A stretch of 64,000 nt of DNA, from assembly GCF_001506165.1 (NCBI RefSeq), contig NZ_CP011427.1, positions 496,001-560,000 on the forward strand, in the 5' to 3' direction. The translations under genes and the position numbers were made by a program. The notes beneath the pieces were generated by a model. It was not told where the DNA came from. It saw only the letters and a list, made by a program, of their open reading frames with translations, and did no database searches. Below, in pieces: positions 1 through 64,000 of this stretch. Each line of letters opens with the position of its first letter. The stretch's first letter is position 1. The DNA is from Pantoea vagans (GTDB lineage: Bacteria; Pseudomonadota; Gammaproteobacteria; Enterobacterales; Enterobacteriaceae).

Positions 1-25
1 GCAGCAGGAAGGCGCATTCATCGAG

Positions 26-775
26 GTGATCCGCCAGCGGCAGCCGTCACTGAGCCAGCAGGAAAATCGTGTGGCACTGGCCATCCTTAACGATATGGCG
101 TTTGCCGCATCCGCCACTATTGAGCAACTGGCCGGACGCGCCGAAGTCAGCGCTGCCACCATCACCCGATTTGCGCGTTCGGTGGGCTGTGAAGATATCC
201 GCGATTTGCGCATGCGTCTGGCGCGCGCCAGTTCGGTGCCATCAGCGCGCCGTGCACAAAACATTCCACAGCTTGAGACGATTCATCAGGCACTGGCACA
301 GCAGTGGTCGCTGGCTGAAGGGTTAACCTGGGAGCGTGCTGCGCTTATGCTTCGGAATGCCCGAAGTGTGTTATTGATTGGGGCCGCAGGACAGACCACA
401 CCGCTGGTAGCAGAAGTTCACCAGCGACTTACAACGGCAGGACTGGCACTGGCATGGATTCAGGACGACAACCTGCTGCGTATGACGCTGAGCCGCTTAC
501 AGCCGGATGATTTACTGTTAATCCTCGCGCCAGATACGGTGAACAGCAGCGTGCTGAGTGCGGTACACCATGCACACATCCAGAAAACAGCGGTGATTGC
601 GATCTGCCCAGCAGCGCTGGATCTGGCGAACCAGGCAGATGTTTGGCTGCCGCTGCCGGAAAATCAAAGCGCGCGTAGCTATGGCATTCTTTGCGCGCTA
701 GACCGATTAGAAACGGCACTGGCATCGCCGCAAGACAATGCTGCACCAACGCAGGTCAAAGATAATTCAGGATAA
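26..775 (+). CDS. MurR/RpiR-family transcriptional regulator (5' end possibly outside window)
   Basis: The protein has an N-terminal helix-turn-helix of the RpiR type (about residues 10-60, with the motif EVSAATITRFARSVG) and a C-terminal sugar-phosphate-binding SIS domain (about 95-215). Family members bind DNA and sense phosphosugars, usually controlling sugar catabolism. The frame is open back to base 2, and the GTG at 26 has no convincing Shine-Dalgarno. Full-length relatives are nearer 280 residues, so the real start probably lies before the window. Its 3' end overlaps the convergent fimbrial gene by 20 bases. The target genes cannot be seen here. Confidence 0.85.
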   Translation: MIRQRQPSLSQQENRVALAILNDMAFAASATIEQLAGRAEVSAATITRFARSVGCEDIRDLRMRLARASSVPSARRAQNIPQLETIHQALAQQWSLAEGLTWERAALMLRNARSVLLIGAAGQTTPLVAEVHQRLTTAGLALAWIQDDNLLRMTLSRLQPDDLLLILAPDTVNSSVLSAVHHAHIQKTAVIAICPAALDLANQADVWLPLPENQSARSYGILCALDRLETALASPQDNAAPTQVKDNSG

Positions 776-1298
776 ATGTCGTAGTGGCCGTGAATTGTCC
801 ATGGCCAATCCGACGATTTAGGATGGCATCGGGTTCGCCCTGCATATAAGCCTGGAATGCTAGCACCATATTGCCGGTCTGCAGTGCTCTTACAGGCGCA
901 GGCTTATTGATGCTGATAGTAGAACCGTCCAGACCCTCAATGCCAATCGCAACGCCACTGGCAATGCTACCTGCATCAAGGCGTAATAATCCCGGTAAAG
1001 CCGTATTTTCAATACCTTGAAAGGTAATCTCGACCTCTTTAACAACACTGACATCGCAATCTTCTAAATGAATCAGTAAAGGCCGACTTGGCGTGCGGGA
1101 AAAGCGATAGAGATATTTATCTATGACTTCTCCAAAATCGAGTTTTATTAACTCATCGCCCGGTCGTATAACACAGGGTGCATCGACGAGGCTACCGCGC
1201 ATAATAAGATTTTCCGCTGCGTTGACCGCAGAAGGAGAGAGGAAACCAAAGGTCCACACGAACAGGAAACCTAACAATGTAATAGTTTTCTTCATCAA
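756..1298 (-). CDS. Fimbrial minor subunit (last gene of the fimbrial operon)
   Basis: This is a 180-residue secreted pilin-fold protein. It has a signal peptide ending near SAVNA, an N-terminal beta strand with MRGSLVDAPCVI, a second cysteine near residue 80 (HLEDCDV) for the usual pilin disulfide, and the C-terminal donor-strand pattern TTTFILNYL. Such subunits are exported by Sec, folded by the periplasmic chaperone and assembled through the usher. It starts 5 bases after the stop of the preceding subunit gene, so it is the distal gene of the operon. Which place it takes in the fibre cannot be told from sequence. Confidence 0.88.
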   Translation of the reverse strand: MMKKTITLLGFLFVWTFGFLSPSAVNAAENLIMRGSLVDAPCVIRPGDELIKLDFGEVIDKYLYRFSRTPSRPLLIHLEDCDVSVVKEVEITFQGIENTALPGLLRLDAGSIASGVAIGIEGLDGSTISINKPAPVRALQTGNMVLAFQAYMQGEPDAILNRRIGHGQFTATTTFILNYL

Positions 1299-1303
1299 GA
1301 GTC

Positions 1304-1789
1304 CTATTGATAGTCTGCAATGATTGTGGCTCGTGATGTAAAGGCCCCCGAAGAAGGCAATGATGCCGGATTAGCCACAGGGACAACCGTTAAAGTAGGA
1401 GGCCGTAAAAGGTTGATGGCAATATATTGGTTTATACGGAGCGGGGAGCCATCTTGTTCAACTCTAATTCCTAACCCACTCTGATTAGTGACAACAGCGG
1501 TGTTATCAAAGCTTGAAGGTGTTCCTTGTACACTCAGTCGCACACTTCCCGTTCCCGTGCAATTTACTGAATAGGGCACGGGGCGACGATATTTATCCCC
1601 ATCGATGGAACGAATGATTAAGGTGTCGAAATCAATCTCGATTAGCCCACCATTATTTATTTCACAGGGAATAGATTCTACAAGTGTTCCCTTAAAACTG
1701 ACATTTGTGGCTTGTGCCAATGGAAGCGTGATAAATGAACAAGCCAGTATTATTGCCTTTTGTCCGTTAAGACGTTTTACGTGTCTCAT
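1304..1789 (-). CDS. Fimbrial minor subunit
   Basis: This 161-residue pilin-family protein has a signal peptide (cleavage near LAQA), the strand FKGTLVESIPCEI, a partner cysteine in YSVNCTGTG and a C-terminal beta strand ending ATIIADYQ. It is clearly related to the neighbouring 1799-2311 product: both share the spacing C...IDF...R..PVPY/IPY...C and end in a DYQ/EYQ tail, so the two probably arose by duplication. Chaperone-usher pathway export is inferred from the operon. Confidence 0.87.
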   Translation of the reverse strand: MRHVKRLNGQKAIILACSFITLPLAQATNVSFKGTLVESIPCEINNGGLIEIDFDTLIIRSIDGDKYRRPVPYSVNCTGTGSVRLSVQGTPSSFDNTAVVTNQSGLGIRVEQDGSPLRINQYIAINLLRPPTLTVVPVANPASLPSSGAFTSRATIIADYQ

Positions 1790-1798
1790 TATTCTTCC

Positions 1799-2311
1799 CT
1801 ATTGATACTCAACCAGCAATGTTGATGTTGCTGTAAAAGCCCCGCCCGTGACAGTGCCGCTGCGATTTTTAACCAGCACAGCACTTAATGCCGGGCGTGC
1901 AGGATCGGTGAAATTGTGCCAACTATTTACCGCCATTTTTGTACCGTTGCTTTTTAACTCAATAGCGAGATTGGCTTTGCTGGTGCTAAGCACTGTTGTG
2001 TCAAAAGAGGCCCCCCCTCCGCGCAACTGCATTTTCAATGATTTTGATGTGGCTGAAGAACAGTCAAGTACATAAGGTATTGGGCGTTCATAAATACGGC
2101 TATCAATGCGTGAAATGATAATGTCATTGCCAAAGTCTATTGGGATATCTCTATTGCCGTTTACGATGCAGGGTGCCGATAAAACTTTAACCTTCACCGT
2201 GGCAATGGTCGAAAATGCCTGTACATAACCGGGAAAAGGCATAAAGGCGAGTAGCGTCGCCATTATGCAGATTAGGGCATCTTTTCTTTTCCTTGAGGAT
2301 GAATTAATCAT
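1799..2311 (-). CDS. Fimbrial minor subunit
   Basis: A 170-residue pilin-family protein with an N-terminal signal sequence ending near YVQA, the cysteine pair VLSAPCIV and YVLDCSSA, and a C-terminal strand STLLVEYQ. It resembles the next gene downstream (1304-1789) more than the major subunit. Its start codon overlaps the stop of the upstream subunit gene by 8 bases, which indicates translational coupling in one transcript. Confidence 0.87.
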   Translation of the reverse strand: MINSSSRKRKDALICIMATLLAFMPFPGYVQAFSTIATVKVKVLSAPCIVNGNRDIPIDFGNDIIISRIDSRIYERPIPYVLDCSSATSKSLKMQLRGGGASFDTTVLSTSKANLAIELKSNGTKMAVNSWHNFTDPARPALSAVLVKNRSGTVTGGAFTATSTLLVEYQ

Positions 2312-2924
2312 AGTTCAACCTGAAGTTCACAGTGGCAAAATAGCTTCCGGCACGGAGATTATTGTGCGTGCGTTCCGGAGCAATGTAATAAATGACGACA
2401 TGACTTGCTGGTGTGATGAGTAGTGGTTTGCCGCGCTGCCCGAGTGTGACGTTATTTCGCAACGCGTCTTTTATACGCAGCCCAATACCTTCTACACCGT
2501 GAGTTTTAATTAATTGCGGATTAGCAATGTCCTCAATCCCGGTGAAGGTGAAGGAAGCGGCTGGCTGGCTGGCGCTCCAGGTCAGATTGCCTTTTACATC
2601 GCGATTGGCCGATGAGGTACGTAGGCAGTCATGCAAGTAGAGGGCAACGGGAACAAGGTTACCTGTATCGCCGGGATTCTGCAGTTTACCTGTGGCGATA
2701 TTGCCCAAAGAGACTGATTGATCAGCCGAACGCATATCTAACCGGCAGGCGCTTTCGGTCAAGGTGCCGTGGGCACGGATAACCCCATAGTTGCCATCGA
2801 CCAGACCATCAGTAAAGCCGGCTTGCGCCATTGAGGAAAAGAGGATTGCGCAAGATATTAATGCTGAACCTTGCATCTTACGCATTCCAGAGGCTGAACG
2901 TGCTGCAATGACGATTATTTTCAT
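2304..2924 (-). CDS. Fimbrial minor subunit, adaptor-like
   Basis: A secreted pilin-fold protein of 206 residues. I chose the ATG at 2924 because an AGGGA lies about 9 bases upstream; an in-frame upstream start at 2957 overlaps the chaperone gene. After a long signal region ending SSMAQA comes GFTDGLVDGNYGVIRAHGTL, then ESACRLD, a second cysteine in LHDCLRT, and the C-terminal strand ATVNFRLNYD. It is somewhat longer than the other subunits and follows the chaperone gene, a position often held by tip or adaptor subunits. That role is an inference. Confidence 0.85.
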   Translation of the reverse strand: MKIIVIAARSASGMRKMQGSALISCAILFSSMAQAGFTDGLVDGNYGVIRAHGTLTESACRLDMRSADQSVSLGNIATGKLQNPGDTGNLVPVALYLHDCLRTSSANRDVKGNLTWSASQPAASFTFTGIEDIANPQLIKTHGVEGIGLRIKDALRNNVTLGQRGKPLLITPASHVVIYYIAPERTHNNLRAGSYFATVNFRLNYD

Positions 2925-2940
2925 TTCATCATTTCCCTGA

Positions 2941-3717
2941 TTATTTTGGCGTTGCACGTTTACTGGTATCTACGGTGCAAGTATTTCCGCTGCATTTAAA
3001 GGTTAAGGCTGTTTGGCCGCCGTAATCATTAACGTAAACCAGCACGGGCGTCTGCCCTAAAGCTGCTGTGCTGCCGCCCATCGCCGCCTGACTTTTCGGT
3101 GCGATCATCAGTGCTTCAAATCCTTTAATCACGTCGCCCTCTTTTTTGGCGCTCGCACCAATCAAGGTGACGTAATAAGGTGTCGGATTTACAATAGTAT
3201 ATTTATCACCACTTTTACTGAGGGTGATTTTTTCCTGGAATGGTAATGCTTGCTGTGCAGCCGCGGCTTCTGCTAATGCCGCAGGGCGATAAAACACTTT
3301 AATACGTGTTTGCAGGGCAATCTGCAATACATTGGGTTTGTCACTTTTAGGTGGGATCTCTCTCAGATTGAAATAAAAAAGAGACTCTCGATCCTGTGGT
3401 AATTTTTTAAATGCCTCAGAAGAGGTGAGTGCCTGAATTTTTACCTGACTTTCAGCTCGGGGTTCAATACGTTGTACCGGCGGTACGACCGTCAACGGAT
3501 TGTTATTATCCAGTTTTTCACCTTGTTCATCTTCAAGCCATCCTTGAGCCAGATAAGGCAATTCAGTGTTTTGGTTACTTACGGTCAAACTTACTGATTT
3601 CTCTGACCCGGGGAATACGACACGTGTTCTGTCCAATGAAATGGCGGCAGAAACAGAATGGGCAATAAAGCTCAATGTCGTGGCGGCGAAGATGTTCACT
3701 AATGTTTTTCTTTTCAT
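2941..3717 (-). CDS. Periplasmic fimbrial chaperone (PapD/FimC family)
   Basis: This protein of about 258 residues has two immunoglobulin-like domains. It caps pilin subunits in the periplasm by lending its G1 strand. Visible family marks are the signal peptide ending HSVSA, the early ISLDRTRVVFPG with the conserved arginine, LFYFNLREIPPK, and the RIKVFYRP segment with the conserved lysine that anchors the subunit carboxylate. Two adjacent ATGs occur; that at 3717 has AGG six bases upstream and is preferred over 3720 or the far upstream 3780. It lies between usher and minor subunits in the operon. Confidence 0.93.
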   Translation of the reverse strand: MKRKTLVNIFAATTLSFIAHSVSAAISLDRTRVVFPGSEKSVSLTVSNQNTELPYLAQGWLEDEQGEKLDNNNPLTVVPPVQRIEPRAESQVKIQALTSSEAFKKLPQDRESLFYFNLREIPPKSDKPNVLQIALQTRIKVFYRPAALAEAAAAQQALPFQEKITLSKSGDKYTIVNPTPYYVTLIGASAKKEGDVIKGFEALMIAPKSQAAMGGSTAALGQTPVLVYVNDYGGQTALTFKCSGNTCTVDTSKRATPK

Positions 3718-3755
3718 CATTGACCTACAGAGTCTCATCATTGGAGTGTGTTTAT

Positions 3756-6278
3756 TTATGACGTTACGATTGTTTCGCAAGGAAGTAGTAAATTATTCAT
3801 CATGTTGTCCGGTAAAGTGTTCGGCAGGGAAATTTCGCATTGTTCCGCATTATTCCAACGTACTGTCATGGTATCACCGGCATTAATTCCGCTCAGATAG
3901 ACACGGCCATAATCATTAACAATGCCGGTTTCCTGTTTTTTTGTATTCAGTACGATGGCACCAAACGGCGGCGAACTGCCATCAGCCAGACGGATGACCG
4001 CCATGGCTTTTTCACCGGAAATGACGTTGAAGTTACGATAGCCAATCGCCCCCTCGGTCAGCGTACCCTGTGCCACCGATTGGCTGGCTTCGACATTGTC
4101 TGCCAGTTTATCGATGTTGATTCGCACGCTGTTGCGATAGTAGCTGCTGATATCACTCACCACCGCTTTACCGAAACGGTTGGTATAAACGGGGTTACCG
4201 TAACTGCCGACAGGCACACCGGCAACGCCATCGGTGTCAACTAACATCCTTGTGCCGCCCAGGATATTAGTGCGATGTAATGCACCGCCTTTAGTGGTGA
4301 GTGTTGCGCCGCCTTGCAGGGCAACGCCTAATGCGCTGTGTTGGCCCTCGCGATAGCTTGCCGAGCTGTTGACCTTAGCCAGGGTGCCGTTATGGGTATA
4401 GTAGCCACTCAGATCGGCGCCCTGACGTGCAACACCTGCACTCACCTGATAGGAGTCAGCATCGTCCAGCCGACTGTAATAACTCGCACTTTGACGGTTA
4501 TCTCCTTTGGTATAGGAACCGTTGTAACTTACCGTTCCGGATTCGCCCCACGGTAATGACAGTGACATGTACATGCCGTCATCATTGGTGTTATTCAATT
4601 TGTTACGATAAGCCGTAAGTGAGAGGCTAAGATTTCTGAAGCGGCCAAGATCGAAATAACGGGAAAGCGATAAGTCATAACGATCGTTGGCTGGTTGGTT
4701 CCAGAATGTCTGATGGTTGTAATTGACATACGCGGTCAGATTGAGCGATTCAAATTGCTGATTCAGAGAGAGGGTATACATCTCTTTGCTGCGCCCGGTG
4801 GTGATATCGCCATCCCGTGAATCCAGATATTCGGCCATGGAGCGAAAGCCGCTATCGGAAAAGCGATAACCGGCGAACGTCACCTGACTCCCTGTTTGCT
4901 CAAAGCGTTTGGCGTAACTCAGGCGGTAAGATCCGCCGCGCTGGGTATCCCGGCTCGGGATTTTAGCCTGCGACATCGTTACATCTGAGGATAGAGCGCC
5001 AAAAGCCAATAGATCACGACCCACCCCCACGGAAAAAGCGTTGTAATCTTCCCCGCCCATGCCTCCACCATAGAGTGACCAGCCATTGCTGATGCCCCAT
5101 GAAAGCTCGCTGGCAGCGAACACCGGCCCATCAACACGATGCTTCCAGTCCGATGGTTTCCCCACGGCGGTTTTAAAACGCACTTGTCCCGGCCGGGTGA
5201 GATACGGAATGGTGGCGGTGCTCACTTGGTACTGCTTAACACTGCCGTCCTGCTCTTCAATGCGTACATCAAGATTGCCAGACACCGCACTATCGAGATC
5301 CTGAATACGGTAAGGACCCGCAGCTACCTGCACCTCTTTGATGATACGCCCTTGCTGGCTGATGATGATTTTGGCATTGCTGTTCGCCACACCGCTGACT
5401 TCCGGTGCGTAGCCGCGCAAATTAGGGGGCAACATGTTGTCATCAGATACCAGACTGAGTCCGGTAAATCGGAAGCTGTCGAAGATTGCCGAGTTGAGGT
5501 AATCCTCGCCCATAATGAATTTCGCGCCGATCTTACTTAGCGCGCGATAAGCGTAAAACCTGCTCCAATCCCAGGAGCGGGTATTCGCCTCGTGATGGCT
5601 ACCGTTGCGAAGATCGTAACGAGTTTGCCAATCGGCACGTACCCGCCAGGCATCAAAGTTCGCGCCGCTGGTACCGTTACCGGATAAGTTGGTTGCGCTA
5701 CCGCCGCCCGCCCCCTTTTGCTGCAGGGTTTGCAGGTTGAGATTGTAGTCAAAGAGTGCACCTGTGATGCCCTCTTCCCAACGAGCAGGTGGATCCCAAT
5801 AGGGACTGCTGTACTCTAAATAAGCTTGCGGGATACTAATGAACAGCGCTGATTTTCCTAAATCACCGCGTACTTCCATGCCTTTAATGCTTTCCAGTTT
5901 GAGGCACTGTTGGTTATGCCACCATGAGAGGTCAGTTAAGGCTGATTCCTTCAGGCCTAACTGAGACACCATCTCTGGCGTAATGCAGGCCACAGTTTGA
6001 TTGGCGTCATCTTCTGCTGGGTAGAAGTGAACCTGGCGTTCAGGCAGCGTGTTCGCATTAAGATTAATGCCCAGGGTATAAGTACCCGGCAAAATAAAAC
6101 CTTTACGTGAAAACTGGCTCAAATCGATATTGCTGCGATCACTAAGATCAAGCACATCTGTGTTGAACTGCACATCACTGACAGCAAGGGATGAAGATAA
6201 TTTCCCGATGAATAATGTTGTCCCCACTACGAAGACAAAAATGAGATAACCTATATGGCGAGGAAGGCATTTCAGCAT
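3756..6278 (-). CDS. Outer-membrane fimbrial usher (FimD/PapC family)
   Basis: An 840-residue usher, the normal family length. It forms the outer-membrane channel that accepts chaperone-subunit complexes and threads the fibre outward. After a hydrophobic leader, the N-terminal domain begins VQFNTDVLDLSDRSNIDLSQF and includes the usual LPGTYTLGINLN. The long central region is a beta-barrel with plug, and the C-terminal domains contain the conserved stretch near GAIVLNTKKQETGIVNDYGRVYL. It begins 14 bases after the second subunit gene, with the chaperone gene next. Confidence 0.95.
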   Translation of the reverse strand: MLKCLPRHIGYLIFVFVVGTTLFIGKLSSSLAVSDVQFNTDVLDLSDRSNIDLSQFSRKGFILPGTYTLGINLNANTLPERQVHFYPAEDDANQTVACITPEMVSQLGLKESALTDLSWWHNQQCLKLESIKGMEVRGDLGKSALFISIPQAYLEYSSPYWDPPARWEEGITGALFDYNLNLQTLQQKGAGGGSATNLSGNGTSGANFDAWRVRADWQTRYDLRNGSHHEANTRSWDWSRFYAYRALSKIGAKFIMGEDYLNSAIFDSFRFTGLSLVSDDNMLPPNLRGYAPEVSGVANSNAKIIISQQGRIIKEVQVAAGPYRIQDLDSAVSGNLDVRIEEQDGSVKQYQVSTATIPYLTRPGQVRFKTAVGKPSDWKHRVDGPVFAASELSWGISNGWSLYGGGMGGEDYNAFSVGVGRDLLAFGALSSDVTMSQAKIPSRDTQRGGSYRLSYAKRFEQTGSQVTFAGYRFSDSGFRSMAEYLDSRDGDITTGRSKEMYTLSLNQQFESLNLTAYVNYNHQTFWNQPANDRYDLSLSRYFDLGRFRNLSLSLTAYRNKLNNTNDDGMYMSLSLPWGESGTVSYNGSYTKGDNRQSASYYSRLDDADSYQVSAGVARQGADLSGYYTHNGTLAKVNSSASYREGQHSALGVALQGGATLTTKGGALHRTNILGGTRMLVDTDGVAGVPVGSYGNPVYTNRFGKAVVSDISSYYRNSVRINIDKLADNVEASQSVAQGTLTEGAIGYRNFNVISGEKAMAVIRLADGSSPPFGAIVLNTKKQETGIVNDYGRVYLSGINAGDTMTVRWNNAEQCEISLPNTLPDNMMNNLLLPCETIVTS

Positions 6279-6292
6279 GATGGCGTGCCTCG

Positions 6293-6841
6293 TTAATTAT
6301 AATCGATTCTAAAACGAATCGTTAATTGGTGGTCGCCAGCTTGCAATATTTCCTGGTTACCCACTAAGTTGAGCGTGTATTTAAGATGCATATTCTCGAC
6401 CATGAGATCACCTTCAGGCAGATGTACCCCCGGCGTTGCGACATTGCCAATAAGATCGCTGATTCTGACGGATACACCACTGGCGGTACCGGACGTTTTA
6501 AAATGGCCTTTGTCATTTTCACCATCAAACATCACTTTAAATTTTTTCCAGTCAGATTTGCTGGGATCCAGGCTTGTCAATGTGCAGCCATATAATCGAA
6601 TGGAAAACTCTTTTTTAGGCCCTTGGCCTTCTCTAATGATTTTGCTAATGGGATGATTACCCATATATAAAGTCTGATCGCGATCGCCGACGTCAATCGC
6701 ACAGGGCGTTTCGACAATTGATCCCGTCATATTTAAACGACCAAAACCTTCGGCGTTTGCGAAGGTTTTGGTCATACTTAAAGCGCTGCACAATACCAGG
6801 AATGGGGCCGCATAGCGTAAAAATAAGGGCTTCCAAAACAT
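6293..6841 (-). CDS. Fimbrial subunit (second gene of operon)
   Basis: A pilin-family protein of 182 residues from the ATG at 6841, which has GGAG seven bases upstream. An upstream in-frame start at 6901 would read through the terminator hairpin described at 6869-6897 and lacks such a site. Features are a signal peptide ending KTFA, the strand LNMTGSIVETPCAID, the partner cysteine in RLYGCTLT and the tail TIRFRIDYN. It sits just before the usher, where termination or anchor subunits are often found; that role is not proven. Confidence 0.86.
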   Translation of the reverse strand: MFWKPLFLRYAAPFLVLCSALSMTKTFANAEGFGRLNMTGSIVETPCAIDVGDRDQTLYMGNHPISKIIREGQGPKKEFSIRLYGCTLTSLDPSKSDWKKFKVMFDGENDKGHFKTSGTASGVSVRISDLIGNVATPGVHLPEGDLMVENMHLKYTLNLVGNQEILQAGDHQLTIRFRIDYN

Positions 6842-6868
6842 CAATAAGCTCCAGAATACGGTACAGGT

Positions 6869-6897
6869 AAAAAGACCTGCGGCAGGGGCGCCGCAGG
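6869..6897 (-). terminator. Intrinsic terminator/attenuator after the major fimbrial subunit
   Basis: On the minus strand a perfect 8-bp stem (CCTGCGGC with GCCGCAGG, 6890-6897 and 6876-6883) encloses a 6-base loop and is followed by TCTTTTT. It lies between the major subunit gene and the next subunit gene of the same strand. Partial termination here would give more major subunit mRNA than usher and minor subunit mRNA, as is usual for fimbrial operons. Confidence 0.8.
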
Positions 6898-6917
6898 CCA
6901 ATTAGTCACGCATATTG

Positions 6918-7457
6918 TTAGATGTAATTCAGTACGAAATTAGTCGGTACCTGGAATGTGCCAGGTACAATGGTGGCGGTTGCGCCGCCGCCCTTCACGC
7001 TGGCAGCAAAGGTCAGCGTGTTTTTGCCATCAACAACGGTTTGGCCTACTGTCGCGGTATTCAGTTTCACTTTGGAGCCGTCAGCGGCGGTCAGAACAAT
7101 AGACGCACCGCTGGCATCACCCCCTACCAGCGCCAGGCTTTCTGCATCATAAGGAGAAGCTGTGCCAGTGAAGGTCACTGTGACTTTATCTTTAGTGCCC
7201 GGCGTAGCAATAACGCAATCTTCCAGTTCAATATGGAAAGGCTTTGCACTTGAAGAACCGGTATTACCGTTTGCAGCCAGCACCACATTGGAAATAGCGC
7301 CGAGCGGAACGGTTTGATCTAATGAACCCGGAGCGATGGAGCAAGGTGCATCAATAATGGAACCGGTAAAAGTGACTTTTCCGGTTCCACCCGCAGCGTG
7401 TACAGAGGAAACAGCAAACAGGCTAAACATAGACAAGGCGATAAGACTCTTTTTCAT
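6918..7457 (-). CDS. Major fimbrial subunit (FimA/PapA-type pilin)
   Basis: A 179-residue pilin with signal peptide ending SSVHA, strand VTFTGSIIDAPCSIAPGSLDQ, partner cysteine in IELEDCVIAT, and C-terminal VPTNFVLNYI. Its low-complexity, alanine/threonine/glycine-rich composition, first position and the attenuator immediately downstream all point to the major shaft subunit. GGAAG lies eight bases before the ATG. It opens the operon that runs down to 756. Confidence 0.9.
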   Translation of the reverse strand: MKKSLIALSMFSLFAVSSVHAAGGTGKVTFTGSIIDAPCSIAPGSLDQTVPLGAISNVVLAANGNTGSSSAKPFHIELEDCVIATPGTKDKVTVTFTGTASPYDAESLALVGGDASGASIVLTAADGSKVKLNTATVGQTVVDGKNTLTFAASVKGGGATATIVPGTFQVPTNFVLNYI

Positions 7458-7981
7458 TTAATATCTTCCATTGAGTTTTTTCTTCATGTTTTTTTAAAAC
7501 ATGGCGTTCTCTGGTTTTAATCAGACGTATAGACGTTGATCACCGTTTTTTATCGTCAGGTACCAGCATTTGCACGCTGTTAGCAGGTGCTCCGTTATCA
7601 TGCAACTGGAGTAGGGCATGATATATTTAACGTGGCTGTTTTTATTTTTAATTGGCAGCTCAAGTGAGTGCTATTATGTTCAAGGTGAGTAATTAAGAAT
7701 ATAAGATTTCTATGGCGTTTATGTAGTAAGCGAACGGGGTGCTTGTAAGGGGAATATTACAAGGATAAAAGATGGGTGTGTGAGTAAGAGAGGGAGAGTG
7801 TTAATTTTAATCGTCTATCAATTCAATTGCTGAAAACTATATCATTAATGTCATGAGGTGAATGTGACCGAGGCTGTATTTATTAGGTCAAATATTAACG
7901 CAATCTACTAATGATGACGTTCGTGACAGATGAGATTAAGCGAATCAGCCCGTGCCACTGTATCGTCACGGGCGTGACCTG
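7458..7981. promoter_or_regulatory. AT-rich upstream region of the fimbrial operon (non-coding)
   Basis: This stretch of 524 bases has no credible gene and is much more AT-rich than its neighbours, so the fimbrial promoter and its control sites should be here. It contains a perfect inverted repeat CATGTTTT/AAAACATG at 7485-7503 in the 5' leader of the major subunit gene, and a 7-bp stem GCCCGTG/CACGGGC at 7947-7972 just past the transporter's stop. I saw no pair of distant inverted repeats that would suggest an invertible phase switch, and no recombinase gene is adjacent. Confidence 0.5.
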
Positions 7982-9376
7982 TTATCGGCTAAGCACCTGT
8001 GCGCCGGCACTCTTTTCTAACCGCCGAACATCAAGCAGTGACATCAATACCAACAAAGCTACGCCGGCAAAGGCGATGTGAATATCACTCTGCTCAATGG
8101 TGGTGTGGCCATGCCACAGCATTGAGCCGCGCAGGAACAGGGCTGCCAGCGCAATTCCGGCGCTCATGCTGAACTGGAAGAAGATACTGAACACCACGGA
8201 GGCATCACTCATTTTTGTTTGGGGCACGTCAGCAAAGCCCAGACTGTTGTAGCAGCTAAACTGCAGTGAACGCGACAGCCCGCCAATAAACAGAATCGCG
8301 GCAATCGCAAAATAACCCAGTGAAGGGCTAAGCAGCAGGCACCCCAGCATCGCCACCAAACTGATGATGCCATTCACCATCAATACCTGACGGAATCCCC
8401 AGCGCTTCATGAGCCATGTGGTGGCCGGTTTCATGGCTAAATTTCCGGCGAACACCCACAATACCGTGGCACCGGCTTGTGCGGCACTCCAGCCAAACCC
8501 CAACTGGAACAGTAAGGGCAGCAGAAAGGGCACGGCATTAATTGAAGCGCGAAACAGCGAGCCACCCATCACTGAGTTGCGGAAGGTGTTAATGGTCAGC
8601 GCATTGAATGGCAGCAACGGTTGCGGATAAAGGAAGCTGTGGCGATAAGCCAGTATACTGCTCAGTATGCCGACCAACAGCAGTGGGATGCCGAGGCTGA
8701 GATGCATCTGTCCGAGCGCTTCCAGTGCGATAATCAACGCCGTACAGGCGGATGCCGTCAGCACAAAACCACGCACATCAAAGGGGCGCGGCTGTTCTGC
8801 TTTGAACTGTGGTACCAGATAGCCGGTAGCGATAATGGCGAGCAGACCGAGTGGAATATTCAGCCAGAAAATCCACGGCCAATGTCCGTAGGTGACAATC
8901 AACCCGCCGAGTGGTGGGCCGAGCACGGGGGCAATCAGCCCGGGCCAGGTAATAAAAGCGATCGTTTTCACCATCTCTCTCTTTGCGGTGACGCGCAGTA
9001 CTACCATACGGCCGACTGGCACCATCATTGCCCCTCCGATGCCTTGTAAAATACGGCTCAGTGTAAACATCGCTAAGGTGTCGCTGAAGCCGCACATGAC
9101 TGAGGCGAGGGTAAAAATCAAAATGGCACAGGCAAACACGGTACGTGCCCCAAAGCGCTCGGCCAGCCACCCGCTCATTGGGATGCCCACAGCCACCGCC
9201 AACAGATAAGCACTGACACCCACATTCAATGCCACCGGACTTGCCGCGAAGTCATGTGCCATTTGTGGAATGGCCGTGGTGATTACCGTGGCGTCGAGGT
9301 TTTCCATGAAGAAAGTGATGGCCACCAGCAAGGCCAGTAACAGGGGATGGTTCGCCTTAAGCCCCGTTTGCGTCAT
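7982..9376 (-). CDS. DHA2-type MFS multidrug transporter (MdtD-like)
   Basis: A protein of about 464 residues, drug:H+ antiporter-2 family of the major facilitator superfamily. The start at 9376 has AGGA eight bases upstream. Visible family signs are the first helix with FFMENLDATVITTAIPQMA (antiporter motif with the conserved D), WLAERFGARTVF after helix 2, and RILQGIGGAMMVPVGRMVVLR around helix 4, followed by GPPLGGLIV (motif C). About 13-14 hydrophobic helices are present. It is not fimbrial in function yet lies between the fimbrial operon and a fimbrial adhesin gene. Substrate unknown. Confidence 0.88.
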   Translation of the reverse strand: MTQTGLKANHPLLLALLVAITFFMENLDATVITTAIPQMAHDFAASPVALNVGVSAYLLAVAVGIPMSGWLAERFGARTVFACAILIFTLASVMCGFSDTLAMFTLSRILQGIGGAMMVPVGRMVVLRVTAKREMVKTIAFITWPGLIAPVLGPPLGGLIVTYGHWPWIFWLNIPLGLLAIIATGYLVPQFKAEQPRPFDVRGFVLTASACTALIIALEALGQMHLSLGIPLLLVGILSSILAYRHSFLYPQPLLPFNALTINTFRNSVMGGSLFRASINAVPFLLPLLFQLGFGWSAAQAGATVLWVFAGNLAMKPATTWLMKRWGFRQVLMVNGIISLVAMLGCLLLSPSLGYFAIAAILFIGGLSRSLQFSCYNSLGFADVPQTKMSDASVVFSIFFQFSMSAGIALAALFLRGSMLWHGHTTIEQSDIHIAFAGVALLVLMSLLDVRRLEKSAGAQVLSR

Positions 9377-9464
9377 AGCAACATTCCTTTCTCTTTCTGG
9401 GTTCGTGATGATCAAGAAAGGTCAGTTTTATGTGCAATGGTGTTTCATGCAAGTCTCACCAATG

Positions 9465-9486
9465 AAAAACCCGGCAGGTGCCGGGT
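9465..9486 (-). terminator. Intrinsic terminator of the adhesin-like gene
   Basis: A 7-bp stem ACCCGGC/GCCGGGT with a 4-base loop is followed on the minus strand by five T. It lies 42 bases past the stop of the minus-strand gene at 9528-10304 and 88 bases before the transporter start, so it separates the two units. Confidence 0.8.
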
Positions 9487-9527
9487 CATCAGAGAGGCAG
9501 GGAGAGGAGCATCTTTGCCGGGAAAAG

Positions 9528-10304
9528 TTACGGCAGTGTAATCACAATGGTGCCGCTACCGCTTTTATCGCCGGGGGTAGGATTGGTCCCCCGGAGCGTA
9601 GAGGCAACGGTATGGGATGAGTTACCGTTGGGCAAATAAATGGAGCCTGTGGTGCGGCCATCAAAGGTCAGTGTGGATGTCACACCTCCCCCTAAGTTAA
9701 TGGTGCCGCCCAGACTCGTCAGGGTGGCTGAGGTGGCACGATTGCAGTTTACATTAATCGAGACGCTATCCTGTTTGCCATTGACCTGATTAGGCTGCAG
9801 CGAGCCGTGGTCAATGATTGGCGATCCGCTAAAGGAACAACTGGTCGGCTGAGGGGGTAAGGGCACTGTGACGCAGGATGTGCCTGGCTGGGTGCGAAAC
9901 AGGTATCCCATATTATTTTGAGCCCCACCCACACAGACGGTAAAAGGCCCTCTTGACGGATAAAAAACCGTTGTGAATGTGGCGCTGGCAGGGTAGCGAT
10001 GCAAAAATGCTTTGTTGGCATTGGCCCAGGTATCTGTCCCGCCATTCGACCCACTATCCAAAATAATACGTGAGGGATAGATATCGGGATAGGTGCCACT
10101 GTCGTGCAACACCCAAATGCCAAAATCGCAGTATCGTGTCCCACATCCTATCGACGCGCTCGAGTTTCCTCCCGACATGATGTAGCTGATTTCCATGGGC
10201 ATATTCCAGGCAGGAAAGGCCGCGCGCGTGATGATGATGACCGCCTGAGCAGGAAGCGTAATAAGAGCGAAAGTGAACAACAATAATAGCGGGATTATTT
10301 TCAT
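9528..10304 (-). CDS. Fimbrial tip adhesin-like protein (two-domain, possibly MrpH-type)
   Basis: A 258-residue secreted protein with signal peptide ending LPAQA. Residues about 22-150 form an unfamiliar N-terminal domain with four cysteines (near 54, 59 and in TVCVGG and TSCVTV) and two histidines in LHDSG and FLHRY. From about 155 on comes a pilin-like domain: CSFSGSPIIDHGSLQPNQVNG, VNCNRATSATL, and a C-terminal strand GTIVITLP. This receptor-binding domain plus pilin domain layout is that of chaperone-usher tip adhesins. The resemblance to Proteus MrpH (a zinc-dependent adhesin) is from memory and needs a structure comparison. It is presumably assembled by the usher encoded downstream. Confidence 0.72.
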   Translation of the reverse strand: MKIIPLLLLFTFALITLPAQAVIIITRAAFPAWNMPMEISYIMSGGNSSASIGCGTRYCDFGIWVLHDSGTYPDIYPSRIILDSGSNGGTDTWANANKAFLHRYPASATFTTVFYPSRGPFTVCVGGAQNNMGYLFRTQPGTSCVTVPLPPQPTSCSFSGSPIIDHGSLQPNQVNGKQDSVSINVNCNRATSATLTSLGGTINLGGGVTSTLTFDGRTTGSIYLPNGNSSHTVASTLRGTNPTPGDKSGSGTIVITLP

Positions 10305-10546
10305 GTTATTCCAGAATAAAATGGGGAAGAAAGGCGCTCGACTCGTTCAAAATGAATCGTGACATGACCTTCCAGCTGGACGAGCCAATATATTGGGATT
10401 TCGATAATGAGATTTATTGTACGGAGGCTGTTTTCTTAAATATGTAAATATTGGCTGCGATGTGAGTCATTTAATACTGGTTATATTGTCAGGCAGCACT
10501 GACAAAAATAAACGGAGACACTGCGATACTGTAAAGGAAGGGAATA

Positions 10547-10574
10547 AAACAGGTCACCCAGCGGCAACCTGTTT
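10547..10574. terminator. Terminator hairpin after the tartrate dehydrogenase gene
   Basis: AAACAGGT (10547-10554) pairs with ACCTGTTT (10567-10574) around a 12-base loop. On the minus strand the 3' side runs into TTTTATT, and on the plus strand into a run of T. It sits 9 bases past the minus-strand stop, so it probably ends the tartrate transcript. Confidence 0.6.
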
Positions 10575-10582
10575 TTGCGTCA

Positions 10583-11671
10583 TTATGCCGTTGCAGCCAC
10601 TTGGGTTTTCGCTTCAATATACTGCACAACTGCCTGTGTCACCTCGGCGGTATTGGCGCTGCCCCCCACATCCGGTGTCAGAATTCCTTTCGCACACACA
10701 TATTCGATCCCTTCCATAATCAACGCGGCAGCGTTGCGCTCACCGAGATGCTCCAGCATCTGCACTGCGGTCCAGAAGGTAGCAATCGGGTTGGCGATGC
10801 CTTTGCCGGTAATATCAAACGCCGAGCCGTGGATCGGTTCAAACATCGAAGGGAAACGACGCTCTGGATCGATATTGGCGGTCGGTGCCACGCCCAGACT
10901 GCCCGCCAGCGCGCCCGCCAGATCGGAAAGAATATCGGCGTGCAGGTTAGTGGCGACGATGGTATCCAGCGTCTGCGGATGCAGCGTCATGCGGTGCGTC
11001 ATGGCATCGACCAGCATTTTGTCCCACTGCACATCCGGGAATTCCAGCGCCACTTCAGCGGCAATCTCATCCCACATCACCATGCCGTGACGCTGCGCGT
11101 TGGATTTGGTCACCACCGTCAGCAACTTGCGTGGACGTGACTGCGCCAGTTTGAAGGCATAACGCATGATACGCGTGACGCCGACACGGGTGAAAATCGC
11201 CACTTCGGTGCCGACTTCTTCCGGTAAACCCCGGTGCGCACGGCCGCCGTTACCGGAGTATTCCCCTTCAGAGTTTTCACGCACGATGACCCAGTCCAGA
11301 TCGCCCGGACCGCGATTGCGCAGCGGCGAGGTGACGCCCGGCAGGATTTTGGTCGGACGCACGTTGGCGTACTGGTCAAAGCCCTGGCAAATCGGCAGGC
11401 GCAGGCCCCACAGCGTGATGTGATCCGGCACATCCGGCGCACCCACGGCACCGAAGTAAATCGCGTCGAATTTTTTCAGCGTGTTCAGACCGTCTTCCGG
11501 CATCATCACGCCATGTTTTTTGTAGTAGTCCGAGCCCCAGTCAAAGGTCTGCACATCAAATTTTAGTTGCTCATCGTGACGGGTCAGCGCCTGTAACACC
11601 TCTACACCCGCGGAGATCACTTCCGGGCCGATACCGTCTGCCGGGATGGCTGCAATTTTGTAGTTACGCAT
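10583..11671 (-). CDS. ttuC: Tartrate dehydrogenase/decarboxylase
   Basis: A 362-residue NAD-dependent beta-decarboxylating dehydrogenase of the isocitrate/isopropylmalate dehydrogenase superfamily. It oxidises tartrate to oxaloglycolate and can act on D-malate. Family marks are IPADGIGPEV at the N-terminus, WGSDYYKKHGVMMP, GAPDVPDHITLWGLRLPICQ, the substrate-binding VRENSEGEYSG, the metal-site stretch NLHADILSDLAGALAG, and FEPIHGSAFDI. It ends a two-gene unit with the transporter upstream; GGAGAAAC precedes its ATG. DmlA (D-malate dehydrogenase) is the nearest alternative, but the motif set and the transporter neighbour favour tartrate. Confidence 0.88.
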   Translation of the reverse strand: MRNYKIAAIPADGIGPEVISAGVEVLQALTRHDEQLKFDVQTFDWGSDYYKKHGVMMPEDGLNTLKKFDAIYFGAVGAPDVPDHITLWGLRLPICQGFDQYANVRPTKILPGVTSPLRNRGPGDLDWVIVRENSEGEYSGNGGRAHRGLPEEVGTEVAIFTRVGVTRIMRYAFKLAQSRPRKLLTVVTKSNAQRHGMVMWDEIAAEVALEFPDVQWDKMLVDAMTHRMTLHPQTLDTIVATNLHADILSDLAGALAGSLGVAPTANIDPERRFPSMFEPIHGSAFDITGKGIANPIATFWTAVQMLEHLGERNAAALIMEGIEYVCAKGILTPDVGGSANTAEVTQAVVQYIEAKTQVAATA

Positions 11672-11688
11672 GTTGTTTCTCCAGTTGC

Positions 11689-12993
11689 TTAATGTGTTTG
11701 GGGGATCTCAGCCGTCTCGGGTTTATTCGAGCGGGCAGAAAGAATCAGGACAACGAGGGCAGAGAGCGCCAGCAAACCAGCGACAAAATAGAGCCCCCAG
11801 GTGTAGCTGCCGGTTTGCTGGCGGATGACGCCAATCATCATCGGGCCGACAAACCCGCCCAGGTTGCCGATAGAGTTGATGGTAGCGATGCCCGCAGCCG
11901 CAGCCGGGCCGCTGAGGAACAGCGTCGGCATACTCCACAGCGGCGGTTTTGATGCGCTGATACCAACCGTCACCAGCGTCAGGGCAACGATCACCGCAAA
12001 CAGCGTGCTGACGTTCCCGGCGTAAATCAGTCCCGCCGCCGCCAGTAAACAGGCACCAATCACATGCCAGCTGCGCTCCCTGGTGCGGTCGGAATGGCGT
12101 GCCCACAGGATCATGCCTATTACCCCGATCACCGCCGGGAAGGCGTTCAGGAAACCAATCTCCAGCGAGGAGGCACCGAAGCTTTTGATGATCTGGGGTG
12201 ACCAGATGCCGAGCGTGTAGAGTCCGGCGGAGGTGCCGAAGTAAACCAGCGCCAGGGCCAGCACGCGTTTATCCGCCAGTCCGCGCCAGACGCTGCTGTG
12301 CCCCTGAGCTGCGGCACGCGTGCGCTCTTCCGCCTGCATGGTGTTTTGCAGCCACTCGCGCTCTTCGTCAGTCAGCCATTTGGCTTTGGCCGGGCGGTCA
12401 GTGAGGAAGAACAGCACCACGACGCCCAGCACCAGCGCGGGGATGGCCTCCAGCACAAACATCCACTGCCAGCCCGCGTAACCCAGGAAGCCATGCATCT
12501 CCAGCAGGGCAGCTGAGATCGGCGATCCCAGTGCGGTGGAGAGCGGGGCAGCCGCCATAAAAATGGCAGTCACCTGCGCGCGTCTGGCGGCCGGGAACCA
12601 GTAGCTGAGATAGAGGATGATGCCGGGGAAGAAACCGGCTTCCGCTACGCCGAGCAGAAAACGCAGGGTGTAGAAACTGGTGGTGCCCTGCACAAAGGCC
12701 ATGCAGCCAGAGACTAAGCCCCAGGTGATCATCACGCGGGCGATCCAGATGCGCGCGCCGACTTTATGCAGAATTAAATTAGAGGGGACTTCGAACAGGA
12801 AATAACCGAGGAAAAAGATGCCCGCACCCAAACCAAATACTGTGGGTGAGAAACCTAAATCCTGATTCATGGTTAACGCAGCAAAACCGATATTGACGCG
12901 GTCGAGAAAGGCGATGAAGTAGAGCAGCATGATGAAGGGCACAATGCGCAACGTCACTTTACGCATCACCCTTTTTTCGAGGTGAGAGTTCAT
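11689..12993 (-). CDS. ttuB: Tartrate/organic-anion MFS transporter (ACS family)
   Basis: A 434-residue transporter of the anion:cation symporter family with 12 predicted helices. Helix 1 carries PFIMLLYFIAFLDRVNIGFAAL, followed by GLGAGIFFLGYFLFEVPSNLI and RFLLGVAEAGFFPGIILYLSYWF, the standard ACS signatures. It lies 17 bases upstream of the tartrate dehydrogenase gene on the same strand, so tartrate import is a likely role, as for TtuB of Agrobacterium vitis. Substrate is inferred from that linkage alone. Confidence 0.82.
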   Translation of the reverse strand: MNSHLEKRVMRKVTLRIVPFIMLLYFIAFLDRVNIGFAALTMNQDLGFSPTVFGLGAGIFFLGYFLFEVPSNLILHKVGARIWIARVMITWGLVSGCMAFVQGTTSFYTLRFLLGVAEAGFFPGIILYLSYWFPAARRAQVTAIFMAAAPLSTALGSPISAALLEMHGFLGYAGWQWMFVLEAIPALVLGVVVLFFLTDRPAKAKWLTDEEREWLQNTMQAEERTRAAAQGHSSVWRGLADKRVLALALVYFGTSAGLYTLGIWSPQIIKSFGASSLEIGFLNAFPAVIGVIGMILWARHSDRTRERSWHVIGACLLAAAGLIYAGNVSTLFAVIVALTLVTVGISASKPPLWSMPTLFLSGPAAAAGIATINSIGNLGGFVGPMMIGVIRQQTGSYTWGLYFVAGLLALSALVVLILSARSNKPETAEIPQTH

Positions 12994-13123
12994 ATTAAAG
13001 TGCTCCAGATTGTGTAGGGTGGTGTTATTTTTTTGTCATCGAGTTCAGTATGCAGTTTTGCCTTGGCGGATCATTAAGTGTGGATTATATAAAGTATTTG
13101 AATAATCGAATGGCGAGGGAAAT

Positions 13124-14032
13124 GTGGATATAAATCAACTGCGTTGTTTTGTTGCGGTGGGTAAAGAACTCCATTTTGGGCGCGCAGCCCAAAGAATGGA
13201 AATGATGCCTGCGTCACTTTCTCGCTTCATTCGATTACTGGAAGAGGACCTCGGCGTACGGTTATTGAACCGTTCGACGCGCAATGTTTCACTCACGGCG
13301 GAAGGTGCGATCTTTTTTGACGAAGCCAGCAAACTTATCGATCAGTTTGATGCGCTGGCATTGCGTTTTAAAGTGGGATTAAAAGATGAGCGCCGCACAT
13401 TGCGTATTGGTGCCATTGATAGCGCCGCACGTGGAATAGTGCCAGCATTATTGAATTTATTTCTGCCGTTACATCCCACCAGTGATATTCATATTATTGA
13501 AGATAAAACCATCAACCTGATCCCGAAATTAAAATCTGGCTGGCTGGATATGATTATTATTCGTGCTCCGCAAGTAATGGATGCCTCGCTAGCGATGCGC
13601 TTTATCACCCGAGAAAGCTGCGTACTGGCCGTGCCGTTGCAGCATCCGCTGGCGGGACGGTCACAGGTCAGCGTTGAGGATTTCCAACATGAGGCGATGA
13701 TCATTCCTGACCGACGCACGCGCCCGCACAGTCACGATCTCACCATGAGTTTGTTTAAACAGGCCGGATTAACGCCGCATATTGCCCAGTTCGCTGAAGA
13801 AAAGCAGACCATTTTGAGCCTGGTGTCCGCAGGCTTGGGCCTCGCGGTGGTGCCCGCATCTTACCGCACCATGAACAGTGACAGCGTCAGCTATATCGCG
13901 CTGACGTTACCTGAGCAAATCAAAGGGTTGCCACTGAGCATTGCCTGGCAAAAGGGCAATGAAGATGATTATCTGCGGGAGATGCTGCGCCTGTTGCATG
14001 ACAACAAGCGCGAACTCACGGAAAAGCTGTAA
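13124..14032 (+). CDS. LysR-family regulator of the tartrate genes
   Basis: A 302-residue LysR-type regulator with the N-terminal winged helix (MDINQLRCFVAVGKELHFGRAAQRMEM begins the HTH) and a C-terminal periplasmic-binding-like effector domain. The start codon is GTG with GAGGGA just upstream; an ATG two bases earlier is out of frame. It is divergent from ttuB with 130 bases between them, the normal arrangement for a LysR activator and its target, and corresponds in place to TtuA. It converges with the LacI-type gene with a 7-base gap. Confidence 0.88.
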   Translation: MDINQLRCFVAVGKELHFGRAAQRMEMMPASLSRFIRLLEEDLGVRLLNRSTRNVSLTAEGAIFFDEASKLIDQFDALALRFKVGLKDERRTLRIGAIDSAARGIVPALLNLFLPLHPTSDIHIIEDKTINLIPKLKSGWLDMIIIRAPQVMDASLAMRFITRESCVLAVPLQHPLAGRSQVSVEDFQHEAMIIPDRRTRPHSHDLTMSLFKQAGLTPHIAQFAEEKQTILSLVSAGLGLAVVPASYRTMNSDSVSYIALTLPEQIKGLPLSIAWQKGNEDDYLREMLRLLHDNKRELTEKL

Positions 14033-14039
14033 TGAGCGA

Positions 14040-15083
14040 TTAACTGAATTCTGATTCCGGCGGGCAGTTCTCGCGAATATAAATATTGAACGGAGTGTAG
14101 CCGCCAGTATTTTTATCATTTTCGACGCGATTAAAATGCACCGCAATAATCTCCAGTGCGCGGCGCGCTTCTTCATGCGGATTTTGATCGATAATCACAT
14201 CAATAACCCCCTCACGTAACATTCGACGTCGCTCAGTAGTGAGTTCATGGGTAATTAAGACCACCTGCTGTTCCAGTTTGAGGGATTTTATTGCCTGAGT
14301 AATATTGGTATTGCCCGCAGAGACGTTATAGATACCTCGGATATTCGGATTATTTTGCAACGCCCGTCGCACCACTTCACCGGCACGGGTTTGATCCTCG
14401 CCGCTTTCCAGCGTTTCGCTGATGGCATACTGTGGAAAACGCTCACGCAGTACCGAGCGGAACCCCATCTCGCGCTCTTCATGACCAATCATATGCTGCA
14501 TACCCAGCACCACTAAAACCTCACCGCCCTGGCTACCGCAAAAACGGCCAATAAGTTCACCGGCTGCACGTCCCATCTGACGATTATCTGGCCCCACATA
14601 GGCGATACGCCCGCTGGTGGGGATGTCGGTGACCAGCGTCACCACCGGCGTTTTGCCTGAAATCTGGCGCAGTGCTTCCGCGACATCCGGATCGTTGGGG
14701 CATACCACTATCATCGCGTCGTTGACTGCCGCAATTTGGTGGATCTGCTTAATGGTGCCCTGCGGATTGGTCAGATTGAGGTAGTGGATAAAGCAGTTGA
14801 GGCGCATATCGGACAGGGTCGCGCCAATGTCGGCGAAAGCATTACGCAGACCGCTATAAAAGGGATTCTTGGGCGACTGCATCAGCACCGCCACGCGCAG
14901 CATCGGCAAATAGCCGCGAAACAGCACGCGATCCACGTTGAGCTTGTTGGCCCACTCCAGCACTTTGGCTTCCCTGGCCGGAGAAACACCGCCGCGTCGA
15001 TTCATCACCCGATCGACGGTACTTAAACTGACGCCTGCAGCGGCAGCAATCTGATCTAACGTGGTTTTTTTGATGTCAGTCAC
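14040..15083 (-). CDS. LacI-family transcriptional regulator
   Basis: A 347-residue regulator with an N-terminal LacI HTH (TTLDQIAAAAGVSLSTVDRVMNRR) and a sugar-binding-protein-like effector domain that resembles periplasmic type I binding proteins. The start codon is GTG. It is divergent from the dehydrogenase/SDR/binding-protein group across 242 bases and most likely controls that group in response to a sugar or cyclitol. A 10-bp palindrome ATTGATCAAT at 15144-15153 in the shared intergenic region is a possible but unproven operator. Confidence 0.87.
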   Translation of the reverse strand: MTDIKKTTLDQIAAAAGVSLSTVDRVMNRRGGVSPAREAKVLEWANKLNVDRVLFRGYLPMLRVAVLMQSPKNPFYSGLRNAFADIGATLSDMRLNCFIHYLNLTNPQGTIKQIHQIAAVNDAMIVVCPNDPDVAEALRQISGKTPVVTLVTDIPTSGRIAYVGPDNRQMGRAAGELIGRFCGSQGGEVLVVLGMQHMIGHEEREMGFRSVLRERFPQYAISETLESGEDQTRAGEVVRRALQNNPNIRGIYNVSAGNTNITQAIKSLKLEQQVVLITHELTTERRRMLREGVIDVIIDQNPHEEARRALEIIAVHFNRVENDKNTGGYTPFNIYIRENCPPESEFS

Positions 15084-15325
15084 AATAAAGCCCCGATTTG
15101 AAGGGAAGCCCTCATTGAATGAATGTTTACCGCCAATTCAGCGATTGATCAATATATCCGCATCACTTAATTTTTAATTCGTGAGGTGAGTGGGATTTAT
15201 TAATGAGTGTAACTGAGGTTTTAAAATAAAAGGGCGTTGAGACCATCCTGTTTAATTAAATTCATTCGATATAAATAACGTAAATAACCAAGCAACCATC
15301 AATCCTTTTATTTAAGGAGTCAAAC

Positions 15326-16357
15326 ATGACGCAATTAACCGGCATTGCGCTACTCGGCGCGGGCCGCATGGCAAAAGTGCATGCGGCTGCCATTCGCCAG
15401 GCCGGCGGGCAGATCGTTACGGTGTACGATCCCGTCAGTGCGGCAGCTGATGCGATGGCAGCAGAAACCGGTGCGGCGGTGGCATCCAGTGCCGCGGCGG
15501 CGATCGGCCATCCGGAGGTCACTGCCGTGGTGATTGCCACTTCTTCAGACACTCACGTGGAACTGATCATCGCGGCGGTCAATGCCGGGAAACCGGTGCT
15601 GTGCGAAAAACCCATTGCCAGCAGCTTAACCGAGGCGCGGCGCTGCATTGAAATCATTGGCAGCGAGGCCGCACAGCAGGTATTCCTCGGCTTCAATCGC
15701 CGCTTCGATCGCGGCCATGCTTCGGTGCGCCAGGCGGTGCAGGCGGGTGAGATTGGTCGTCTGGAGCAGCTCACCCTCACCAGCCGCGATCCGTTTCCGC
15801 CGCCGCTGGAATACATTCCCCGCTCAGGGGGCCTGTTCCGCGACATGATGATCCACGATTTCGACATGGCGCGCGGCATTGTCGGCAAAGAGTTTGTCAG
15901 CATCACTGCGCACGGTTCGTCGATTATCGATCCTGAAATCGGTCGACTGGGGGATGTGGACACCGCCAGCGTCACGTTACTGGCAGAGGATGGCACCCTC
16001 GTCACTATCCTCAACTCCCGCCGCTGCAGCTATGGCTTTGATCAGCGCATCGAGGCGTTTGGCTCGCAGGGTATGGTGATGTCCGATAACCCACGGCAGT
16101 CAGGCTTCACCCGCTACACGCCAGAAGCCCCCGGCTGTGCCGCACCGATCCTTGAGTTCTTTATGGAGCGCTACGGGCCGAGCTACATCGAAGAGATGCG
16201 CTTATTCCTTGAATGCGCACGCAGTGGCACACCGATGCCGGTCAATGCGCTGGATGGCCTGAAGGCCGCGCTGTTGGCAGAAGCCGCCACCGCATCACTC
16301 AAACTGGGCAAAACACTTCATCTCACCGGATTAGATCAGGAGTTCCCTCATGCATAA
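15326..16357 (+). CDS. Gfo/Idh/MocA-family oxidoreductase (inositol 2-dehydrogenase-like)
   Basis: A 343-residue NAD(P)-dependent dehydrogenase. The Rossmann start reads IALLGAGRMAKVHA, the CEKPIA motif supplies the conserved lysine of the cofactor-substrate site, and FNRRFD plus GGLFRDMMIHDFDMAR resemble inositol 2-dehydrogenase (IolG), including the conserved HDFD. Substrate is probably a cyclitol or sugar, which follows from the family only. AAGGAG lies before the ATG. It overlaps the next gene by 8 bases, so the two are cotranscribed. Confidence 0.85.
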   Translation: MTQLTGIALLGAGRMAKVHAAAIRQAGGQIVTVYDPVSAAADAMAAETGAAVASSAAAAIGHPEVTAVVIATSSDTHVELIIAAVNAGKPVLCEKPIASSLTEARRCIEIIGSEAAQQVFLGFNRRFDRGHASVRQAVQAGEIGRLEQLTLTSRDPFPPPLEYIPRSGGLFRDMMIHDFDMARGIVGKEFVSITAHGSSIIDPEIGRLGDVDTASVTLLAEDGTLVTILNSRRCSYGFDQRIEAFGSQGMVMSDNPRQSGFTRYTPEAPGCAAPILEFFMERYGPSYIEEMRLFLECARSGTPMPVNALDGLKAALLAEAATASLKLGKTLHLTGLDQEFPHA

Positions 16358-17144
16358 CACCGCAGGCCGTCATGCGAATACCATTGCCATCGTGACCGGT
16401 GGCGCCCAGGGCGTGGGGTTTGCCATCGCACGTCAACTGGTACTGGAAGGGTGCACGCGTCTGTTGCTCGCCGGGCGCGATGCCGAAAAAGGCACGCGAG
16501 CCAGTGCTGAGCTGGCTGAGTTAGGTGCCAGGGCGCAGTTTGTGGCGCTGGATTTGCAGGATGTCGAAGCCTGTCTGGCACTCACGGAGAAAGCCGTCAC
16601 CACTTTTGGTGATGTGAATGTGCTGGTCAACGCCGCTGCATTGGGCGCTCGAGGCACGCTGGTGGATACGCCGCTCGCACTCTGGGATCAAATGTTTAAT
16701 ACCAATGCGCGCGCGCCGTTCTTTTTGATGCAGGGCTTTGTGCGCCATCGGCTGGCGCAGGGAGGTATCGGGGCGATCGTCAATATCCTGTCGCAGTGTG
16801 CACACTGTGGGCAATCCTATCTGGCGCCTTACTCGGCGTCTAAAGGCGCGCTGGCAACCTTGACCAAAAACGTCGCCAATGCCTATCGCGGCAACCGTAT
16901 TCGTTGTAACGCCATTTTACCAGGCTGGATGGACACCCCAGGCGAAGATCTCACTCAACGGAAGTACCACGCTGCCACCGATGGCTGGCTGGAGCGTGCT
17001 GAAGCGTCGCAGCCGATGGGGCAGCTATGTAAACCGCAGGAGTTGGCGGGGCTTGCCAGTTATCTGCTGAGTCATGAAGCCGGTGTGATGACCGGTGCCT
17101 TGATCGATTACGACCAGAATGTTGCCGGTGCCTATCCAGAGTAA
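16350..17144 (+). CDS. Short-chain dehydrogenase/reductase
   Basis: A 264-residue classical SDR: cofactor motif TGGAQGVG, NAA motif LVNAAALG, the catalytic serine region NILSQCAHCG and the catalytic YSASK are all intact. It likely oxidises or reduces a sugar alcohol or keto-sugar in the same pathway as the upstream Gfo/Idh/MocA enzyme. The ATG has AGGAG seven bases upstream and lies within the 3' end of the previous gene. Confidence 0.86.
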   Translation: MHNTAGRHANTIAIVTGGAQGVGFAIARQLVLEGCTRLLLAGRDAEKGTRASAELAELGARAQFVALDLQDVEACLALTEKAVTTFGDVNVLVNAAALGARGTLVDTPLALWDQMFNTNARAPFFLMQGFVRHRLAQGGIGAIVNILSQCAHCGQSYLAPYSASKGALATLTKNVANAYRGNRIRCNAILPGWMDTPGEDLTQRKYHAATDGWLERAEASQPMGQLCKPQELAGLASYLLSHEAGVMTGALIDYDQNVAGAYPE

Positions 17145-17194
17145 TCTGGGCACTGATTCTGTCCCCTGGTTATCCATAAAAATAAGGTCAGATT

Positions 17195-18124
17195 ATGCAA
17201 TTTAAAAAACACCTTACCGCGCTGGCACTGCTGTGCGCGTTACCCGTGAGCGTGATGGCGAAAGATCTCAGCATCGGCGTCAGCATGGATCATTTCGACG
17301 ATAATTTTCAGACCATCCTGCGTCAGGCCATGGCCAGCAAAATGAAGCAGCTCGGTGATGTGAAAGGGCAGTTTGAGGATGCCAAAGGCGATTCCGCACA
17401 GCAGTTGCAGCAGGTTGAATCCTTTATTGGTCAAGGTGTGGACGCCATTATCGTCACCCCCACGGACACTCAAGCGATGAAGCCGATTATTGCCCTGGCT
17501 CAGAGAGCCAAAGTGCCGTTGGTGTTTGTTAACCGCCGACCCGAAACCCCGTTGAGTGATGGCATGGCTTATGTCGGCTCCGATCCGCGCCTCGCAGGAA
17601 AAATGCAGATGGAAGCGTTGGCGCAGCAGATGGGCGACAAAGGCAACGTGATGATTCTGATGGGGAATCTCTCCGGCGAAGATACCCGTGAACGCACCAA
17701 AGGGGTAGAAGAGGTGATTGCACAGCATCCGGGGATGAAAGTGCTGGATAAGCAGTCGGCCCTGTTTTTCCGCAAAGAGGCGAATGATGTCACCACCAAC
17801 TGGCTGCTCACCGGACAAGACATCAACGCCATCGTTGCCAATAACGATGAGATGGCGATTGGGGCCATTCTGGCGTTGAAGCAGGCGGGCGCGAAGCACG
17901 TGCAGGTGGCGGGCATTGATGGCACGCCGGATGCGTTACAGTTCATCAAAAGCGGCGACATGCGTCTGACGGTGTTCCAGGATGCCAAAGGTCAGGGCGA
18001 TGGCGCAGTGCAATCGGCGATCGGTCTGGTAAAAGGCGAGAAGGTGGCAAAGGATACCTTTATACCTTATCAACTTATTACCAAAGAGAATGTCAGCCAG
18101 TTTGCCAACAGTAATACGCGATAA
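17195..18124 (+). CDS. Sugar ABC transporter substrate-binding protein (orphan, RbsB-type)
   Basis: A 309-residue periplasmic binding protein of the ribose/inositol cluster (type I fold) with signal peptide ending SVMA and mature start KDLSIGVSMDHF. Typical elements are GVDAIIVTPTD, VNRRPE, and ANNDEMAIGAILALKQAG, ending in VAGIDGTPDAL. It belongs to the catabolic group upstream, 50 bases after the SDR gene, but no ATPase or permease gene follows. A transporter elsewhere in the genome must be used, or the protein serves in signalling. Confidence 0.87.
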   Translation: MQFKKHLTALALLCALPVSVMAKDLSIGVSMDHFDDNFQTILRQAMASKMKQLGDVKGQFEDAKGDSAQQLQQVESFIGQGVDAIIVTPTDTQAMKPIIALAQRAKVPLVFVNRRPETPLSDGMAYVGSDPRLAGKMQMEALAQQMGDKGNVMILMGNLSGEDTRERTKGVEEVIAQHPGMKVLDKQSALFFRKEANDVTTNWLLTGQDINAIVANNDEMAIGAILALKQAGAKHVQVAGIDGTPDALQFIKSGDMRLTVFQDAKGQGDGAVQSAIGLVKGEKVAKDTFIPYQLITKENVSQFANSNTR

Positions 18125-18147
18125 AGCTGCTGCGTGTGATTTGACCT

Positions 18148-18232
18148 GGTCGCCATCAATGGCGACCCTACAGTGTGCGCAGGGTATGCCTGTGTATTAC
18201 CCATTCCCGTAGGGTGCGCATTGATGCGCACC
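18148..18232. repeat. Palindromic intergenic repeat, copy 1 (paired hairpins)
   Basis: Hairpin A is at 18148-18167 (9-bp arms GGTCGCCAT/ATGGCGACC) and hairpin B at 18213-18232 (9-bp arms GGTGCGCAT/ATGCGCACC). They are joined by CCTAC...GTAGGG with 45 bases between them, the longest spacer among the copies. It lies just beyond the 3' end of the binding-protein gene. Confidence 0.85.
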
Positions 18233-18349
18233 TGGCGAAAACCGGCTCTACGCCGCCCAGAGTGGCTAATTCTCATCACTCTCTCTATGATGGATTTTTT
18301 CCCGCATGATTGTCGGGAACGATCAATGACTTAGGGAAGTAACCACGCG

Positions 18350-19312
18350 ATGACCCTGTTAAACGACCTCGATTTGCGCCAGCTGGAAGCCTTCTCGGCG
18401 GTGATCTCTGCGGGTAGTGTTACGGCAGCCGCCAAAGCGCTAAACCGCTCGCAGCCTGCGGTCTCCCGCTTGATCCAGGAACTGGAGCAGTCGCTGGGTT
18501 ATCCGCTGTTTATCCGCAACGGCCCACGCATCCATCCATCCGAAGAGGCGCTGCAACTGCATCAGTATGTGCAAAAAGCCTTGCTGTCGTTACAGCAGAT
18601 CCGCTTGCGCGCGCAGGAGATCGCGCATCAGCAGCATCGTCCACTCAGCATTGCTGCTACACCCGCATTGGCTGCCGGTTTACTGCCGCAGGCGTTGGCG
18701 GCGCTGAATTTGCCGAACAAAGTACAAATTCTCAGTGAATCCGCAGAAAAAACCGCCCACGCGGTAATCACCGCAGAGGCCGATATTGGGCTGTGCAGCT
18801 TACCGCTGGAGCATCATGCGGTAGAGTTACACTGGATTGGGCAGTCGCAGTGCGTGATTGCGCTACCGGAAGAGGATGAACTGGCGGCGCAGGCAACGTT
18901 ATCCCTCAGCCAGCTGGCAGGTCGCCGTTTGATCGCCCCCTGGAGCCCGCAACGTCTGCGTGGACGCTATGAAAAAGCGCTGAAGAAGGTGAAAGCACCG
19001 CTGTTGGAAACCATCGAAACCAACTCTTCGGCGAATATTCTTGGCTGCGTGCGCGCGGGATTGGGCGTGGCGATCCTTGAACCGGTAACGGGTTGGGGCA
19101 TGCCGCTGTCAGGCGTGGCGATCCGTCCGATTGAGGAAGACATTCCCTACTTCTTTGGCGTGATTACGCCGCAGGGGCGTCAGATTTCCAGTGCCGCACT
19201 GGCGCTGGTGGAGGCGCTGGCAGAGGCTGCGACCCAGCTTCTGCCGGGCTTTGAACGTCTGCCCGCCAGCGAACATCCGCTCATTATGCGGGTGATTAAC
19301 CAGAACGGATAA
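18350..19312 (+). CDS. LysR-family transcriptional regulator
   Basis: A 320-residue LysR regulator with the HTH in LEAFSAVISAGSVTAAAKALNRSQPAVSRLIQELE and an effector domain ending near residue 300. It lies upstream of, and on the same strand as, the flavin monooxygenase/ABC transporter operon, separated by 334 bases that include a copy of the palindromic repeat. Control of that operon is plausible but rests on adjacency only. Confidence 0.85.
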   Translation: MTLLNDLDLRQLEAFSAVISAGSVTAAAKALNRSQPAVSRLIQELEQSLGYPLFIRNGPRIHPSEEALQLHQYVQKALLSLQQIRLRAQEIAHQQHRPLSIAATPALAAGLLPQALAALNLPNKVQILSESAEKTAHAVITAEADIGLCSLPLEHHAVELHWIGQSQCVIALPEEDELAAQATLSLSQLAGRRLIAPWSPQRLRGRYEKALKKVKAPLLETIETNSSANILGCVRAGLGVAILEPVTGWGMPLSGVAIRPIEEDIPYFFGVITPQGRQISSAALALVEALAEAATQLLPGFERLPASEHPLIMRVINQNG

Positions 19313-19316
19313 CCGC

Positions 19317-19381
19317 GGTCACCATAAATGGTGACCCTACAGCCTTCGCGGTCCTTCGTAGGGTGCGCATTTATGCGCACC
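19317..19381. repeat. Palindromic intergenic repeat, copy 2 (paired hairpins)
   Basis: Hairpin A at 19317-19336 has arms GGTCACCAT/ATGGTGACC, a compensated variant in which both arms changed together, so the pairing is kept. Hairpin B at 19362-19381 is the standard form. CCCTAC and GTAGGG flank the 25-base spacer. It begins 4 bases after the LysR stop. Confidence 0.87.
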
Positions 19382-19646
19382 GTCTCGCACAATCCCTTTA
19401 TTTTCAACGCTTATAACTTTTCCGGCATAAGATATAAGAAATCCATTGGTCAAATCCTGAGCGCACTTCTTGACTCCGATTTAGGGCAAGAGGATTATGC
19501 GAAAACTTAGTTCTTATTATGCGTATTGATGATTGTTAGCTATCCATTATGTGATTTAAAGATAATTAAAAGGGTCGCTTCATCAACGCATTTTAACCGT
19601 TTTCGCTCGCTCTCATGGCGATCGCTGACACCAGGGAAATCTCTCT
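19382..19646. promoter_or_regulatory. Non-coding promoter region of the monooxygenase/transporter operon
   Basis: AT-rich 265 bases between repeat copy 2 and the monooxygenase start. I see no gene in it. It should hold the promoter and any LysR site of the seven-gene operon, but no motif is clear enough to name. Confidence 0.4.
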
Positions 19647-21101
19647 ATGACTTATGCCGCTAAAGGTCTTGCCGCGCTGGAAGCTCAGCTACAACAGGAT
19701 CTGGAGTTTCTGGAACTGCCTGCCAAATCCTGGGTACCGGAACGCACCTATCTGAGTGCACCGGTGCGCGACGTGGTGGTGATTGGCGCAGGCATGTGCG
19801 GGCTGGCGGCACTGGCCAAATTACAATTCACCGGCATCAGTAATGTGGTGGCGTATGACGCCGCACCCGCTGGACTGGAAGGTCCGTGGATCACCTTTGC
19901 GCGTATGGAAACCCTGCGCTCACCGAAAACCCTGCACGGTCCGGCACTCGGCTTGGCTCAACTGACCTTCCGCGCCTGGTTTACCGCGCAGTGGGGCAAA
20001 GAGGCATGGCAGGAGCTGGACAAAATCCCTAAAGCACAGTGGATGGATTACCTGATTTGGTATCGCAAGGTGCTGAATCTGCCGGTGCATAACAACGTGC
20101 GCGTGAGCAATATCGCGCAGGACGGGGATTTGATTGCGCTGGATCTGGACGGTGCCGAAACCGGCCGGGTTTACACGCGTCGTTTGGTGCTGGCCACGGG
20201 ACGTTCTGGTCTCGGCGGCTTTGCCGTTCCGGATTTCCTGCAAGGCATCGATCGTCAATTCTGGGCGCACTCCGCGGATGACATCGATTTTGCTGCCTTG
20301 CAGGGGAAACGTATTGCGGTGATTGGCGCAGGTGCTTCATCGATGGACAACGCCGCCACGGCGCTGGAACAAGGCGCAGGCGCGGTGGATCTGCTGATTC
20401 GCCGCAAAGCGATGCCGCGCATCAACAAGATGACCGGTATTGGTAGCCAGGGCGTGGTGCACGGTATGCACCAGCTGCCGGATGCGTGGAAATGGAAGTT
20501 TGTCGATTACACCGCCGCCACGCAAACGCCGCCACCACGTTCCTCAACTTTGCGCGTATCGCGTCATGAAAATGCGCGTTTCTTCCTCGATTGCGGCATC
20601 AATGCTGTCAAACAGGAAGAGAATGGCCTGCTCATCGAAACTACCCAAGGTGCGCTGCACTACGACTATCTGATTGCCGCCACCGGTTTCACCAACGATT
20701 TCCACGGTCGCCCGGAATTTGCGGCTATCGCACCGCATATCCGCAGCTGGTCTGATGGTCGCTATCAGCCAGAAATGGGGAACGCGCGTCACAGCATGCT
20801 GGAAGCGCCCGACCTCGGCCCATCATTCGAATTTCGTGAACTGTCGCCAGGCACCTGCCCGATGCTGGCACACATCCACTGCTTTAACGATGCCGCGATG
20901 CTGACGCACGGCAAAGTCTCCGGCGATATTCCGGCGGTGAGCGCCGGTGCCGATCGTCTGGTGCGCGGGATTACTGCCTCACTGTTTGCCGAAGACGTGG
21001 AGCAGCACTACGCCAACTTACAAGCTTTTGACACCCCTGAACTGCAGGGCGATGAATGGGTGGACTCAACCCCCTTACTCAAACAGGAGAACGCGTTGTG
21101 A
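19647..21101 (+). CDS. FAD/NAD(P)H-dependent flavin monooxygenase-like protein
   Basis: A 484-residue flavoprotein of the flavin-containing or N-hydroxylating monooxygenase kind. It has an FAD motif VVVIGAGMCGLAAL (about 43-56), an NADPH motif IAVIGAGASSMDNAA (about 223-237), and the ATGRSG and ATGF segments. Such enzymes use a C4a-hydroperoxyflavin to oxygenate N- or S-containing compounds. It is the first gene of an operon with two AhpD/CMD-type proteins and an amino-acid-type ABC importer, so oxidation of an imported amino-acid-like or amine/sulfur compound is likely. The substrate is unknown. Confidence 0.8.
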   Translation: MTYAAKGLAALEAQLQQDLEFLELPAKSWVPERTYLSAPVRDVVVIGAGMCGLAALAKLQFTGISNVVAYDAAPAGLEGPWITFARMETLRSPKTLHGPALGLAQLTFRAWFTAQWGKEAWQELDKIPKAQWMDYLIWYRKVLNLPVHNNVRVSNIAQDGDLIALDLDGAETGRVYTRRLVLATGRSGLGGFAVPDFLQGIDRQFWAHSADDIDFAALQGKRIAVIGAGASSMDNAATALEQGAGAVDLLIRRKAMPRINKMTGIGSQGVVHGMHQLPDAWKWKFVDYTAATQTPPPRSSTLRVSRHENARFFLDCGINAVKQEENGLLIETTQGALHYDYLIAATGFTNDFHGRPEFAAIAPHIRSWSDGRYQPEMGNARHSMLEAPDLGPSFEFRELSPGTCPMLAHIHCFNDAAMLTHGKVSGDIPAVSAGADRLVRGITASLFAEDVEQHYANLQAFDTPELQGDEWVDSTPLLKQENAL

Positions 21102-21580
21102 GCGACGCTATTGATCAAGCAGCCGGATTAACACCAGAAGATGCGTTGTATCAAACGCGCCGCCTGCGCCCCGAATTTGTTGTGGGTGCGGAAGCGTGCC
21201 GTGTATCAGTACTTACGCCGGAAGACGATCAGGGTCTGCCTGCGGATCTGCGTCTGGCGCTGGCGCAGCGTATGGCGGTGCTGAATTACGATGCGCCGCT
21301 GCAACGCGATTATCAGGCACAGCTGGCGGCGTTAAACCCGTCTGAAGCTCTGCTGGCGCTGGCCTCGGGTTGCGCCGTAGCGGAAGAGCCGCTGGCGACC
21401 ATTGCACGTCATGCCGACATGGTGACGCAGCAGCCAATTCAGGCCACCGAGCAGCATATCCGCCTGCTGGAACAGGCCGGTTTGAGCAATCCGCAAATCG
21501 TCGCGCTCTCTGAACTGATTGCCTTTGTTAACTTCCAGACGCGCGTTGCGGCTGGCTTACGTCTGCTGAGGTCTGCATGA
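21098..21580 (+). CDS. Carboxymuconolactone decarboxylase (CMD)-domain protein
   Basis: A 160-residue protein from the GTG at 21098, which has AGGAGA seven bases upstream and overlaps the stop of the monooxygenase gene; a longer frame from 21056 lacks a site. It resembles the CMD-domain family once named after Avi_7170, which lies next to an AhpD-like protein and a flavin monooxygenase in other bacteria (from memory). No CxxC is present, so it is probably the non-catalytic or partner half of the pair. Its stop overlaps the next ATG (ATGA). Confidence 0.72.
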   Translation: MSDAIDQAAGLTPEDALYQTRRLRPEFVVGAEACRVSVLTPEDDQGLPADLRLALAQRMAVLNYDAPLQRDYQAQLAALNPSEALLALASGCAVAEEPLATIARHADMVTQQPIQATEQHIRLLEQAGLSNPQIVALSELIAFVNFQTRVAAGLRLLRSA

Positions 21581-22143
21581 TTCCGTCGGTTAATCTCAAG
21601 CCTTTGCACTGGCATCCTTACATTCAGCCCGTGGACGTCGAACAAGCGACGCCGGCCCAGCTGGATGCGATGAAGGTGACGCCATCCAACAAGAAGATCT
21701 CCGAGTACGTGCGCACGCTGGTGCACGATCCGGAGAGCTACACCGCACGTACCGGGTTGTTCAACGCGATTATGTATGTCGAAGGCGGTCTCGATCGTGC
21801 CGATCGTGAACTGGGCGCGTTGGGGGCATCGATCGTGAACGGCTGCCGCTACTGCGCCGTGGTACATGCGCGCCGCCATGCGCAGCTGGCCGACAGTGAC
21901 GCGGTGGTCAGTGCCATCTATTTTGATAGAGCGGATGTGTTAGGTGAACGTGATGCGGCGATCTACCACTTTGCTCGTCGTTTATCGGTCACGCCATCAG
22001 AAGCCACGCCGGAAGATGTAGCGGCACTGCGCGCGGTCGGTATGAACGATCAGGAGATTATCGATCTGATCCACGCCATTGCCATTTTCGGCTGGGCCAA
22101 CCGTCTGATGCATGTGCTCGGCCATGCTGACCTGAACAAATAA
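21577..22143 (+). CDS. Alkylhydroperoxidase-domain protein (AhpD-like, CxxC)
   Basis: A 188-residue AhpD-like protein with the peroxidatic motif NGCRYCAVVHARRH (Cys90, Cys93, His97). Members reduce hydroperoxides or act on oxidised intermediates through a CxxC thiol pair. It follows the CMD protein by an ATGA overlap, so the two are probably made in equal amounts and may form a complex. It resembles the family named after Avi_7169 (from memory). The role may be protection from peroxide leaked by the monooxygenase, or a step in the pathway. Confidence 0.78.
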   Translation: MIPSVNLKPLHWHPYIQPVDVEQATPAQLDAMKVTPSNKKISEYVRTLVHDPESYTARTGLFNAIMYVEGGLDRADRELGALGASIVNGCRYCAVVHARRHAQLADSDAVVSAIYFDRADVLGERDAAIYHFARRLSVTPSEATPEDVAALRAVGMNDQEIIDLIHAIAIFGWANRLMHVLGHADLNK

Positions 22144-22155
22144 GGGCTGCACCAG

Positions 22156-22893
22156 ATGTTAGAACTCAACAATATTACGCTCTCTTATGGCAGCAACCCG
22201 ATCCTGAAAGGTGTCGATCTGTCGGTTAAACGCGGCGATGTAGTGTCGATCATCGGGCCAAGTGGCACCGGCAAAACCACGTTGCTGCGCTGCATTAACT
22301 ACTTGGCCAAGCCCTCTGCGGGCACTATCCAACTGGATCAGATCCGTATGGATTACCAGTCGCCAGATAAAGCGGCGATCCAGGCGATCCGTTTGCGCAC
22401 CGCCATGGTGTTTCAGCAATTCAACGTGTTCAAAAACATGACGGTGCTGGAAAACGTGATGGATCCACTGATCGTGATCCAGCGTAAAACCAAACAGCAA
22501 GCGCGCGATATTGCCGTGCAGGAGCTGGAGCGTGTGGGCTTGGGTGCCAAGCTCGATCACTATCCGTCGCAGCTGTCTGGCGGCCAGTTACAGCGTACCG
22601 GTATCGCGCGTGCCCTGGCGGTACGTCCAGATGTGATGCTGTTTGATGAACCGACCTCATCGCTCGATCCTGAGCTGGTGGGGGAAGTGCTGAAAGTGAT
22701 TAAAGATGTGGCGTCTTCTGGCATTACCTCGCTGCTGGTAACGCACGAGATGCAGTTCGCAAAAAGCATCTCGAATCGCATTGTGTTTATGGATCAAGGT
22801 GTGGTGGCCGCGCAGGGCAGTCCGGCAGAGATGTTTGATAACCCAACCCTGCCGCGCCTTGCACAGTTCCTCAGTAGTGAACGAGCATTCTAA
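22156..22893 (+). CDS. Polar amino acid ABC transporter, ATP-binding protein
   Basis: A 245-residue ATPase of the GlnQ/HisP class: Walker A GPSGTGKTT, Q-loop VFQQFNVFKNMTVLENV, signature LSGGQLQR, Walker B VMLFDEPTSSLDPE, and switch histidine VTHEM. It begins 12 bases after the AhpD-like gene. Together with the binding protein and two permeases downstream it makes a complete importer. Confidence 0.93.
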   Translation: MLELNNITLSYGSNPILKGVDLSVKRGDVVSIIGPSGTGKTTLLRCINYLAKPSAGTIQLDQIRMDYQSPDKAAIQAIRLRTAMVFQQFNVFKNMTVLENVMDPLIVIQRKTKQQARDIAVQELERVGLGAKLDHYPSQLSGGQLQRTGIARALAVRPDVMLFDEPTSSLDPELVGEVLKVIKDVASSGITSLLVTHEMQFAKSISNRIVFMDQGVVAAQGSPAEMFDNPTLPRLAQFLSSERAF

Positions 22894-22913
22894 TAATTAA
22901 AGGAATCAAAGAC

Positions 22914-23729
22914 ATGCCTGCAATCAAAACCACATTACGTCGCCTGGCCGCGCCTGGCATCATCGCGTTAGCCCTGATCAGCGGTAACAGCTTCGCTGAC
23001 GCGGTCCGTACCATTAAAATTGCTACCGCAGCCGAATCCAAACCGCTGTCATGGGGCGCGATTGGTCACGAGCCGCAAGGCTATGAGCCGGACGTGCTGA
23101 AAGCTATCAACGCTAAACTGCCGCAGTACAAATTTGTCATGGAAGGCGCGGCAGACATCGCGCAGGAAACCGGCCTCGTGACCGGCAAGTACGACATGGC
23201 GACCGGCGGTTACTACAAGGCGCCTGCACGCAGCAAACAGTTCCTGATCCCCGATGCACCGATCGGTGCCAGCCTGATGAAGATCTACAGCCGCAGCGAT
23301 AGCAATATCAACGGTATGAAAGATCTGGTCGGCAAGAATATCGTGCCAGTGACCGCAGGCGGTGGCGTGTATAAGTTCGTCACCCAGTGGCAGCAGGATA
23401 ACCCGAATGACAAAATCACCATCAAAGCTTCCAGTGCTGGCGTGCCTTACCCGGATCGTCTGAAAGAAGTACAGAACGGTAAATACGATGCGCTGATCTT
23501 GCCTTCAAACCTCGGTGAACAGACGGTGATCGACAACCAGAAGCTGGCGATCAAAGCCAGTGAGCCAGTGGTGATCAACAACACTTATGTGCTGATCCAC
23601 CGTTCTGCTGAAAACCAGGCGCTGAACGATGATGTGAACAAAGCGCTGAAAGAACTGAAAGATGACGGCACGCTGGATAAGCTGGCGCAGAAGTGGTTCG
23701 GCGAAGAAGTGACGAAGTACATGAAGTAA
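22914..23729 (+). CDS. Amino-acid-type ABC transporter substrate-binding protein (family 3)
   Basis: A 271-residue periplasmic binding protein with signal peptide ending NSFA. The mature part begins DAVRTIKIATAAESKPLSWG and shows the family-3 features QGYEPDVLKAI and a run of two lobes ending LDKLAQKWFGEE. Binding of a polar amino acid or related compound is the family expectation. The usual ligand arginine is not obvious, so the ligand is unknown. AAAGGAAT lies before the ATG. Confidence 0.88.
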   Translation: MPAIKTTLRRLAAPGIIALALISGNSFADAVRTIKIATAAESKPLSWGAIGHEPQGYEPDVLKAINAKLPQYKFVMEGAADIAQETGLVTGKYDMATGGYYKAPARSKQFLIPDAPIGASLMKIYSRSDSNINGMKDLVGKNIVPVTAGGGVYKFVTQWQQDNPNDKITIKASSAGVPYPDRLKEVQNGKYDALILPSNLGEQTVIDNQKLAIKASEPVVINNTYVLIHRSAENQALNDDVNKALKELKDDGTLDKLAQKWFGEEVTKYMK

Positions 23730-23738
23730 CAGATTCAC

Positions 23739-23763
23739 TGCGCCCGGTCTTAATCCGGGCGCA
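23739..23763 (+). terminator. Intra-operon hairpin after the binding-protein gene
   Basis: A perfect 9-bp stem TGCGCCCGG/CCGGGCGCA with a 7-base loop lies between the binding-protein and permease genes. The nearest T tract is 8 bases beyond, so it is more likely an mRNA stabiliser or partial attenuator. It would explain more binding protein than permease. Confidence 0.6.
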
Positions 23764-23793
23764 TGCTGTCCTTTTTAGCAGGAGTGTTTCACC

Positions 23794-24498
23794 GTGAATC
23801 TATCCTCCATGATTCCTGAACTGCTGTCGGCGCTGCCTTTGACGCTCGGCATCATGTTTGTCGCGATGATTGCCGGGTTCTTTCTGGCGCTGATCGCCAC
23901 GGTTTTTCGCGTGCGCCGCATCCCGGTGATCAGCCAACTGGCCGATCTCTATGTTTCCTACGCGCGCAGCGTACCGGTGGTATTACAGCTGTTTGTCGCC
24001 TTTTACGGCATGCCGCTGATCACCGATAACTTTGGTTTTGGTGACTTCTTTACCGCCAACGTGGCGGCGATGATCGGCCTGAGCCTGTATCACGGCGGCT
24101 ATCTGTCGGAAGTGATGCGCCCGGCGTACCTCGCCGTGGAACGGGGTCAGCACGATGCCACCGACAGCCTCGGTTACAGCTTCCGCCAGAAAATGCTGCG
24201 TGTGATTGGGCCACAAGCGGTGCACTTCGCACTGCCTGGTTACGGCAATGCGATTATCTATCTGATTCATAACGTGGCGCTGGTGATGTACATCGGGGCG
24301 GCGGATGTGATGGCGACCGCGCACTTAATTATGGAACGCGATTACAACCAGTATCAGTTCGGCACCTATCTGGTGTTGGCGGTGCTCTATTCACTGCTGT
24401 GCGGTGTGGCCTGGTTGATCATTCGTTTCTTCGAACAACGTCATGCGAAGTACAGCTCGAAGTCTGCGGCGCGCGTGAAGTTCACCACCAGCGTCTGA
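23794..24498 (+). CDS. Amino-acid-type ABC transporter permease 1 (HisM/GlnP type)
   Basis: A 234-residue inner-membrane permease of the HisMQ type with five predicted helices and the cytoplasmic EAA-like loop in YLAVERGQHDATDSLGYSFRQKMLRVIGPQA. The start is GTG with AGGAG nine bases upstream. It pairs with the next gene to form a heterodimeric channel. Confidence 0.88.
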   Translation: MNLSSMIPELLSALPLTLGIMFVAMIAGFFLALIATVFRVRRIPVISQLADLYVSYARSVPVVLQLFVAFYGMPLITDNFGFGDFFTANVAAMIGLSLYHGGYLSEVMRPAYLAVERGQHDATDSLGYSFRQKMLRVIGPQAVHFALPGYGNAIIYLIHNVALVMYIGAADVMATAHLIMERDYNQYQFGTYLVLAVLYSLLCGVAWLIIRFFEQRHAKYSSKSAARVKFTTSV

Positions 24499-24514
24499 GT
24501 AGGGGAGAAAAACC

Positions 24515-25207
24515 ATGTTTGATGCTGAGGTTTTGCTGCCGGACTTCTGGAGCATTCTCGATGCTGTGCCGGTGACGCTGCTGATGGCGGTGACGGTCTT
24601 TATCTGTTCGACGCTGCTCGGTGGTTTGTTCGCGTTTATTGAACATCGCCGTATTCCGGTGCTGCGTCAGTTAGTCATCACCTACAAAATCGCCTTCAAA
24701 GGCGTACCGATGGTGGTGGTGATTTTCCTCGCCTATTACGGCTTGCCACCGGCACTGCACTTTGTTGCCACGCTGTTTGGTGTTGAGGTCAATGCCCATT
24801 CGCTGCCGAACTGGGTGATCATCATTGTGGCGCTGAGTGCCTGCGTAGCGGCATTCCAGGCTGAAGTATGGAAAGGTGCGCTGAACTCGTTCGACAGTGG
24901 GCAATCCGATGCGGCCTTATCGCTGGGTTACAGCGGGGGTCAGCTGTTCCGCAGGGTGATGTTCCCACAGATTATCGTGGCGGCGATCCCTGATTTGGCG
25001 AATGCTTTTATGGTGATCATGAAGGCACTGTCGCTGGCGTTTGCCATCGAAGTGGTGGATATCTTTGCTCAGGCGCAGCTCACTGCGGCACTGAACTTCT
25101 ACTACCTTGAAGCCTTCCTGATCGCGGTGGTGTTCTACATGGTGATTGCCTATGTGGTCACCAAGATCGCCGATAAGATCGAGGCAGCACTGCGCGTGCG
25201 CACCTGA
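24515..25207 (+). CDS. Amino-acid-type ABC transporter permease 2
   Basis: A 230-residue permease of the same family as the previous gene, with the loop EVWKGALNSFDSGQSDAALSLGYSGGQLFRRVMFPQI contacting the ATPase. GGGGAG precedes the ATG. It is the last gene of the operon and is followed 20-50 bases later by a strong terminator. Confidence 0.88.
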   Translation: MFDAEVLLPDFWSILDAVPVTLLMAVTVFICSTLLGGLFAFIEHRRIPVLRQLVITYKIAFKGVPMVVVIFLAYYGLPPALHFVATLFGVEVNAHSLPNWVIIIVALSACVAAFQAEVWKGALNSFDSGQSDAALSLGYSGGQLFRRVMFPQIIVAAIPDLANAFMVIMKALSLAFAIEVVDIFAQAQLTAALNFYYLEAFLIAVVFYMVIAYVVTKIADKIEAALRVRT

Positions 25208-25226
25208 GGTTCATGATATTGATGCG

Positions 25227-25260
25227 AAAACGGCAGCCCAATGTGGCTGCCGTTTTTTTT
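25227..25260 (+). terminator. Intrinsic terminator of the monooxygenase/transporter operon
   Basis: The 8-bp GC stem CGGCAGCC/GGCTGCCG (25231-25238 and 25245-25252) has a 6-base loop, is flanked by AAAA on its left side and runs into eight T. This is a canonical rho-independent terminator and separates the operon from the hxlR unit. Confidence 0.92.
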
Positions 25261-25280
25261 GGATAATGAACACTCCTTGC

Positions 25281-25311
25281 TTTCATTTTGCAAGTTACTT
25301 GCAAAATGAAA
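25281..25311. promoter_or_regulatory. Perfect inverted repeat, probable HxlR operator
   Basis: TTTCATTTTGCAAGT at 25281-25295 is perfectly repeated in inverse at 25297-25311 around one central base. It stands alone between the upstream terminator and the hxlR start, 50 bases before that ATG, and is not followed by a T run. A dimeric winged-helix regulator such as the adjacent HxlR protein would be expected to bind such a site. Confidence 0.7.
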
Positions 25312-25360
25312 GTGACTTTGCGACAGTATTCCGCATCCAATCTCCTGCAGAATACCTCTC

Positions 25361-25906
25361 ATGAAAAACGAACCGCTTTACCATATGCCTTGCCCTATTG
25401 CCCGCAGCTTGGGTCGCGTCGGAGATGGCTGGAGCATGCTGATCATGCGCGACGCGCTGGCTGGCTTTACCCGCTTTGACGAGTTCCAGAAAAGCAGCGG
25501 CGTTGCGCCTAACATCCTGTCGCGTCGCCTGAAAGAACTGGTGGAAGATGGTTTGCTGCAGAAGGTGTGCTATAGCACCACGCCAGCGCGTTACGAATAT
25601 CATCTGACTCACGCCGGACGTGATTTGCGCGGCGTGATTCTGGCGCTGGCCGAGTGGGGCAGCACGCACTTTTCGCCGGAAGGGCGTCAGATGCAGCTGG
25701 TGGAAACCGCCACCCAGCGCCCGGTGAAACTGCAACTGGTCGATAGCGAGAATGGCCAGCCGCTGACGCTGGATAAATACCAAATGGTGCCGGGCCCGGC
25801 AGCGGTGCCAATGATGCACTATCGCCATGACTATCTGCAGAAAAAACGCGCTGGTGATACCACGCAGAAATTCACACCGCCTGCGCTGGCAGAGAAGCAA
25901 TCATGA
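25361..25906 (+). CDS. HxlR-family transcriptional regulator
   Basis: A 181-residue protein with the HxlR winged helix (MPCPIARSLGRVGDGWSMLIMRDAL to LKELVEDGLLQKV, about residues 7-70) and a C-terminal extension of about 80 residues. HxlR proteins often repress and respond to reactive or toxic small molecules. Its stop overlaps the next ATG (ATGA), so it is the first gene of an operon with the two efflux genes and fabF, and autoregulation through 25281-25311 is likely. Confidence 0.88.
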   Translation: MKNEPLYHMPCPIARSLGRVGDGWSMLIMRDALAGFTRFDEFQKSSGVAPNILSRRLKELVEDGLLQKVCYSTTPARYEYHLTHAGRDLRGVILALAEWGSTHFSPEGRQMQLVETATQRPVKLQLVDSENGQPLTLDKYQMVPGPAAVPMMHYRHDYLQKKRAGDTTQKFTPPALAEKQS

Positions 25907-26943
25907 CACTCACGCGCAAAAAATCGGCGCTGCTGTTAGCGCTGACGCTGGGTGGTATGGCACTGGCAGGCTATGGCTATTACTGGTGGCATACGGCGCG
26001 CTTTATGCCTTCGACTGACGATGCCTACGTTGGGGCAGATATCAGCGCGATCTCGGCGAAAGTCCCAGGTTATATTCACACCCTGGCGGTGCAAGACAAC
26101 GCCAGGGTGAAAAAGGGCGATCTGCTGGTACAACTGGATAACCGGGATTATCTGGCGGCGCTGGATCAGGCGGCGGGTGAAGTCGCCGCACAGCAAGCCG
26201 CGTTAAGTGATATCGCGGCGACGCGCCAGTTACAGCTCGCCACCATTGCCGGTACGCACGCTTCATTGTTGGCGGCACAGGCGGTGACGCAGAAAACCAC
26301 CTCGGATCAACGTCGTTACAGTGCGCTGGCAAGCAGTTCCGCGGTGTCGCAACAGATTCGCGACCATGCGCAAGCGGATTACCATCAGGCCATAGCCGAA
26401 GAGAGCAAAAGCCGCGCCGATACCCGCGTTGCCGAGCGCCAGTTGCAGGTATTAGACGCACGCGAGCAGCAGGCGAAGGCGGCGTTAGTGCAAGCCCAGG
26501 CGGGACTGGCGATGGCGAAGCTCAATCTTGAGTACACGGAAATCCGCGCCCCGTTTGATGGCGTGGTCGGCAATCGTCGCGCGTGGTCAGGCTCCTATGT
26601 CAGCAGCGGTACGCAACTGCTGTCGCTGGTGCCGGCACAGGGATTGTGGGTCGATGCCAATTTCAAAGAGAGCCAGCTGGCGGATATGCGCCCCGGACAG
26701 GCGGCCCGCATTGTGGCGGATGTCTTACCCGGCCGCACGTTCAACGGCCATGTCGGCAGTTTGTCACCGGCCACCGGCTCGCGCTTTAGCATTCTTCCGG
26801 CGGAAAACGCCACGGGCAATTTCACTAAGATCGTCCAGCGCGTGCCGGTGCGTATTGTATTGGATGGCGATGCGGCTCTGCTCGGCCTGCTGCGTCCGGG
26901 TTTATCCGTCACGGTGACGGTTGATGAGAGAAACATGCGATGA
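25903..26943 (+). CDS. emrA: HlyD/EmrA-type membrane fusion protein of an efflux pump
   Basis: A 346-residue periplasmic adaptor anchored by one N-terminal helix (about residues 9-28). The lipoyl half-motifs are visible at PSTDDAYVGADISAISAKVPGYI and EIRAPFDGVVGNR, with a coiled-coil hairpin of alanine/glutamine-rich helices between them (about 80-200) and a beta-barrel after. EmrA links an EmrB-type inner-membrane pump to an outer-membrane channel. The start overlaps hxlR and the stop overlaps emrB (ATGA). The symbol denotes the family, not proven orthology. Confidence 0.88.
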   Translation: MTLTRKKSALLLALTLGGMALAGYGYYWWHTARFMPSTDDAYVGADISAISAKVPGYIHTLAVQDNARVKKGDLLVQLDNRDYLAALDQAAGEVAAQQAALSDIAATRQLQLATIAGTHASLLAAQAVTQKTTSDQRRYSALASSSAVSQQIRDHAQADYHQAIAEESKSRADTRVAERQLQVLDAREQQAKAALVQAQAGLAMAKLNLEYTEIRAPFDGVVGNRRAWSGSYVSSGTQLLSLVPAQGLWVDANFKESQLADMRPGQAARIVADVLPGRTFNGHVGSLSPATGSRFSILPAENATGNFTKIVQRVPVRIVLDGDAALLGLLRPGLSVTVTVDERNMR

Positions 26944-28496
26944 GCAGCGTGGCCGCGCCGCTGATGGCTCCGGCAGAGATGCCGGTAAGCAAGAAGGTGT
27001 TCGCCTTCGCTACCATGTGCATCGGTATGTTTATTGCCCTGCTGGATATCCAGATTGTTTCGGCATCGCTGCGGGATATTGGCGGCGGATTATCAGCCGG
27101 CGATGATGAAACCGTGTGGGTGCAAACTAGCTATCTGATCGCGGAGATCATCATTATTCCGCTCTCCGGTTGGCTGGCGAGCGTGATGTCAACGCGCTGG
27201 TTGTTTGCTGCCTCGGCCTGTGGCTTTACGCTGATGAGCCTGCTGTGCGCCTGGGCGTGGAACATCCAGAGCATGATCGCCTTCCGTGCCTTACAGGGGC
27301 TGGCGGGCGGATCGATGATCCCGCTGGTCTTCACCACCGCCTTTGCATTTTTTCACGGTAAGCAACGCGTGATTGCTGCCGCCACCGTGGGTGCACTGGC
27401 CTCGTTAGCGCCAACGCTGGGGCCAACGGTCGGCGGATGGATTACCGATAACTTAAGCTGGCACTGGCTGTTTTATATCAACATTATTCCCGGCATTTAC
27501 ATCACTATTGCCGTGCCGCTGTTGGTCAGGATCGACACGCCTAATCGCGAACTGCTGCGCGGCGCGGATTACTTCAGCATTTTGTTGTTGGCACTGTCGC
27601 TGGGGTGTCTGGAATATACGTTAGAAGAGGGCCCGCGCTGGGGCTGGTTTGACGACAGCACCATTACCACCACCGCTTGGATCGCCTTGGTGTGCGGCGT
27701 ATTCTTTGTGATCCGCACGCTTAATCATGCGAAGCCGATCATGGATCTGCGGGCGCTGAAAGATCCGGGCTTTACCCTTGGTTGCTATTTCTCGTTTATG
27801 GCGGGGGTCGGGATCTTCGCCACCATTTACCTCACGCCGCTGTTTCTCGGCCAGGTACGTGGCTTTAGCGCACTGGAGATCGGGCTGGCGATCTTCTCTA
27901 CCGGCATCTTTCAGATCTTATCGATCCCCTTCTATGCGTGGCTGGCGAATCGCGTCGATTTGCGCATTTTGCTGGCCTTTGGGCTGATGAGTTTTGGCTT
28001 GTCGATGTTTTTCTTTGTGCCCATCACCCATGACTGGGGCGCAAAAGAGCTGCTGTTTCCGCAAGCCTTTCGCGGCATGGCACAGCAGTTTGCCGTAGCG
28101 CCCACGGTCACACTGACACTCGGCAGCTTGCCGCCAGCAAGACTAAAATTAGCCTCAGGACTGTTTAATCTGATGCGCAACCTCGGCGGTGCCATCGGTA
28201 TCGCACTGTGCGGCACCGTGCTGAACGACCGTACCAATCTGCATTACAGCCGCCTCGCTGACCATCTCAACAGCGCCAGCCTGTCACTCGGTGACTATCT
28301 GCAGTCGCGTACCGCAGCCCTGATTCTCAACGGATTAAGCCCGGATGCCGCGCACACGGCGGCGCTGCAATCACTGGCTTCACTCACCCTGCGCGAAGCG
28401 CGGACGCAGGCTTTCTCGGACGCATTCTGGCTAATTATGGTCGGATTCTGTATCGCCGCGCTGCTGGTTCCCTTTATGAAAAAGCCCGCGGCTTAA
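26940..28496 (+). CDS. emrB: EmrB-type DHA2 MFS efflux pump
   Basis: A 518-residue 14-helix transporter of the drug:H+ antiporter-2 family. It shows CIGMFIALLDIQIVSASLRDI (helix 1 with conserved LDIQIV), VQTSYLIAEIIIIPLSGWLA, FRALQGLAGGSMIP, and LGPTVGGWI (motif C), which is close to EmrB and FarB. E. coli EmrAB pumps hydrophobic acids and proton uncouplers, and its overproduction gives thiolactomycin resistance. It is translationally coupled to emrA and followed 10 bases later by a fatty-acid condensing enzyme. Confidence 0.9.
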   Translation: MSSVAAPLMAPAEMPVSKKVFAFATMCIGMFIALLDIQIVSASLRDIGGGLSAGDDETVWVQTSYLIAEIIIIPLSGWLASVMSTRWLFAASACGFTLMSLLCAWAWNIQSMIAFRALQGLAGGSMIPLVFTTAFAFFHGKQRVIAAATVGALASLAPTLGPTVGGWITDNLSWHWLFYINIIPGIYITIAVPLLVRIDTPNRELLRGADYFSILLLALSLGCLEYTLEEGPRWGWFDDSTITTTAWIALVCGVFFVIRTLNHAKPIMDLRALKDPGFTLGCYFSFMAGVGIFATIYLTPLFLGQVRGFSALEIGLAIFSTGIFQILSIPFYAWLANRVDLRILLAFGLMSFGLSMFFFVPITHDWGAKELLFPQAFRGMAQQFAVAPTVTLTLGSLPPARLKLASGLFNLMRNLGGAIGIALCGTVLNDRTNLHYSRLADHLNSASLSLGDYLQSRTAALILNGLSPDAAHTAALQSLASLTLREARTQAFSDAFWLIMVGFCIAALLVPFMKKPAA

Positions 28497-28506
28497 GGAG
28501 TTATCA

Positions 28507-29769
28507 ATGAAACGTATTGTGATTACAGGTATGGGGCTGGTTTCGCCGCTTGGCTGCGGGACCGAAGCCGTATGGCAGTCACTGCTGGCCGGGAAATCCG
28601 GTATCAGCGCTTTGCCGGAAGAGATGGTGCAGGATATCAGCTGCAAAATTGCCGGGCAGGTGCCAACGCTGGAGCAAGATCCACAGCATGGTTTCGATCC
28701 CGAACGCGTGATCGCGCCGAAAGATCGCAAGAAAATGGATCGTTTTATTGAGTTTGCTTTAGTCGCGGCGCACGAGGCGCTGACGCAAGTCAACTGGTTC
28801 CCGCAGGATGAGGCGCTGCGCCAGCGTACCGCCACGGTGATCGCCACCGGAATCGGCGGCTTCAACGAAATCGCCAATGCGGTGGAAACCACCGCCAATC
28901 GCGGTCCACGTCGGCTGTCGCCCTTCACCATTCCGTCATTCCTCGCCAATCTGGCGGCGGGACATGTGTCGATTGCGCATGGTTTCCGTGGCCCAATTGG
29001 GGCGCCGGTCACGGCCTGTGCCGCGGGCGCTCAGGCGATTGGTGATGCTGCACGACTGATCCGCAGCGGAGAGGCGGATATTGCGCTGTGCGGCGGCACG
29101 GAAGCTGCAATCCATCGCGTCAGCCTGGCCGGTTTTGCCGCCGCGAAAGCGATGTCAGGTGGTTTTAACGATCGTCCTGAACAAGCATCACGACCTTTTG
29201 ACCGCGATCGTGACGGTTTCGTGATGGGGGAAGGCGCTGGCTTGCTGGTGATTGAATCACTTGAGCATGCGCAGGCGCGCGGTGCGACACCACTGGCAGA
29301 GCTTGTCGGTTACGGCACCAGCGCTGATGCTTACCACCTCACCGCCGGGCCGGAAAGCGGTGAGGGCGCTCGCCGTGCCATGGAAGCCGCGCTGGCGCAG
29401 GCGGGGATTACGCCTGCAGATGTGCAGCATATCAATGCGCACGCCACCTCCACGCCAGTAGGTGACAAAGGCGAGCTGACGGCGATCCGCACGTTGTTTG
29501 CCGGTAGTGATGTGGCGATCACCTCGACCAAATCGGCCACTGGGCATCTGCTGGGTGCGGCCGGTGGAGTCGAAGCGATCTTCTCGATCCTGGCATTGCG
29601 GGATCAGATTGCGCCACCGACCCTCAATCTGTTGCATCCCGATGAAGCCGCCGCCGGGCTGAATCTGGTGGCGTTAAAACCGCAGCCGATGACGATGCAA
29701 CATGTGCTGTCGAACGGTTTCGGTTTTGGCGGCGTGAATGCCAGTTTGCTGTTTAAAGGCTGGGGGTAG
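28507..29769 (+). CDS. fabF: Beta-ketoacyl-ACP synthase II (FabF-type), extra copy in an efflux operon
   Basis: A 420-residue condensing enzyme. The Cys-His-His triad is intact: Cys171 in TACAAGAQAIGDA, His312 in NAHATSTPVGD and His347 in STKSATGHLLGAAGG; the glycine-rich GFGFGGVNA loop is at the C-terminus. It elongates acyl-ACP with malonyl-ACP. It is not in a fab cluster and no ACP, FabG or FabD gene is near. AAGGAG precedes the ATG, in an operon with hxlR, emrA and emrB. The DISCKIAGQV and FDPERVIAPKDRKKMDRFI segments resemble alphaproteobacterial FabF more than E. coli FabF (from memory), suggesting acquisition. Inferred role: spare or inhibitor-tolerant target. Confidence 0.88.
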   Translation: MKRIVITGMGLVSPLGCGTEAVWQSLLAGKSGISALPEEMVQDISCKIAGQVPTLEQDPQHGFDPERVIAPKDRKKMDRFIEFALVAAHEALTQVNWFPQDEALRQRTATVIATGIGGFNEIANAVETTANRGPRRLSPFTIPSFLANLAAGHVSIAHGFRGPIGAPVTACAAGAQAIGDAARLIRSGEADIALCGGTEAAIHRVSLAGFAAAKAMSGGFNDRPEQASRPFDRDRDGFVMGEGAGLLVIESLEHAQARGATPLAELVGYGTSADAYHLTAGPESGEGARRAMEAALAQAGITPADVQHINAHATSTPVGDKGELTAIRTLFAGSDVAITSTKSATGHLLGAAGGVEAIFSILALRDQIAPPTLNLLHPDEAAAGLNLVALKPQPMTMQHVLSNGFGFGGVNASLLFKGWG

Positions 29770-29808
29770 CGGATAGGTTGGCTAACAATATTGTGCGGTC
29801 ATCGGGCA

Positions 29809-29907
29809 GGTCGCCATAAATGACGACCCTACAAACACAGTAGGGTGCGCATTTATGCGCTCTAGGCCAATAACCGCACAGTACCCAATGGCGCATTTAT
29901 GCGCACC
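29809..29907. repeat. Palindromic intergenic repeat, copy 3 (compound, extra arm)
   Basis: Hairpin A at 29809-29828 has one mispair (ATGACGACC). A truncated hairpin B follows at 29844-29860 and a second B-type hairpin at 29890-29907, so the unit has three palindromes. It lies between the convergent fabF and uxuA genes and ends 9 bases from the uxuA stop. Confidence 0.78.
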
Positions 29908-29916
29908 TGGCTGCTA

Positions 29917-30981
29917 TCAGCGCTTACCCAACGCTTCCCACAATCCCATCAGATAGGTGGTACCCAGCGCACGGTCATACAGGCCATAACCCGGACGGCC
30001 CGTCTCGCCCCAGATAAAGCGGCCGTGATCTGAACGGATGTAGCCATCAAAGCCATTGTCATACATCGACTGCAGCACTTTATACATATCCAGCGAGCCG
30101 TATTCAGTTGGATGCGCGCACTCGTAGAAATCTTTATCCTGAATAATCTTGATGTTACGCACATGGGCAAACGGAATGCGTTTGCGGCGGGAGAACTCCG
30201 CCAGGATGCCATACACATCGTTCTGCGGATCTTCCGCAATCGAACCGGTACACAGCGTAATACCGTTGGCCTCGGAATCCACCACGTTACAGATCCAATC
30301 CAGATCTTCGCGGTTTTTCACAATGCGCGGCAGACCGAAGATCGAATACGGTGGATCGTCAGGATGGATCGCCATCTTCACGCCCACTTCCTCACACACC
30401 GGTATAACTGCTTTGAGGAAGTAAGCCAGGTTTTCACGCAGCTTCGCGTCATCAACATCTTTATATTGCGCAAACAGATCCTGCACTTTCGCCAGACGCT
30501 CAGGCTCCCAGCCTGGCAGGGCGAAACCGTTGGAGTTGCCCAACACTTCTTGCACCACTTCGTCGAGGCTTTTATCGATGCCTTTCTTCTCGAACGCCAT
30601 GGTGAGTGAGCCATCCGGCAACACATAGTTCATGTCGGTCTTCATCCAGTCAAACACCGGCATGAAGTTGTAGCAGATGACTTTCACGCCCACTTCAGCG
30701 AGGTTACGGATGCTCTGCTTATAGTTCTCGATGTACTGATCGCGGCTTGGCAGGCCGATCTTGATGTCATCGTGAATGTTAACGCTTTCGATCACTTCGA
30801 CGGTCAGACCTGCACCATGCACCTGATCAACCAGCGCTTTAATCTTGTCCTTCGGCCAGGTTTCCCCGACGGGCACATCATAGAGTGCGCCCACCACGCC
30901 GCGTACGCCCGGCACCTGGCGAATATATTCCAGCGAAACTTTGTCTTCTTTCGGACCAAACCAACGCATTGTCAGTTGCAT
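29917..30981 (-). CDS. uxuA: Mannonate dehydratase (short, Bacillus-like form)
   Basis: A 354-residue enzyme that dehydrates D-mannonate to 2-keto-3-deoxygluconate in hexuronate breakdown. Recognised by VICYNFMPVFDWMKTDMNYVLPDG, the metal-binding AIHPDDPPYSIFGLPRI, LCTGSIAEDPQND and SDHGR. The ATG at 30981 has GGTGG about eight bases upstream, which the ATG at 30993 lacks. It is closer in length and wording to the Bacillus/Enterococcus type than to the 394-residue E. coli UxuA (from memory). No uxaC, uxuB or transporter is adjacent, so it stands alone. Confidence 0.88.
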   Translation of the reverse strand: MQLTMRWFGPKEDKVSLEYIRQVPGVRGVVGALYDVPVGETWPKDKIKALVDQVHGAGLTVEVIESVNIHDDIKIGLPSRDQYIENYKQSIRNLAEVGVKVICYNFMPVFDWMKTDMNYVLPDGSLTMAFEKKGIDKSLDEVVQEVLGNSNGFALPGWEPERLAKVQDLFAQYKDVDDAKLRENLAYFLKAVIPVCEEVGVKMAIHPDDPPYSIFGLPRIVKNREDLDWICNVVDSEANGITLCTGSIAEDPQNDVYGILAEFSRRKRIPFAHVRNIKIIQDKDFYECAHPTEYGSLDMYKVLQSMYDNGFDGYIRSDHGRFIWGETGRPGYGLYDRALGTTYLMGLWEALGKR

Positions 30982-31307
30982 AATCTCATCCACCGTTATC
31001 GTGTTGCTGCGATAACTGTTAAACTACCATTCTAGTAAACATGATGACAGCACCGTGCACCGAATATCGCTTGATCCGCGTCACAGATCATCATTTCTCC
31101 CTCAATAAGCCGTTTTTCCTTGGATGATGTGCAGTTCGACTGCCATCTCACCATAAAGAAAGTTTTGTTCACTGATTTATAGGGATTATTTCGCCGTAAC
31201 CTCTGAGGTCGGCGCAATTTGCCGCTGCTAATCGGCTTTTCATTTGTTTTATTTACAGAAACTTCCTGGCAGGCAAAATAGCTTTTATTTCCTCTCCGTC
31301 ATCCATC
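30982..31307. promoter_or_regulatory. Divergent intergenic region uxuA / diguanylate cyclase, with a CRP-like site
   Basis: These 326 bases hold no gene I can support. On the minus strand, 31085-31070 reads TGTGA-N6-TCAAG, a partial match to the CRP consensus TGTGA-N6-TCACA, about 90 bases before the uxuA start. That would fit catabolite control of uronate use, but the match is imperfect and the site is only a suggestion. Confidence 0.35.
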
Positions 31308-32255
31308 ATGTCCGAAGAAGCGCTGCGTCAGCAGATTCAGAACCTGAAAAAGCATAATGCGCGCTTAAAGCGCATAGCGCATGACGCGCGTAATAAGCTG
31401 AGTGCGGCGCTGGATGGAACCGGTTTATGTTTGTGGCAGCTGGATATTCCCAGCGGCAAGCTGGTGATTTTTAATCGTCGCTGGGGCTCCATGCTGGGCT
31501 TCCAACCCAAAGAGACCAAAGCGCAATTTGAGGTCTGGCGTGAACGCCTGCACCCCGACGATGCGGATGAGGTGTTGAAAGCCTTTTACGATCATATAGA
31601 AGGGCGCGCACCTTACTATGAAGCGCTGCATCGCATGCTGGGTAAGAATGACAAAATTACCTGGGTGCTGGATCGCGGGCGCGTCAGTGAATGGGACGAA
31701 GAGGGCAATCCACTTAAAGTCACCGGTACGCACATCGATATGACCAAAGAGAAGAACTACGAAGCACAGCTCTCTTCTTTGGCTAACCACGATCCGCTGA
31801 CGGGCCTGACCAACCGCCATGCCTTGCACACGCATTTCAGCAAAATGAAAGCGCAGGGGCCGCTGTGTGTGGCCTTTATCGATCTCGATAACTTCAAGCA
31901 CGTTAATGACACGCTGGGCCATCGCAGTGGCGATGAGGTATTGATTCAGCTCAGCCAGCGCATCAGCGAGCAGGTACCGCCAAATGTGGTGGTGGGGCGA
32001 TTGGGCGGTGATGAGTTTGTGCTGTTGATGCCGTTCCTGATCGACTTCCCGAAAGTACGCATCATGATGCAGGCGGTGCTGGATGCGGCGCTGACGCCGT
32101 TTGATGTGGATAACGGTCATGCGCAGATTGGCGCGTCAATTGGCGTGGCGGCGGTGCAGCCACATTATAGTTTTGATGAGGCGCTGACACGCGCCGATGA
32201 AGCGATGTACCAGATTAAGAAGAATGGCAAACAGGGGTTTGGGTTGGCGGGGTGA
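31308..32255 (+). CDS. PAS-GGDEF diguanylate cyclase
   Basis: A 315-residue cytoplasmic protein: a short charged helix (1-30), a PAS_3-type sensor domain (about 33-148, ending VTGTHIDMTKEK) and a GGDEF domain from HDPLTGLTNR at 161. The active site GGDEF at 233-237 and the metal-binding DLDNFKHVND are intact, so c-di-GMP synthesis is expected. The RxxD inhibitory site normally nine residues before GGDEF is absent (PPNV). No membrane helix is present, so the signal is internal. The start has no good ribosome site. Confidence 0.88.
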   Translation: MSEEALRQQIQNLKKHNARLKRIAHDARNKLSAALDGTGLCLWQLDIPSGKLVIFNRRWGSMLGFQPKETKAQFEVWRERLHPDDADEVLKAFYDHIEGRAPYYEALHRMLGKNDKITWVLDRGRVSEWDEEGNPLKVTGTHIDMTKEKNYEAQLSSLANHDPLTGLTNRHALHTHFSKMKAQGPLCVAFIDLDNFKHVNDTLGHRSGDEVLIQLSQRISEQVPPNVVVGRLGGDEFVLLMPFLIDFPKVRIMMQAVLDAALTPFDVDNGHAQIGASIGVAAVQPHYSFDEALTRADEAMYQIKKNGKQGFGLAG

Positions 32256-32276
32256 CGGCATCACCCCGCGTCTCAC

Positions 32277-34148
32277 TCAAAACGCAAAGCAAGAACAGCC
32301 CAGCGCACCCCAGAACGCGTTGTTATCCGACACCGGCACTGAAGACTGACGCGCCACATCGTGTGAGTGGCTGTGCACGCCACAGGGGCCGCTGCACTGG
32401 TGTACTTTAGGCATCATCGCGGCGCGGCCATTAGCTTGCGGTGGGGCGCTGCGGTAGTGGCCCGGCACGGTGACGACCGGTGACCACTCAGGCAATACCG
32501 GTACCGGCGGGGGTGACAGCGGAGAGAAGCCGCCTGCGGCATATACGATTTCGCCATCGACCAGCGTCAACACCGACTCGATACCTTTAATCTCCTCTTC
32601 CGGCACGCTGAAGAAATCTTTCGACAGCAGCACCAAATCCGCTAACTGTCCGACTTTAATCTCGCCTTTGGCATTCTGCTCGCTGGAGAACCAGGCGCTA
32701 CCTTTGGTCCACAGCATCAGCGCGGTTTCGCGGTCAATACGGGCATTGTCATCATACAACTGCATCCCGCCCACGGTGCGCCCAGAAACCAGCCAGTACA
32801 GCGCGGTCCACGGGTTATAACTGGCCACGCGTGTGGCATCGGTCCCTAAACCGACCGGGACATCGGCATCCAGCATACGTGCCACCGGTGGAGTCTGTTT
32901 AGCCGCCTCTTTGCCATAGCGATCAACAAAGTATTCACCCTGGAACGCCATGCGATGCTGTACCGCCAGGCCGCCGCCCAGCGCCTTAACGCGTTCGATG
33001 TTGGCTTCGGTAATGGTTTCGGCATGGTCAAAGAACCAGTGCAGGCCGTTAAACGGAATGTCGCGGTTTACTTTCTCGAACACATCCAACATACGACTGA
33101 TCGATTCGTTATAGGTGGCATGCAGGCGGAACGGCCAGCGATGCTCGACCAGATGGCGCACCACGCGCTCCAGCTCATCTTCCATGCCTGGTGCCAAATC
33201 AGGGCGCGGTTCAAGGAAGTCTTCGAAATCGGCCGCCGAGAACACCAGCATTTCGCCCGCGCCGTTGTGGCGCAGGAAGTCGGTGCCCTGGCCCGGTTTC
33301 AGCATATCGGTCCACTTCTCAAAATCTTCCAGCTCGTGGCCGGGGTTCTGCGTGAAAAGGTTATAGGCGATACGCACCGTCAGCTGCTTTTTGGCATGCA
33401 GCTCTGAAATCACATCGTAATCATCGGGATAGTTCTGGAAGCCGCCGCCCGCATCGATGGCACTGGTCAGGCCGAGGCGGTTCAGCTCACGCATAAACTG
33501 GCGCGTGGAGTTGACCTGCTGTTCCAGCGGTAGTTTCGGGCCTTTCGCCAGCGTCGCATACAGCAGCATGGCGTTGGGGCGCGCAATCAGCATCCCGGTC
33601 GGATTGCCATTGCTGTCGCGCTGGATCTCACCGCCCGGAGGGTTAGGTGTGTCTTTGGTGTAACCCACCACGCGCAGTGCGGCGCGGTTAAGTAAGGCAC
33701 GGTCATACAGGTGCAGGATGAAGACTGGCGTATCTGGCGCTGCGGCGTTGATCTCATCCAGCGTCGGCATACGGCGTTCAGCAAACTGGAACTCGCTCCA
33801 ACCGCCGACTACGCGCACCCATTGTGGTGAAGGGGTACGCAGTGCCTGTTCACGCAACATGCGTAATGCATCCGCTAACGAAGGAACACCTTCCCAGCGC
33901 AACTCAAGGTTGTAGTTCAGGCCGCCACGAATCAGGTGCAGGTGTGAATCGTTGAGGCCCGGAATGCCGGTACTGCCTTTGGCATCAATAATCTGGGTAT
34001 CGCTGCCTGCAAAGCGCATCACTTCCGCTTCGCTGCCCACGGCCAGGAACTTGCCGTCTTTGATCGCCACTGCGCTGGCAAACGGGTTAGCACGATCCAC
34101 GGTGTGGAATTTGCCGTTGGTAAAAATCAGTGAGGCCGTTGTCATCAT
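32277..34148 (-). CDS. Amidohydrolase of the YtcJ family (metal-dependent)
   Basis: A protein of about 623 residues. GGAGAAGAG lies directly before two adjacent ATGs at 34148/34145, so these are preferred to 34181. The amidohydrolase-3 fold is shown by the early GIPGLNDSHLHLIRGGLNY (metal HxH), the FDHAETI and GLGTDATRVASYNPW segments, and the late GEIKVGQLADLVLLSKD. Family members hydrolyse amide or formamide bonds. The last ~85 residues are a proline-rich linker and a Cys/His-rich tail (HQCSGPCGVHSHSHD, GCSCF). It begins 17 bases inside the end of the ABM-domain gene and shares its operon. Confidence 0.82.
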   Translation of the reverse strand: MMTTASLIFTNGKFHTVDRANPFASAVAIKDGKFLAVGSEAEVMRFAGSDTQIIDAKGSTGIPGLNDSHLHLIRGGLNYNLELRWEGVPSLADALRMLREQALRTPSPQWVRVVGGWSEFQFAERRMPTLDEINAAAPDTPVFILHLYDRALLNRAALRVVGYTKDTPNPPGGEIQRDSNGNPTGMLIARPNAMLLYATLAKGPKLPLEQQVNSTRQFMRELNRLGLTSAIDAGGGFQNYPDDYDVISELHAKKQLTVRIAYNLFTQNPGHELEDFEKWTDMLKPGQGTDFLRHNGAGEMLVFSAADFEDFLEPRPDLAPGMEDELERVVRHLVEHRWPFRLHATYNESISRMLDVFEKVNRDIPFNGLHWFFDHAETITEANIERVKALGGGLAVQHRMAFQGEYFVDRYGKEAAKQTPPVARMLDADVPVGLGTDATRVASYNPWTALYWLVSGRTVGGMQLYDDNARIDRETALMLWTKGSAWFSSEQNAKGEIKVGQLADLVLLSKDFFSVPEEEIKGIESVLTLVDGEIVYAAGGFSPLSPPPVPVLPEWSPVVTVPGHYRSAPPQANGRAAMMPKVHQCSGPCGVHSHSHDVARQSSVPVSDNNAFWGALGCSCFAF

Positions 34149-34164
34149 CTCTTCTCCAGTTAGA

Positions 34165-34725
34165 TTACGCGTTGCGGCCAATTAGCCACTGTTTTAAAAC
34201 TCGTGTTACGACAGGCATCCATAAGAACACCACCAGTGCCACCACGCTGGCATCATTCAGCAAGTGGCCCCACAGCGTGCCGTGGGCGGCAGGCAAAACC
34301 TGGTTCCAGAACCACGGCACCAGATTGGTAGACGGAAAAATCACCCCCAGCGTCAGTAAGTATTGTTTCCATTTCGCGGGTTTGACCTGGCCTTTTTGCG
34401 TCGGGGTAAACCAGAACGCTGCGCCGGGACGTACCTCAATATGTTCCGGCTGCGCCAGCATAGTTGGCAGATCTTTGATCAGGCTTTTGCGCTGGTCTGA
34501 TTTCAGCCAGGCGTACAGCTCATCCAGCCCGGTAAAACGAATCAGCACGGTGTAGGCGTTATCGCCGTGTACCGGACGCAGCACATTCACACCCAGGTGC
34601 CCCTGAAAGCTCGCGGCCTGCGGCATGATGGTGTCGAGCCACTGCTCATAGCTGGCCTGCTTTTCAGGCAGGATGCTGTGGGTAATCACCAGCGTCACAT
34701 GGTTGGCCTGCTGTGAATAATTCAT
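34165..34725 (-). CDS. Antibiotic biosynthesis monooxygenase (ABM)-domain membrane protein
   Basis: A 186-residue protein with an N-terminal ferredoxin-like ABM domain (about 8-105, with ILPEKQASYEQWLDTIMPQAASFQGHLG) and two C-terminal hydrophobic helices (about 120-140 and 157-178). Proteins of this build are common beside LysR regulators; the reaction is usually unknown. It is the first gene of a two-gene unit with the amidohydrolase and is divergent from a LysR gene. Confidence 0.8.
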   Translation of the reverse strand: MNYSQQANHVTLVITHSILPEKQASYEQWLDTIMPQAASFQGHLGVNVLRPVHGDNAYTVLIRFTGLDELYAWLKSDQRKSLIKDLPTMLAQPEHIEVRPGAAFWFTPTQKGQVKPAKWKQYLLTLGVIFPSTNLVPWFWNQVLPAAHGTLWGHLLNDASVVALVVFLWMPVVTRVLKQWLIGRNA

Positions 34726-34854
34726 AGGTTGTTCCTTAAGTTACTGCTGGTGAAAGTGCTTGCGTCGTTGAGTAAAAAAATACGAAATGAGAGCGTTTAT
34801 TGATAACGGATAGATTTTGGGTTGTTGTTCAACAATTTTTGGGGAGGGTAGGGA

Positions 34855-35763
34855 ATGCGTTTAAATCTTGAGGCATTGCTGATTTTGGATGCGCTGGATC
34901 GCCATGGCACCTTTGCTGCGGCAGCTGCACGTCTGTTTAAAACCGCGTCTGCGTTGAGCTATACCGTGCAGAAGATGGAGAGCGATCTCAAAATCACGCT
35001 GCTCGATCGCTCTGGCCATCGTGCCACATTTACCCCGACGGGGCGGCTGATGCTGGAAAAGGGCCGCACTCTGCTGCGTGCGGTGAATGAGTTAGAACAG
35101 CAGGCGCGTTATGTAGAAAGTGGCTGGGAAAGTCAGTTGGTGATCAGCGTCGATGCTTCACTGCCTTTTCGTATTCTCACGCCGCTGATCGATCAGTTCT
35201 ATCAGGAGCATCCGCATACCCAACTGCAGTTCCGTCAGGATGTGCTTTCCGGCTGCTGGGAAGCGCTCAACTACGGCGATGCGGACATTGTCTTTGGCGC
35301 GGTGCAAGAGCCCGCCACGCGCAAAGAGATTGTCTGCCAACCGTTGGGCTGGCTGGAGTATGTTTTCGCCGTGGCACCGGAACATCCACTCGCCTCCGCG
35401 CCGGAACCGCTGCTGCGTGAGCAAATCCGCCAGTATCGAGCGGTTACCGTTCATGACTCCTCACGTCACGGTGCAGGGATTGATTTGCGCGTGCTGGATG
35501 AGCAGAAAACCTTGAGCGTGCATGACTTCCCCGCGAAATTGCAGGCGCAGCTGGATGGTTTAGGCTGCGGCTATTTGCCACTGTATTTGGCAAAACCGCA
35601 TCTGGAGAGTGGAGCGCTAGTGGCGCGTCAGCTGGATAGCGAGTGCCGTCGTGATATGGCGTATCTGGCGTGGAATGAGAGCGCTTCGGGTAATGCGGCT
35701 ATTTGGTGGCGCGAGCATTTACTCGCGCTGCCGGGCCTGCAGGAGATCTATTCTCCGGCGTGA
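34855..35763 (+). CDS. LysR-family regulator, divergent from the ABM/amidohydrolase genes
   Basis: A 302-residue LysR protein with HTH in LDALDRHGTFAAAAARLFKTASALSYTVQKMESDL and an effector domain with SVDASLPFRILTPLIDQFY. GGAGG lies before the ATG. It is separated by 129 bases from the divergent ABM-domain gene, which is the likely target. Confidence 0.86.
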   Translation: MRLNLEALLILDALDRHGTFAAAAARLFKTASALSYTVQKMESDLKITLLDRSGHRATFTPTGRLMLEKGRTLLRAVNELEQQARYVESGWESQLVISVDASLPFRILTPLIDQFYQEHPHTQLQFRQDVLSGCWEALNYGDADIVFGAVQEPATRKEIVCQPLGWLEYVFAVAPEHPLASAPEPLLREQIRQYRAVTVHDSSRHGAGIDLRVLDEQKTLSVHDFPAKLQAQLDGLGCGYLPLYLAKPHLESGALVARQLDSECRRDMAYLAWNESASGNAAIWWREHLLALPGLQEIYSPA

Positions 35764-35774
35764 TGGCGTTTCTT

Positions 35775-35825
35775 GATGCGCATAAATGCGCACCCTACGA
35801 TGTAGGGGCGCCATTTATGGCGACC
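35775..35825. repeat. Palindromic intergenic repeat, copy 4 (inverted orientation, compact)
   Basis: The hairpins are in reverse order: B at 35775-35794 and A at 35806-35825, joined by CCTACgatGTAGG, so that the spacer is only 11 bases. Both hairpins show a first-base mismatch. It lies between the convergent LysR and MFS genes. Confidence 0.8.
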
Positions 35826-35853
35826 GTGACGTTATCGCCGCGCGATCGCAACG

Positions 35854-37446
35854 TTAAATCGCAATATGATGGCTGACCTGCGGGGCATCATCACCCTGAT
35901 GGAATTGCAGTACCGCTTGCTGTAGCTCGGCATCGGCGTGAGACACACGCTGGTGCTGACGCATATGCTCCTGCCATGACTCGACCATAAACCACTCTAA
36001 CAAGGCTGTCGGGTCATCGGTTTGCTCCATCAATCCCCACGAATAGGCACCATCGCGACGACGAGACTGCGCCAGCTTGTGGATAGCGCGTTTGAACGCT
36101 GAGCGGTCTTCCTGTGGTACGCGGTAGCGAATCTGGATCAATACGGGACCATGACGCACATCCACCTCTTCATGCACCACCGGATCGGCCCAGTGCTGTG
36201 CCGGTTGCAGATCTGCTTCTCCAGCGGGCAGTGCCAGACGTTTAAGCAACAGGCCACTGATCACCAGACCTGCACCGGCAATCAGCAAGGTCGTTGCGAG
36301 ACCCAGCTGCTGAGCAATCAGGCCCCAGGCCAGACTCCCGCCCGCCAGCGTGCCGTTGAACACCATCAGATAGACTGCCAAGCCACGGCCGCGCACCCAG
36401 TCGGGCAATACCGCCTGTGCCACACCGTTCAGGGTGGTGAGCGCGATAATCCAGCCCACGCCCAACACCAGCATCAACAGCAGTGCCAGCCACTGCGGCG
36501 GGCTCATGGCCAGCGCCAGCATCACCAGCGCACTCAACACCGCAGAGAGCAGCATTAGGCCATCGTTGCTCAGCGTGCTACGCAAACGTGGCAGCAACAG
36601 CGCACCAGCAATCGCACCGCCACCGACCGCACCCAACAGCAATCCATAAAATCCGGCGGTGCCGTGCAGCATGGTGCGCGCCACCAACGGCAGCAGCGCC
36701 CAGATAGCACTGGCAAAGGCGAAGTACAGTGCTGCGCGTAGCAGAACGCGGTGCAGCTCACGGCTGGCTTTCACATAGCGCAGGCCAGCGCGGAAGGCAC
36801 CAAAGAAATGCTCATTCAGTTCGGTTTTTGCTTTCGCCGGACGTTTCCAGTACAGCAGGGCGGCAATAACGAAAAAATAACTCGCCACGTCGGCGCCGTA
36901 GGCCGCCATAGCGCCTAAACTTGCCAGCAGTAAACCGCCGGTCGCGGGGCCGATCGCGCGGGCAATATTGATGCCCAACGAGTTAAGCGCCACAGCGTTT
37001 TTCAGCTCATGGCGTGGTACCAGTTCCGGCACAATCGCCTGCCATGCAGGGCCAAACAGCGCCGCGCCGATGCCGCCAACGAAGGTCAGGCCGATCAGCC
37101 ATTCGACGGTGAGCCAGTTGTTGTGGGAGAGCAGCAGCAAGGTCCCGCTGACGCTGGCCATCAGCAGCTGCACCACAATCAGCAGGCGGCGGCGGTCAAC
37201 AATATCGGACAGCACGCCCGCAGGCAGCGCCAGTAAAAATACCGGTAGGGTGGCCGCCGTTTGCATCAACGCCACGGCGGTGGGGTTATCGGATAATCCG
37301 GTCACCAGCCAGGCGCTGGCGACGTCGCGAATAAAGCTGCCGGTGTTACCCAGTACCGAGGCGGTCCAGATCAGGGCGAATAGCCCGTATCCGAAGGGAG
37401 AGAAGGCACCGCCGCGCGATGCTGTAGAAGGTTGCTGGCTCATCAT
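35854..37446 (-). CDS. MFS_3 transporter with C-terminal cytoplasmic domain (EntS/DHA3-like)
   Basis: A protein of about 530 residues. Three ATGs lie in a row at 37449, 37446 and 37443; AGGA is best spaced for the second or third. Twelve helices follow (FALIWTASVLGNTGSFIRDVASAWLV, LSDNPTAVALMQTAATLPVFLLALPAGVLSDIVDRRRLL), then a soluble tail of about 95 residues with an ABM-like fold (VLIQIRYRVPQEDRSAFKRAI...WFMVESWQEHMRQHQRV). This is the Pfam MFS_3 layout, whose members often export siderophores or drugs. Substrate unknown. Confidence 0.83.
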   Translation of the reverse strand: MMSQQPSTASRGGAFSPFGYGLFALIWTASVLGNTGSFIRDVASAWLVTGLSDNPTAVALMQTAATLPVFLLALPAGVLSDIVDRRRLLIVVQLLMASVSGTLLLLSHNNWLTVEWLIGLTFVGGIGAALFGPAWQAIVPELVPRHELKNAVALNSLGINIARAIGPATGGLLLASLGAMAAYGADVASYFFVIAALLYWKRPAKAKTELNEHFFGAFRAGLRYVKASRELHRVLLRAALYFAFASAIWALLPLVARTMLHGTAGFYGLLLGAVGGGAIAGALLLPRLRSTLSNDGLMLLSAVLSALVMLALAMSPPQWLALLLMLVLGVGWIIALTTLNGVAQAVLPDWVRGRGLAVYLMVFNGTLAGGSLAWGLIAQQLGLATTLLIAGAGLVISGLLLKRLALPAGEADLQPAQHWADPVVHEEVDVRHGPVLIQIRYRVPQEDRSAFKRAIHKLAQSRRRDGAYSWGLMEQTDDPTALLEWFMVESWQEHMRQHQRVSHADAELQQAVLQFHQGDDAPQVSHHIAI

Positions 37447-37659
37447 CATGTTCCTGTCAGTGTGCGATAGCTGCACCTTACGAAGCCCGAGACTTGCTTG
37501 ATAGCGGAAAAAATCGGCCAACTTGTCCAGGCTTTTTTAACAGCTGGGCAGGGCAAAAATCTTTGAACAAGTTGTCAAAATCTCTGCTTTAGGTTTTCCC
37601 GATAGTTCGATGTAGCTTGATTGGCAGACACAACATCACTCACTTAACGGAGCAAAAAC

Positions 37660-38481
37660 ATGAGCACATTCAAAGCAAAAGACGGCGTTAACCTCTACTA
37701 CAAAGACTGGGGCAAAGGTCAGCCCGTATTGTTCAGCCACGGTTGGCCGCTGGATGCCGATATGTGGGACAGCCAGCTGAATTTCCTGGCTGAACGTGGC
37801 TATCGTGCCATTGCCTTTGACCGTCGCGGCTTTGGTCGCTCAGAGCAGCCTTGGGAAGGTTACGATTACGATACTTTCGCTGATGACATCCATGCACTGA
37901 TCGAACATCTGCAGTTAGACGACGTCACGCTGGTGGGCTTTTCAATGGGCGGCGGGGATGTTTCACGCTATATCGGGCGTTACGGCACGGCAAAAGTGAA
38001 AGGGCTGGTGCTGCTTGGTGCGGTGACACCGATCTTTGGTAAGACAGATGATCATCCTGAAGGGGTGGAAAAAGCGGTCTTTGACGGCATTAAAGCTGGC
38101 TTGTTGAAAGACCGTGCGCAGTTTATCAAAGACTTTGCCACTCCGTTCTACGGTGCCAATGCCGGTCAAACTATCTCGGATGGCGTCATGACGCAGACGC
38201 TGAATATTGCGTTGTTGGCTTCACTGAAAGGCACTCTGGATTGTGTCACCGCCTTCTCTGAGACTGATTTCCGTGCAGATATCGCCAAAGTGGATGTGCC
38301 TACCCTGGTGATCCACGGCAGTAACGACCAGATCGTGCCGTTTGAAGCCACCGGGAAGCTGGTGCATGAGATGATTAAGGGTTCAGAGTTGAAGGTTTAC
38401 GAGAATGGCCCGCACGGTTTTGCGGTGACGCATCAGGATCAGCTGAACGACGATTTGCTGGCGTTTTTGCAGCGTGCATGA
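37660..38481 (+). CDS. Alpha/beta hydrolase (non-haem chloroperoxidase-like)
   Basis: A 273-residue alpha/beta-hydrolase with the nucleophile elbow GFSMGGGD (Ser95), catalytic Asp223 in HGSNDQIVP and His252 in ENGPHGFAVTH, plus the oxyanion loop FSHGWPLDADMW. It is close to cofactor-free haloperoxidases/esterases, which make peracids or cleave esters. There is no signal peptide, so it is cytoplasmic. GGAG lies before the ATG. It converges on the trehalase gene. Confidence 0.88.
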   Translation: MSTFKAKDGVNLYYKDWGKGQPVLFSHGWPLDADMWDSQLNFLAERGYRAIAFDRRGFGRSEQPWEGYDYDTFADDIHALIEHLQLDDVTLVGFSMGGGDVSRYIGRYGTAKVKGLVLLGAVTPIFGKTDDHPEGVEKAVFDGIKAGLLKDRAQFIKDFATPFYGANAGQTISDGVMTQTLNIALLASLKGTLDCVTAFSETDFRADIAKVDVPTLVIHGSNDQIVPFEATGKLVHEMIKGSELKVYENGPHGFAVTHQDQLNDDLLAFLQRA

Positions 38482-38485
38482 AAAA

Positions 38486-38550
38486 GGTCGCCATCAATGG
38501 CGACCTTACAGAACGGATACGTAAGGTGCGCATTTATGCGCACTTTTTTT
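38486..38550. repeat. Palindromic intergenic repeat, copy 5, in the form of a bidirectional terminator
   Basis: Hairpin A at 38486-38505 is preceded by AAAAA (a T run on the minus strand) and hairpin B at 38525-38543 is followed by seven T on the plus strand. Each hairpin thus ends transcription of one of the two convergent genes (alpha/beta hydrolase and trehalase). The linking stem reads CCTTAC/GTAAGG, again a compensated change. Confidence 0.9.
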
Positions 38551-40207
38551 AATCCGCCAGCAAATGCCCATACATCGACATCAACCGACGCGTCACGCCG
38601 TTGGTCCAGCCGAACCCATCCTGCAGCGGATATTCACCGCCGCCACCCGGACGGGCACGATCGCCGCTGATGTCGTATTTCTCCACCAGCTTATGATGCA
38701 GTGAATAGAAATTTTTCACCGTGGTGAGCCAGTTAACGGCAATCTCTGTCGCCAGCGTCTCTTCACCGTAATGGTTCAATCCGACAACTGCCATCCACTG
38801 TAACGGCGCCCAGCCGTTGGGTTTATCCCACTGTTCACCGCTTTCTACCATCGACGTCACCAGGCCACCCTGGGTCAACAGCAACTGGCGTAACGCCACG
38901 GCTTGCAGATGCGCCTGCTCCGGCGTTGCCAGCCCAAGAAACAACGGAACAACCGCAGCAGCCGTAAAGGCACCAAAGCGTTCATCGCGCCAGTTGTAAT
39001 CACGGTATACACCTGCCGTGCCGTCCCACAGATAACGATGGATAGCTTGTTTGCGCGTATCGGCTTTCTTCTGCCACGCCAGCGCGGTTAACTCTTCGCC
39101 TTTGGCATGCGACAGCGTGGAGATCATCAACTCCAGCTTATACAGGAACGCATTGAGATCGACCGGAATAAACTGCGTGGTGCGAATGCTCGCCAGACGA
39201 TGCGGATCGCGCAGCCAGCGAGACGAATAATCCCAGCCCGAGGCGGCTCCCGCTCGCAAATCGCGGTACACCTCATTAGCCGGACGGCTGGATTTGCTGG
39301 CGGTTTCCACATCCTCCATCCACGACTCATCACGTGGCGTGTCGCGGTCATCCCAGTAGCGATTCAGCAGCGAACCGTCGGGCATGCGCACCACATGGCG
39401 ATAAGCCTGGTGCGGCATCAGCTCACCTGCGCCATCCATCCAGAATTGATACTCCTTCATCAACTGGTCGAGATAGCGTTTTGCCCCACGAATCCCGTCT
39501 TCCTCGAACAGCTCAACCATCAGAGCAAACACCGGCGGCTGTGAGCGGCTGAGGTAATAGGTACGGTTACCGTTTGGCACATGGCCGTAGTTATCAATCA
39601 GCCACGCGAAGTTATCGGCCATGTCGCGCAGCAGATCGTCACGCCCGGCATCAGCGAGGCCGAGCATGCTGAAATAGGAGTCCCAATAATAGGTCTCACC
39701 AAAGCGTCCGCCTGGCACCACGTAAGGCTTAGGCAGAGGCAGTAATGAAGAGTGCGGTAAATGCTGCTGCGGCATTTTGGTTAACACCGGCCAGAGTTCA
39801 TCGATATGTTCCGTCAGCGTTTTGTCCGGATTCGAAACATAGAAACTCTCATTCACCTGCGGTAAATAAAAATGGTCATGCACAAATTTTTCGAGATCAA
39901 ATTCTGCCGTGCGTTTACGGCGGCGATAGCGGATTAATATATCCAGCGGATCGAATTTTGGCGCGCAGTCGGGGAAGGTTTTTCCATCCGGAAATATACG
40001 CGACATTTGTACATGCTCGAACAACTCCATATAGCGATCGGCAGGCGTCAGCGCATCCGGCGCGGGCAGACCTTCAATCAGCTCCGGCTCCGGTTCTGAA
40101 TCCTGCATTCCTTCGCGGGTAAACTCGTGGGGATCGTATTGATACTCCAGTTCAGCATCATCGCGTCGATCCTCGAAAGCGTTGCGTTGCTGGTTGAATG
40201 TATTAAT
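38549..40207 (-). CDS. treF: Cytoplasmic trehalase, probable ATT start codon
   Basis: A family-37 glycosidase that splits trehalose into two glucoses. It is very close to E. coli TreF (549 residues): [39 protein letters not shown], the signature [15 protein letters not shown], and the C-terminal [14 protein letters not shown] and [17 protein letters not shown]. No signal peptide, so cytoplasmic. No ATG/GTG precedes the conserved region; the only upstream start-like codon is a TTG at 40282 without a ribosome site. A perfect AGGAGG (40213-40218) stands five bases before ATT at 40205-40207, giving 552 residues and the same spacing to the conserved DP(H/Y)E as in E. coli. Confidence 0.92.
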
Positions 40208-40505
40208 AGCGGCCTCCTGATAAAGTCCCGGTTGCGTAAAGACCAAATTATATCTTGCTGACAAGGCGTGACAACAATGCAAAATATCTATGAACGTAAT
40301 AAATCTTGTCGATGGATCGGGTTTTTCGGTGAATTTTCAGGGATTACAACGGACTATATTTCAGGAAATGAAAGCGGTGTTTTAAATGAAGGTTTAAATT
40401 AGCGTGCAGAATTATCTGTAAATAAGAAAATCGCCATCACAGGGTTTAAAATCGCCATTTTGATTGATCAATTGATGGCAAACGAGGCGGGGAAGGTGGG
40501 CTGTC

Positions 40506-40641
40506 TGATGCCCTCACCCTAGCCCTCTCCCACAAGCGGGAGAGGGGACAGTTAGTTGCGATGTTTAAGTAGAATGCCGGCCTGATAACTCTCTCGATCA
40601 ATCCCCTCTCCCTGTGGGAGAGGGTCAGGGTGAGGGCATCA
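40506..40641. repeat. 136-bp MITE-like element with 29-bp terminal inverted repeats
   Basis: The ends at 40506-40534 and 40613-40641 are inverted copies matching at 27 of 29 positions (left end begins TGATGCCCTCACCCTAGCC). Each end also has an inner hairpin of CCTCTCCC with GGGAGAGG type. No ORF is inside. The element lies in the gap upstream of trehalase and 10 bases past the qorB stop. Similar CCCTCACCCTAACCCTCTCCC palindromes are widespread in proteobacterial intergenic DNA (from memory). Confidence 0.82.
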
Positions 40642-40651
40642 AACCCGCACC

Positions 40652-41506
40652 TCACTTCGCCAACGTTGCCTTAATCACATCCGCAAAGGGCGTGGTCGGG
40701 CGGCCGATCAGCTTGCTCAGCGCACCGCTGTCGTCAAACAATCCACCTTTGGCGGCACCTGCATCGGAATCCGCCAGTAGTTCGGCCAAACCCTCTGGCA
40801 AGCCTGCCCCTTTCAGCGCTGCTTCAAACTCAGCAGGCGGCAGGTTGATGTAATCCACTTGCTCACCAGACTGTTTGGCAATCTCAGCGCTGAATTCAGC
40901 CAGTGTGTAGCTGTTGTCGCCAGCCAGTTCGTAAACTTTGCCTGCCTGATCGTCACGGCTGATCACCTCTGCTGCCGCAGCAGCGTAATCTTCGCGTGAT
41001 GCAGAAGCGATACGACCTTCGCCCACAGACCCAATAAAGGCGTGATGGGCCAAAGCAGGCGCAATGCTGGCGGCGTAGTTTTCGGTGTACCAGCCGTTAC
41101 GCAGCAGGGCGAACGGCACACCGGATGCTTTCAGCAGGGCTTCGGTCGCGCGATGCTCTACACCTAAGCCAAGAGGTGATGTATCGGCATGCAGCAGGCT
41201 GGTGTAAGCGATGAACTTTACGCCCGCTGCTTTCGCTGCATCAATCACGGCTTTGTGTTGCGCTTCACGCTGACCGATTTCGCTAGAGGAGATCAGCAGC
41301 ACTTTATCCACGCCGCTAAAAGCACTCAGCAAGGTTTCTGGCTTGCTGTAATCCGCGGTACGCAGTGTCACGCCTAATGCCTTCAGGTCTGCGGCTTTCT
41401 CAGGGGAACGCACCGCCGCAATCACTTCGCTGGCAGGGACTTTTTTCAGTAACTCGTTAATCACTAAACGGCCAAGCTGGCCAGTGGCACCGGTAATCGC
41501 AATCAT
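40652..41506 (-). CDS. qorB: NAD(P)H:quinone oxidoreductase of the QorB (YtfG) type
   Basis: A 284-residue NmrA-like atypical SDR with the cofactor motif ITGATGQLGRLV and no YxxxK catalytic pair, as normal for QorB. The segments AGVKFIAYTSLLHAD and LRNGWYTENYAASI are characteristic. It reduces quinones with NADPH. It is divergent from an HxlR regulator over a palindromic region, as E. coli ytfG is from ytfH. Confidence 0.88.
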   Translation of the reverse strand: MIAITGATGQLGRLVINELLKKVPASEVIAAVRSPEKAADLKALGVTLRTADYSKPETLLSAFSGVDKVLLISSSEIGQREAQHKAVIDAAKAAGVKFIAYTSLLHADTSPLGLGVEHRATEALLKASGVPFALLRNGWYTENYAASIAPALAHHAFIGSVGEGRIASASREDYAAAAAEVISRDDQAGKVYELAGDNSYTLAEFSAEIAKQSGEQVDYINLPPAEFEAALKGAGLPEGLAELLADSDAGAAKGGLFDDSGALSKLIGRPTTPFADVIKATLAK

Positions 41507-41553
41507 GATGTTCTCCTTCAGTTTGAGCTGGTATGAAAACAGCGTAGGGGATA

Positions 41554-41590
41554 AACTAACTTTTAGTAAGTACTTACAGATTTGTTAGTT
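41554..41590. promoter_or_regulatory. Palindromic operator region between qorB and hxlR
   Basis: The shared intergenic region contains a perfect 12-bp palindrome GTAAGTACTTAC at 41566-41577, flanked by AACTAAC (41554-41560) and its inverse GTTAGTT (41584-41590). The nested symmetry centred near 41572 fits a binding site for the dimeric HxlR protein encoded next to it, controlling both genes. Confidence 0.68.
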
Positions 41591-41607
41591 TGAAGAAGGC
41601 TGATTAA

Positions 41608-41976
41608 ATGTCTGAAAAGCTGAGTAAAAAATTTATTCGCGGTGAGTTACTGAACGTCAACTGCCCATCGCGTGATGTACTTAAGCGCATTACCAGCCGT
41701 TGGAGCGTATTGGTATTATTAGCGCTGCGCGAAGAAACGCTGCGTTTTAGTGAGTTGCGCCGCAAGATTGGTGGCGTGAGTGAACGCATGCTGGCGCAAA
41801 CGCTGCGTTATATGGAAGAGGACGGATTTATTGAGCGCATGGCTTATGAGGTGGTGCCCCCACACGTGGAATATCGTCTGACGCCGCTGGGTCATGAGGT
41901 CGAGGGCCATGTGATTGGCCTTGCCGACTGGCTGGAGAGCAATGTACATCGCATTGTGAAAGAAAACGCGGAGTAG
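41608..41976 (+). CDS. HxlR-family regulator (YtfH-like)
   Basis: A 122-residue winged-helix protein with the HxlR core (CPSRDVLKRITSRWSVLVLLALREETLRFSELRRKIGGVSERMLAQTLRYMEEDGFI). The cysteine at about residue 17, just before the first helix, is the position used for electrophile or quinone sensing in QorR/YodB-type relatives. It is divergent from qorB. The stop codon falls inside the palindromic element at 41973-42046. Confidence 0.88.
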   Translation: MSEKLSKKFIRGELLNVNCPSRDVLKRITSRWSVLVLLALREETLRFSELRRKIGGVSERMLAQTLRYMEEDGFIERMAYEVVPPHVEYRLTPLGHEVEGHVIGLADWLESNVHRIVKENAE

Positions 41977-42046
41977 CGGCGCGATTTATCGCGTTTAGGT
42001 CAGCGATCTCGTCGCTTCCGTAATGCTTGATAAACCAAGCCGCTAC
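41973..42046. repeat. 74-bp palindromic element (second repeat type)
   Basis: GTAGCGGC at 41973-41980 is inverted at 42039-42046 (GCCGCTAC). Between them lie hairpins CGCGAT/ATCGCG and AGCGA/TCGCT. The core GCGCGATTTATCGCG recurs in the terminator at 47424. It spans the gap between the convergent hxlR and dienelactone-hydrolase genes and includes the hxlR stop codon. Confidence 0.65.
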
Positions 42047-42053
42047 ACATACG

Positions 42054-42944
42054 TCACCCGTGCAAATACTTCTCAAACCAACCCAACGTCCGGCTCCACG
42101 CCAGCTCGGCTGCGGCTTTGTCATAGCGCGGGGTCGAGTCATTATGAAAGCCGTGATTCACACCCGGATAAACATAGGCTTCATAAGTTTTATGGTTAGC
42201 CTTTAGCGCCGCTTCGTACGCTGGCCAACCCTCATTGATGCCCTTATCTAAAGCCGCGTAGTGCAAAAGCAGCGGGGCATTAATGCGCGGCACATCCTCG
42301 GCTTTGGGCTGGCGGCCATAAAAGGGCACGGCACAGGCCAGTTCGGGGAATGCTACGGCCGCCGCGTTGGCGACACCGCCACCGTAACAGAACCCGGTGA
42401 TGCCGACTTTGCCGGTGCCTTCTTCGTGATGCATCAGAAAATCGACAGCGGCAAAAAAATCATTCATCAGCTTAGTGGGATCGACTTTCGCCTGCAGGGC
42501 GCGGCCTTCTTCGTCATTGCCGGGGTAGCCGCCCACTGAACTCAGGCCATCCGGTGCCAGCGCGATATAACCGGCTTTTGCCACGCGGCGTGCGACATCC
42601 TCAATATAAGGGTTCAACCCGCGATTTTCGTGCACCACCACCACGGCACCCACTTTGCCGGTGGCGTTGGCGGGGCGCACCAGATAGCCACGCACTTCAC
42701 CGTGCCCCTGCGGCGAGGGGTAGTGAATGTATTCGGGTTTGATAGTGGGATCGGTGAACTCCACCTGCTGCGCCAGCGCATAGTTGGGGCTCATGGCGCT
42801 GAGTAACGTGGCACCGGTCATACCGGCAATGGTGAATTTGGCGGCAAGCGTGACGAACTCGCGTTTGCTGATCTTGCCGTGCGCGTAGTAGTCGTACAAC
42901 TCAAGCAGTTCCTGGGGAAAATCCTGTGCGGTAAGACGGGTCAT
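42054..42944 (-). CDS. Dienelactone hydrolase-family protein (YghX-like)
   Basis: A 296-residue protein from the ATG at 42944, with GGAGAGG upstream. An N-terminal helical part with a hydrophobic stretch (about 33-58, ending ALAQQ) precedes an alpha/beta-hydrolase domain with the dienelactone-hydrolase nucleophile GFCYGGG (Cys186), Glu106 in VVHENRGL, Asp233 and His264 or His267 in NHGFHND. The hydrophobic segment follows SKREF, as in Tat signals, but a twin arginine is missing, so the location is uncertain. Natural substrate unknown. Confidence 0.84.
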   Translation of the reverse strand: MTRLTAQDFPQELLELYDYYAHGKISKREFVTLAAKFTIAGMTGATLLSAMSPNYALAQQVEFTDPTIKPEYIHYPSPQGHGEVRGYLVRPANATGKVGAVVVVHENRGLNPYIEDVARRVAKAGYIALAPDGLSSVGGYPGNDEEGRALQAKVDPTKLMNDFFAAVDFLMHHEEGTGKVGITGFCYGGGVANAAAVAFPELACAVPFYGRQPKAEDVPRINAPLLLHYAALDKGINEGWPAYEAALKANHKTYEAYVYPGVNHGFHNDSTPRYDKAAAELAWSRTLGWFEKYLHG

Positions 42945-43339
42945 AACCTCTCCTTCGCTGATTAACCGTTTGCTTTGCTGCTTTAAAAAAGCACAGCGGG
43001 TTAACACTTGCAAATAGCTTGCCGCAAAGGGTTAAGGCATAACGTGAAGGTATTACCGTTTCGTATGGTGGCGAGCGTACTGCAGATGCGTAGATCATGG
43101 TTTCCTGGTGCACAATAATGCGTACGCTACGCGGCGATCTCAGGCAAAACCCTAATTTTTGACAGGCATTTCACATTTTAAACGCGCCCAATTTGACCAT
43201 TAAACATTAGTCACCTAAGCAATTAATGCTTTTCCCGCTGCGTTACCTTTACTCTTCCTTACGTTAGTAATACGTTTTTGTTATATTTATGTGACGAATC
43301 GCGCAAATCCTTCACCTTTATCACTCGATCAAAAAAATC
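42945..43339. promoter_or_regulatory. Divergent intergenic region, dienelactone hydrolase / AraC-type gene
   Basis: 395 bases without a supportable gene, becoming AT-rich towards the AraC-type start. It must hold promoters for both directions. I saw no strong palindrome or terminator in it. Confidence 0.4.
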
Positions 43340-44206
43340 ATGCTCAGCCTGAATCTAAAAAAACAGTACATCAACGATCTGGTGGACTGGATAGAGGCAA
43401 ATCTGACCGATGAGCTTAATATCGATCTGATTACCCTGAAATCTGGTTACTCCAAATGGCACATGCAGCGCATGTTCAAAGAGATGACCGGCCAGACACT
43501 GGCGTCCTATACGCGTAAACGTCGCCTGACCATGTCAGCGATGGCGCTGAAATTGACCAGTATGCCGCTCATTGATATTGCCGTGCGCTTTGGCTTTGAT
43601 AACCAACAAAATTTCACCCGGGTGTTCAAAAGCCACTTCTCCATGACGCCTGGCGCCTATCGTCGCATTCCAGAAATGCTGATGAAGGATTTCCACAGCC
43701 GCATCTCCACCCAGCGTTCATGGGTCAATGCACGTCTGGCCGAGAAGCCTGAGCTGCAGCTGTGTGGCGAAGTGATTGAATGGGAGTGCCGCTTTGGCGA
43801 ATACATCGACCATCACAACCAAGTGGTGGCGCAACATACGCGCGATTTTGTCTCCTTTGCCGGTAAGCACGTCAGCCGGGGTTGGTTAGGCTTCCAGTTC
43901 AGCCCAGGCGTCAATTCTGCCGATCAGCAGCACATCAGTCTGTTCCAGGCGCTGGAAAGTCAGTATGCCGATGTACTGCCGCGCAACGTGCAGAACTGGA
44001 CCGGGGAAAGCGGGTTGTATGCGGAGATTGACTGGCACGGTACGCCGGAAGAGATCAACGCCTTTACGGCAGAGATTTACTACAACCATCTGCCTGCATT
44101 GGGTGTGGCCCGTCGTGCAGGCAAAGATCTACTCAAGCTGGATCTGAAATACAGTACGCCCGATCTGCTGCAAGGCACGTTCTACATTCCAGTCTCGATC
44201 TGTTAA
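43340..44206 (+). CDS. AraC/XylS-family regulator, Rob/SoxS-like
   Basis: A 288-residue protein with the two-HTH AraC DNA-binding domain at the N-terminus (IDLITLKSGYSKWHMQRMFKEMTGQTLASYTRKRRL and DIAVRFGFDNQQNFTRVFKSHFSMTPGAYRR). A C-terminal domain of about 170 residues follows, the same order and length as E. coli Rob. The SGYSKWHMQRMFK helix is nearly that of Rob/SoxS/MarA, so control of stress or efflux genes is likely. The C-terminal part differs from Rob, so the signal may differ. A strong terminator follows. Confidence 0.84.
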   Translation: MLSLNLKKQYINDLVDWIEANLTDELNIDLITLKSGYSKWHMQRMFKEMTGQTLASYTRKRRLTMSAMALKLTSMPLIDIAVRFGFDNQQNFTRVFKSHFSMTPGAYRRIPEMLMKDFHSRISTQRSWVNARLAEKPELQLCGEVIEWECRFGEYIDHHNQVVAQHTRDFVSFAGKHVSRGWLGFQFSPGVNSADQQHISLFQALESQYADVLPRNVQNWTGESGLYAEIDWHGTPEEINAFTAEIYYNHLPALGVARRAGKDLLKLDLKYSTPDLLQGTFYIPVSIC

Positions 44207-44211
44207 TGCAT

Positions 44212-44250
44212 AAATCGTGCGGTTTACTGTGATTAACCGCACGATTTTAT
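44212..44250 (+). terminator. Intrinsic terminator of the AraC-type gene
   Basis: A perfect 13-bp stem AAATCGTGCGGTT/AACCGCACGATTT with a 10-base loop lies 6 bases after the stop and runs into a short T-rich end. Confidence 0.82.
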
Positions 44251-44389
44251 AAAATCATTGCCGTAACTGGCGTAAAATCCTCCATTGAAACCTGATTGGC
44301 CGCGTAAAACTCCAGCCGCCTCACATCAGGCTGGATAATCACCTGCATTCCCGGTTCGCTCCGAACCTCAAAGTGAAAAAGAAAAAATT

Positions 44390-44599
44390 ATGCGACTTCT
44401 ACCGTTGTTTCTCATGACAGCGCTTGTGGCGTTTTCCTCGCTGGCAAGTGTACAGATGGCTGAGCCATTCTCACCGCCAGGCGGGCTGCATCCGCATCAA
44501 TCACACTGCCAGCAGCACGAAATTGTGGGCGATAACCCACTGCCGCAGCACACTCAGGAAGATAACAGTTTCGTTAACTGCACCAACCATCAAGCCTGA
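44390..44599 (+). CDS. Small secreted His-rich protein, unknown function
   Basis: A 69-residue ORF. Residues 1-24 look like a signal peptide (MRLLPLFLMTALVAFSSLAS). The mature part of about 45 residues is hydrophilic, with six histidines and two cysteines (HPHQSHCQQHE, NCTNHQA), so metal binding is conceivable. The upstream sequence is purine-rich but has no clear AGGAG. It stands between two transcription units with its own gaps on both sides. I do not recognise a family. Confidence 0.45.
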   Translation: MRLLPLFLMTALVAFSSLASVQMAEPFSPPGGLHPHQSHCQQHEIVGDNPLPQHTQEDNSFVNCTNHQA

Positions 44600-44738
44600 T
44601 TTCTGCCCGATTTAAGCTCTCCACTTCGATCCCACGCCGCACGTTCACGTCGCGGCGCGATTTCTCACGCCTAAACCTCAATAGCATTTTTCGGCATTGC
44701 GCTGAAGATATATCATAACTATTCTAACGCCTGTCAGA

Positions 44739-44758
44739 TGAGAATGATTTTCGATAAC
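44739..44758. promoter_or_regulatory. Fur box before the haem-binding/siderophore-reductase group
   Basis: TGAGAATGATTTTCG at 44739-44753 matches the Fur 7-1-7 pattern TGATAATnATTATCA at most positions; the following GATAAC extends the similarity. It is about 50 bases before the ATG at 44805. The genes it precedes include a siderophore-interacting reductase, which fits iron control. Confidence 0.65.
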
Positions 44759-44804
44759 ATTTGATTCATGCGCGGACTTCTGACGTCCGGTACGGGGCAA
44801 AATT

Positions 44805-45248
44805 ATGGATAAACAATCAGCATCAGCCAGCAGCGCGCTGGCAAACTCATACCACTCAATTTCATTGGCAGCGGCGCGAGTGGTGATTAATGCCGCCTTT
44901 GAGGCTGCCGCGGAGTATGGCTGGCATATCAGTGTGGCAGTGGTGGATCGTGCGGGCGAAATCGTGAGTCTGGATCGCAGCGACAAGGCTATAGGCATCA
45001 GTCCCACCGTTGCACTGGGTAAGGCGCGTACAGCAGCACTACTGCGCGCGCCATCGAAGGAGTTTGAGACGTTTATTAATGCAGGCAGCCCCAGTTTTCT
45101 GGCCACGCCCGGTGTGACACCGCTGGAAGGCGGCATTCCACTCTGGCTGAACGGCGAAGTCGTGGGTGCAGTAGGCGTGAGTGGGGCGCATGGTGCCAAT
45201 GACTCACAGGTTGCGGAAATGGCTGCCGAAGCGCTGGCGGTAGTGTAA
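44805..45248 (+). CDS. GlcG/HbpS-family haem-binding-like protein
   Basis: A 147-residue protein of the DUF336 family, shown by ISVAVVDRAGEIVSLDRSDKA, ALGKARTAALLRAPSKEF, and VTPLEGGIPLWLNGEVVGAVGVSGAHGANDSQVAE. HbpS of Streptomyces binds haem and senses redox state. Here the Fur box upstream and the siderophore-reductase gene downstream point to iron or haem handling. It begins the group, with the SDR 10 bases after it. Confidence 0.82.
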   Translation: MDKQSASASSALANSYHSISLAAARVVINAAFEAAAEYGWHISVAVVDRAGEIVSLDRSDKAIGISPTVALGKARTAALLRAPSKEFETFINAGSPSFLATPGVTPLEGGIPLWLNGEVVGAVGVSGAHGANDSQVAEMAAEALAVV

Positions 45249-45258
45249 GGACACAACA

Positions 45259-45984
45259 ATGGCAAGTTTGCAGAATAAGCATCTGGTGGTATTTGGCGGC
45301 AGCTCTGGCATTGGGTTAAAGGTGGCGCAGCAAGCAGCAGCACTTGGCGCCGAACTTACGCTGGTTGGTCGGAATGAAGAACGTTTGCAACAGGCGCAGT
45401 CGCTGTTGCTTGAACAGGGCGAGAACGTGTCGATCCTGGCAGTGGATGCGCATGACCACGCGGCGTTGCGTGAGGCCTTTGGGCAGATCAAGCCCTTCGA
45501 CCACCTGGTTTCAATGGTGGGTGATGCGATGGGGGGCGGTTTTCTCAATGCTGACATGTCGCTGATTGAGAAAGTCATTCACTCCAAATTTCTGACGAAT
45601 GTATTGATTGGCAAACTGGCGGCCGAGAAGATCCGCGAGGGGGGATCGATAACCTTTACGGCGGGCACGGGTGGTCGGGCGCAGAATGCCTGTGCCAGCT
45701 ATGTTGGCAATCAGGGCATCGTCTCGCTGGCACAAGGTTTGGCAGCGGAACTGGCACCGAAAGCGCGTGTAAACTGTGTTGCACCGACCTGGACAGTCAC
45801 GCCATTCTGGCGACATCAGGATGAAGAGCAGGTTGAGCAAACGCGTCAGCACTTTGCTGAGATTATCCCGCTGAAGCGCACGGCAGAAATTGATGAACTC
45901 GCCAGCGCATACCTCTTTCTCATCCAAAACGACTTTATCACTGGACAACAAATTGCGGTGGACGGCGGCATTATGCTGAGCTGA
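45259..45984 (+). CDS. Atypical SDR-family protein lacking the catalytic lysine
   Basis: A 241-residue Rossmann protein with GGSSGIG at the cofactor site and the usual SDR end (FITGQQIAVDGGIMLS). The active-site YxxxK is changed: Tyr148 is followed by VGNQ, so Gln152 replaces lysine. The serine region reads TFTAGTGGRAQN without the usual SS. It may bind a nucleotide without normal reductase chemistry, or act by a variant mechanism. It lies 10 bases after the HbpS-like gene and 17 before the siderophore-interacting protein. Confidence 0.8.
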   Translation: MASLQNKHLVVFGGSSGIGLKVAQQAAALGAELTLVGRNEERLQQAQSLLLEQGENVSILAVDAHDHAALREAFGQIKPFDHLVSMVGDAMGGGFLNADMSLIEKVIHSKFLTNVLIGKLAAEKIREGGSITFTAGTGGRAQNACASYVGNQGIVSLAQGLAAELAPKARVNCVAPTWTVTPFWRHQDEEQVEQTRQHFAEIIPLKRTAEIDELASAYLFLIQNDFITGQQIAVDGGIMLS

Positions 45985-46001
45985 TCCACAGGAGATGACA
46001 C

Positions 46002-46784
46002 TTGCGAAACACCACTAACGATCGTGCGCCGCAGCGCGTACGCAATGAATTGCGTTTTCGTCATATCACCGTGGCGAGTAAAACCTTAATCGCCGGCGTT
46101 TTCTGGCGTATCGAATTTACCGGCAGCGATCTGGCGGGCTTTAACTCGCCATCGTATGACGATCACATCAAGGTGTTTTTCCCGGAAAACGCGGGCAGTG
46201 CGCTGGCTCTGCCGCAGATGACCGAGGAAGGCATTGTCTGGCCGGGCGGGGTGCGTCCTGCCGCGCGTGATTACACCCCGCTGACCTTTAACGGCGTTGA
46301 TACGCTGACGCTCGACTTCTACATCCATGATGGCGGCGTGGCCAGCAGTTGGGCCAATGATGCTAAACCGGGTGACCAAATCGCCATGGGCGGTCCTCGG
46401 GGTTCCTGCGTGGTACCGGTCGATTACGCCTGCCAGATTTATGTCTGCGATGAAACCGGTCTGCCCGCGTTCAAGCGCCGTTATGCTGAAATGCAGGCGC
46501 AGCAGATTCATCTGCTGGCGTTTGCCGATGAAAACACCGGACGTGATTACCTGGGCGACTTGCCAAACGTGCAGGTGACCTGGTTAGGCAGCGGTACGAT
46601 GCAGGTGGATAATTTGGGCCCGTTGATTGCGCAACTGGATAAGATCTCGCTGCCAGCAGAAGAGTATTTTATCTGGCTGACCGGTGAAGGCGAGGCGGTG
46701 AAGCTGCTTAGCGATTACTTCACGCAGCGTCGTGGTGCTCATACCGACTTCGTACGTGCAGTGGCTTACTGGCATCAGAAATAA
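46002..46784 (+). CDS. Siderophore-interacting protein, ferric-siderophore reductase (ViuB/YqjH family)
   Basis: A 260-residue FAD-dependent reductase that frees iron from ferric siderophores with NAD(P)H in the cytoplasm. The flavin site is marked by RDYTPLTF (R-x-Y-T), DDHIKVFFP and GPRGSCVVPVDY, and the C-terminal half has YFIWLTGEGEAVKLL and GAHTDFVRAVAYWHQK, as in YqjH/ViuB. The start is TTG at 46002, with AGGAGA upstream; the ATG six bases earlier is out of frame. It follows the SDR in the Fur-controlled group. Confidence 0.9.
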   Translation: MRNTTNDRAPQRVRNELRFRHITVASKTLIAGVFWRIEFTGSDLAGFNSPSYDDHIKVFFPENAGSALALPQMTEEGIVWPGGVRPAARDYTPLTFNGVDTLTLDFYIHDGGVASSWANDAKPGDQIAMGGPRGSCVVPVDYACQIYVCDETGLPAFKRRYAEMQAQQIHLLAFADENTGRDYLGDLPNVQVTWLGSGTMQVDNLGPLIAQLDKISLPAEEYFIWLTGEGEAVKLLSDYFTQRRGAHTDFVRAVAYWHQK

Positions 46785-46874
46785 CTGACTTCACCGCGCC
46801 TGCTGCCGCCTGTGTTGAATTTTGCCAGGCGGCAGACTACTATCAACCTCCCTTAATTGACCTCAGGGAAGGCA

Positions 46875-47414
46875 ATGAAACATCAGCGGGATTTTCCATG
46901 GCAGTCCGAAAATGCACAGCGTGCAATCTGTGCAGGTGCGCGTAAAAAGCGACGAGAAAGGATGCTGGACGCCAGTGATATCCGTTTATTGATGTTGCAC
47001 TTCCTGGCGAACGGATCGGCACATGGCTATGAGCTGATCAAGTCGGTTGAAGAGCTGTCGAAAGGGGAGTACTCGCCAAGCCCAGGCATTATCTATCCCA
47101 ACTTAACGCTTCTGGAAGAGATGGATGCGATCCGCGTCGTGGATGCCCATGCGTCTCGTAAAGCCTATGCGCTTAACAACGGTGGTCGGGCATTATTAGC
47201 CGAGAATGGCGACAATGTTGCGACTATTATTGAGCGCCTGACTTCGTTAGCCATTCTGGTGAATAATCGCAGTATTCCGGAAATGGAACAGGCCATCCAT
47301 AATATTCGACATACCTTGAATCATCGTCTGGCGCAGGAAGATATTTCGCCTGAAGCGCTTGAGGTGGTGATTAATGCGTTGAACGAAGCCACCGAAAAAA
47401 TCGCCAATAGTTAA
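46875..47414 (+). CDS. PadR-family regulator (YqjI-like without the metal-binding arm)
   Basis: A 179-residue protein from the ATG at 46875 (GGGAAGG just upstream). The PadR winged helix is at about 38-115: LMLHFLANGSAHGYELIKSVEELSKGEYSPSPGIIYPNLTLLEEMDAI. This is the YqjI type, the E. coli regulator of the siderophore reductase gene yqjH that responds to iron or nickel. Unlike YqjI, it lacks the His/Cys-rich N-terminal metal arm and has a basic arm instead (RKKRRERM). It lies downstream of the reductase gene on the same strand, where E. coli has a divergent pair. Confidence 0.85.
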   Translation: MKHQRDFPWQSENAQRAICAGARKKRRERMLDASDIRLLMLHFLANGSAHGYELIKSVEELSKGEYSPSPGIIYPNLTLLEEMDAIRVVDAHASRKAYALNNGGRALLAENGDNVATIIERLTSLAILVNNRSIPEMEQAIHNIRHTLNHRLAQEDISPEALEVVINALNEATEKIANS

Positions 47415-47423
47415 CAGCATAAC

Positions 47424-47447
47424 AGCGCGATTTATCGCGCTTTTTTT
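47424..47447 (+). terminator. Intrinsic terminator of the PadR gene
   Basis: A 7-bp stem AGCGCGA/TCGCGCT with a 4-base loop followed by seven T, 10 bases past the stop. The core matches part of the palindromic element at 41973-42046. Confidence 0.88.
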
Positions 47448-47621
47448 ATTCTCTCTTATGTTAATTTTTCTGTTTTAAATTAATAAAAATAAAACAACTC
47501 AACATGAATTATTACAGCCATACCAAAAAGGTTTAGCTGATAAATATAAACGGTAGTTCCCCCCATTTTTATTTAGCGCTACTTTTTCTCCATTGCAGTT
47601 AACGCGTTTATGGAGAGAAAT

Positions 47622-49103
47622 ATGTCTGAAACCAAAACCCCAGCCGTACACGATCTGCGCTCGGCGATTGCCTTATTGACCGGCATCAAAGGTGAGTTTG
47701 TCAGCACTGATACTGAAGTCGATCCCCACGCTGAGCTTTCGGGCGTTTATCGCTATGTCGGGGCGGGTGGCACTTGCGAACGTCCTACGCGCAAAGGCCC
47801 GGCGATGATGTTCAATAAGGTGAAAGGCTTCCCGGATGTGCGGGTGGTAACCGGATTGATGTCAACGCGTGAGCGTGTCGGCCATCTGCTTAACTGCCCG
47901 CCAGAAAAACTCGGCTTCCTGCTGAAAGATTCGGTTCATCATGCCATCGCGCCAGTGGTGACCAGCACCAAACCGGCTTGTCAGGAAGTGGTGCACTACG
48001 CCGAAGATCCTGGCTTTGATCTGCGTACTTTGTTACCTGCACCGACCAACACCGAAGAGGATGCTGGTCCGTATTTCACCATGGGCATGTGCTACGCCTC
48101 CGATCCTGACACCCATGAATCCGATATCACCATTCATCGCCTGTGCATTCAAAGCCGTGACGAACTCTCAATGTGGTTAACGCCTGGCCGCCACATTGAT
48201 GCTTTCCGTGAAAAAGCCGAGCAGGCCGGTAAGCCATTGCCAATCTCCATCAGTATCGGTGTCGATCCCGCAATTGAGATCGCCGCCTGCTTTGAACCGC
48301 CCACCACGCCTCTTGGCTTCAACGAACTCAGTATTGCCGGTGCGCTGCGCGGTTATCCGGTTCAACTGGCCCCTTGCGTTAGCATCAACGAAAAAGCCAT
48401 TGCTCATGCGGAGATCGTGATTGAAGGTGAACTGCTGCCAAACGTGCGTGTACGGGAGGATCAGAACACCAATACCGGCAAAGCGATGCCGGAATTTCCG
48501 GGCTATACCGGCGAAGCCAAAGCCGAGTTACCAGTGATCAAAGTGAAAGCCGTGACCCACCGTAAACACCCGATCCTGCAAACCACGCTGGGCCCCAGTG
48601 GTGAACACGTCAGCATGGCGGGCATTCCAACTGAAGCCAGCATTCTCGATATGCTGGATCGTGCAATGCCTGGCAGGGTGTTGAACGTCAATGCGCACAC
48701 TTCCGGCGGTGGCAAGCTGTTGGCGGTGATCCAGTTCAAAAAGTCATCGGCGGTGGATGAAGGGCGTCAGCGTCAGGCAGCCCTGATCGCTTTTGCCGCT
48801 TTCTCTGAACTCAAGCATGTGATCCTGGTGGATGACGATGTGGATGTGTTCGACACCGACGACATTCTGTGGGCAATGCAAACTCGCTATCAAGGCGATG
48901 TCGATACCCTCACCATTCCCGGTGTGCGCTGCCATCCGCTCGATCCTTCCCAGGTGCCGGAATACAGTGCCAGCATCAGCCAGCAGGGCGTGACCTGCAA
49001 AACCATCTTTGACTGCACCGTGCCGTGGCATATGAAAGCGCATTTCGAACGTTCGAAGTTCAAAGAAGTCGATGTGAAACGTTTTCTATCCGATTTTGAG
49101 TAA
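47622..49103 (+). CDS. lpdC: Gallate (protocatechuate) decarboxylase, UbiD family
   Basis: A 493-residue prenylated-FMN-dependent decarboxylase. The ATG at 47622 has GGAG six bases upstream; an in-frame ATG at 47610 overlaps that site. The sequence is close to Lactiplantibacillus LpdC, e.g. [42 protein letters not shown]-like [32 protein letters not shown] and [15 protein letters not shown]. It should turn gallate or protocatechuate into pyrogallol or catechol. It forms an operon with the UbiX protein that makes its cofactor. Confidence 0.9.
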
Positions 49104-49114
49104 GTGAGGTGGCA

Positions 49115-49693
49115 GTGAGCAGAAGGCGGATTATCGTCGGCATCAGCGGCGCGTCAGGGTTTCAGTACGGCATGAAGGCGTTGCATCTGCTGCGCGACCA
49201 AGATGTCGAGGTGCATCTGGTGGTGACCAAGGGGGCAGAAGTGACACGCTCAATGGAAACCCACTGGCAACGGCAGGATGTGGTGGATTTAGCCGATGAG
49301 GTTCACAGCATCAGCAACCTGGGGGCTTCTATCTCCAGCGGATCTTTTAAAACGCTCGGCATGTTGATTGCGCCCTGCTCAATGAACTCGTTGGCCTCGA
49401 TTGCTCATGGGCTGACCAGTAATCTACTGACGCGTTCAGCTGATGTGATTCTCAAAGAACGGCGTCGGTTGGTACTGATGGTGCGTGAAACGCCGCTCAA
49501 TCTGGCACACATCCGCAATATGCAAGCGGTGACCGAGATGGGCGGCATTATCTACCCTCCGGTTCCCGCCTTCTATCAGCAGCCGCAGTCGGTGGATGAG
49601 ATGGTGCATCACAGTGTGGCGCGCGCCCTTGATCTGTTCGATCTCGACGTGGGCAATCTCAAACGCTGGGGTGAAAATAACAACGATAAGTAA
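49115..49693 (+). CDS. lpdB: Flavin prenyltransferase, UbiX/Pad1 family
   Basis: A 192-residue protein that joins dimethylallyl phosphate to FMN to make the prenyl-FMN needed by UbiD enzymes. Marks are [16 protein letters not shown], the [41 protein letters not shown] core and [16 protein letters not shown]. The GTG at 49115 has GAGG five bases upstream; GTG at 49109 is also possible. It begins 11 bases after lpdC and ends 10 before the DUF554 gene. Confidence 0.9.
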
Positions 49694-49703
49694 GGAGAAA
49701 ATT

Positions 49704-50426
49704 ATGGTAGTGGGACCCTTTGTCAACGGCAGTGCCGTGCTGATTGGCGGGCTGGTGGGCGCTTTTCTCGGCACCAAAGTGCCTGAAAGGCTGCGCGTCG
49801 CGTTGCCAATGACCTTCGGCCTGTCGTCGATGGGCCTCGGAATTGTGCTGATCGGTAAGATCCACAGTATGCCTGCGGTGATCCTGGCGCTGATCCTCGG
49901 AGCCGCCATCGGTGAACTGGTTTATCTGGAGGAGAAGATTGGCCGTTTGGGAAATCTGGCGAAAGGGCTGGTGAGTCGCTTTCAAAGCCAGCCTGCCGAA
50001 GGCGGCCTGAGCGGTGAAGCGTTCACCGAGAAGTATGTGGCGATCATGGTGCTGTTCTGTGCCAGTGGTACCGGCATTATTGGTGCCATGACCGAAGGCA
50101 TGACGCACGATGCCAACATCCTGCTGGTGAAATCGATCATGGATATCTTCACGGCGGCGATTTTTGCCACGCTGCTGGGGTATGCGGTGGCGGTTATTGC
50201 TGTGCCACAGTTGCTGGTACAACTGGTGCTGGCTTCCGCCGCGGTGCTGATTTTGCCACACACCACGGCACCGATGATGAGCGACTTCACGGCGGCTGGC
50301 GGGTTTGTGATGCTGGCAGCGGGTTTTCGTATCGCGGGGATTAAATCCTTCCCGGTGGCCAACATGTTACCGGCGTTGGTGCTGGTGATGCCGGTGAGTC
50401 ATTTGTGGAGCAGCTATATCCACTAA
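49704..50426 (+). CDS. DUF554-family membrane protein
   Basis: A 240-residue inner-membrane protein with about seven helices. It shows VVGPFVNGSAVLIGGLVGAFLG, the conserved GKIHSMPAVILALILGAAIGEL and CASGTGIIGAMTEGMTHDANILLVKSIMDIFTAAIFA of the YqgA/YdfK family. AAGGAG precedes its ATG. It takes the third place in the lpd operon, where other bacteria have a small lpdD/ecdD gene. Transport of the phenolic acid or product is a guess; no function is established for the family. Confidence 0.85.
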   Translation: MVVGPFVNGSAVLIGGLVGAFLGTKVPERLRVALPMTFGLSSMGLGIVLIGKIHSMPAVILALILGAAIGELVYLEEKIGRLGNLAKGLVSRFQSQPAEGGLSGEAFTEKYVAIMVLFCASGTGIIGAMTEGMTHDANILLVKSIMDIFTAAIFATLLGYAVAVIAVPQLLVQLVLASAAVLILPHTTAPMMSDFTAAGGFVMLAAGFRIAGIKSFPVANMLPALVLVMPVSHLWSSYIH

Positions 50427-50496
50427 GCTTGCGTTCAGCGCGGTTGGATCGATTTTGGCCATGTTAAAATAAGCGCGAATAAGGCGTGGAGGCACC

Positions 50497-51375
50497 ATGG
50501 ATCTGAAACGATTGCACTATTTTTGCACGATAGCGGAACAGGGCTCGATCAGTAAAGCCGCGAAGCTATTGAACATCGCACAACCGCCGTTGGGAAAACG
50601 TTTGCAGGAGCTGGAAGAGGAGATCGGTTCTCCCTTATTCACCCGCACATCGCGCGCCATGGTGCTGACTGAGGCGGGCAGTTTTCTCTATCGTCGTGCC
50701 TGCGATATTCTCAGCCAGGTCAACAGTTTGCAGCGACAGACAGTGACCATCGCCACACGTAAACAGCGCCGCGTTACCATCGGTATCTCCTACCTTTATC
50801 TGCGCTACTTCACGCCGATCCTGATGGATTATTACCAAAACCGCCCCGACTGGGACATCAACGTCGTGGTGTCTGATTCCAGTCATCTGGAAGCAATGCT
50901 GATCGATCACAGTGTGGATATCGCTCTGATGCAGATACCTCAAGACCGTCACCCCTGGTTTGTACGCGAGTTGCAACCCATCGATACCATTACCGTGGTT
51001 TCAGCACATTACAGCGCCATGCTGGCGGGAAAAACCCTCAATTTCGCCGATCTCAGCGGTATCCCACTGATTCTCTTGCACCGCATTGGCGGTGAAGGCA
51101 CTTATGAGATGCTGCGTAATAAGCTGTTCAGCAGCCTCAGTCAGGTCAATATCAGCATCAAGGTGTCGGAACCTCGGCTGGTGCTGGAGATGATGGAGCA
51201 GGGTTTTGAAGGAGCGGCGTTTATGCCACGCTCAGAGTTTGTGCCCAGCCAGCAAGGTAAATACATGGTATGCCCGCTGGCGGAATCATTCGCTATCTAT
51301 CATCCTGCGATTGTGACGCTGAGTACTGCGCAGGATCGTCTGTTATGGCCGCAGAAACATGAGGCCGAGGGTTAA
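50497..51375 (+). CDS. LysR-family regulator of the gallate decarboxylase operon
   Basis: A 292-residue LysR regulator with HTH in FCTIAEQGSISKAAKLLNIAQPPLGKRLQELEEEIG and effector domain start VTIGISYLYLRYFTPILMDYY. It lies 70 bases after the DUF554 gene on the same strand. Relatives of this kind often accompany phenolic-acid decarboxylase genes, so control by gallate or a similar acid is likely. Confidence 0.85.
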   Translation: MDLKRLHYFCTIAEQGSISKAAKLLNIAQPPLGKRLQELEEEIGSPLFTRTSRAMVLTEAGSFLYRRACDILSQVNSLQRQTVTIATRKQRRVTIGISYLYLRYFTPILMDYYQNRPDWDINVVVSDSSHLEAMLIDHSVDIALMQIPQDRHPWFVRELQPIDTITVVSAHYSAMLAGKTLNFADLSGIPLILLHRIGGEGTYEMLRNKLFSSLSQVNISIKVSEPRLVLEMMEQGFEGAAFMPRSEFVPSQQGKYMVCPLAESFAIYHPAIVTLSTAQDRLLWPQKHEAEG

Positions 51376-51383
51376 TTAGCTGC

Positions 51384-51450
51384 GGTCGCCATTAATGGCG
51401 ACACCTACAAATGTGTGCTGCGGAATGTAGTGTGCGCATTTATGCGCACC
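51384..51450. repeat. Palindromic intergenic repeat, copy 6
   Basis: Hairpin A at 51384-51403 (last base unpaired) and hairpin B at 51431-51450, joined by CCTAC...GTAG. It lies between the convergent LysR and SelT/W-like genes. Confidence 0.84.
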
Positions 51451-51454
51451 TCGA

Positions 51455-51745
51455 TTAGCCAGGCTTCTTCTTATCCACATGTCCCAGCTCGCGGTCGGGC
51501 CAGCAGAAATCGCGCACGCGCTGCTTCAGCGCCGCCGCATCCGGGAATCCGCCTTCCTGCTTACGCTCCCAAATCACCTGACCATCGATACTGATTTCAG
51601 ACACACCACCAGTACCCGGTTTTAACGTCACTGCGCTTAAGTCTTCAGCAAAAGTATGTAACAACTCCTGCGCCATCCACGCCGATCGCAGCAGCCAGTT
51701 GCACTGAGTGCAGTAGTAAATGGTCACAGCCGGTTTTTGCGACAT
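51455..51745 (-). CDS. SelT/SelW/SelH-family thioredoxin-like protein
   Basis: A 96-residue protein of the Rdx family with the motif YCTQCNWLLRSAWMAQELL: CxxC at Cys12 and Cys15, where selenoproteins have CxxU. The segment VSEISIDGQVIWERKQEGGFPDAAALKQRVRDFCWP is typical. A small cytoplasmic redox protein, partner unknown. Confidence 0.9.
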   Translation of the reverse strand: MSQKPAVTIYYCTQCNWLLRSAWMAQELLHTFAEDLSAVTLKPGTGGVSEISIDGQVIWERKQEGGFPDAAALKQRVRDFCWPDRELGHVDKKKPG

Positions 51746-51825
51746 AACATGCCTCTTCTTAATTATTGATTATAAACAAGTTAACAAATTGTGCGGTCTA
51801 AGATACATCTTAGTGTAAAGTTTAT

Positions 51826-51845
51826 TGATAATGATTACCAATTGC
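51826..51845. promoter_or_regulatory. Fur box before the haem receptor operon
   Basis: TGATAATGATTACCA at 51826-51840 matches the Fur 7-1-7 site TGATAATnATTATCA with one mismatch and overlaps a GATAAT -10-like hexamer. It is about 130 bases upstream of the receptor gene, whose products take up haem. Confidence 0.82.
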
Positions 51846-51975
51846 ATTACATTCCTGACGAAATTATTTATTACATAAAATAAGTCCACACATTTTACGG
51901 TTTTTTAACGCATATCGCGTTTTTTTGGCGGCAATCCAGTGAGCGAATACTAACAATTAACCAGGTATTTCGCGC

Positions 51976-54345
51976 ATGTCTTCACTCTTTCAGGGAATGA
52001 CCCAGCAACGTCTGTTTAAAGTTGCCATTTTGTCTTCCGCTATACACGCCGTTTGCAGCTATGCCGCCAGCGACAACACGACACTTGCCCTATCTTCTGA
52101 TAAAACCACGGCTGCTGAACCCGTTATGACGGTAACAGCGCCGAAACTGGAAAAACAGGCCGGAAGCAAAAGCACCATTACCGCCGCTGATATGCAGCGC
52201 GATGGTGGCAACGATTTCGGTACCATCATGCGTTACGAACCGGGCGTCACCGCGACTGGTGCGAGCGGTGGATCTTCAGCGGGTAAAAGCGGCTTCGACC
52301 GCGCAGGTTACACCGGCTATAACATCCGTGGTCTGGAGAGCAACCGTGTCGATATCAACGTCGATGGGGTTTCGCTGCCGGATGCCACAGGACGTAGCTA
52401 TGTCAGCCGCGCCGGTTTAGATACCTTTGGCATTGGCCGTGACTACATCGATCCTTACATGTTTGGTCGCGTGGATATCGATAAAGGCGCCACCTCCGTT
52501 GATCAAGCGAATACCGCTATCGGCGGCGCAGTGTCATTCCGTAACAAGACACCAGATGACCACCTGCGCCCAGGCAAAGAAACCTACTTTGGTTATCAGA
52601 GTGATTTCGACTCTTCCAACCGTAGCTGGCATAACGGCATCACCGCTGCAGCGGGCGATCAGGAGCTGCGCGGCATCTTTGTTTACAGCCGCCGCGATGG
52701 TCAGGAAACGCAGAATAACGATGCCAGCCGTGGCGCTTATCCCGCCAATTGGCACTCTGACGCACTGCTGGGCAGCGTGGTGTGGGAGCCAAATGACGCG
52801 CACAAAATCACCGGTACCGCAGACTTCTACCACAAAACCAATCATACCCATTACGACAGCTGGGATACCTCCGGCAATACCGTTTATGGCACCGCGCAGC
52901 AGCAGAGCGATACCCGTCGCTTTGGCTTGAGCCTGGCGGACGAATACACGCCGTATAACGATTTCATCGACAGCCTGAATACGCGTATCTATTGGCAGCA
53001 CACCGAAGCGCATGACAACACCTACATGCCTTCCAGCGCGTCAGCCTATGAAACGGTTTATTCGGACTACAATACCGACAGCTATGGCTTCGAAACGCGT
53101 CTGGCGAAAACCCTGGGCCGCCATGAAATCAGTGCGGGCCTGAATGGTCGTTTGGAAGATACCGAACGTCCATTCCGTCAATCGCCAACGCCAAGTACTT
53201 TCAGTGTGATCATGCAGCCAGAAGCGGACAGCCGCAGCTACACGCTGGGCGGTTTCGTGCAGGATAAGATCAACTTTGATCTGGATAGCCACAATCTGTC
53301 GGTGATCCCTGGCGTGCGCGTTGCGTACCAGAATACCAAACCGCAGAACCTCAGCAGCCTGACCACCGGCAGTACCGTACTGACCGAATCAGAAGTGGAA
53401 ACGCTGTACGGCTCGGGCAACAGTGATACTCAGGTATTGCCGTCACTGGCATTCCAGTACGAGCTGACGCCAAACCTGATGACCTACCTGCAATACAAGC
53501 GTGGCGCGCAGTTCCCGAACGCCAGCCAGCTGTATGGTTCATGGAACCTTGGTTCCAGCTACGCGGGCAGCCAGCAGTACGCGCTGATCGGTAATCCGGA
53601 TCTGAAAACTGAAACCAGTAACAACTTCGAATGGGGCCTGAAAGGGCAGCCGACTGAAGGCGTGGTAATGAACACGGCGGTTTACTATAACGCCTATAAA
53701 AACTTCATTGCATACAACCGTTACATGCGTTCGAGCAACCCGGAGAAATTCACCAACGTTCCGAGCAACATCTACACCACTTATCAGGCAGAGAACCGCG
53801 ATAAAGCCTATATCTATGGTGCAGAGCTGAGTGGAAAAGTGAACTTCGGTACCTGGTTCGAGGAAGTGCAGGGCCTGAGCGCGCGCTTCGCCTTTAGCTA
53901 TAACGAAGGTAAATCGAAGTCCAGCTACCTCGGCGACCGCTATGTCGATCTGGAAAGCGTACCACCAATGAAAGCGGTACTGGGTCTGGGTTGGGATGCA
54001 CCACAGAATGAATACGGTGCAGCAGTTACCGCGACCTTCGTGAAAGGTAAAAAAGCCACCGCGACCAATCGCCAGAGCTATACCAACACCGGAACTGCAC
54101 TGACGGATTCCACCACCGATTACGAACGTGTGCCAGGCTACGGCATGGTTGATCTGACGGCGTACTGGCAGGTGATGAAGAACGTCAAGCTGAGCGGTGG
54201 CGTGTACAACCTGACAGATCGCAAATATTGGGATTACCTGAGCAGCCGCGAAATGACCAGCGATACTGCGCAAGATCGTAATGATATCGCGCTGGCAACT
54301 CAGCCAGGCCGCACCTTCCAGCTCGGTGTGAACGTCGACTTCTAA
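51976..54345 (+). CDS. hmuR: TonB-dependent haem/haemoglobin receptor
   Basis: A 789-residue outer-membrane receptor. After an unusually long N-terminal signal region comes a TonB-box-like MTVTAP, then the plug domain (TIMRYEPGVTA, NIRGLESNRVDINVDGV, KGATSVDQANTAIGGAVSF) and a 22-stranded barrel ending in the usual aromatic, FQLGVNVDF. The haem-receptor boxes are seen as QYKRGAQFPNASQLY (FRAP-like) and NPDLKTETSNNFEWG (NPNL-like). It heads the haem operon behind a Fur box. The exact ligand (haem, haemoglobin) is not settled. Confidence 0.9.
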   Translation: MSSLFQGMTQQRLFKVAILSSAIHAVCSYAASDNTTLALSSDKTTAAEPVMTVTAPKLEKQAGSKSTITAADMQRDGGNDFGTIMRYEPGVTATGASGGSSAGKSGFDRAGYTGYNIRGLESNRVDINVDGVSLPDATGRSYVSRAGLDTFGIGRDYIDPYMFGRVDIDKGATSVDQANTAIGGAVSFRNKTPDDHLRPGKETYFGYQSDFDSSNRSWHNGITAAAGDQELRGIFVYSRRDGQETQNNDASRGAYPANWHSDALLGSVVWEPNDAHKITGTADFYHKTNHTHYDSWDTSGNTVYGTAQQQSDTRRFGLSLADEYTPYNDFIDSLNTRIYWQHTEAHDNTYMPSSASAYETVYSDYNTDSYGFETRLAKTLGRHEISAGLNGRLEDTERPFRQSPTPSTFSVIMQPEADSRSYTLGGFVQDKINFDLDSHNLSVIPGVRVAYQNTKPQNLSSLTTGSTVLTESEVETLYGSGNSDTQVLPSLAFQYELTPNLMTYLQYKRGAQFPNASQLYGSWNLGSSYAGSQQYALIGNPDLKTETSNNFEWGLKGQPTEGVVMNTAVYYNAYKNFIAYNRYMRSSNPEKFTNVPSNIYTTYQAENRDKAYIYGAELSGKVNFGTWFEEVQGLSARFAFSYNEGKSKSSYLGDRYVDLESVPPMKAVLGLGWDAPQNEYGAAVTATFVKGKKATATNRQSYTNTGTALTDSTTDYERVPGYGMVDLTAYWQVMKNVKLSGGVYNLTDRKYWDYLSSREMTSDTAQDRNDIALATQPGRTFQLGVNVDF

Positions 54346-54355
54346 TCACTTTTTC

Positions 54356-54380
54356 GCCCTGCGTTCGCGCAGGGCCTTTT
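54356..54380 (+). terminator. Hairpin/attenuator between haem receptor and hmuS
   Basis: An 8-bp stem GCCCTGCG/CGCAGGGC with a TTCG tetraloop (54356-54375), followed by CCTTTT. It lies 10 bases after the receptor stop and before the hmuS start, and may lower expression of hmuSTUV relative to the receptor. Confidence 0.75.
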
Positions 54381-54395
54381 CATGGAGCAAGAGCA

Positions 54396-55418
54396 ATGAA
54401 CCCACGTTACGATCACTACCTCGCACTGAAAGGCGAACATCCGAAAAAGTATGCCCGCGATCTGGCGGCATTAATGGGCATTGGCGAAGCGCAGCTGTGT
54501 GAAGCGCGCGTCGGCCAGGATGCACAAGCGTTAAAAGCGGATTTCCCGGCGTTGCTGAAAGCGCTGGAAGCTGTTGGCGAAACCAAAAGCATCACCCGCA
54601 ACGAATATGCGGTGCATGAGCAGGTAGGGAAATATGAAAACCTGCATCTCGGCGAACATGCCGGGCTGATTCTTAACCCGCGCGCGCTGGATCAACGTCT
54701 GTTCCCGGCACAATGGCACAGCGCTTTCTTCCTGCGTGAGCAGACCGCGCGCGGTGAGCGTCAAAGCATTCAGATCTTTGACCGCCACGCCGATGCGGTG
54801 CTGAAAATCTACACCACGGATAACACCAACATGGCGGCATGGGATGCGTTGATCGCCGAATTCAGCATCGAAGCGGCTGCGCCACTTGATCCGCAACCTG
54901 CGGCTGCGCCGGAATATAGCCACGCTATTGATGCCGGAAAAGTGGAAGCTGAATGGCGCGCCATTACCGATGTGCATCAGTTCTTTGGCTTACTGAAGCG
55001 TCACAATATTTCGCGCCAGCAGGCGTTCCGCGCGGTGCCTGACGACTTGGCGCGCCAGGTGAGTAATGATTCACTGGCCCAGTTGCTGGATCAGGCGCAG
55101 CAGGATGGTAACGAAATCATGATCTTTATCGGCAATCGCGGTTGCACGCAGATCTTCACCGGTGCGGTGGAGAAGCTGATGCCGATGGACAACTGGGTCA
55201 ACATTTTCAACCCAACTTTCACCCTGCATCTGATGGCGGATCACATCGCCGAAAGCTGGGTCACGCGCAAACCGAGCGGTGATGGCTTCGTTACCAGTCT
55301 CGAACTCTTCGCTGCTGACGGTACGCAGATCGCGCAGCTTTATGGTCAACGCAGCGAAGGCACACCTGAGCAGGCGCGCTGGCGTGAGCAGGTCACCGCA
55401 TTAGGAGCAACGGCATGA
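54396..55418 (+). CDS. hmuS: Haem-degrading/haem-trafficking protein HmuS (HemS family)
   Basis: A 340-residue cytoplasmic protein with the two structural repeats of the HemS/ChuS family (about 30-160 and 200-330), containing TRNEYAVHEQVGKYENLHLGEHAGLILNPR and the second-repeat NRGCTQIFTGAVEKLMPMDNWVNIFNPTFTLHL. It takes haem from the importer and stores or degrades it, freeing iron. Its 3' end overlaps hmuT by ATGA. Confidence 0.93.
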   Translation: MNPRYDHYLALKGEHPKKYARDLAALMGIGEAQLCEARVGQDAQALKADFPALLKALEAVGETKSITRNEYAVHEQVGKYENLHLGEHAGLILNPRALDQRLFPAQWHSAFFLREQTARGERQSIQIFDRHADAVLKIYTTDNTNMAAWDALIAEFSIEAAAPLDPQPAAAPEYSHAIDAGKVEAEWRAITDVHQFFGLLKRHNISRQQAFRAVPDDLARQVSNDSLAQLLDQAQQDGNEIMIFIGNRGCTQIFTGAVEKLMPMDNWVNIFNPTFTLHLMADHIAESWVTRKPSGDGFVTSLELFAADGTQIAQLYGQRSEGTPEQARWREQVTALGATA

Positions 55419-56239
55419 AACGTTTGACGCTGTTACTGCTGGGCGCGCTGGCACTGCCGACATGGGCCGCCGAGCGGGTGATTTCGATTGGCGGGGACGT
55501 CACGCAAATCATTTATGCGCTCGATGGGCAGGCTGATCTGGTGGCACGCGACAGCACCAGCCAGCATCCGGCGCAGGCCAATAAGCTGCCGGATATTGGC
55601 TATATGCGTCAACTCAACGCCGAAGGCATTCTGGCGCTGAAACCCACGCTGGTGCTGACCAGTGAGCTGGCGAAACCGTCGCTGGTATTGCAGCAGGTTG
55701 AGAGCGCGGGCGTGAAAGTGGTGGATGTCACCGGCAAAACCAGCCTTGATGCGATCCCGGAAAAAATCGCCACCATCGGCAAAGCGTTGCATCGTGAAGA
55801 TGAAGCTAAAGCGCTGATTGAAAAAGTGAATAAGCAGCGTGCGCAGATTCCACAGCAGCCGTTGCCGGTGAAAGTGCTGTTTGTGATGGCGCATGGCGGC
55901 ATGCGTACCCAGGCGGCAGGAAATCAAACCGGCGCAGATGCCGCCATTCGCAGTGCCGGTCTGGTCAACGCCATGGCCGCTATCCCGCATTATCAGCAAC
56001 TGTCGCAGGAAGGGGTAGTGGCAGCGGCACCCGATCTGGTGGTGGTCGGTGAAGATGGCCTGCGCACGCTGGGTGGCGAGGATAAAATCTGGTCGCTGCC
56101 GGGCCTGGCGTTGACGCCTGCGGGTCAGCATCATGCGCTGCTGGTGGTGGACGAGATGGCACTGCTGAGCTTTGGCCTCGACACGCCAGAGACTATCGTT
56201 AAGCTGCGCAAAGCCGCCGAAGCGGTAAAGCATGACTAA
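55415..56239 (+). CDS. hmuT: Haem-binding periplasmic protein HmuT
   Basis: A 274-residue class-III binding protein with signal peptide ending PTWAA. The mature part begins ERVISIGGDVTQIIYALDGQADLVARDSTSQHP, typical of HmuT/PhuT, with the expected tyrosine in DIGYMRQLNAEGILALKPTLVL. It carries haem to the HmuUV permease. Coupled by overlap to both neighbours. Confidence 0.93.
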   Translation: MKRLTLLLLGALALPTWAAERVISIGGDVTQIIYALDGQADLVARDSTSQHPAQANKLPDIGYMRQLNAEGILALKPTLVLTSELAKPSLVLQQVESAGVKVVDVTGKTSLDAIPEKIATIGKALHREDEAKALIEKVNKQRAQIPQQPLPVKVLFVMAHGGMRTQAAGNQTGADAAIRSAGLVNAMAAIPHYQQLSQEGVVAAAPDLVVVGEDGLRTLGGEDKIWSLPGLALTPAGQHHALLVVDEMALLSFGLDTPETIVKLRKAAEAVKHD

Positions 56240-57233
56240 TGCCGCCGTGATGCGCTGGCTGCTATTGATGGGCATCAGCATGGTGGTTTGCATGCTGATG
56301 GCCGCCAATTTCGGCGCGATGCCGCTCTCTATGCGCACCTTGTTTCATGCACCGCTCAGCGATATGGCGTGGCAGATCTGGCTCAATATTCGTCTGCCGC
56401 GCGTGCTGCTGGCGGTGCTGCTCGGTATGGCGTTGGCGGTATCCGGTGCGGTAATGCAGGGTTTGTTCCGCAACCCGCTGGCCGATCCTGGTTTACTGGG
56501 TATCAGCAGTGGAGCGGGGCTGGCGGTGGCGGTGTCGATTGTGGTGCCGCTGAGCTTGCCGCCGCTGCTGGCGCTGTGGTTACCCTCGATTGCGGCATTT
56601 ATTGGCAGCCTGATCGTCACGCTGCTGATCTTCAGTTTTAGCCGACTGGCGCTGGGAAATCTGTCACGTTTACTGCTGATTGGTATCGCGATTAATGCCC
56701 TGTGCGGTGCGGCAGTTGGGGTGCTTTCCTGGCTCAGTAATGATCAACAGCTGCGCCAGCTGGCGCTGTGGGGCATGGGCAGTTTGAGCGCCGCGCAATG
56801 GCCGAGTCTGGCGGTGTGTGCGGTACTGATCCTTCCTGGGCTGGTTGCCATTCAGACCCGTGCGCGCCGTCTTAACCTGCTGCAACTGGGCGAGGAAGAT
56901 GCGCACTACATGGGGATTGATGTGAAGCGCACCCAGCGTGAATTGCTGGTGCTGAGCGCACTGCTGGTGGGCACGGCGGTATCTGTAAGCGGAATTATCG
57001 GCTTTGTCGGGTTAGTGGTGCCGCACGTGATGCGTTTCTGCGTCGGTAGCGATCATCGCTGGATGTTGCCGGGCTCCGCGTTAGCGGGTGCGATTTTGCT
57101 GTTACTGGCGGATACGCTGGCACGCACAGTGGTGATCCCCGCAGAGATGCCGGTGGGTTTACTCACCAGTTTACTGGGGGGGCCGTGGTTTCTCTGGCTG
57201 ATTCTGCGCCAGCAAAGGGGGATGAATGAGTGA
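56232..57233 (+). CDS. hmuU: Haem ABC transporter permease HmuU (FecCD family)
   Basis: A 333-residue inner-membrane permease of the FecCD/BtuC family with about ten helices. Key segments are LPRVLLAVLLGMALAVSGAVMQGLFRNPLADPGLLGISSGAGLAVAV and the ATPase-contact GFVGLVVPHVMRFCVGSDHRWMLPGSALAGA. It overlaps hmuT by 8 bases and hmuV by 8 bases. Confidence 0.94.
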   Translation: MTNAAVMRWLLLMGISMVVCMLMAANFGAMPLSMRTLFHAPLSDMAWQIWLNIRLPRVLLAVLLGMALAVSGAVMQGLFRNPLADPGLLGISSGAGLAVAVSIVVPLSLPPLLALWLPSIAAFIGSLIVTLLIFSFSRLALGNLSRLLLIGIAINALCGAAVGVLSWLSNDQQLRQLALWGMGSLSAAQWPSLAVCAVLILPGLVAIQTRARRLNLLQLGEEDAHYMGIDVKRTQRELLVLSALLVGTAVSVSGIIGFVGLVVPHVMRFCVGSDHRWMLPGSALAGAILLLLADTLARTVVIPAEMPVGLLTSLLGGPWFLWLILRQQRGMNE

Positions 57234-58005
57234 TTCAATGCAGGCTCGCGGCCTGCGTTTTAGCCATGGTGCGCGAGCACTGATTGATGATGTCTCTGTC
57301 ACCTTCGCGCCAGGCGAGATGATCGCCTTGATTGGCCCTAACGGCGCGGGAAAATCCACCTTACTGCGTCTGCTGACCGGGTTTCTGACGCCTGATACGG
57401 GTGAATGTTGGCTGGGCGATCGTCCGTTGAGTGAGTGGCCGCGTGAGCCACTGGCGCAACGTCGCGCGGTAATGCGTCAGCAAAACAGCGTCACTTTCCC
57501 GCTGCCTGCCGAAGAGGTGGTGGCGATGGGGCGTGCGCCCTGGCCAGCCAGCAAATCCAAAGCGGTGATTGAGGAAGTGATGCAGATTACCGGCAGCCTT
57601 GAGCTGGCAAAGCGTGATTATCGCTCGCTCTCGGGTGGCGAGCAGCAGCGGGTGCAGCTGGCGCGGGTACTGGCGCAGTTGTGGCACGATGATGGCCCGC
57701 GCGGCTGGCTGTTTCTGGATGAGCCGACCTCGGCACTGGATCTGTTTTGGCAGCAGTACAGTTTGCGTCTGCTGCATAAATTGACGCGCAACGGGCGCTT
57801 CAGCGTCTGTACCGTGCTGCACGATCTCAATCTGGCTTCGCTGTGGTCCGATCGTATTTTGTTGCTGCATCAGGGCAAGCTGGTGGCGCAGGGCGCGCCG
57901 CAAGAGGTGATGACAGAAAGCACGCTGACGCGCTGGTATCAGGCGGACCTGCACGTGGTGATGCCACAAGAGCAGGGAAGGCCGCAGATTCAGCTGCGGG
58001 CGTAA
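57226..58005 (+). CDS. hmuV: Haem ABC transporter ATP-binding protein HmuV
   Basis: A 259-residue ATPase: Walker A GPNGAGKST, signature LSGGEQQRVQLARVLAQL, Walker B WLFLDEPTSALD and switch histidine VLHDLN. With HmuU it forms the haem importer. The stop codon TAA at 58003-58005 lies inside the left terminal inverted repeat of the structured element at 57999-58303. Confidence 0.94.
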   Translation: MSDSMQARGLRFSHGARALIDDVSVTFAPGEMIALIGPNGAGKSTLLRLLTGFLTPDTGECWLGDRPLSEWPREPLAQRRAVMRQQNSVTFPLPAEEVVAMGRAPWPASKSKAVIEEVMQITGSLELAKRDYRSLSGGEQQRVQLARVLAQLWHDDGPRGWLFLDEPTSALDLFWQQYSLRLLHKLTRNGRFSVCTVLHDLNLASLWSDRILLLHQGKLVAQGAPQEVMTESTLTRWYQADLHVVMPQEQGRPQIQLRA

Positions 58006-58303
58006 TGCTTGTCAGTTAAGCGACTGACAGTAACGCCGTCTGGAGCCGTACCGGGGCTATCCGCAGCGCTGAGACTTTTACGTTGGGCCAGGAGCCCCAC
58101 GCGGGGAGGCGTGGGGCAGTTCGCGGCCGACCATGGATGGTCATCCGCGAACGGTTCGTCCGGCACGACGTGGAAGTCGAAGGCACCGCTTTAGCGGCGC
58201 GAGGACGGCCCTGAGGGGGCAGTAGTGGCGGCAGAGCCCGCACTGAACAGTCAGGCCACTTATCAATAAGCAGCCTGAGTCCTTAAATGACAAGCATTAC
58301 GCC
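57999..58303. repeat. About 305-bp structured element with terminal inverted repeats
   Basis: The 22 bases at 57999-58020 are repeated in inverse at 58282-58303 with one mismatch, and the match continues weakly inward (GACT/AGTC). Inside is a GC-rich core with several perfect hairpins: GCCCCACGC/GCGTGGGGC at 58094-58117, TTCGCGG/CCGCGAA at 58120-58151 with an inner GACCAT/ATGGTC, and CCGCT/AGCGG at 58186-58197. No ORF fits. It fills the gap between hmuV and acuI, so it looks like a MITE or structured-RNA element. Confidence 0.7.
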
Positions 58304-58316
58304 ATTTATGGCGACC
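58300..58316. repeat. Palindromic intergenic repeat, copy 7 (half element, hairpin A only)
   Basis: CGCCATTTATGGCG with a trailing ACC repeats the hairpin A core. No hairpin B is present. It touches the right end of the 305-bp element and lies 7 bases before the acuI stop. Confidence 0.6.
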
Positions 58317-58322
58317 AAATCG

Positions 58323-59306
58323 TTAGCGACAATCCACAATCAATCGGCCGCGTACTTCACCTGCCAGCAGCGCTTCGGCACCTTCACGCGCTTCACTCAA
58401 CGGGATCACTTTGGTTAACTGCTCCAGCAGTGCGCCATCCACCAGCTCTGCCAGTCGCTGCCACGCTTGCTGGCGCAACGGTTTGGCACACATCACGCTA
58501 TCGACACCGGCCAGCACCACACCGCGCAGAATGAACGGAGCCACGCTGGTAGGCAGATCCAGACCTTGCGCCATGCCGCAGGCAGCGACCACGCCATCGC
58601 GTCTGATGCCTGCCAGCACATTGGCCAGCGTATGGCTGCCAACGCTATCAATCGCCGCGGCCCAGCGCTCTTTCGCCAGCGGTTTACCCGGCGCGCTCAG
58701 TTCGGCACGATCGATAATCGAAGTCGCTCCCAGGGTATTGATCAGGTAGTCACTGTCGCTGGCGCGGCCGCTGGAGGCGACGACCTCATAGCCTAAGCGC
58801 GACAGCAGGCTGACGCTAAAACTGCCCACGCCACCGCTGGCACCCGTCACCAAAACAGGACCGTGCTGCGGCGTGATGCCCTGTTTTTCCAGTGCCAGCA
58901 CACACAGCATGGCGGTGAAACCGGCGGTGCCAATCGCCATGGTTTGCAGCGGGCTCAGTGCCGCCGGGACTTTTACCAGCCAGTCCCCGGAAACGCTGGC
59001 CTTCTGCGCCAGACCGCCCCAGTGCTTCTCACCTACGCCCCAGCCAGTGAGCAGAGCGACATCATCCTGCTGCCACTCTGGGTGGCGGCTGTTGATCACG
59101 CGCCCCACAAAATCGATACCGGGCACCATAGGAAACTGGCGCACAATCGGCCCTTTATTGCAGATGGCGAGTGCGTCTTTGTAGTTGAGCGTGGAGTAGC
59201 TGACTTCGAGGGTGACATCCTGATCGGGCAACTGCTTTTCTGAGAGATCCTGCAGGGATGTGCGGTATCCCTGTTCATCATTTTCAATGACCAATGCCTT
59301 GAACAT
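58323..59306 (-). CDS. acuI: MDR-family NADPH-dependent reductase (AcuI/YhdH-like)
   Basis: A 327-residue medium-chain dehydrogenase/reductase. It matches the acrylyl-CoA reductase AcuI type: STLNYKDALAICNKGPIVRQFPMVPGIDFVGRV, LLTGWGVGEKHWGGLAQKASV, GTAGFTAMLCVLALE, and the cofactor motif VTGASGGVGSFSVSLL. It lacks zinc ligands, as is normal for this group. It reduces acryloyl-CoA or other enones with NADPH. It stands alone and converges on hmuV. Confidence 0.84.
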   Translation of the reverse strand: MFKALVIENDEQGYRTSLQDLSEKQLPDQDVTLEVSYSTLNYKDALAICNKGPIVRQFPMVPGIDFVGRVINSRHPEWQQDDVALLTGWGVGEKHWGGLAQKASVSGDWLVKVPAALSPLQTMAIGTAGFTAMLCVLALEKQGITPQHGPVLVTGASGGVGSFSVSLLSRLGYEVVASSGRASDSDYLINTLGATSIIDRAELSAPGKPLAKERWAAAIDSVGSHTLANVLAGIRRDGVVAACGMAQGLDLPTSVAPFILRGVVLAGVDSVMCAKPLRQQAWQRLAELVDGALLEQLTKVIPLSEAREGAEALLAGEVRGRLIVDCR

Positions 59307-59581
59307 GCAGCCTCCGGCTGGTTGAGGAAAGTTACTGGCATCTTACGCCTCTGAAACATGGGAACAACTGGCTTCTGGTAATACCTTGCATAAATTTTCA
59401 TAACACAAAGATATTTAAGCGTTTTTATCATTGTTTAATCTAATAATACATTATTAATCAATTGGTTATAAATTGTTGATTATGCGTATAAATCTCTTTG
59501 CACGGGTTGTTCCAGTAAAAAAAAGATGCCATCATTGCGCCCCAGTTAATCACCTTCTGCCTGACCCCTGAGGACGCCGCC

Positions 59582-59659
59582 ATGCTCGTAACACTGCGCA
59601 TTCGCCATCCGCGTTTCTCCGTCATCTGTTGTTCGCATTTCTCGCTCACCATGCGGTGA
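59582..59659 (+). CDS. Possible 25-codon leader peptide upstream of speC
   Basis: An ATG with AGGA seven bases upstream opens a 25-codon ORF ending in TGA. The peptide is basic and rich in Arg, His and Cys (starts MLVTLRIRHPRFSVICC). It ends 175 bases before the speC ATG. E. coli speF is controlled by the ornithine-sensing leader peptide SpeFL; this ORF has no clear sequence match to SpeFL beyond the basic His/Arg/Phe content, so any such role is a guess. Confidence 0.35.
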   Translation: MLVTLRIRHPRFSVICCSHFSLTMR

Positions 59660-59676
59660 GGCCAGCTTAACGCGCT

Positions 59677-59745
59677 ATGCTTTTGGACATGACTAAAGAC
59701 AGACGCGATCTGACTTTACTGATGTCTATCGGTTGTGGTGGTTGA
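59677..59745 (+). CDS. Possible second 22-codon leader peptide upstream of speC
   Basis: A 22-codon ORF with a second in-frame ATG at 59689 (MTKDRRDLTLLMSIGCGG from there). It ends 89 bases before the speC start. The ribosome-binding site is weak. It is reported because two short ORFs in series in the leader of a polyamine enzyme are suggestive. Confidence 0.28.
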   Translation: MLLDMTKDRRDLTLLMSIGCGG

Positions 59746-59834
59746 ACCGCCCGAAGTGACGTTATTCGCCGGGGAAATTTCCTCATTGCTGTGCCACTGG
59801 CACCCACTCATCCTTCATTACGGGGATTTGTGTT

Positions 59835-61982
59835 ATGAATCCATTGAAAATCGCTGCCAGCGTAGCGGTAGCACCAAGCCTCAGCCTGAACACCGCACGT
59901 GATGTGGTGACGCTGGACAATACTGATTTTACGGATGTGGCGGCGGTTGTCGTCTCACTGGCGGATACGCGCAGCGGCGTGTTAACGCTGTTGCGCCAGA
60001 CCGGCTTTAATTTGCCGGTGTTTGTGGCTAACGCGTTCGATGAAGAAGTGCTAAAGCTGCCGGGCGTGACCGGCGAAATCAATGGCGCTGAGGAAGAGTG
60101 GGAGGCGCTGGAAGACGCCGCGCAAGCCTATGAATCTGACCTGCTGCCGCCATTCTTCGATACGCTCACCCGCTATGTCGATATGCAGAACAGCACCTTT
60201 GCGTGCCCAGGTCACCAGGGCGGTGCGTTTTTCCGCAAACATCCGGCGGGCCGTCAGTTCTATGAATTCTATGGCGAGAACGTCTTCCGTTCCGATATGT
60301 GCAACGCCGACGTCAAATTAGGTGATTTGCTGATCCATGAAGGATCGGCCAAAGATGCGCAGAAGTTTGCCGCCAAAGTCTTTAACGCCGACAAAACCTA
60401 CTTCGTGCTGAATGGCACCTCCAGCGCCAACAAAGTGGTGACCAACGCCATGCTGACCCGTGGCGACCTGGTGTTGTTCGACCGTAACAACCACAAATCC
60501 AACCACCACGGCGCGCTGATTCAGGCGGGAGCCACGCCAGTGTATCTGGAAGCGGCCCGTAATCCATTTGGTTTTATTGGTGGCATTGATGCGCACTGTT
60601 TCGATGAGGCTTATCTGCGTGAGCAGGTACAAAAAGTGGCGCCGCATCGTGCCAAAGAGCAGCGTCCGTTCCGTCTGGCAATCATCCAACTCGGCACCTA
60701 TGACGGCACCGTGTATAACGCGCGTCAGGTGGTAGACCGCATCGGCCATCTGTGTGATTACATCCTGTTTGACTCCGCGTGGCTGGGCTACGAGCAGTTC
60801 ATTCCGTTGATGGCAGGCTGCTCGCCGCTGACGCTGGAACTCAACGAAAACGATCCCGGCATTTTTGTTACACAGTCGGTGCATAAGCAGCTGGCGGGTT
60901 TCTCCCAGACTTCGCAAATCCACAAAAAAGACAACCACATCCGCGGGCAGAAACGCTTCTGTCCGCATAAGCGTTTAAACAATGCCTTTATGCTGCACGC
61001 CTCAACCAGCCCGTTCTATCCGCTGTTTGCTGCTCTGGATATCAACGCCAAAATGCACCAGGGTGATGCGGGGCGCAGCATGTGGCATGACTGCGTCACC
61101 CATGGCATTGATGCGCGCAAAGCGATTCTGGAACGCTGCGAGATGATCCAACCGTTCCTGCCAGAGAAAGTGCACGGCAAGCTGTGGCAATCCGCCGAAA
61201 CCGACGCAATTGCTGCCGATCCTGCCTACTTCAGCTTTGAGCCGGGCGCGAAATGGCACGGATTCGCGGGTTACGATGAGGGGCAATATTTAGTCGATCC
61301 CTGCAAGCTGCTGCTGACCACGCCAGGCATTGATGCCGCCAGCGGTGAGTACACCAGCTTTGGTATTCCGGCGACCATCCTGGCGAACTATCTGCGCGAA
61401 AACGGCATTGTGCCAGAGAAGTGCGACCTCAACTCCATCCTGTTCCTGCTGACCCCAGCGGAGAACACCGAGAAGATGGCACACCTGGTGGCGATGCTGG
61501 AGCAGTTTGAAAACCACGTGAAAGAGGATGCGCTGCTGGCGGAAGTGCTGCCGAGTGTTTATCGCAAGAATATTGAGCGCTACAAAGGCTACACGCTGCG
61601 CCGCCTGTGCCAGGAAATGCACGATCTTTATGTTAGCTACGATGTGAAAGATCTGCAGAAGGCGATGTTCCGTGAGGCATGCTTCCCGAAAGTGGAAGTG
61701 AACCCGCAGGATGCGCATCAGGCTTATATTCGTGGCGAAGTTGAGCTGGTGCCGATTGCCAAAGCAGAAGGCCGCATTGCAGCCGAAGGTGCCTTGCCGT
61801 ATCCACCGGGCGTGCTCTGTGTGGTACCGGGTGAAGTGTGGGGCGGGGCGGTGCAGCGTTACTTCCTCGCGCTGGAAGAGGGGATCAATCTGTTGCCTGG
61901 CTTCTCACCGGAGCTGCAGGGGGTTTACACCGAGGAAGATGAGAGCGGTCGTAAGCATCTGGTGGCGAATATGATGGTGTAA
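59835..61982 (+). CDS. speC: Ornithine decarboxylase, constitutive biosynthetic type
   Basis: A 715-residue PLP enzyme of the prokaryotic ornithine/lysine/arginine decarboxylase family that makes putrescine. It is very close to E. coli SpeC (711 residues). The PLP lysine is Lys351 in FVTQSVHKQLAGFSQTSQIHKKDNHIRG; LNGTSSANKVVTNA and FDRNNHKSNHHGALIQAGATPVYLEA are also typical. An N-terminal response-regulator-like wing domain (about 25-105) is present. Its place opposite mltC-yggX-mutY supports SpeC over the degradative SpeF; no potE follows. Confidence 0.95.
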   Translation: MNPLKIAASVAVAPSLSLNTARDVVTLDNTDFTDVAAVVVSLADTRSGVLTLLRQTGFNLPVFVANAFDEEVLKLPGVTGEINGAEEEWEALEDAAQAYESDLLPPFFDTLTRYVDMQNSTFACPGHQGGAFFRKHPAGRQFYEFYGENVFRSDMCNADVKLGDLLIHEGSAKDAQKFAAKVFNADKTYFVLNGTSSANKVVTNAMLTRGDLVLFDRNNHKSNHHGALIQAGATPVYLEAARNPFGFIGGIDAHCFDEAYLREQVQKVAPHRAKEQRPFRLAIIQLGTYDGTVYNARQVVDRIGHLCDYILFDSAWLGYEQFIPLMAGCSPLTLELNENDPGIFVTQSVHKQLAGFSQTSQIHKKDNHIRGQKRFCPHKRLNNAFMLHASTSPFYPLFAALDINAKMHQGDAGRSMWHDCVTHGIDARKAILERCEMIQPFLPEKVHGKLWQSAETDAIAADPAYFSFEPGAKWHGFAGYDEGQYLVDPCKLLLTTPGIDAASGEYTSFGIPATILANYLRENGIVPEKCDLNSILFLLTPAENTEKMAHLVAMLEQFENHVKEDALLAEVLPSVYRKNIERYKGYTLRRLCQEMHDLYVSYDVKDLQKAMFREACFPKVEVNPQDAHQAYIRGEVELVPIAKAEGRIAAEGALPYPPGVLCVVPGEVWGGAVQRYFLALEEGINLLPGFSPELQGVYTEEDESGRKHLVANMMV

Positions 61983-61990
61983 TAAACAGA

Positions 61991-62039
61991 GCGGTCGCCA
62001 TGAATGGCGACCGCACAGGTTTTAAGGGCGCACCCTGTA
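61991..62039. repeat. Palindromic intergenic repeat, copy 8 (degenerate second half)
   Basis: Hairpin A at 61991-62014 has extended 11-bp arms GCGGTCGCCAT/ATGGCGACCGC. The B half is reduced to GGGCGCACCCTGTAG. It lies between the convergent speC and mltC genes. Confidence 0.75.
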
Positions 62040-62041
62040 GA

Positions 62042-63121
62042 TCAATACCGATGATAACTGCGCTGCGCCTGGCTCACTTTATACAGATAACGGCGAGATT
62101 CGGCTGACGGATGGTTGGTGGTCAGCGTCTGATAAACCTGGCTCGGCGACATGCCGTTGATGGTTGAGAAGGCACGATCCTTATCGCTGGAGAAGACGCG
62201 CAGTACGCTTCCCGCACCGCCGTTGTAAGCGGTAATCACCGCATAACGACGTGACAGCGGATCCTGAATCCCACCTAAATAACTCTTCTGCAGCAGCGAC
62301 AGATACGCGGTACCGGCATCAATGTTATTGGCTGGATCCAGCAGATAGCTGCGGCTCGGTTTACCCCATTTCCCTTTCATACGGAACACATCCACCCCGG
62401 CCGTATGCTGAACCACCTGCATTAAGCCCAGTGCGTCAGAGTTGCTCACCGCATAGGGGTTGAAACTCGATTCGGTCTGCATAATCGCCAGAATCAAGGA
62501 TGCATCAACGCCATACTCTTCAGCCGCTTTACGTACCAGCGGCAGGTATTTGTGCGCACGTTTATCGAGGTGGTTCGGCACCATTGGAATGGTGACAGAC
62601 CAGATCACATGCAAGCCAGAGGTGCGTTTTTGCAGCTTGTTCTGAATCAGGTAATCCGCAAAGCTGGCGGCGCGGCCCTGCCAGCGAATCGGTTGACCGG
62701 TGTTATCCAGCACCTGGCCGTAAAGCAGCGGCTCTTTACTGATCTGGATATCGTTGGCATCGGAGTAGAGATCAACATTACCCGGATCGTCACCGATTAA
62801 TAGCGTGGTGATGATCGCCTGGCGCAAGCTGGCCATTGGATCGGTACCGGCGATGGTCTCAATGGTGATGCTACCGCTGTCGAAGTTGATGTGACTGCGG
62901 GTGTAATAGCTGTCGCTGTATTTGACGTAATCCTTTGGTCCGGCGATCAGAACCTCATTGATTCCCCAAATATTTTCAATGTTGGCGGCAAACTGCCCCA
63001 TCAGAATATCGAAACCGTTGGTGTCCTTAACCCACTCTTCATGATACTGCGATTGTTTTTGTCCGGAGCAGGAAACCAAAAGTGGTGCAATCACCAGCAG
63101 GGCTATCAGTTTTTTATTCAT
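62042..63121 (-). CDS. mltC: Membrane-bound lytic murein transglycosylase C
   Basis: A 359-residue outer-membrane lipoprotein. The lipobox LLVSC places the acylated cysteine at residue 18. An N-terminal MltC-specific domain (about 25-190) precedes a goose-lysozyme-like domain with the catalytic Glu217 in [13 protein letters not shown], and [27 protein letters not shown] and [14 protein letters not shown]. It cleaves peptidoglycan to 1,6-anhydromuropeptides. It follows yggX, as in E. coli. Confidence 0.95.
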
Positions 63122-63142
63122 TGTAAATGCGTGCCTGATTCG

Positions 63143-63169
63143 AAAAAGAGGGCCTCAAAGGGAGGCCCT
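63143..63169 (-). terminator. Terminator/attenuator between yggX and mltC
   Basis: On the minus strand an 8-bp stem AGGGCCTC/GAGGCCCT with a 5-base loop is followed by C and five T. It lies just after the yggX stop and 22 bases before mltC, so mltC is either partly uncoupled from mutY-yggX or read through. Confidence 0.8.
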
Positions 63170-63175
63170 GAACGG

Positions 63176-63448
63176 TTATTTTTCCGGCGGGGTGAAACCT
63201 TCGATGTGCACATCTTTGCCTTCGAACAGGAAATTAATCATCTCCTTCTCCAGCACTTTGCGATCTTCCGGGTTCATCATGTTGAGCTTCTTCTCGTTAA
63301 TCAACATGGTCTGCTTGGACATCCACTGCTGCCAGGCTTCTTTAGAAATCTCGTTATAGATGCGCTTGCCAATCTCGCCAGGGTAGAGCTGAAAGTCCTG
63401 ACCTTCAGCGTCGCGTTGCAGAAACGTACAAAAAATGGTGCGGCTCAT
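63176..63448 (-). CDS. yggX: Fe(2+)-trafficking / oxidative protection protein YggX
   Basis: A 90-residue protein, the usual length, with [52 protein letters not shown]. YggX helps protect iron-sulfur enzymes. Its ATG overlaps the mutY stop (TAATG) with GGAAGAG upstream, so translation is coupled to mutY. Confidence 0.96.
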
Positions 63449-64000
63449 TACTCTTCCTCTTCGATCATGCTTGAACGCAGTTTTAGCTGCTGGGGATGGC
63501 GCAGTTCGTGCAGTAAGCGCTCAACCGGCGCAGCCAACCCCACTGACGGTGGTTGCGCTAAGTTATACCAGAGACCGCTCACTTCATCCATCAGCGACCC
63601 GGCAGAAGGCCACGCCAGCCACATAGGCACAATATCTAAGTGGAAATGGCTAAAGGTGTGACGAAATGCCGTTAATTGCTGGGGTTTGGCATGAATACCG
63701 CGCTCGGCGAGCCAGTCAGTTAGCGCTTGCTCACTGGTGAACTGCGGGAAGCAGAACAAGCCGCCCCACAGGCCCACAGGCGGGCGCTGTTCGAGGAACA
63801 CCTCATCACCATGCTGAATCATCAGGAACCAGCCACTGCGTTCTGGAATGGTCACTTTGGGTTTCTTGCCCGGATATTCAGTCCAGCTGCTGTTGGCGTA
63901 AGCCACACAGCCATTGCTCAATGGGCAAATCTCACACTTAGGGCGTGAGCGAGTGCACACTAACGCGCCAAGATCCATCATCGCCTGGTTGAACTGACTG
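63448..64000 (-). CDS. mutY: Adenine DNA glycosylase MutY, C-terminal part (gene cut by window edge)
   Basis: About 184 codons of the C-terminal half are present; the frame stays open to the window edge ([12 protein letters not shown] matches MutY). The four Fe-S cluster cysteines are in [17 protein letters not shown], followed by the linker and the NUDIX-like C-terminal domain ([36 protein letters not shown]) that reads 8-oxoguanine. The enzyme removes adenine mispaired with 8-oxoG. The catalytic part lies outside the window. Cotranscribed with yggX. Confidence 0.96.

What the first reader, a model, noticed from the sequence alone, without database searches (positions are those of the whole stretch)
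25281..29769. hxlR-emrA-emrB-fabF: a candidate efflux-plus-target-bypass operon against a fatty-acid-synthesis inhibitor
Four genes lie head to tail (two ATGA overlaps, then 10 bases) behind a single palindrome: a small-molecule-responsive HxlR regulator, an EmrAB-type pump and an extra beta-ketoacyl-ACP synthase with an intact Cys171/His312/His347 triad. Known facts: EmrAB overproduction protects E. coli from thiolactomycin, and FabF/FabB is the target of thiolactomycin, cerulenin and platensimycin. A pump and a spare target in one inducible operon would be a two-layer resistance module. No ACP, ketoreductase or NRPS gene is near, so it does not look like part of a biosynthetic cluster.
Basis: partly seen in the sequence, partly recalled or inferred. 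Interest (0 to 1): 0.8.

Follow-up and report, generated by a model that had tools for sequence, protein, structure and literature searches.

The report
Inducible spare fatty-acid enzyme plus pump
A Pantoea-like bacterium carries a small self-regulated gene set with a drug pump and a distinct spare copy of a key fatty-acid-building enzyme; relatives of that enzyme pair with changing regulators and pumps in many other bacteria, which fits, but does not yet prove, a back-up against chemicals that poison the normal enzyme.

Summary
In detail: hxlR-emrA-emrB-fabF is a compact operon behind a perfect 33-bp palindrome. The fabF is not a copy of the housekeeping gene (46% identical). It belongs to a distinct clade (FabF2), patchily spread through Proteobacteria, with conserved changes around the active-site gate (including Pro272 to Gly) and an intact triad. 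Its usual partner is a regulator, HxlR or TetR: within four genes in 41 of 41 family loci and 29 of 34 other phylum loci, against 0 of 43 ordinary fabF loci. Pumps are optional: 33 of 115 loci, RND or EmrAB-type. The EmrAB version is one clade, sister to a mostly TetR-RND clade. hxlR genes share an operator, AGTnACT-N11-AGTnACT, exact once in this 4.31-Mb genome, here. A cysteine in HxlR is invariant. A TetR-pump-fabF2 operon was published in Pseudomonas putida (PMC8319022) as a cryptic FabB/FabF replacement, its pump called unrelated. So this is a new variant of a known operon. Best reading: an inducible bypass synthase against thiol-reactive or synthase-directed inhibitors, helped by an exchangeable pump. 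No inhibitor is shown; a FabF2 relative was crystallised with an inhibitor whose truncated title begins 'plat', which argues against general immunity.

The parts
25227..25256 (+). Terminator-like inverted repeat (12-nt arms, 6-nt loop, second arm ends in a T run) that separates the operon from the ABC-transporter genes upstream
   Evidence: the stricter terminator scan did not report it
25280..25312 (.). 33-bp perfect palindrome (16-nt arms, 1-nt centre)
   Evidence: imperfect or not found in relatives
25293..25317 (.). Conserved operator AGTTACT-N11-AGTGACT (consensus AGTnACT-N11-AGTnACT), presumed HxlR binding site
   Evidence: exact at one place in the 4.31-Mb genome; 29 of 38 hxlR upstream regions have it with at most 1 mismatch, 0 of 1900 shuffles
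25361..25906 (+). hxlR: HxlR/DUF24-family regulator with conserved Cys11; nearest solved structure PA1374 (4gcv)
25903..26943 (+). emrA: HlyD/EmrA-type periplasmic adaptor
26940..28496 (+). emrB: DHA2-family MFS drug exporter
28507..29769 (+). fabF2: KAS II-like beta-ketoacyl-ACP synthase of a distinct clade; triad Cys171/His312/His347; clade-typical Thr141, Gly281, Ala313, Gly404, Val410 near the active site and gate (E. coli FabF positions 133, 272, 304, 397, 403)

Best explanation
The operon is an inducible replacement (bypass) module for the long-chain beta-ketoacyl-ACP synthases. HxlR, holding the operator in front of its own gene, is released (or switched) when its conserved cysteine meets a thiol-reactive chemical. 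The cell then makes EmrAB, which exports the chemical, and FabF2, a synthase with a remodelled gate and acyl pocket that can carry the work of FabB and FabF while those are poisoned. The core unit is regulator plus FabF2; the pump is an exchangeable helper, RND in some lineages and EmrAB here. Shown here: gene order, conservation, clade, operator, conserved residues. Shown by others for a P. putida fabF2: repression by the operon's first gene and replacement of FabB. Inferred: that P. putida FabF2 is the same clade, that HxlR senses electrophiles, that EmrAB and FabF2 act against the same compound, and that FabF2 is less sensitive than FabB and FabF.
For: Regulator within four genes of FabF2 in 41 of 41 family loci, 29 of 34 non-family phylum loci and 31 of 36 loci, against 0 of 43 ordinary fabF loci. 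Two unrelated regulator families and two unrelated pump families meet the same FabF clade; on the tree the RND label needs at least 11 changes (gains or losses) and the MFS label 4. Pseudomonas oryzihabitans plasmid L198 carries an RND pump and a DHA2 pump in line with fabF2. The operator is found from Alphaproteobacteria to Enterobacterales. HxlR Cys11 is identical in 16 of 16 aligned and is the first residue aligned to residue 14 of HypR (4a5n; called redox regulator in its PDB title; the role of HypR Cys14 is recalled). FabF2 has Gly at position 272 and Thr at 133 in 76 of 76 rows each, against 0 of 45 comparison FabFs, and in 34 of 34 of a second set; Pro272 lines a thiolactomycin pocket of FabB (PMC10054515, passage) and is a hinge residue of the FabF gate (PMC7138838, passages). 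P. putida fabF2 data: PMC8319022. E. coli EmrAB gives resistance to thiolactomycin and cerulenin (PMC8277102, passage). Cerulenin is an epoxide that bonds to the synthase cysteine. PA1374, the nearest solved HxlR, is in a list of genes induced over 2-fold by a brominated furanone (PMC3447867, passage; that the furanone is an electrophile is recalled).
Against: No pump counted within four genes in 82 of 115 loci; three of the 15 members of the EmrAB clade lack it. Burkholderia vietnamiensis FabF (4f32), 61% identical and with the same gate residues in the alignment, was crystallised with an inhibitor whose truncated title begins 'plat' (I recall platencin). In P. putida, loss of fabF2 raised resistance to ampicillin, erythromycin and carbenicillin, and loss of the pump genes did not change the fabB-deletion phenotype (PMC8319022); the passages I saw report no synthase inhibitor tested on cells. 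The residue signature may reflect substrate range and not inhibitor tolerance; the comparison set is mostly alphaproteobacterial. In ten Yersinia-type loci the hxlR-fabF2 pair lies next to fabA, which also fits a lipid role. A Stenotrophomonas FabF paired with HxlR keeps Pro272.
Confidence: 0.5

Rival explanations
1. FabF2 is a lipid-homeostasis back-up: a regulated synthase that tops up unsaturated fatty acids when FabB falls short or when unusual acyl intermediates pile up. The pump exports fatty acids or solvents, or is a bystander.
For: P. putida fabF2 replaces FabB when its TetR repressor is lost, and the authors suggest that the complexity helps the cell to cope with diverse acyl-CoA intermediates (PMC8319022). 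hxlR-fabF2 lies beside fabA in ten loci. Thr at position 133 is nearer the small residue of the own FabB (Val) than the Phe of the own FabF. Most loci have no pump.
Against: FabF2 is described as cryptic in P. putida until derepressed (PMC8319022). HxlR relatives with ligands named in PDB titles were solved with quinone, menadione, formaldehyde or diamide treatment, not lipids. Pairing with unrelated pumps needs a separate reason.
Confidence: 0.3
2. FabF2 serves a special product: with SDR reductases found beside it in some relatives it makes an unusual acyl chain, and the pump exports that product.
For: SDR genes lie within four genes in 6 of 41 family, 9 of 34 phylum and 6 of 36 loci; two of them are confirmed as short-chain dehydrogenases.
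Against: I recognised no acyl carrier protein or polyketide gene among the ORFs of 22-34 kb (by eye; six of these proteins were scanned in Pfam). No SDR was labelled within four genes in the EmrAB clade. An SDR also stands near 36 of 43 ordinary fabF loci, so SDR presence says little.
Confidence: 0.1
3. The cluster is a hitch-hiking mobile cassette: its genes move together because plasmids and integration hot spots carry them, without one shared task.
For: 118 plasmid records hold a match at E 1e-100 or better; neighbours outside the cluster differ between lineages.
Against: Low dN/dS for all four genes, tight overlaps kept, an operator conserved across classes, and a regulator found beside FabF2 in 105 of 115 loci.
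Confidence: 0.06

Closest known systems
Pseudomonas putida F1 fabF2 operon, Pput_2425-2422 (Dong et al. 2021, PMC8319022; abstract and passages seen)
   Same: Repressor gene first, two pump genes in the middle, an extra FabF last, co-transcribed; that FabF is 45.7% identical to E. coli FabF, the window's is 46% identical to its own housekeeping FabF
   Different: TetR there, HxlR here; pump type there not named in the passages I saw (RND in the related Pseudomonas grimontii locus L039), EmrAB here; the paper says all such clusters contain a TetR-family regulator, whereas the nearest regulator is HxlR in 57 and TetR in 48 of 115 loci here
Pseudomonas aeruginosa PA1374 (HxlR, 4gcv) and PA1373 (fabF2)
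   Same: Nearest solved HxlR (48% identical); PA1373 is named fabF2 (PMC4597187 table); a P. protegens locus has HxlR divergent to FabF2 (L014)
   Different: Divergent pair without pump in L014; adjacency of PA1374 and PA1373 is inferred from their numbers
E. coli EmrAB-TolC
   Same: DHA2 permease plus EmrA-type adaptor; exports thiolactomycin and cerulenin in E. coli (PMC8277102 passage)
   Different: Distant paralogue (nearest homologue elsewhere in this genome 32%); regulator HxlR instead of MarR-type EmrR (recalled)
HypR/YodB/HxlR redox and electrophile sensors
   Same: Same family, conserved N-terminal cysteine
   Different: C-terminal extension beyond the winged helix; ligand untested
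Duplicated FabB/FabF as self-resistance in thiolactomycin-type clusters (recalled)
   Same: Spare synthase as bypass
   Different: No biosynthetic cluster recognised in 22-34 kb

Membership tests
P. putida-type fabF2 operon | Last gene is a FabF of the FabF2 clade | tested here: inconclusive
   Window FabF is in a clade with Pseudomonas loci such as L039; the P. putida F1 protein itself was not fetched
P. putida-type fabF2 operon | First gene is a TetR-family repressor | tested here: not met
   First gene is HxlR
P. putida-type fabF2 operon | Two pump genes between regulator and fabF2 | tested here: met
   emrA, emrB
P. putida-type fabF2 operon | FabF2 can replace FabB and FabF | not testable with these tools
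   Needs complementation
FabF / KAS II | TIGR03150 and PRK06333 models above cut-off; Cys-His-His triad | tested here: met
   546.3 over 493.75 and 700.7 over 525 bits; triad invariant
EmrB, DHA2 subfamily TIGR00711 | Score above 230.2 | tested here: met
   406 bits
EmrB proper (NF000391) | Score above 925 | tested here: not met
   236.8 bits
EmrA/EmrK subfamily TIGR00998 | Score above 390.8 | tested here: not met
   262.4 bits over the full model
HxlR (PF01638) | Gathering score 20.8 | tested here: met
   76.3 bits
Electrophile-sensing HxlR regulators (HypR, YodB type) | Conserved N-terminal cysteine | tested here: met
   Cys11 identical in 16 of 16
Electrophile-sensing HxlR regulators (HypR, YodB type) | Response to quinones, diamide or similar | not testable with these tools
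   Needs reporter or binding assay
Antibiotic self-resistance gene of a biosynthetic cluster | Biosynthetic genes alongside | tested here: inconclusive
   None recognised among the ORFs of 22-34 kb (by eye); the rest of the window was not examined for this

The most novel reading that the evidence does not exclude
FabF2 is the core of a widespread, modular defence against compounds that hit beta-ketoacyl-ACP synthases: one broad-range, gate-remodelled synthase that replaces FabB and FabF together, wired to interchangeable sensors (HxlR or TetR) and interchangeable pumps (EmrAB or RND), spread by chromosomes and plasmids across Alpha-, Beta- and Gammaproteobacteria. Its frequency would mean that synthase inhibitors are a common selective pressure in soil and on plants.
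Probability: 0.35. Interest if true: 0.75.

Novelty: new variant of a known kind. Interest (0 to 1): 0.52.

Why it matters
FabB and FabF are antibiotic targets. A pre-formed, inducible and partly plasmid-borne replacement synthase would be an existing route round such drugs, and the published fabF2 work reads the enzyme as a cryptic lipid gene with an unrelated pump. The comparative pattern gives a direct test of which reading is right, an operator to build a reporter on, and a handful of invariant or nearly invariant residues to explain.

Tried and rejected
Housekeeping fabF duplicate: rejected, 46% identity to the own FabF, separate clade. Strain-specific order: rejected. A wide HxlR regulon: not supported, one exact operator in the genome; five further places have 1 mismatch, and the reversed control pattern gave more matches than the motif, 33 against 6 a strand. 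Pump as the fixed partner: rejected. SDR as a diagnostic partner: dropped, since ordinary fabF loci mostly have one too. Klebsiella KpnGH as this pump: rejected, the paper gives over 90% identity to EmrAB of E. coli (PMC4019481, passages). KpsrMFS and the CueR paper: no bearing beyond naming PA1374 (passages). PMC8262886 lists PA1373 FabF2 among Hcp3-bound proteins (passage): not used. S. meliloti fabF2 in PMC10315480 and fabF_2 in PMC4895345: different contexts (passages). Literature listings: HxlR with fabF, 3 papers judged from titles and abstract starts; fabF/emrB/HxlR/thiolactomycin, none; six inhibitor and regulator terms, 6 papers, one of them opened at one passage; HxlR family with synthase and efflux, none; target-directed mining, 4 reviews, listing only. 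Kim and Choe 2013 on PA1374 was seen only as a reference-list entry.

Limits: one search kept the best 80 of at least 588 loci and is biased to near relatives; thresholds differ between (1e-150; 1e-160); the spread is patchy (3 of 369 genomes in the class draw, own genome included). Neighbour labels come from home-made profiles; nine representatives were confirmed in Pfam as FabA, SDR (2), TetR (3), HlyD adaptor, RND pump and outer-membrane channel; others may be missed. The tree is a quick search with one support measure and a warning about long branches. For FabB the column of position 272 held Pro in one alignment and a gap in another. Set by hand: pump 'MFS' for L006 (fused frame); pump 'none' for L129 and L166, where an EmrB-like gene lies 4 and 2 genes downstream and not in the operon, and for L136; L163 and L198, which have both pumps, count as RND. 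Rows dropped: L194, L153 and L196 from the tree; L035 and three other synthases of this genome (L003-L005) from the residue table; L024 from the operator count; L159-L194 were not scanned for the operator. L073 stayed in the count of 115 though its FabF falls outside the FabF2 clade, and it is one of the 45 comparison FabFs.
Full report
What is there. Four genes run head to tail: hxlR 25361-25906, emrA 25903-26943, emrB 26940-28496, fabF 28507-29769. Domains agree with the names. A perfect 33-bp palindrome lies at 25280-25312 and a terminator-like repeat at 25227-25256 stands between the operon and the ABC-transporter genes upstream.

The fabF is special. In the own genome (4,313,264 bases, one contig) its nearest homologues are the housekeeping FabF at 46% and FabB at 40% (names by position on the list and by recall of their sequences), plus two further synthases close together at 2.47 Mb. 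It scores 700.7 bits on the PRK06333 subfamily model against 554.8 on PRK07314. Relatives at 63% or more occur in, among others, Pantoea, Kosakonia, Yersinia, Hafnia, Pseudomonas, Bosea, Bradyrhizobium, Rhizobium, Agrobacterium and Acidovorax. A match at E 1e-150 or better is present in 41 of 295 family genomes; at 1e-160, in 3 of 369 class genomes and 38 of 398 phylum genomes, five of which, the own included, are of the own family. 118 of 72,556 plasmid records have a match at 1e-100, 103 of them at 60% identity or more, 50 of the 118 from Pantoea; one of them is a 5.4-Mb Klebsiella record that is probably a mislabelled chromosome.

Neighbours. I fetched up to 8 kb on each side of 40 further family loci and 36 others, and used the loci and four plasmid loci. 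Within four genes of FabF2 there is an HxlR or TetR gene in 41 of 41 family loci, 29 of 34 non-family phylum loci, 31 of 36 loci and 1 of 2 extra class loci; a pump (RND or EmrB-like) in 15, 9, 9 and 0 of these. The same profiles find 0 of 43 regulators and 0 of 43 pumps around ordinary fabF loci; I recall that ordinary fabF sits in a fixed fatty-acid cluster, so this control is easy. Over 115 loci the nearest regulator is HxlR in 57, TetR in 48, none in 10; the pump is RND in 21, EmrAB-type in 12, none in 82. The EmrAB form is confined to one 15-row clade (support 99), 12 rows with and 3 without the pump, sister to a 10-row clade (99) with RND in 8 rows; the two join at 98. RND beside FabF2 also appears in a rhizobial group, in divergent orientation. 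A Stenotrophomonas locus (L073) has an overlapping hxlR-fabF pair although its FabF is outside the FabF2 clade and keeps Pro272: the pairing may have arisen more than once. In Pseudomonas oryzihabitans plasmid L198 the order is TetR, RND adaptor, RND pump, oxidoreductase, DHA2 pump, fabF, TetR.

Regulation. Upstream regions of 38 hxlR genes share AGTnACT-N11-AGTnACT: 17 exact, 12 with one mismatch, 9 worse; 0 of 1900 dinucleotide shuffles reach one mismatch or fewer. The motif was derived from the same set, so the shuffle test overstates its strength, but it spans Alpha- and Gammaproteobacteria. In the own genome it is exact only at 25293-25317. HxlR Cys11 is identical in 16 of 16. The nearest structures are PA1374 (4gcv, 48%), PA1607, and HypR in reduced and oxidised forms. 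PA1374 was in a list of genes induced by a brominated furanone in P. aeruginosa persister cells (PMC3447867, passage). PA1373, named fabF2, has the value 10.86 in a table of genes raised in airway mucus secretions, and its transposon mutant a growth index of 1.48 against 2.46 (+/-0.61) for the wild type (PMC4597187, table passages).

The enzyme. Against 45 comparison FabFs, 76 FabF2 rows have invariant Thr at E. coli position 133 (0 of 45), Gly at 272 (0 of 45) and Gly at 397 (0 of 45), nearly invariant Val at 403 (75 of 76; 1 of 45) and mostly Ala at 304 (71 of 76; 2 of 45), with Cys163, His303 and His340 kept in 76 and Phe400 in 75 of 76. In 34 further loci Thr133, Gly272 and Val403 are 34 of 34, Gly397 33 of 34 and Ala304 29 of 34. 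Numbering is set on Cys163, recalled. Pro272 with Phe390 makes a hydrophobic pocket for a methyl group of thiolactomycin in FabB (PMC10054515, passage), and Pro272 and Pro273 are hinge residues of loop 2 of the FabF gate (PMC7138838, passages). These changes may alter inhibitor binding, substrate range or both. The nearest solved structure, from Burkholderia vietnamiensis, has a complex with an inhibitor whose title is cut at 'plat'; the same gate residues can be read in its alignment. So at least that inhibitor can bind a FabF2-type enzyme.

What is known. Dong et al. 2021 (PMC8319022; abstract and passages) describe in P. putida F1 an operon of a TetR repressor, two pump genes and fabF2. FabF2 is cryptic until the repressor is lost, then replaces FabB; highly expressed, it restores E. 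coli fabB and fabF functions. They call the pump unrelated and state that all clusters resembling it contain a TetR-family regulator. Loss of fabF2 raised resistance to ampicillin, erythromycin and carbenicillin. The present operon has the same plan with both the regulator and the pump exchanged. I found no paper on an HxlR-fabF unit (open-licence PubMed Central papers only).

Reading. A single synthase able to do both FabB and FabF work is what a cell needs when an inhibitor hits both. A cysteine-bearing regulator fits thiol-reactive inhibitors such as cerulenin, an epoxide that bonds to the synthase cysteine, better than thiolactomycin. The meeting of FabF2 with unrelated pumps is the main argument for defence; the rarity of pumps overall, the place beside fabA in ten loci and the P. 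putida data are the main arguments for lipid back-up.

Verdict. Real, conserved, and a new variant of a published operon. The defence reading is testable and would change how the published fabF2 operon is understood.

Noticed in passing
window 29840-29860: REP-like element GTAGGGTGCGCATTTATGCGC just downstream of fabF: 72 matches (46 forward, 26 reverse) with at most 1 mismatch in the genome, 0 for the reversed control.
   Followed up: partly
L006, about 6950-7040: In Pantoea rodasii the emrB and fabF frames run into one 943-residue ORF; sequencing error or true fusion unknown; separate intact genes exist in the window.
   Followed up: partly
L196, 3830-8263: Klebsiella pneumoniae record with hxlR and fabF frames open but emrA and emrB frames broken.
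   Followed up: no
L015, L017, L131, L134, L135, L137-L140, L142: hxlR-fabF2 lies just downstream of a fabA gene (Pfam for L139, clustering for the other nine).
   Followed up: partly
L073, 6399-8293: Stenotrophomonas hxlR overlapping a fabF that is outside the FabF2 clade: the pairing may have arisen twice.
   Followed up: no
L198: Pseudomonas oryzihabitans plasmid with RND pump, oxidoreductase, DHA2 pump and fabF2 in one row, TetR at both ends.
   Followed up: no
G000:C1:2472230-2475390: Two further ketosynthases close together in the own genome, possibly a polyene-type cluster (the guess is recall).
   Followed up: no
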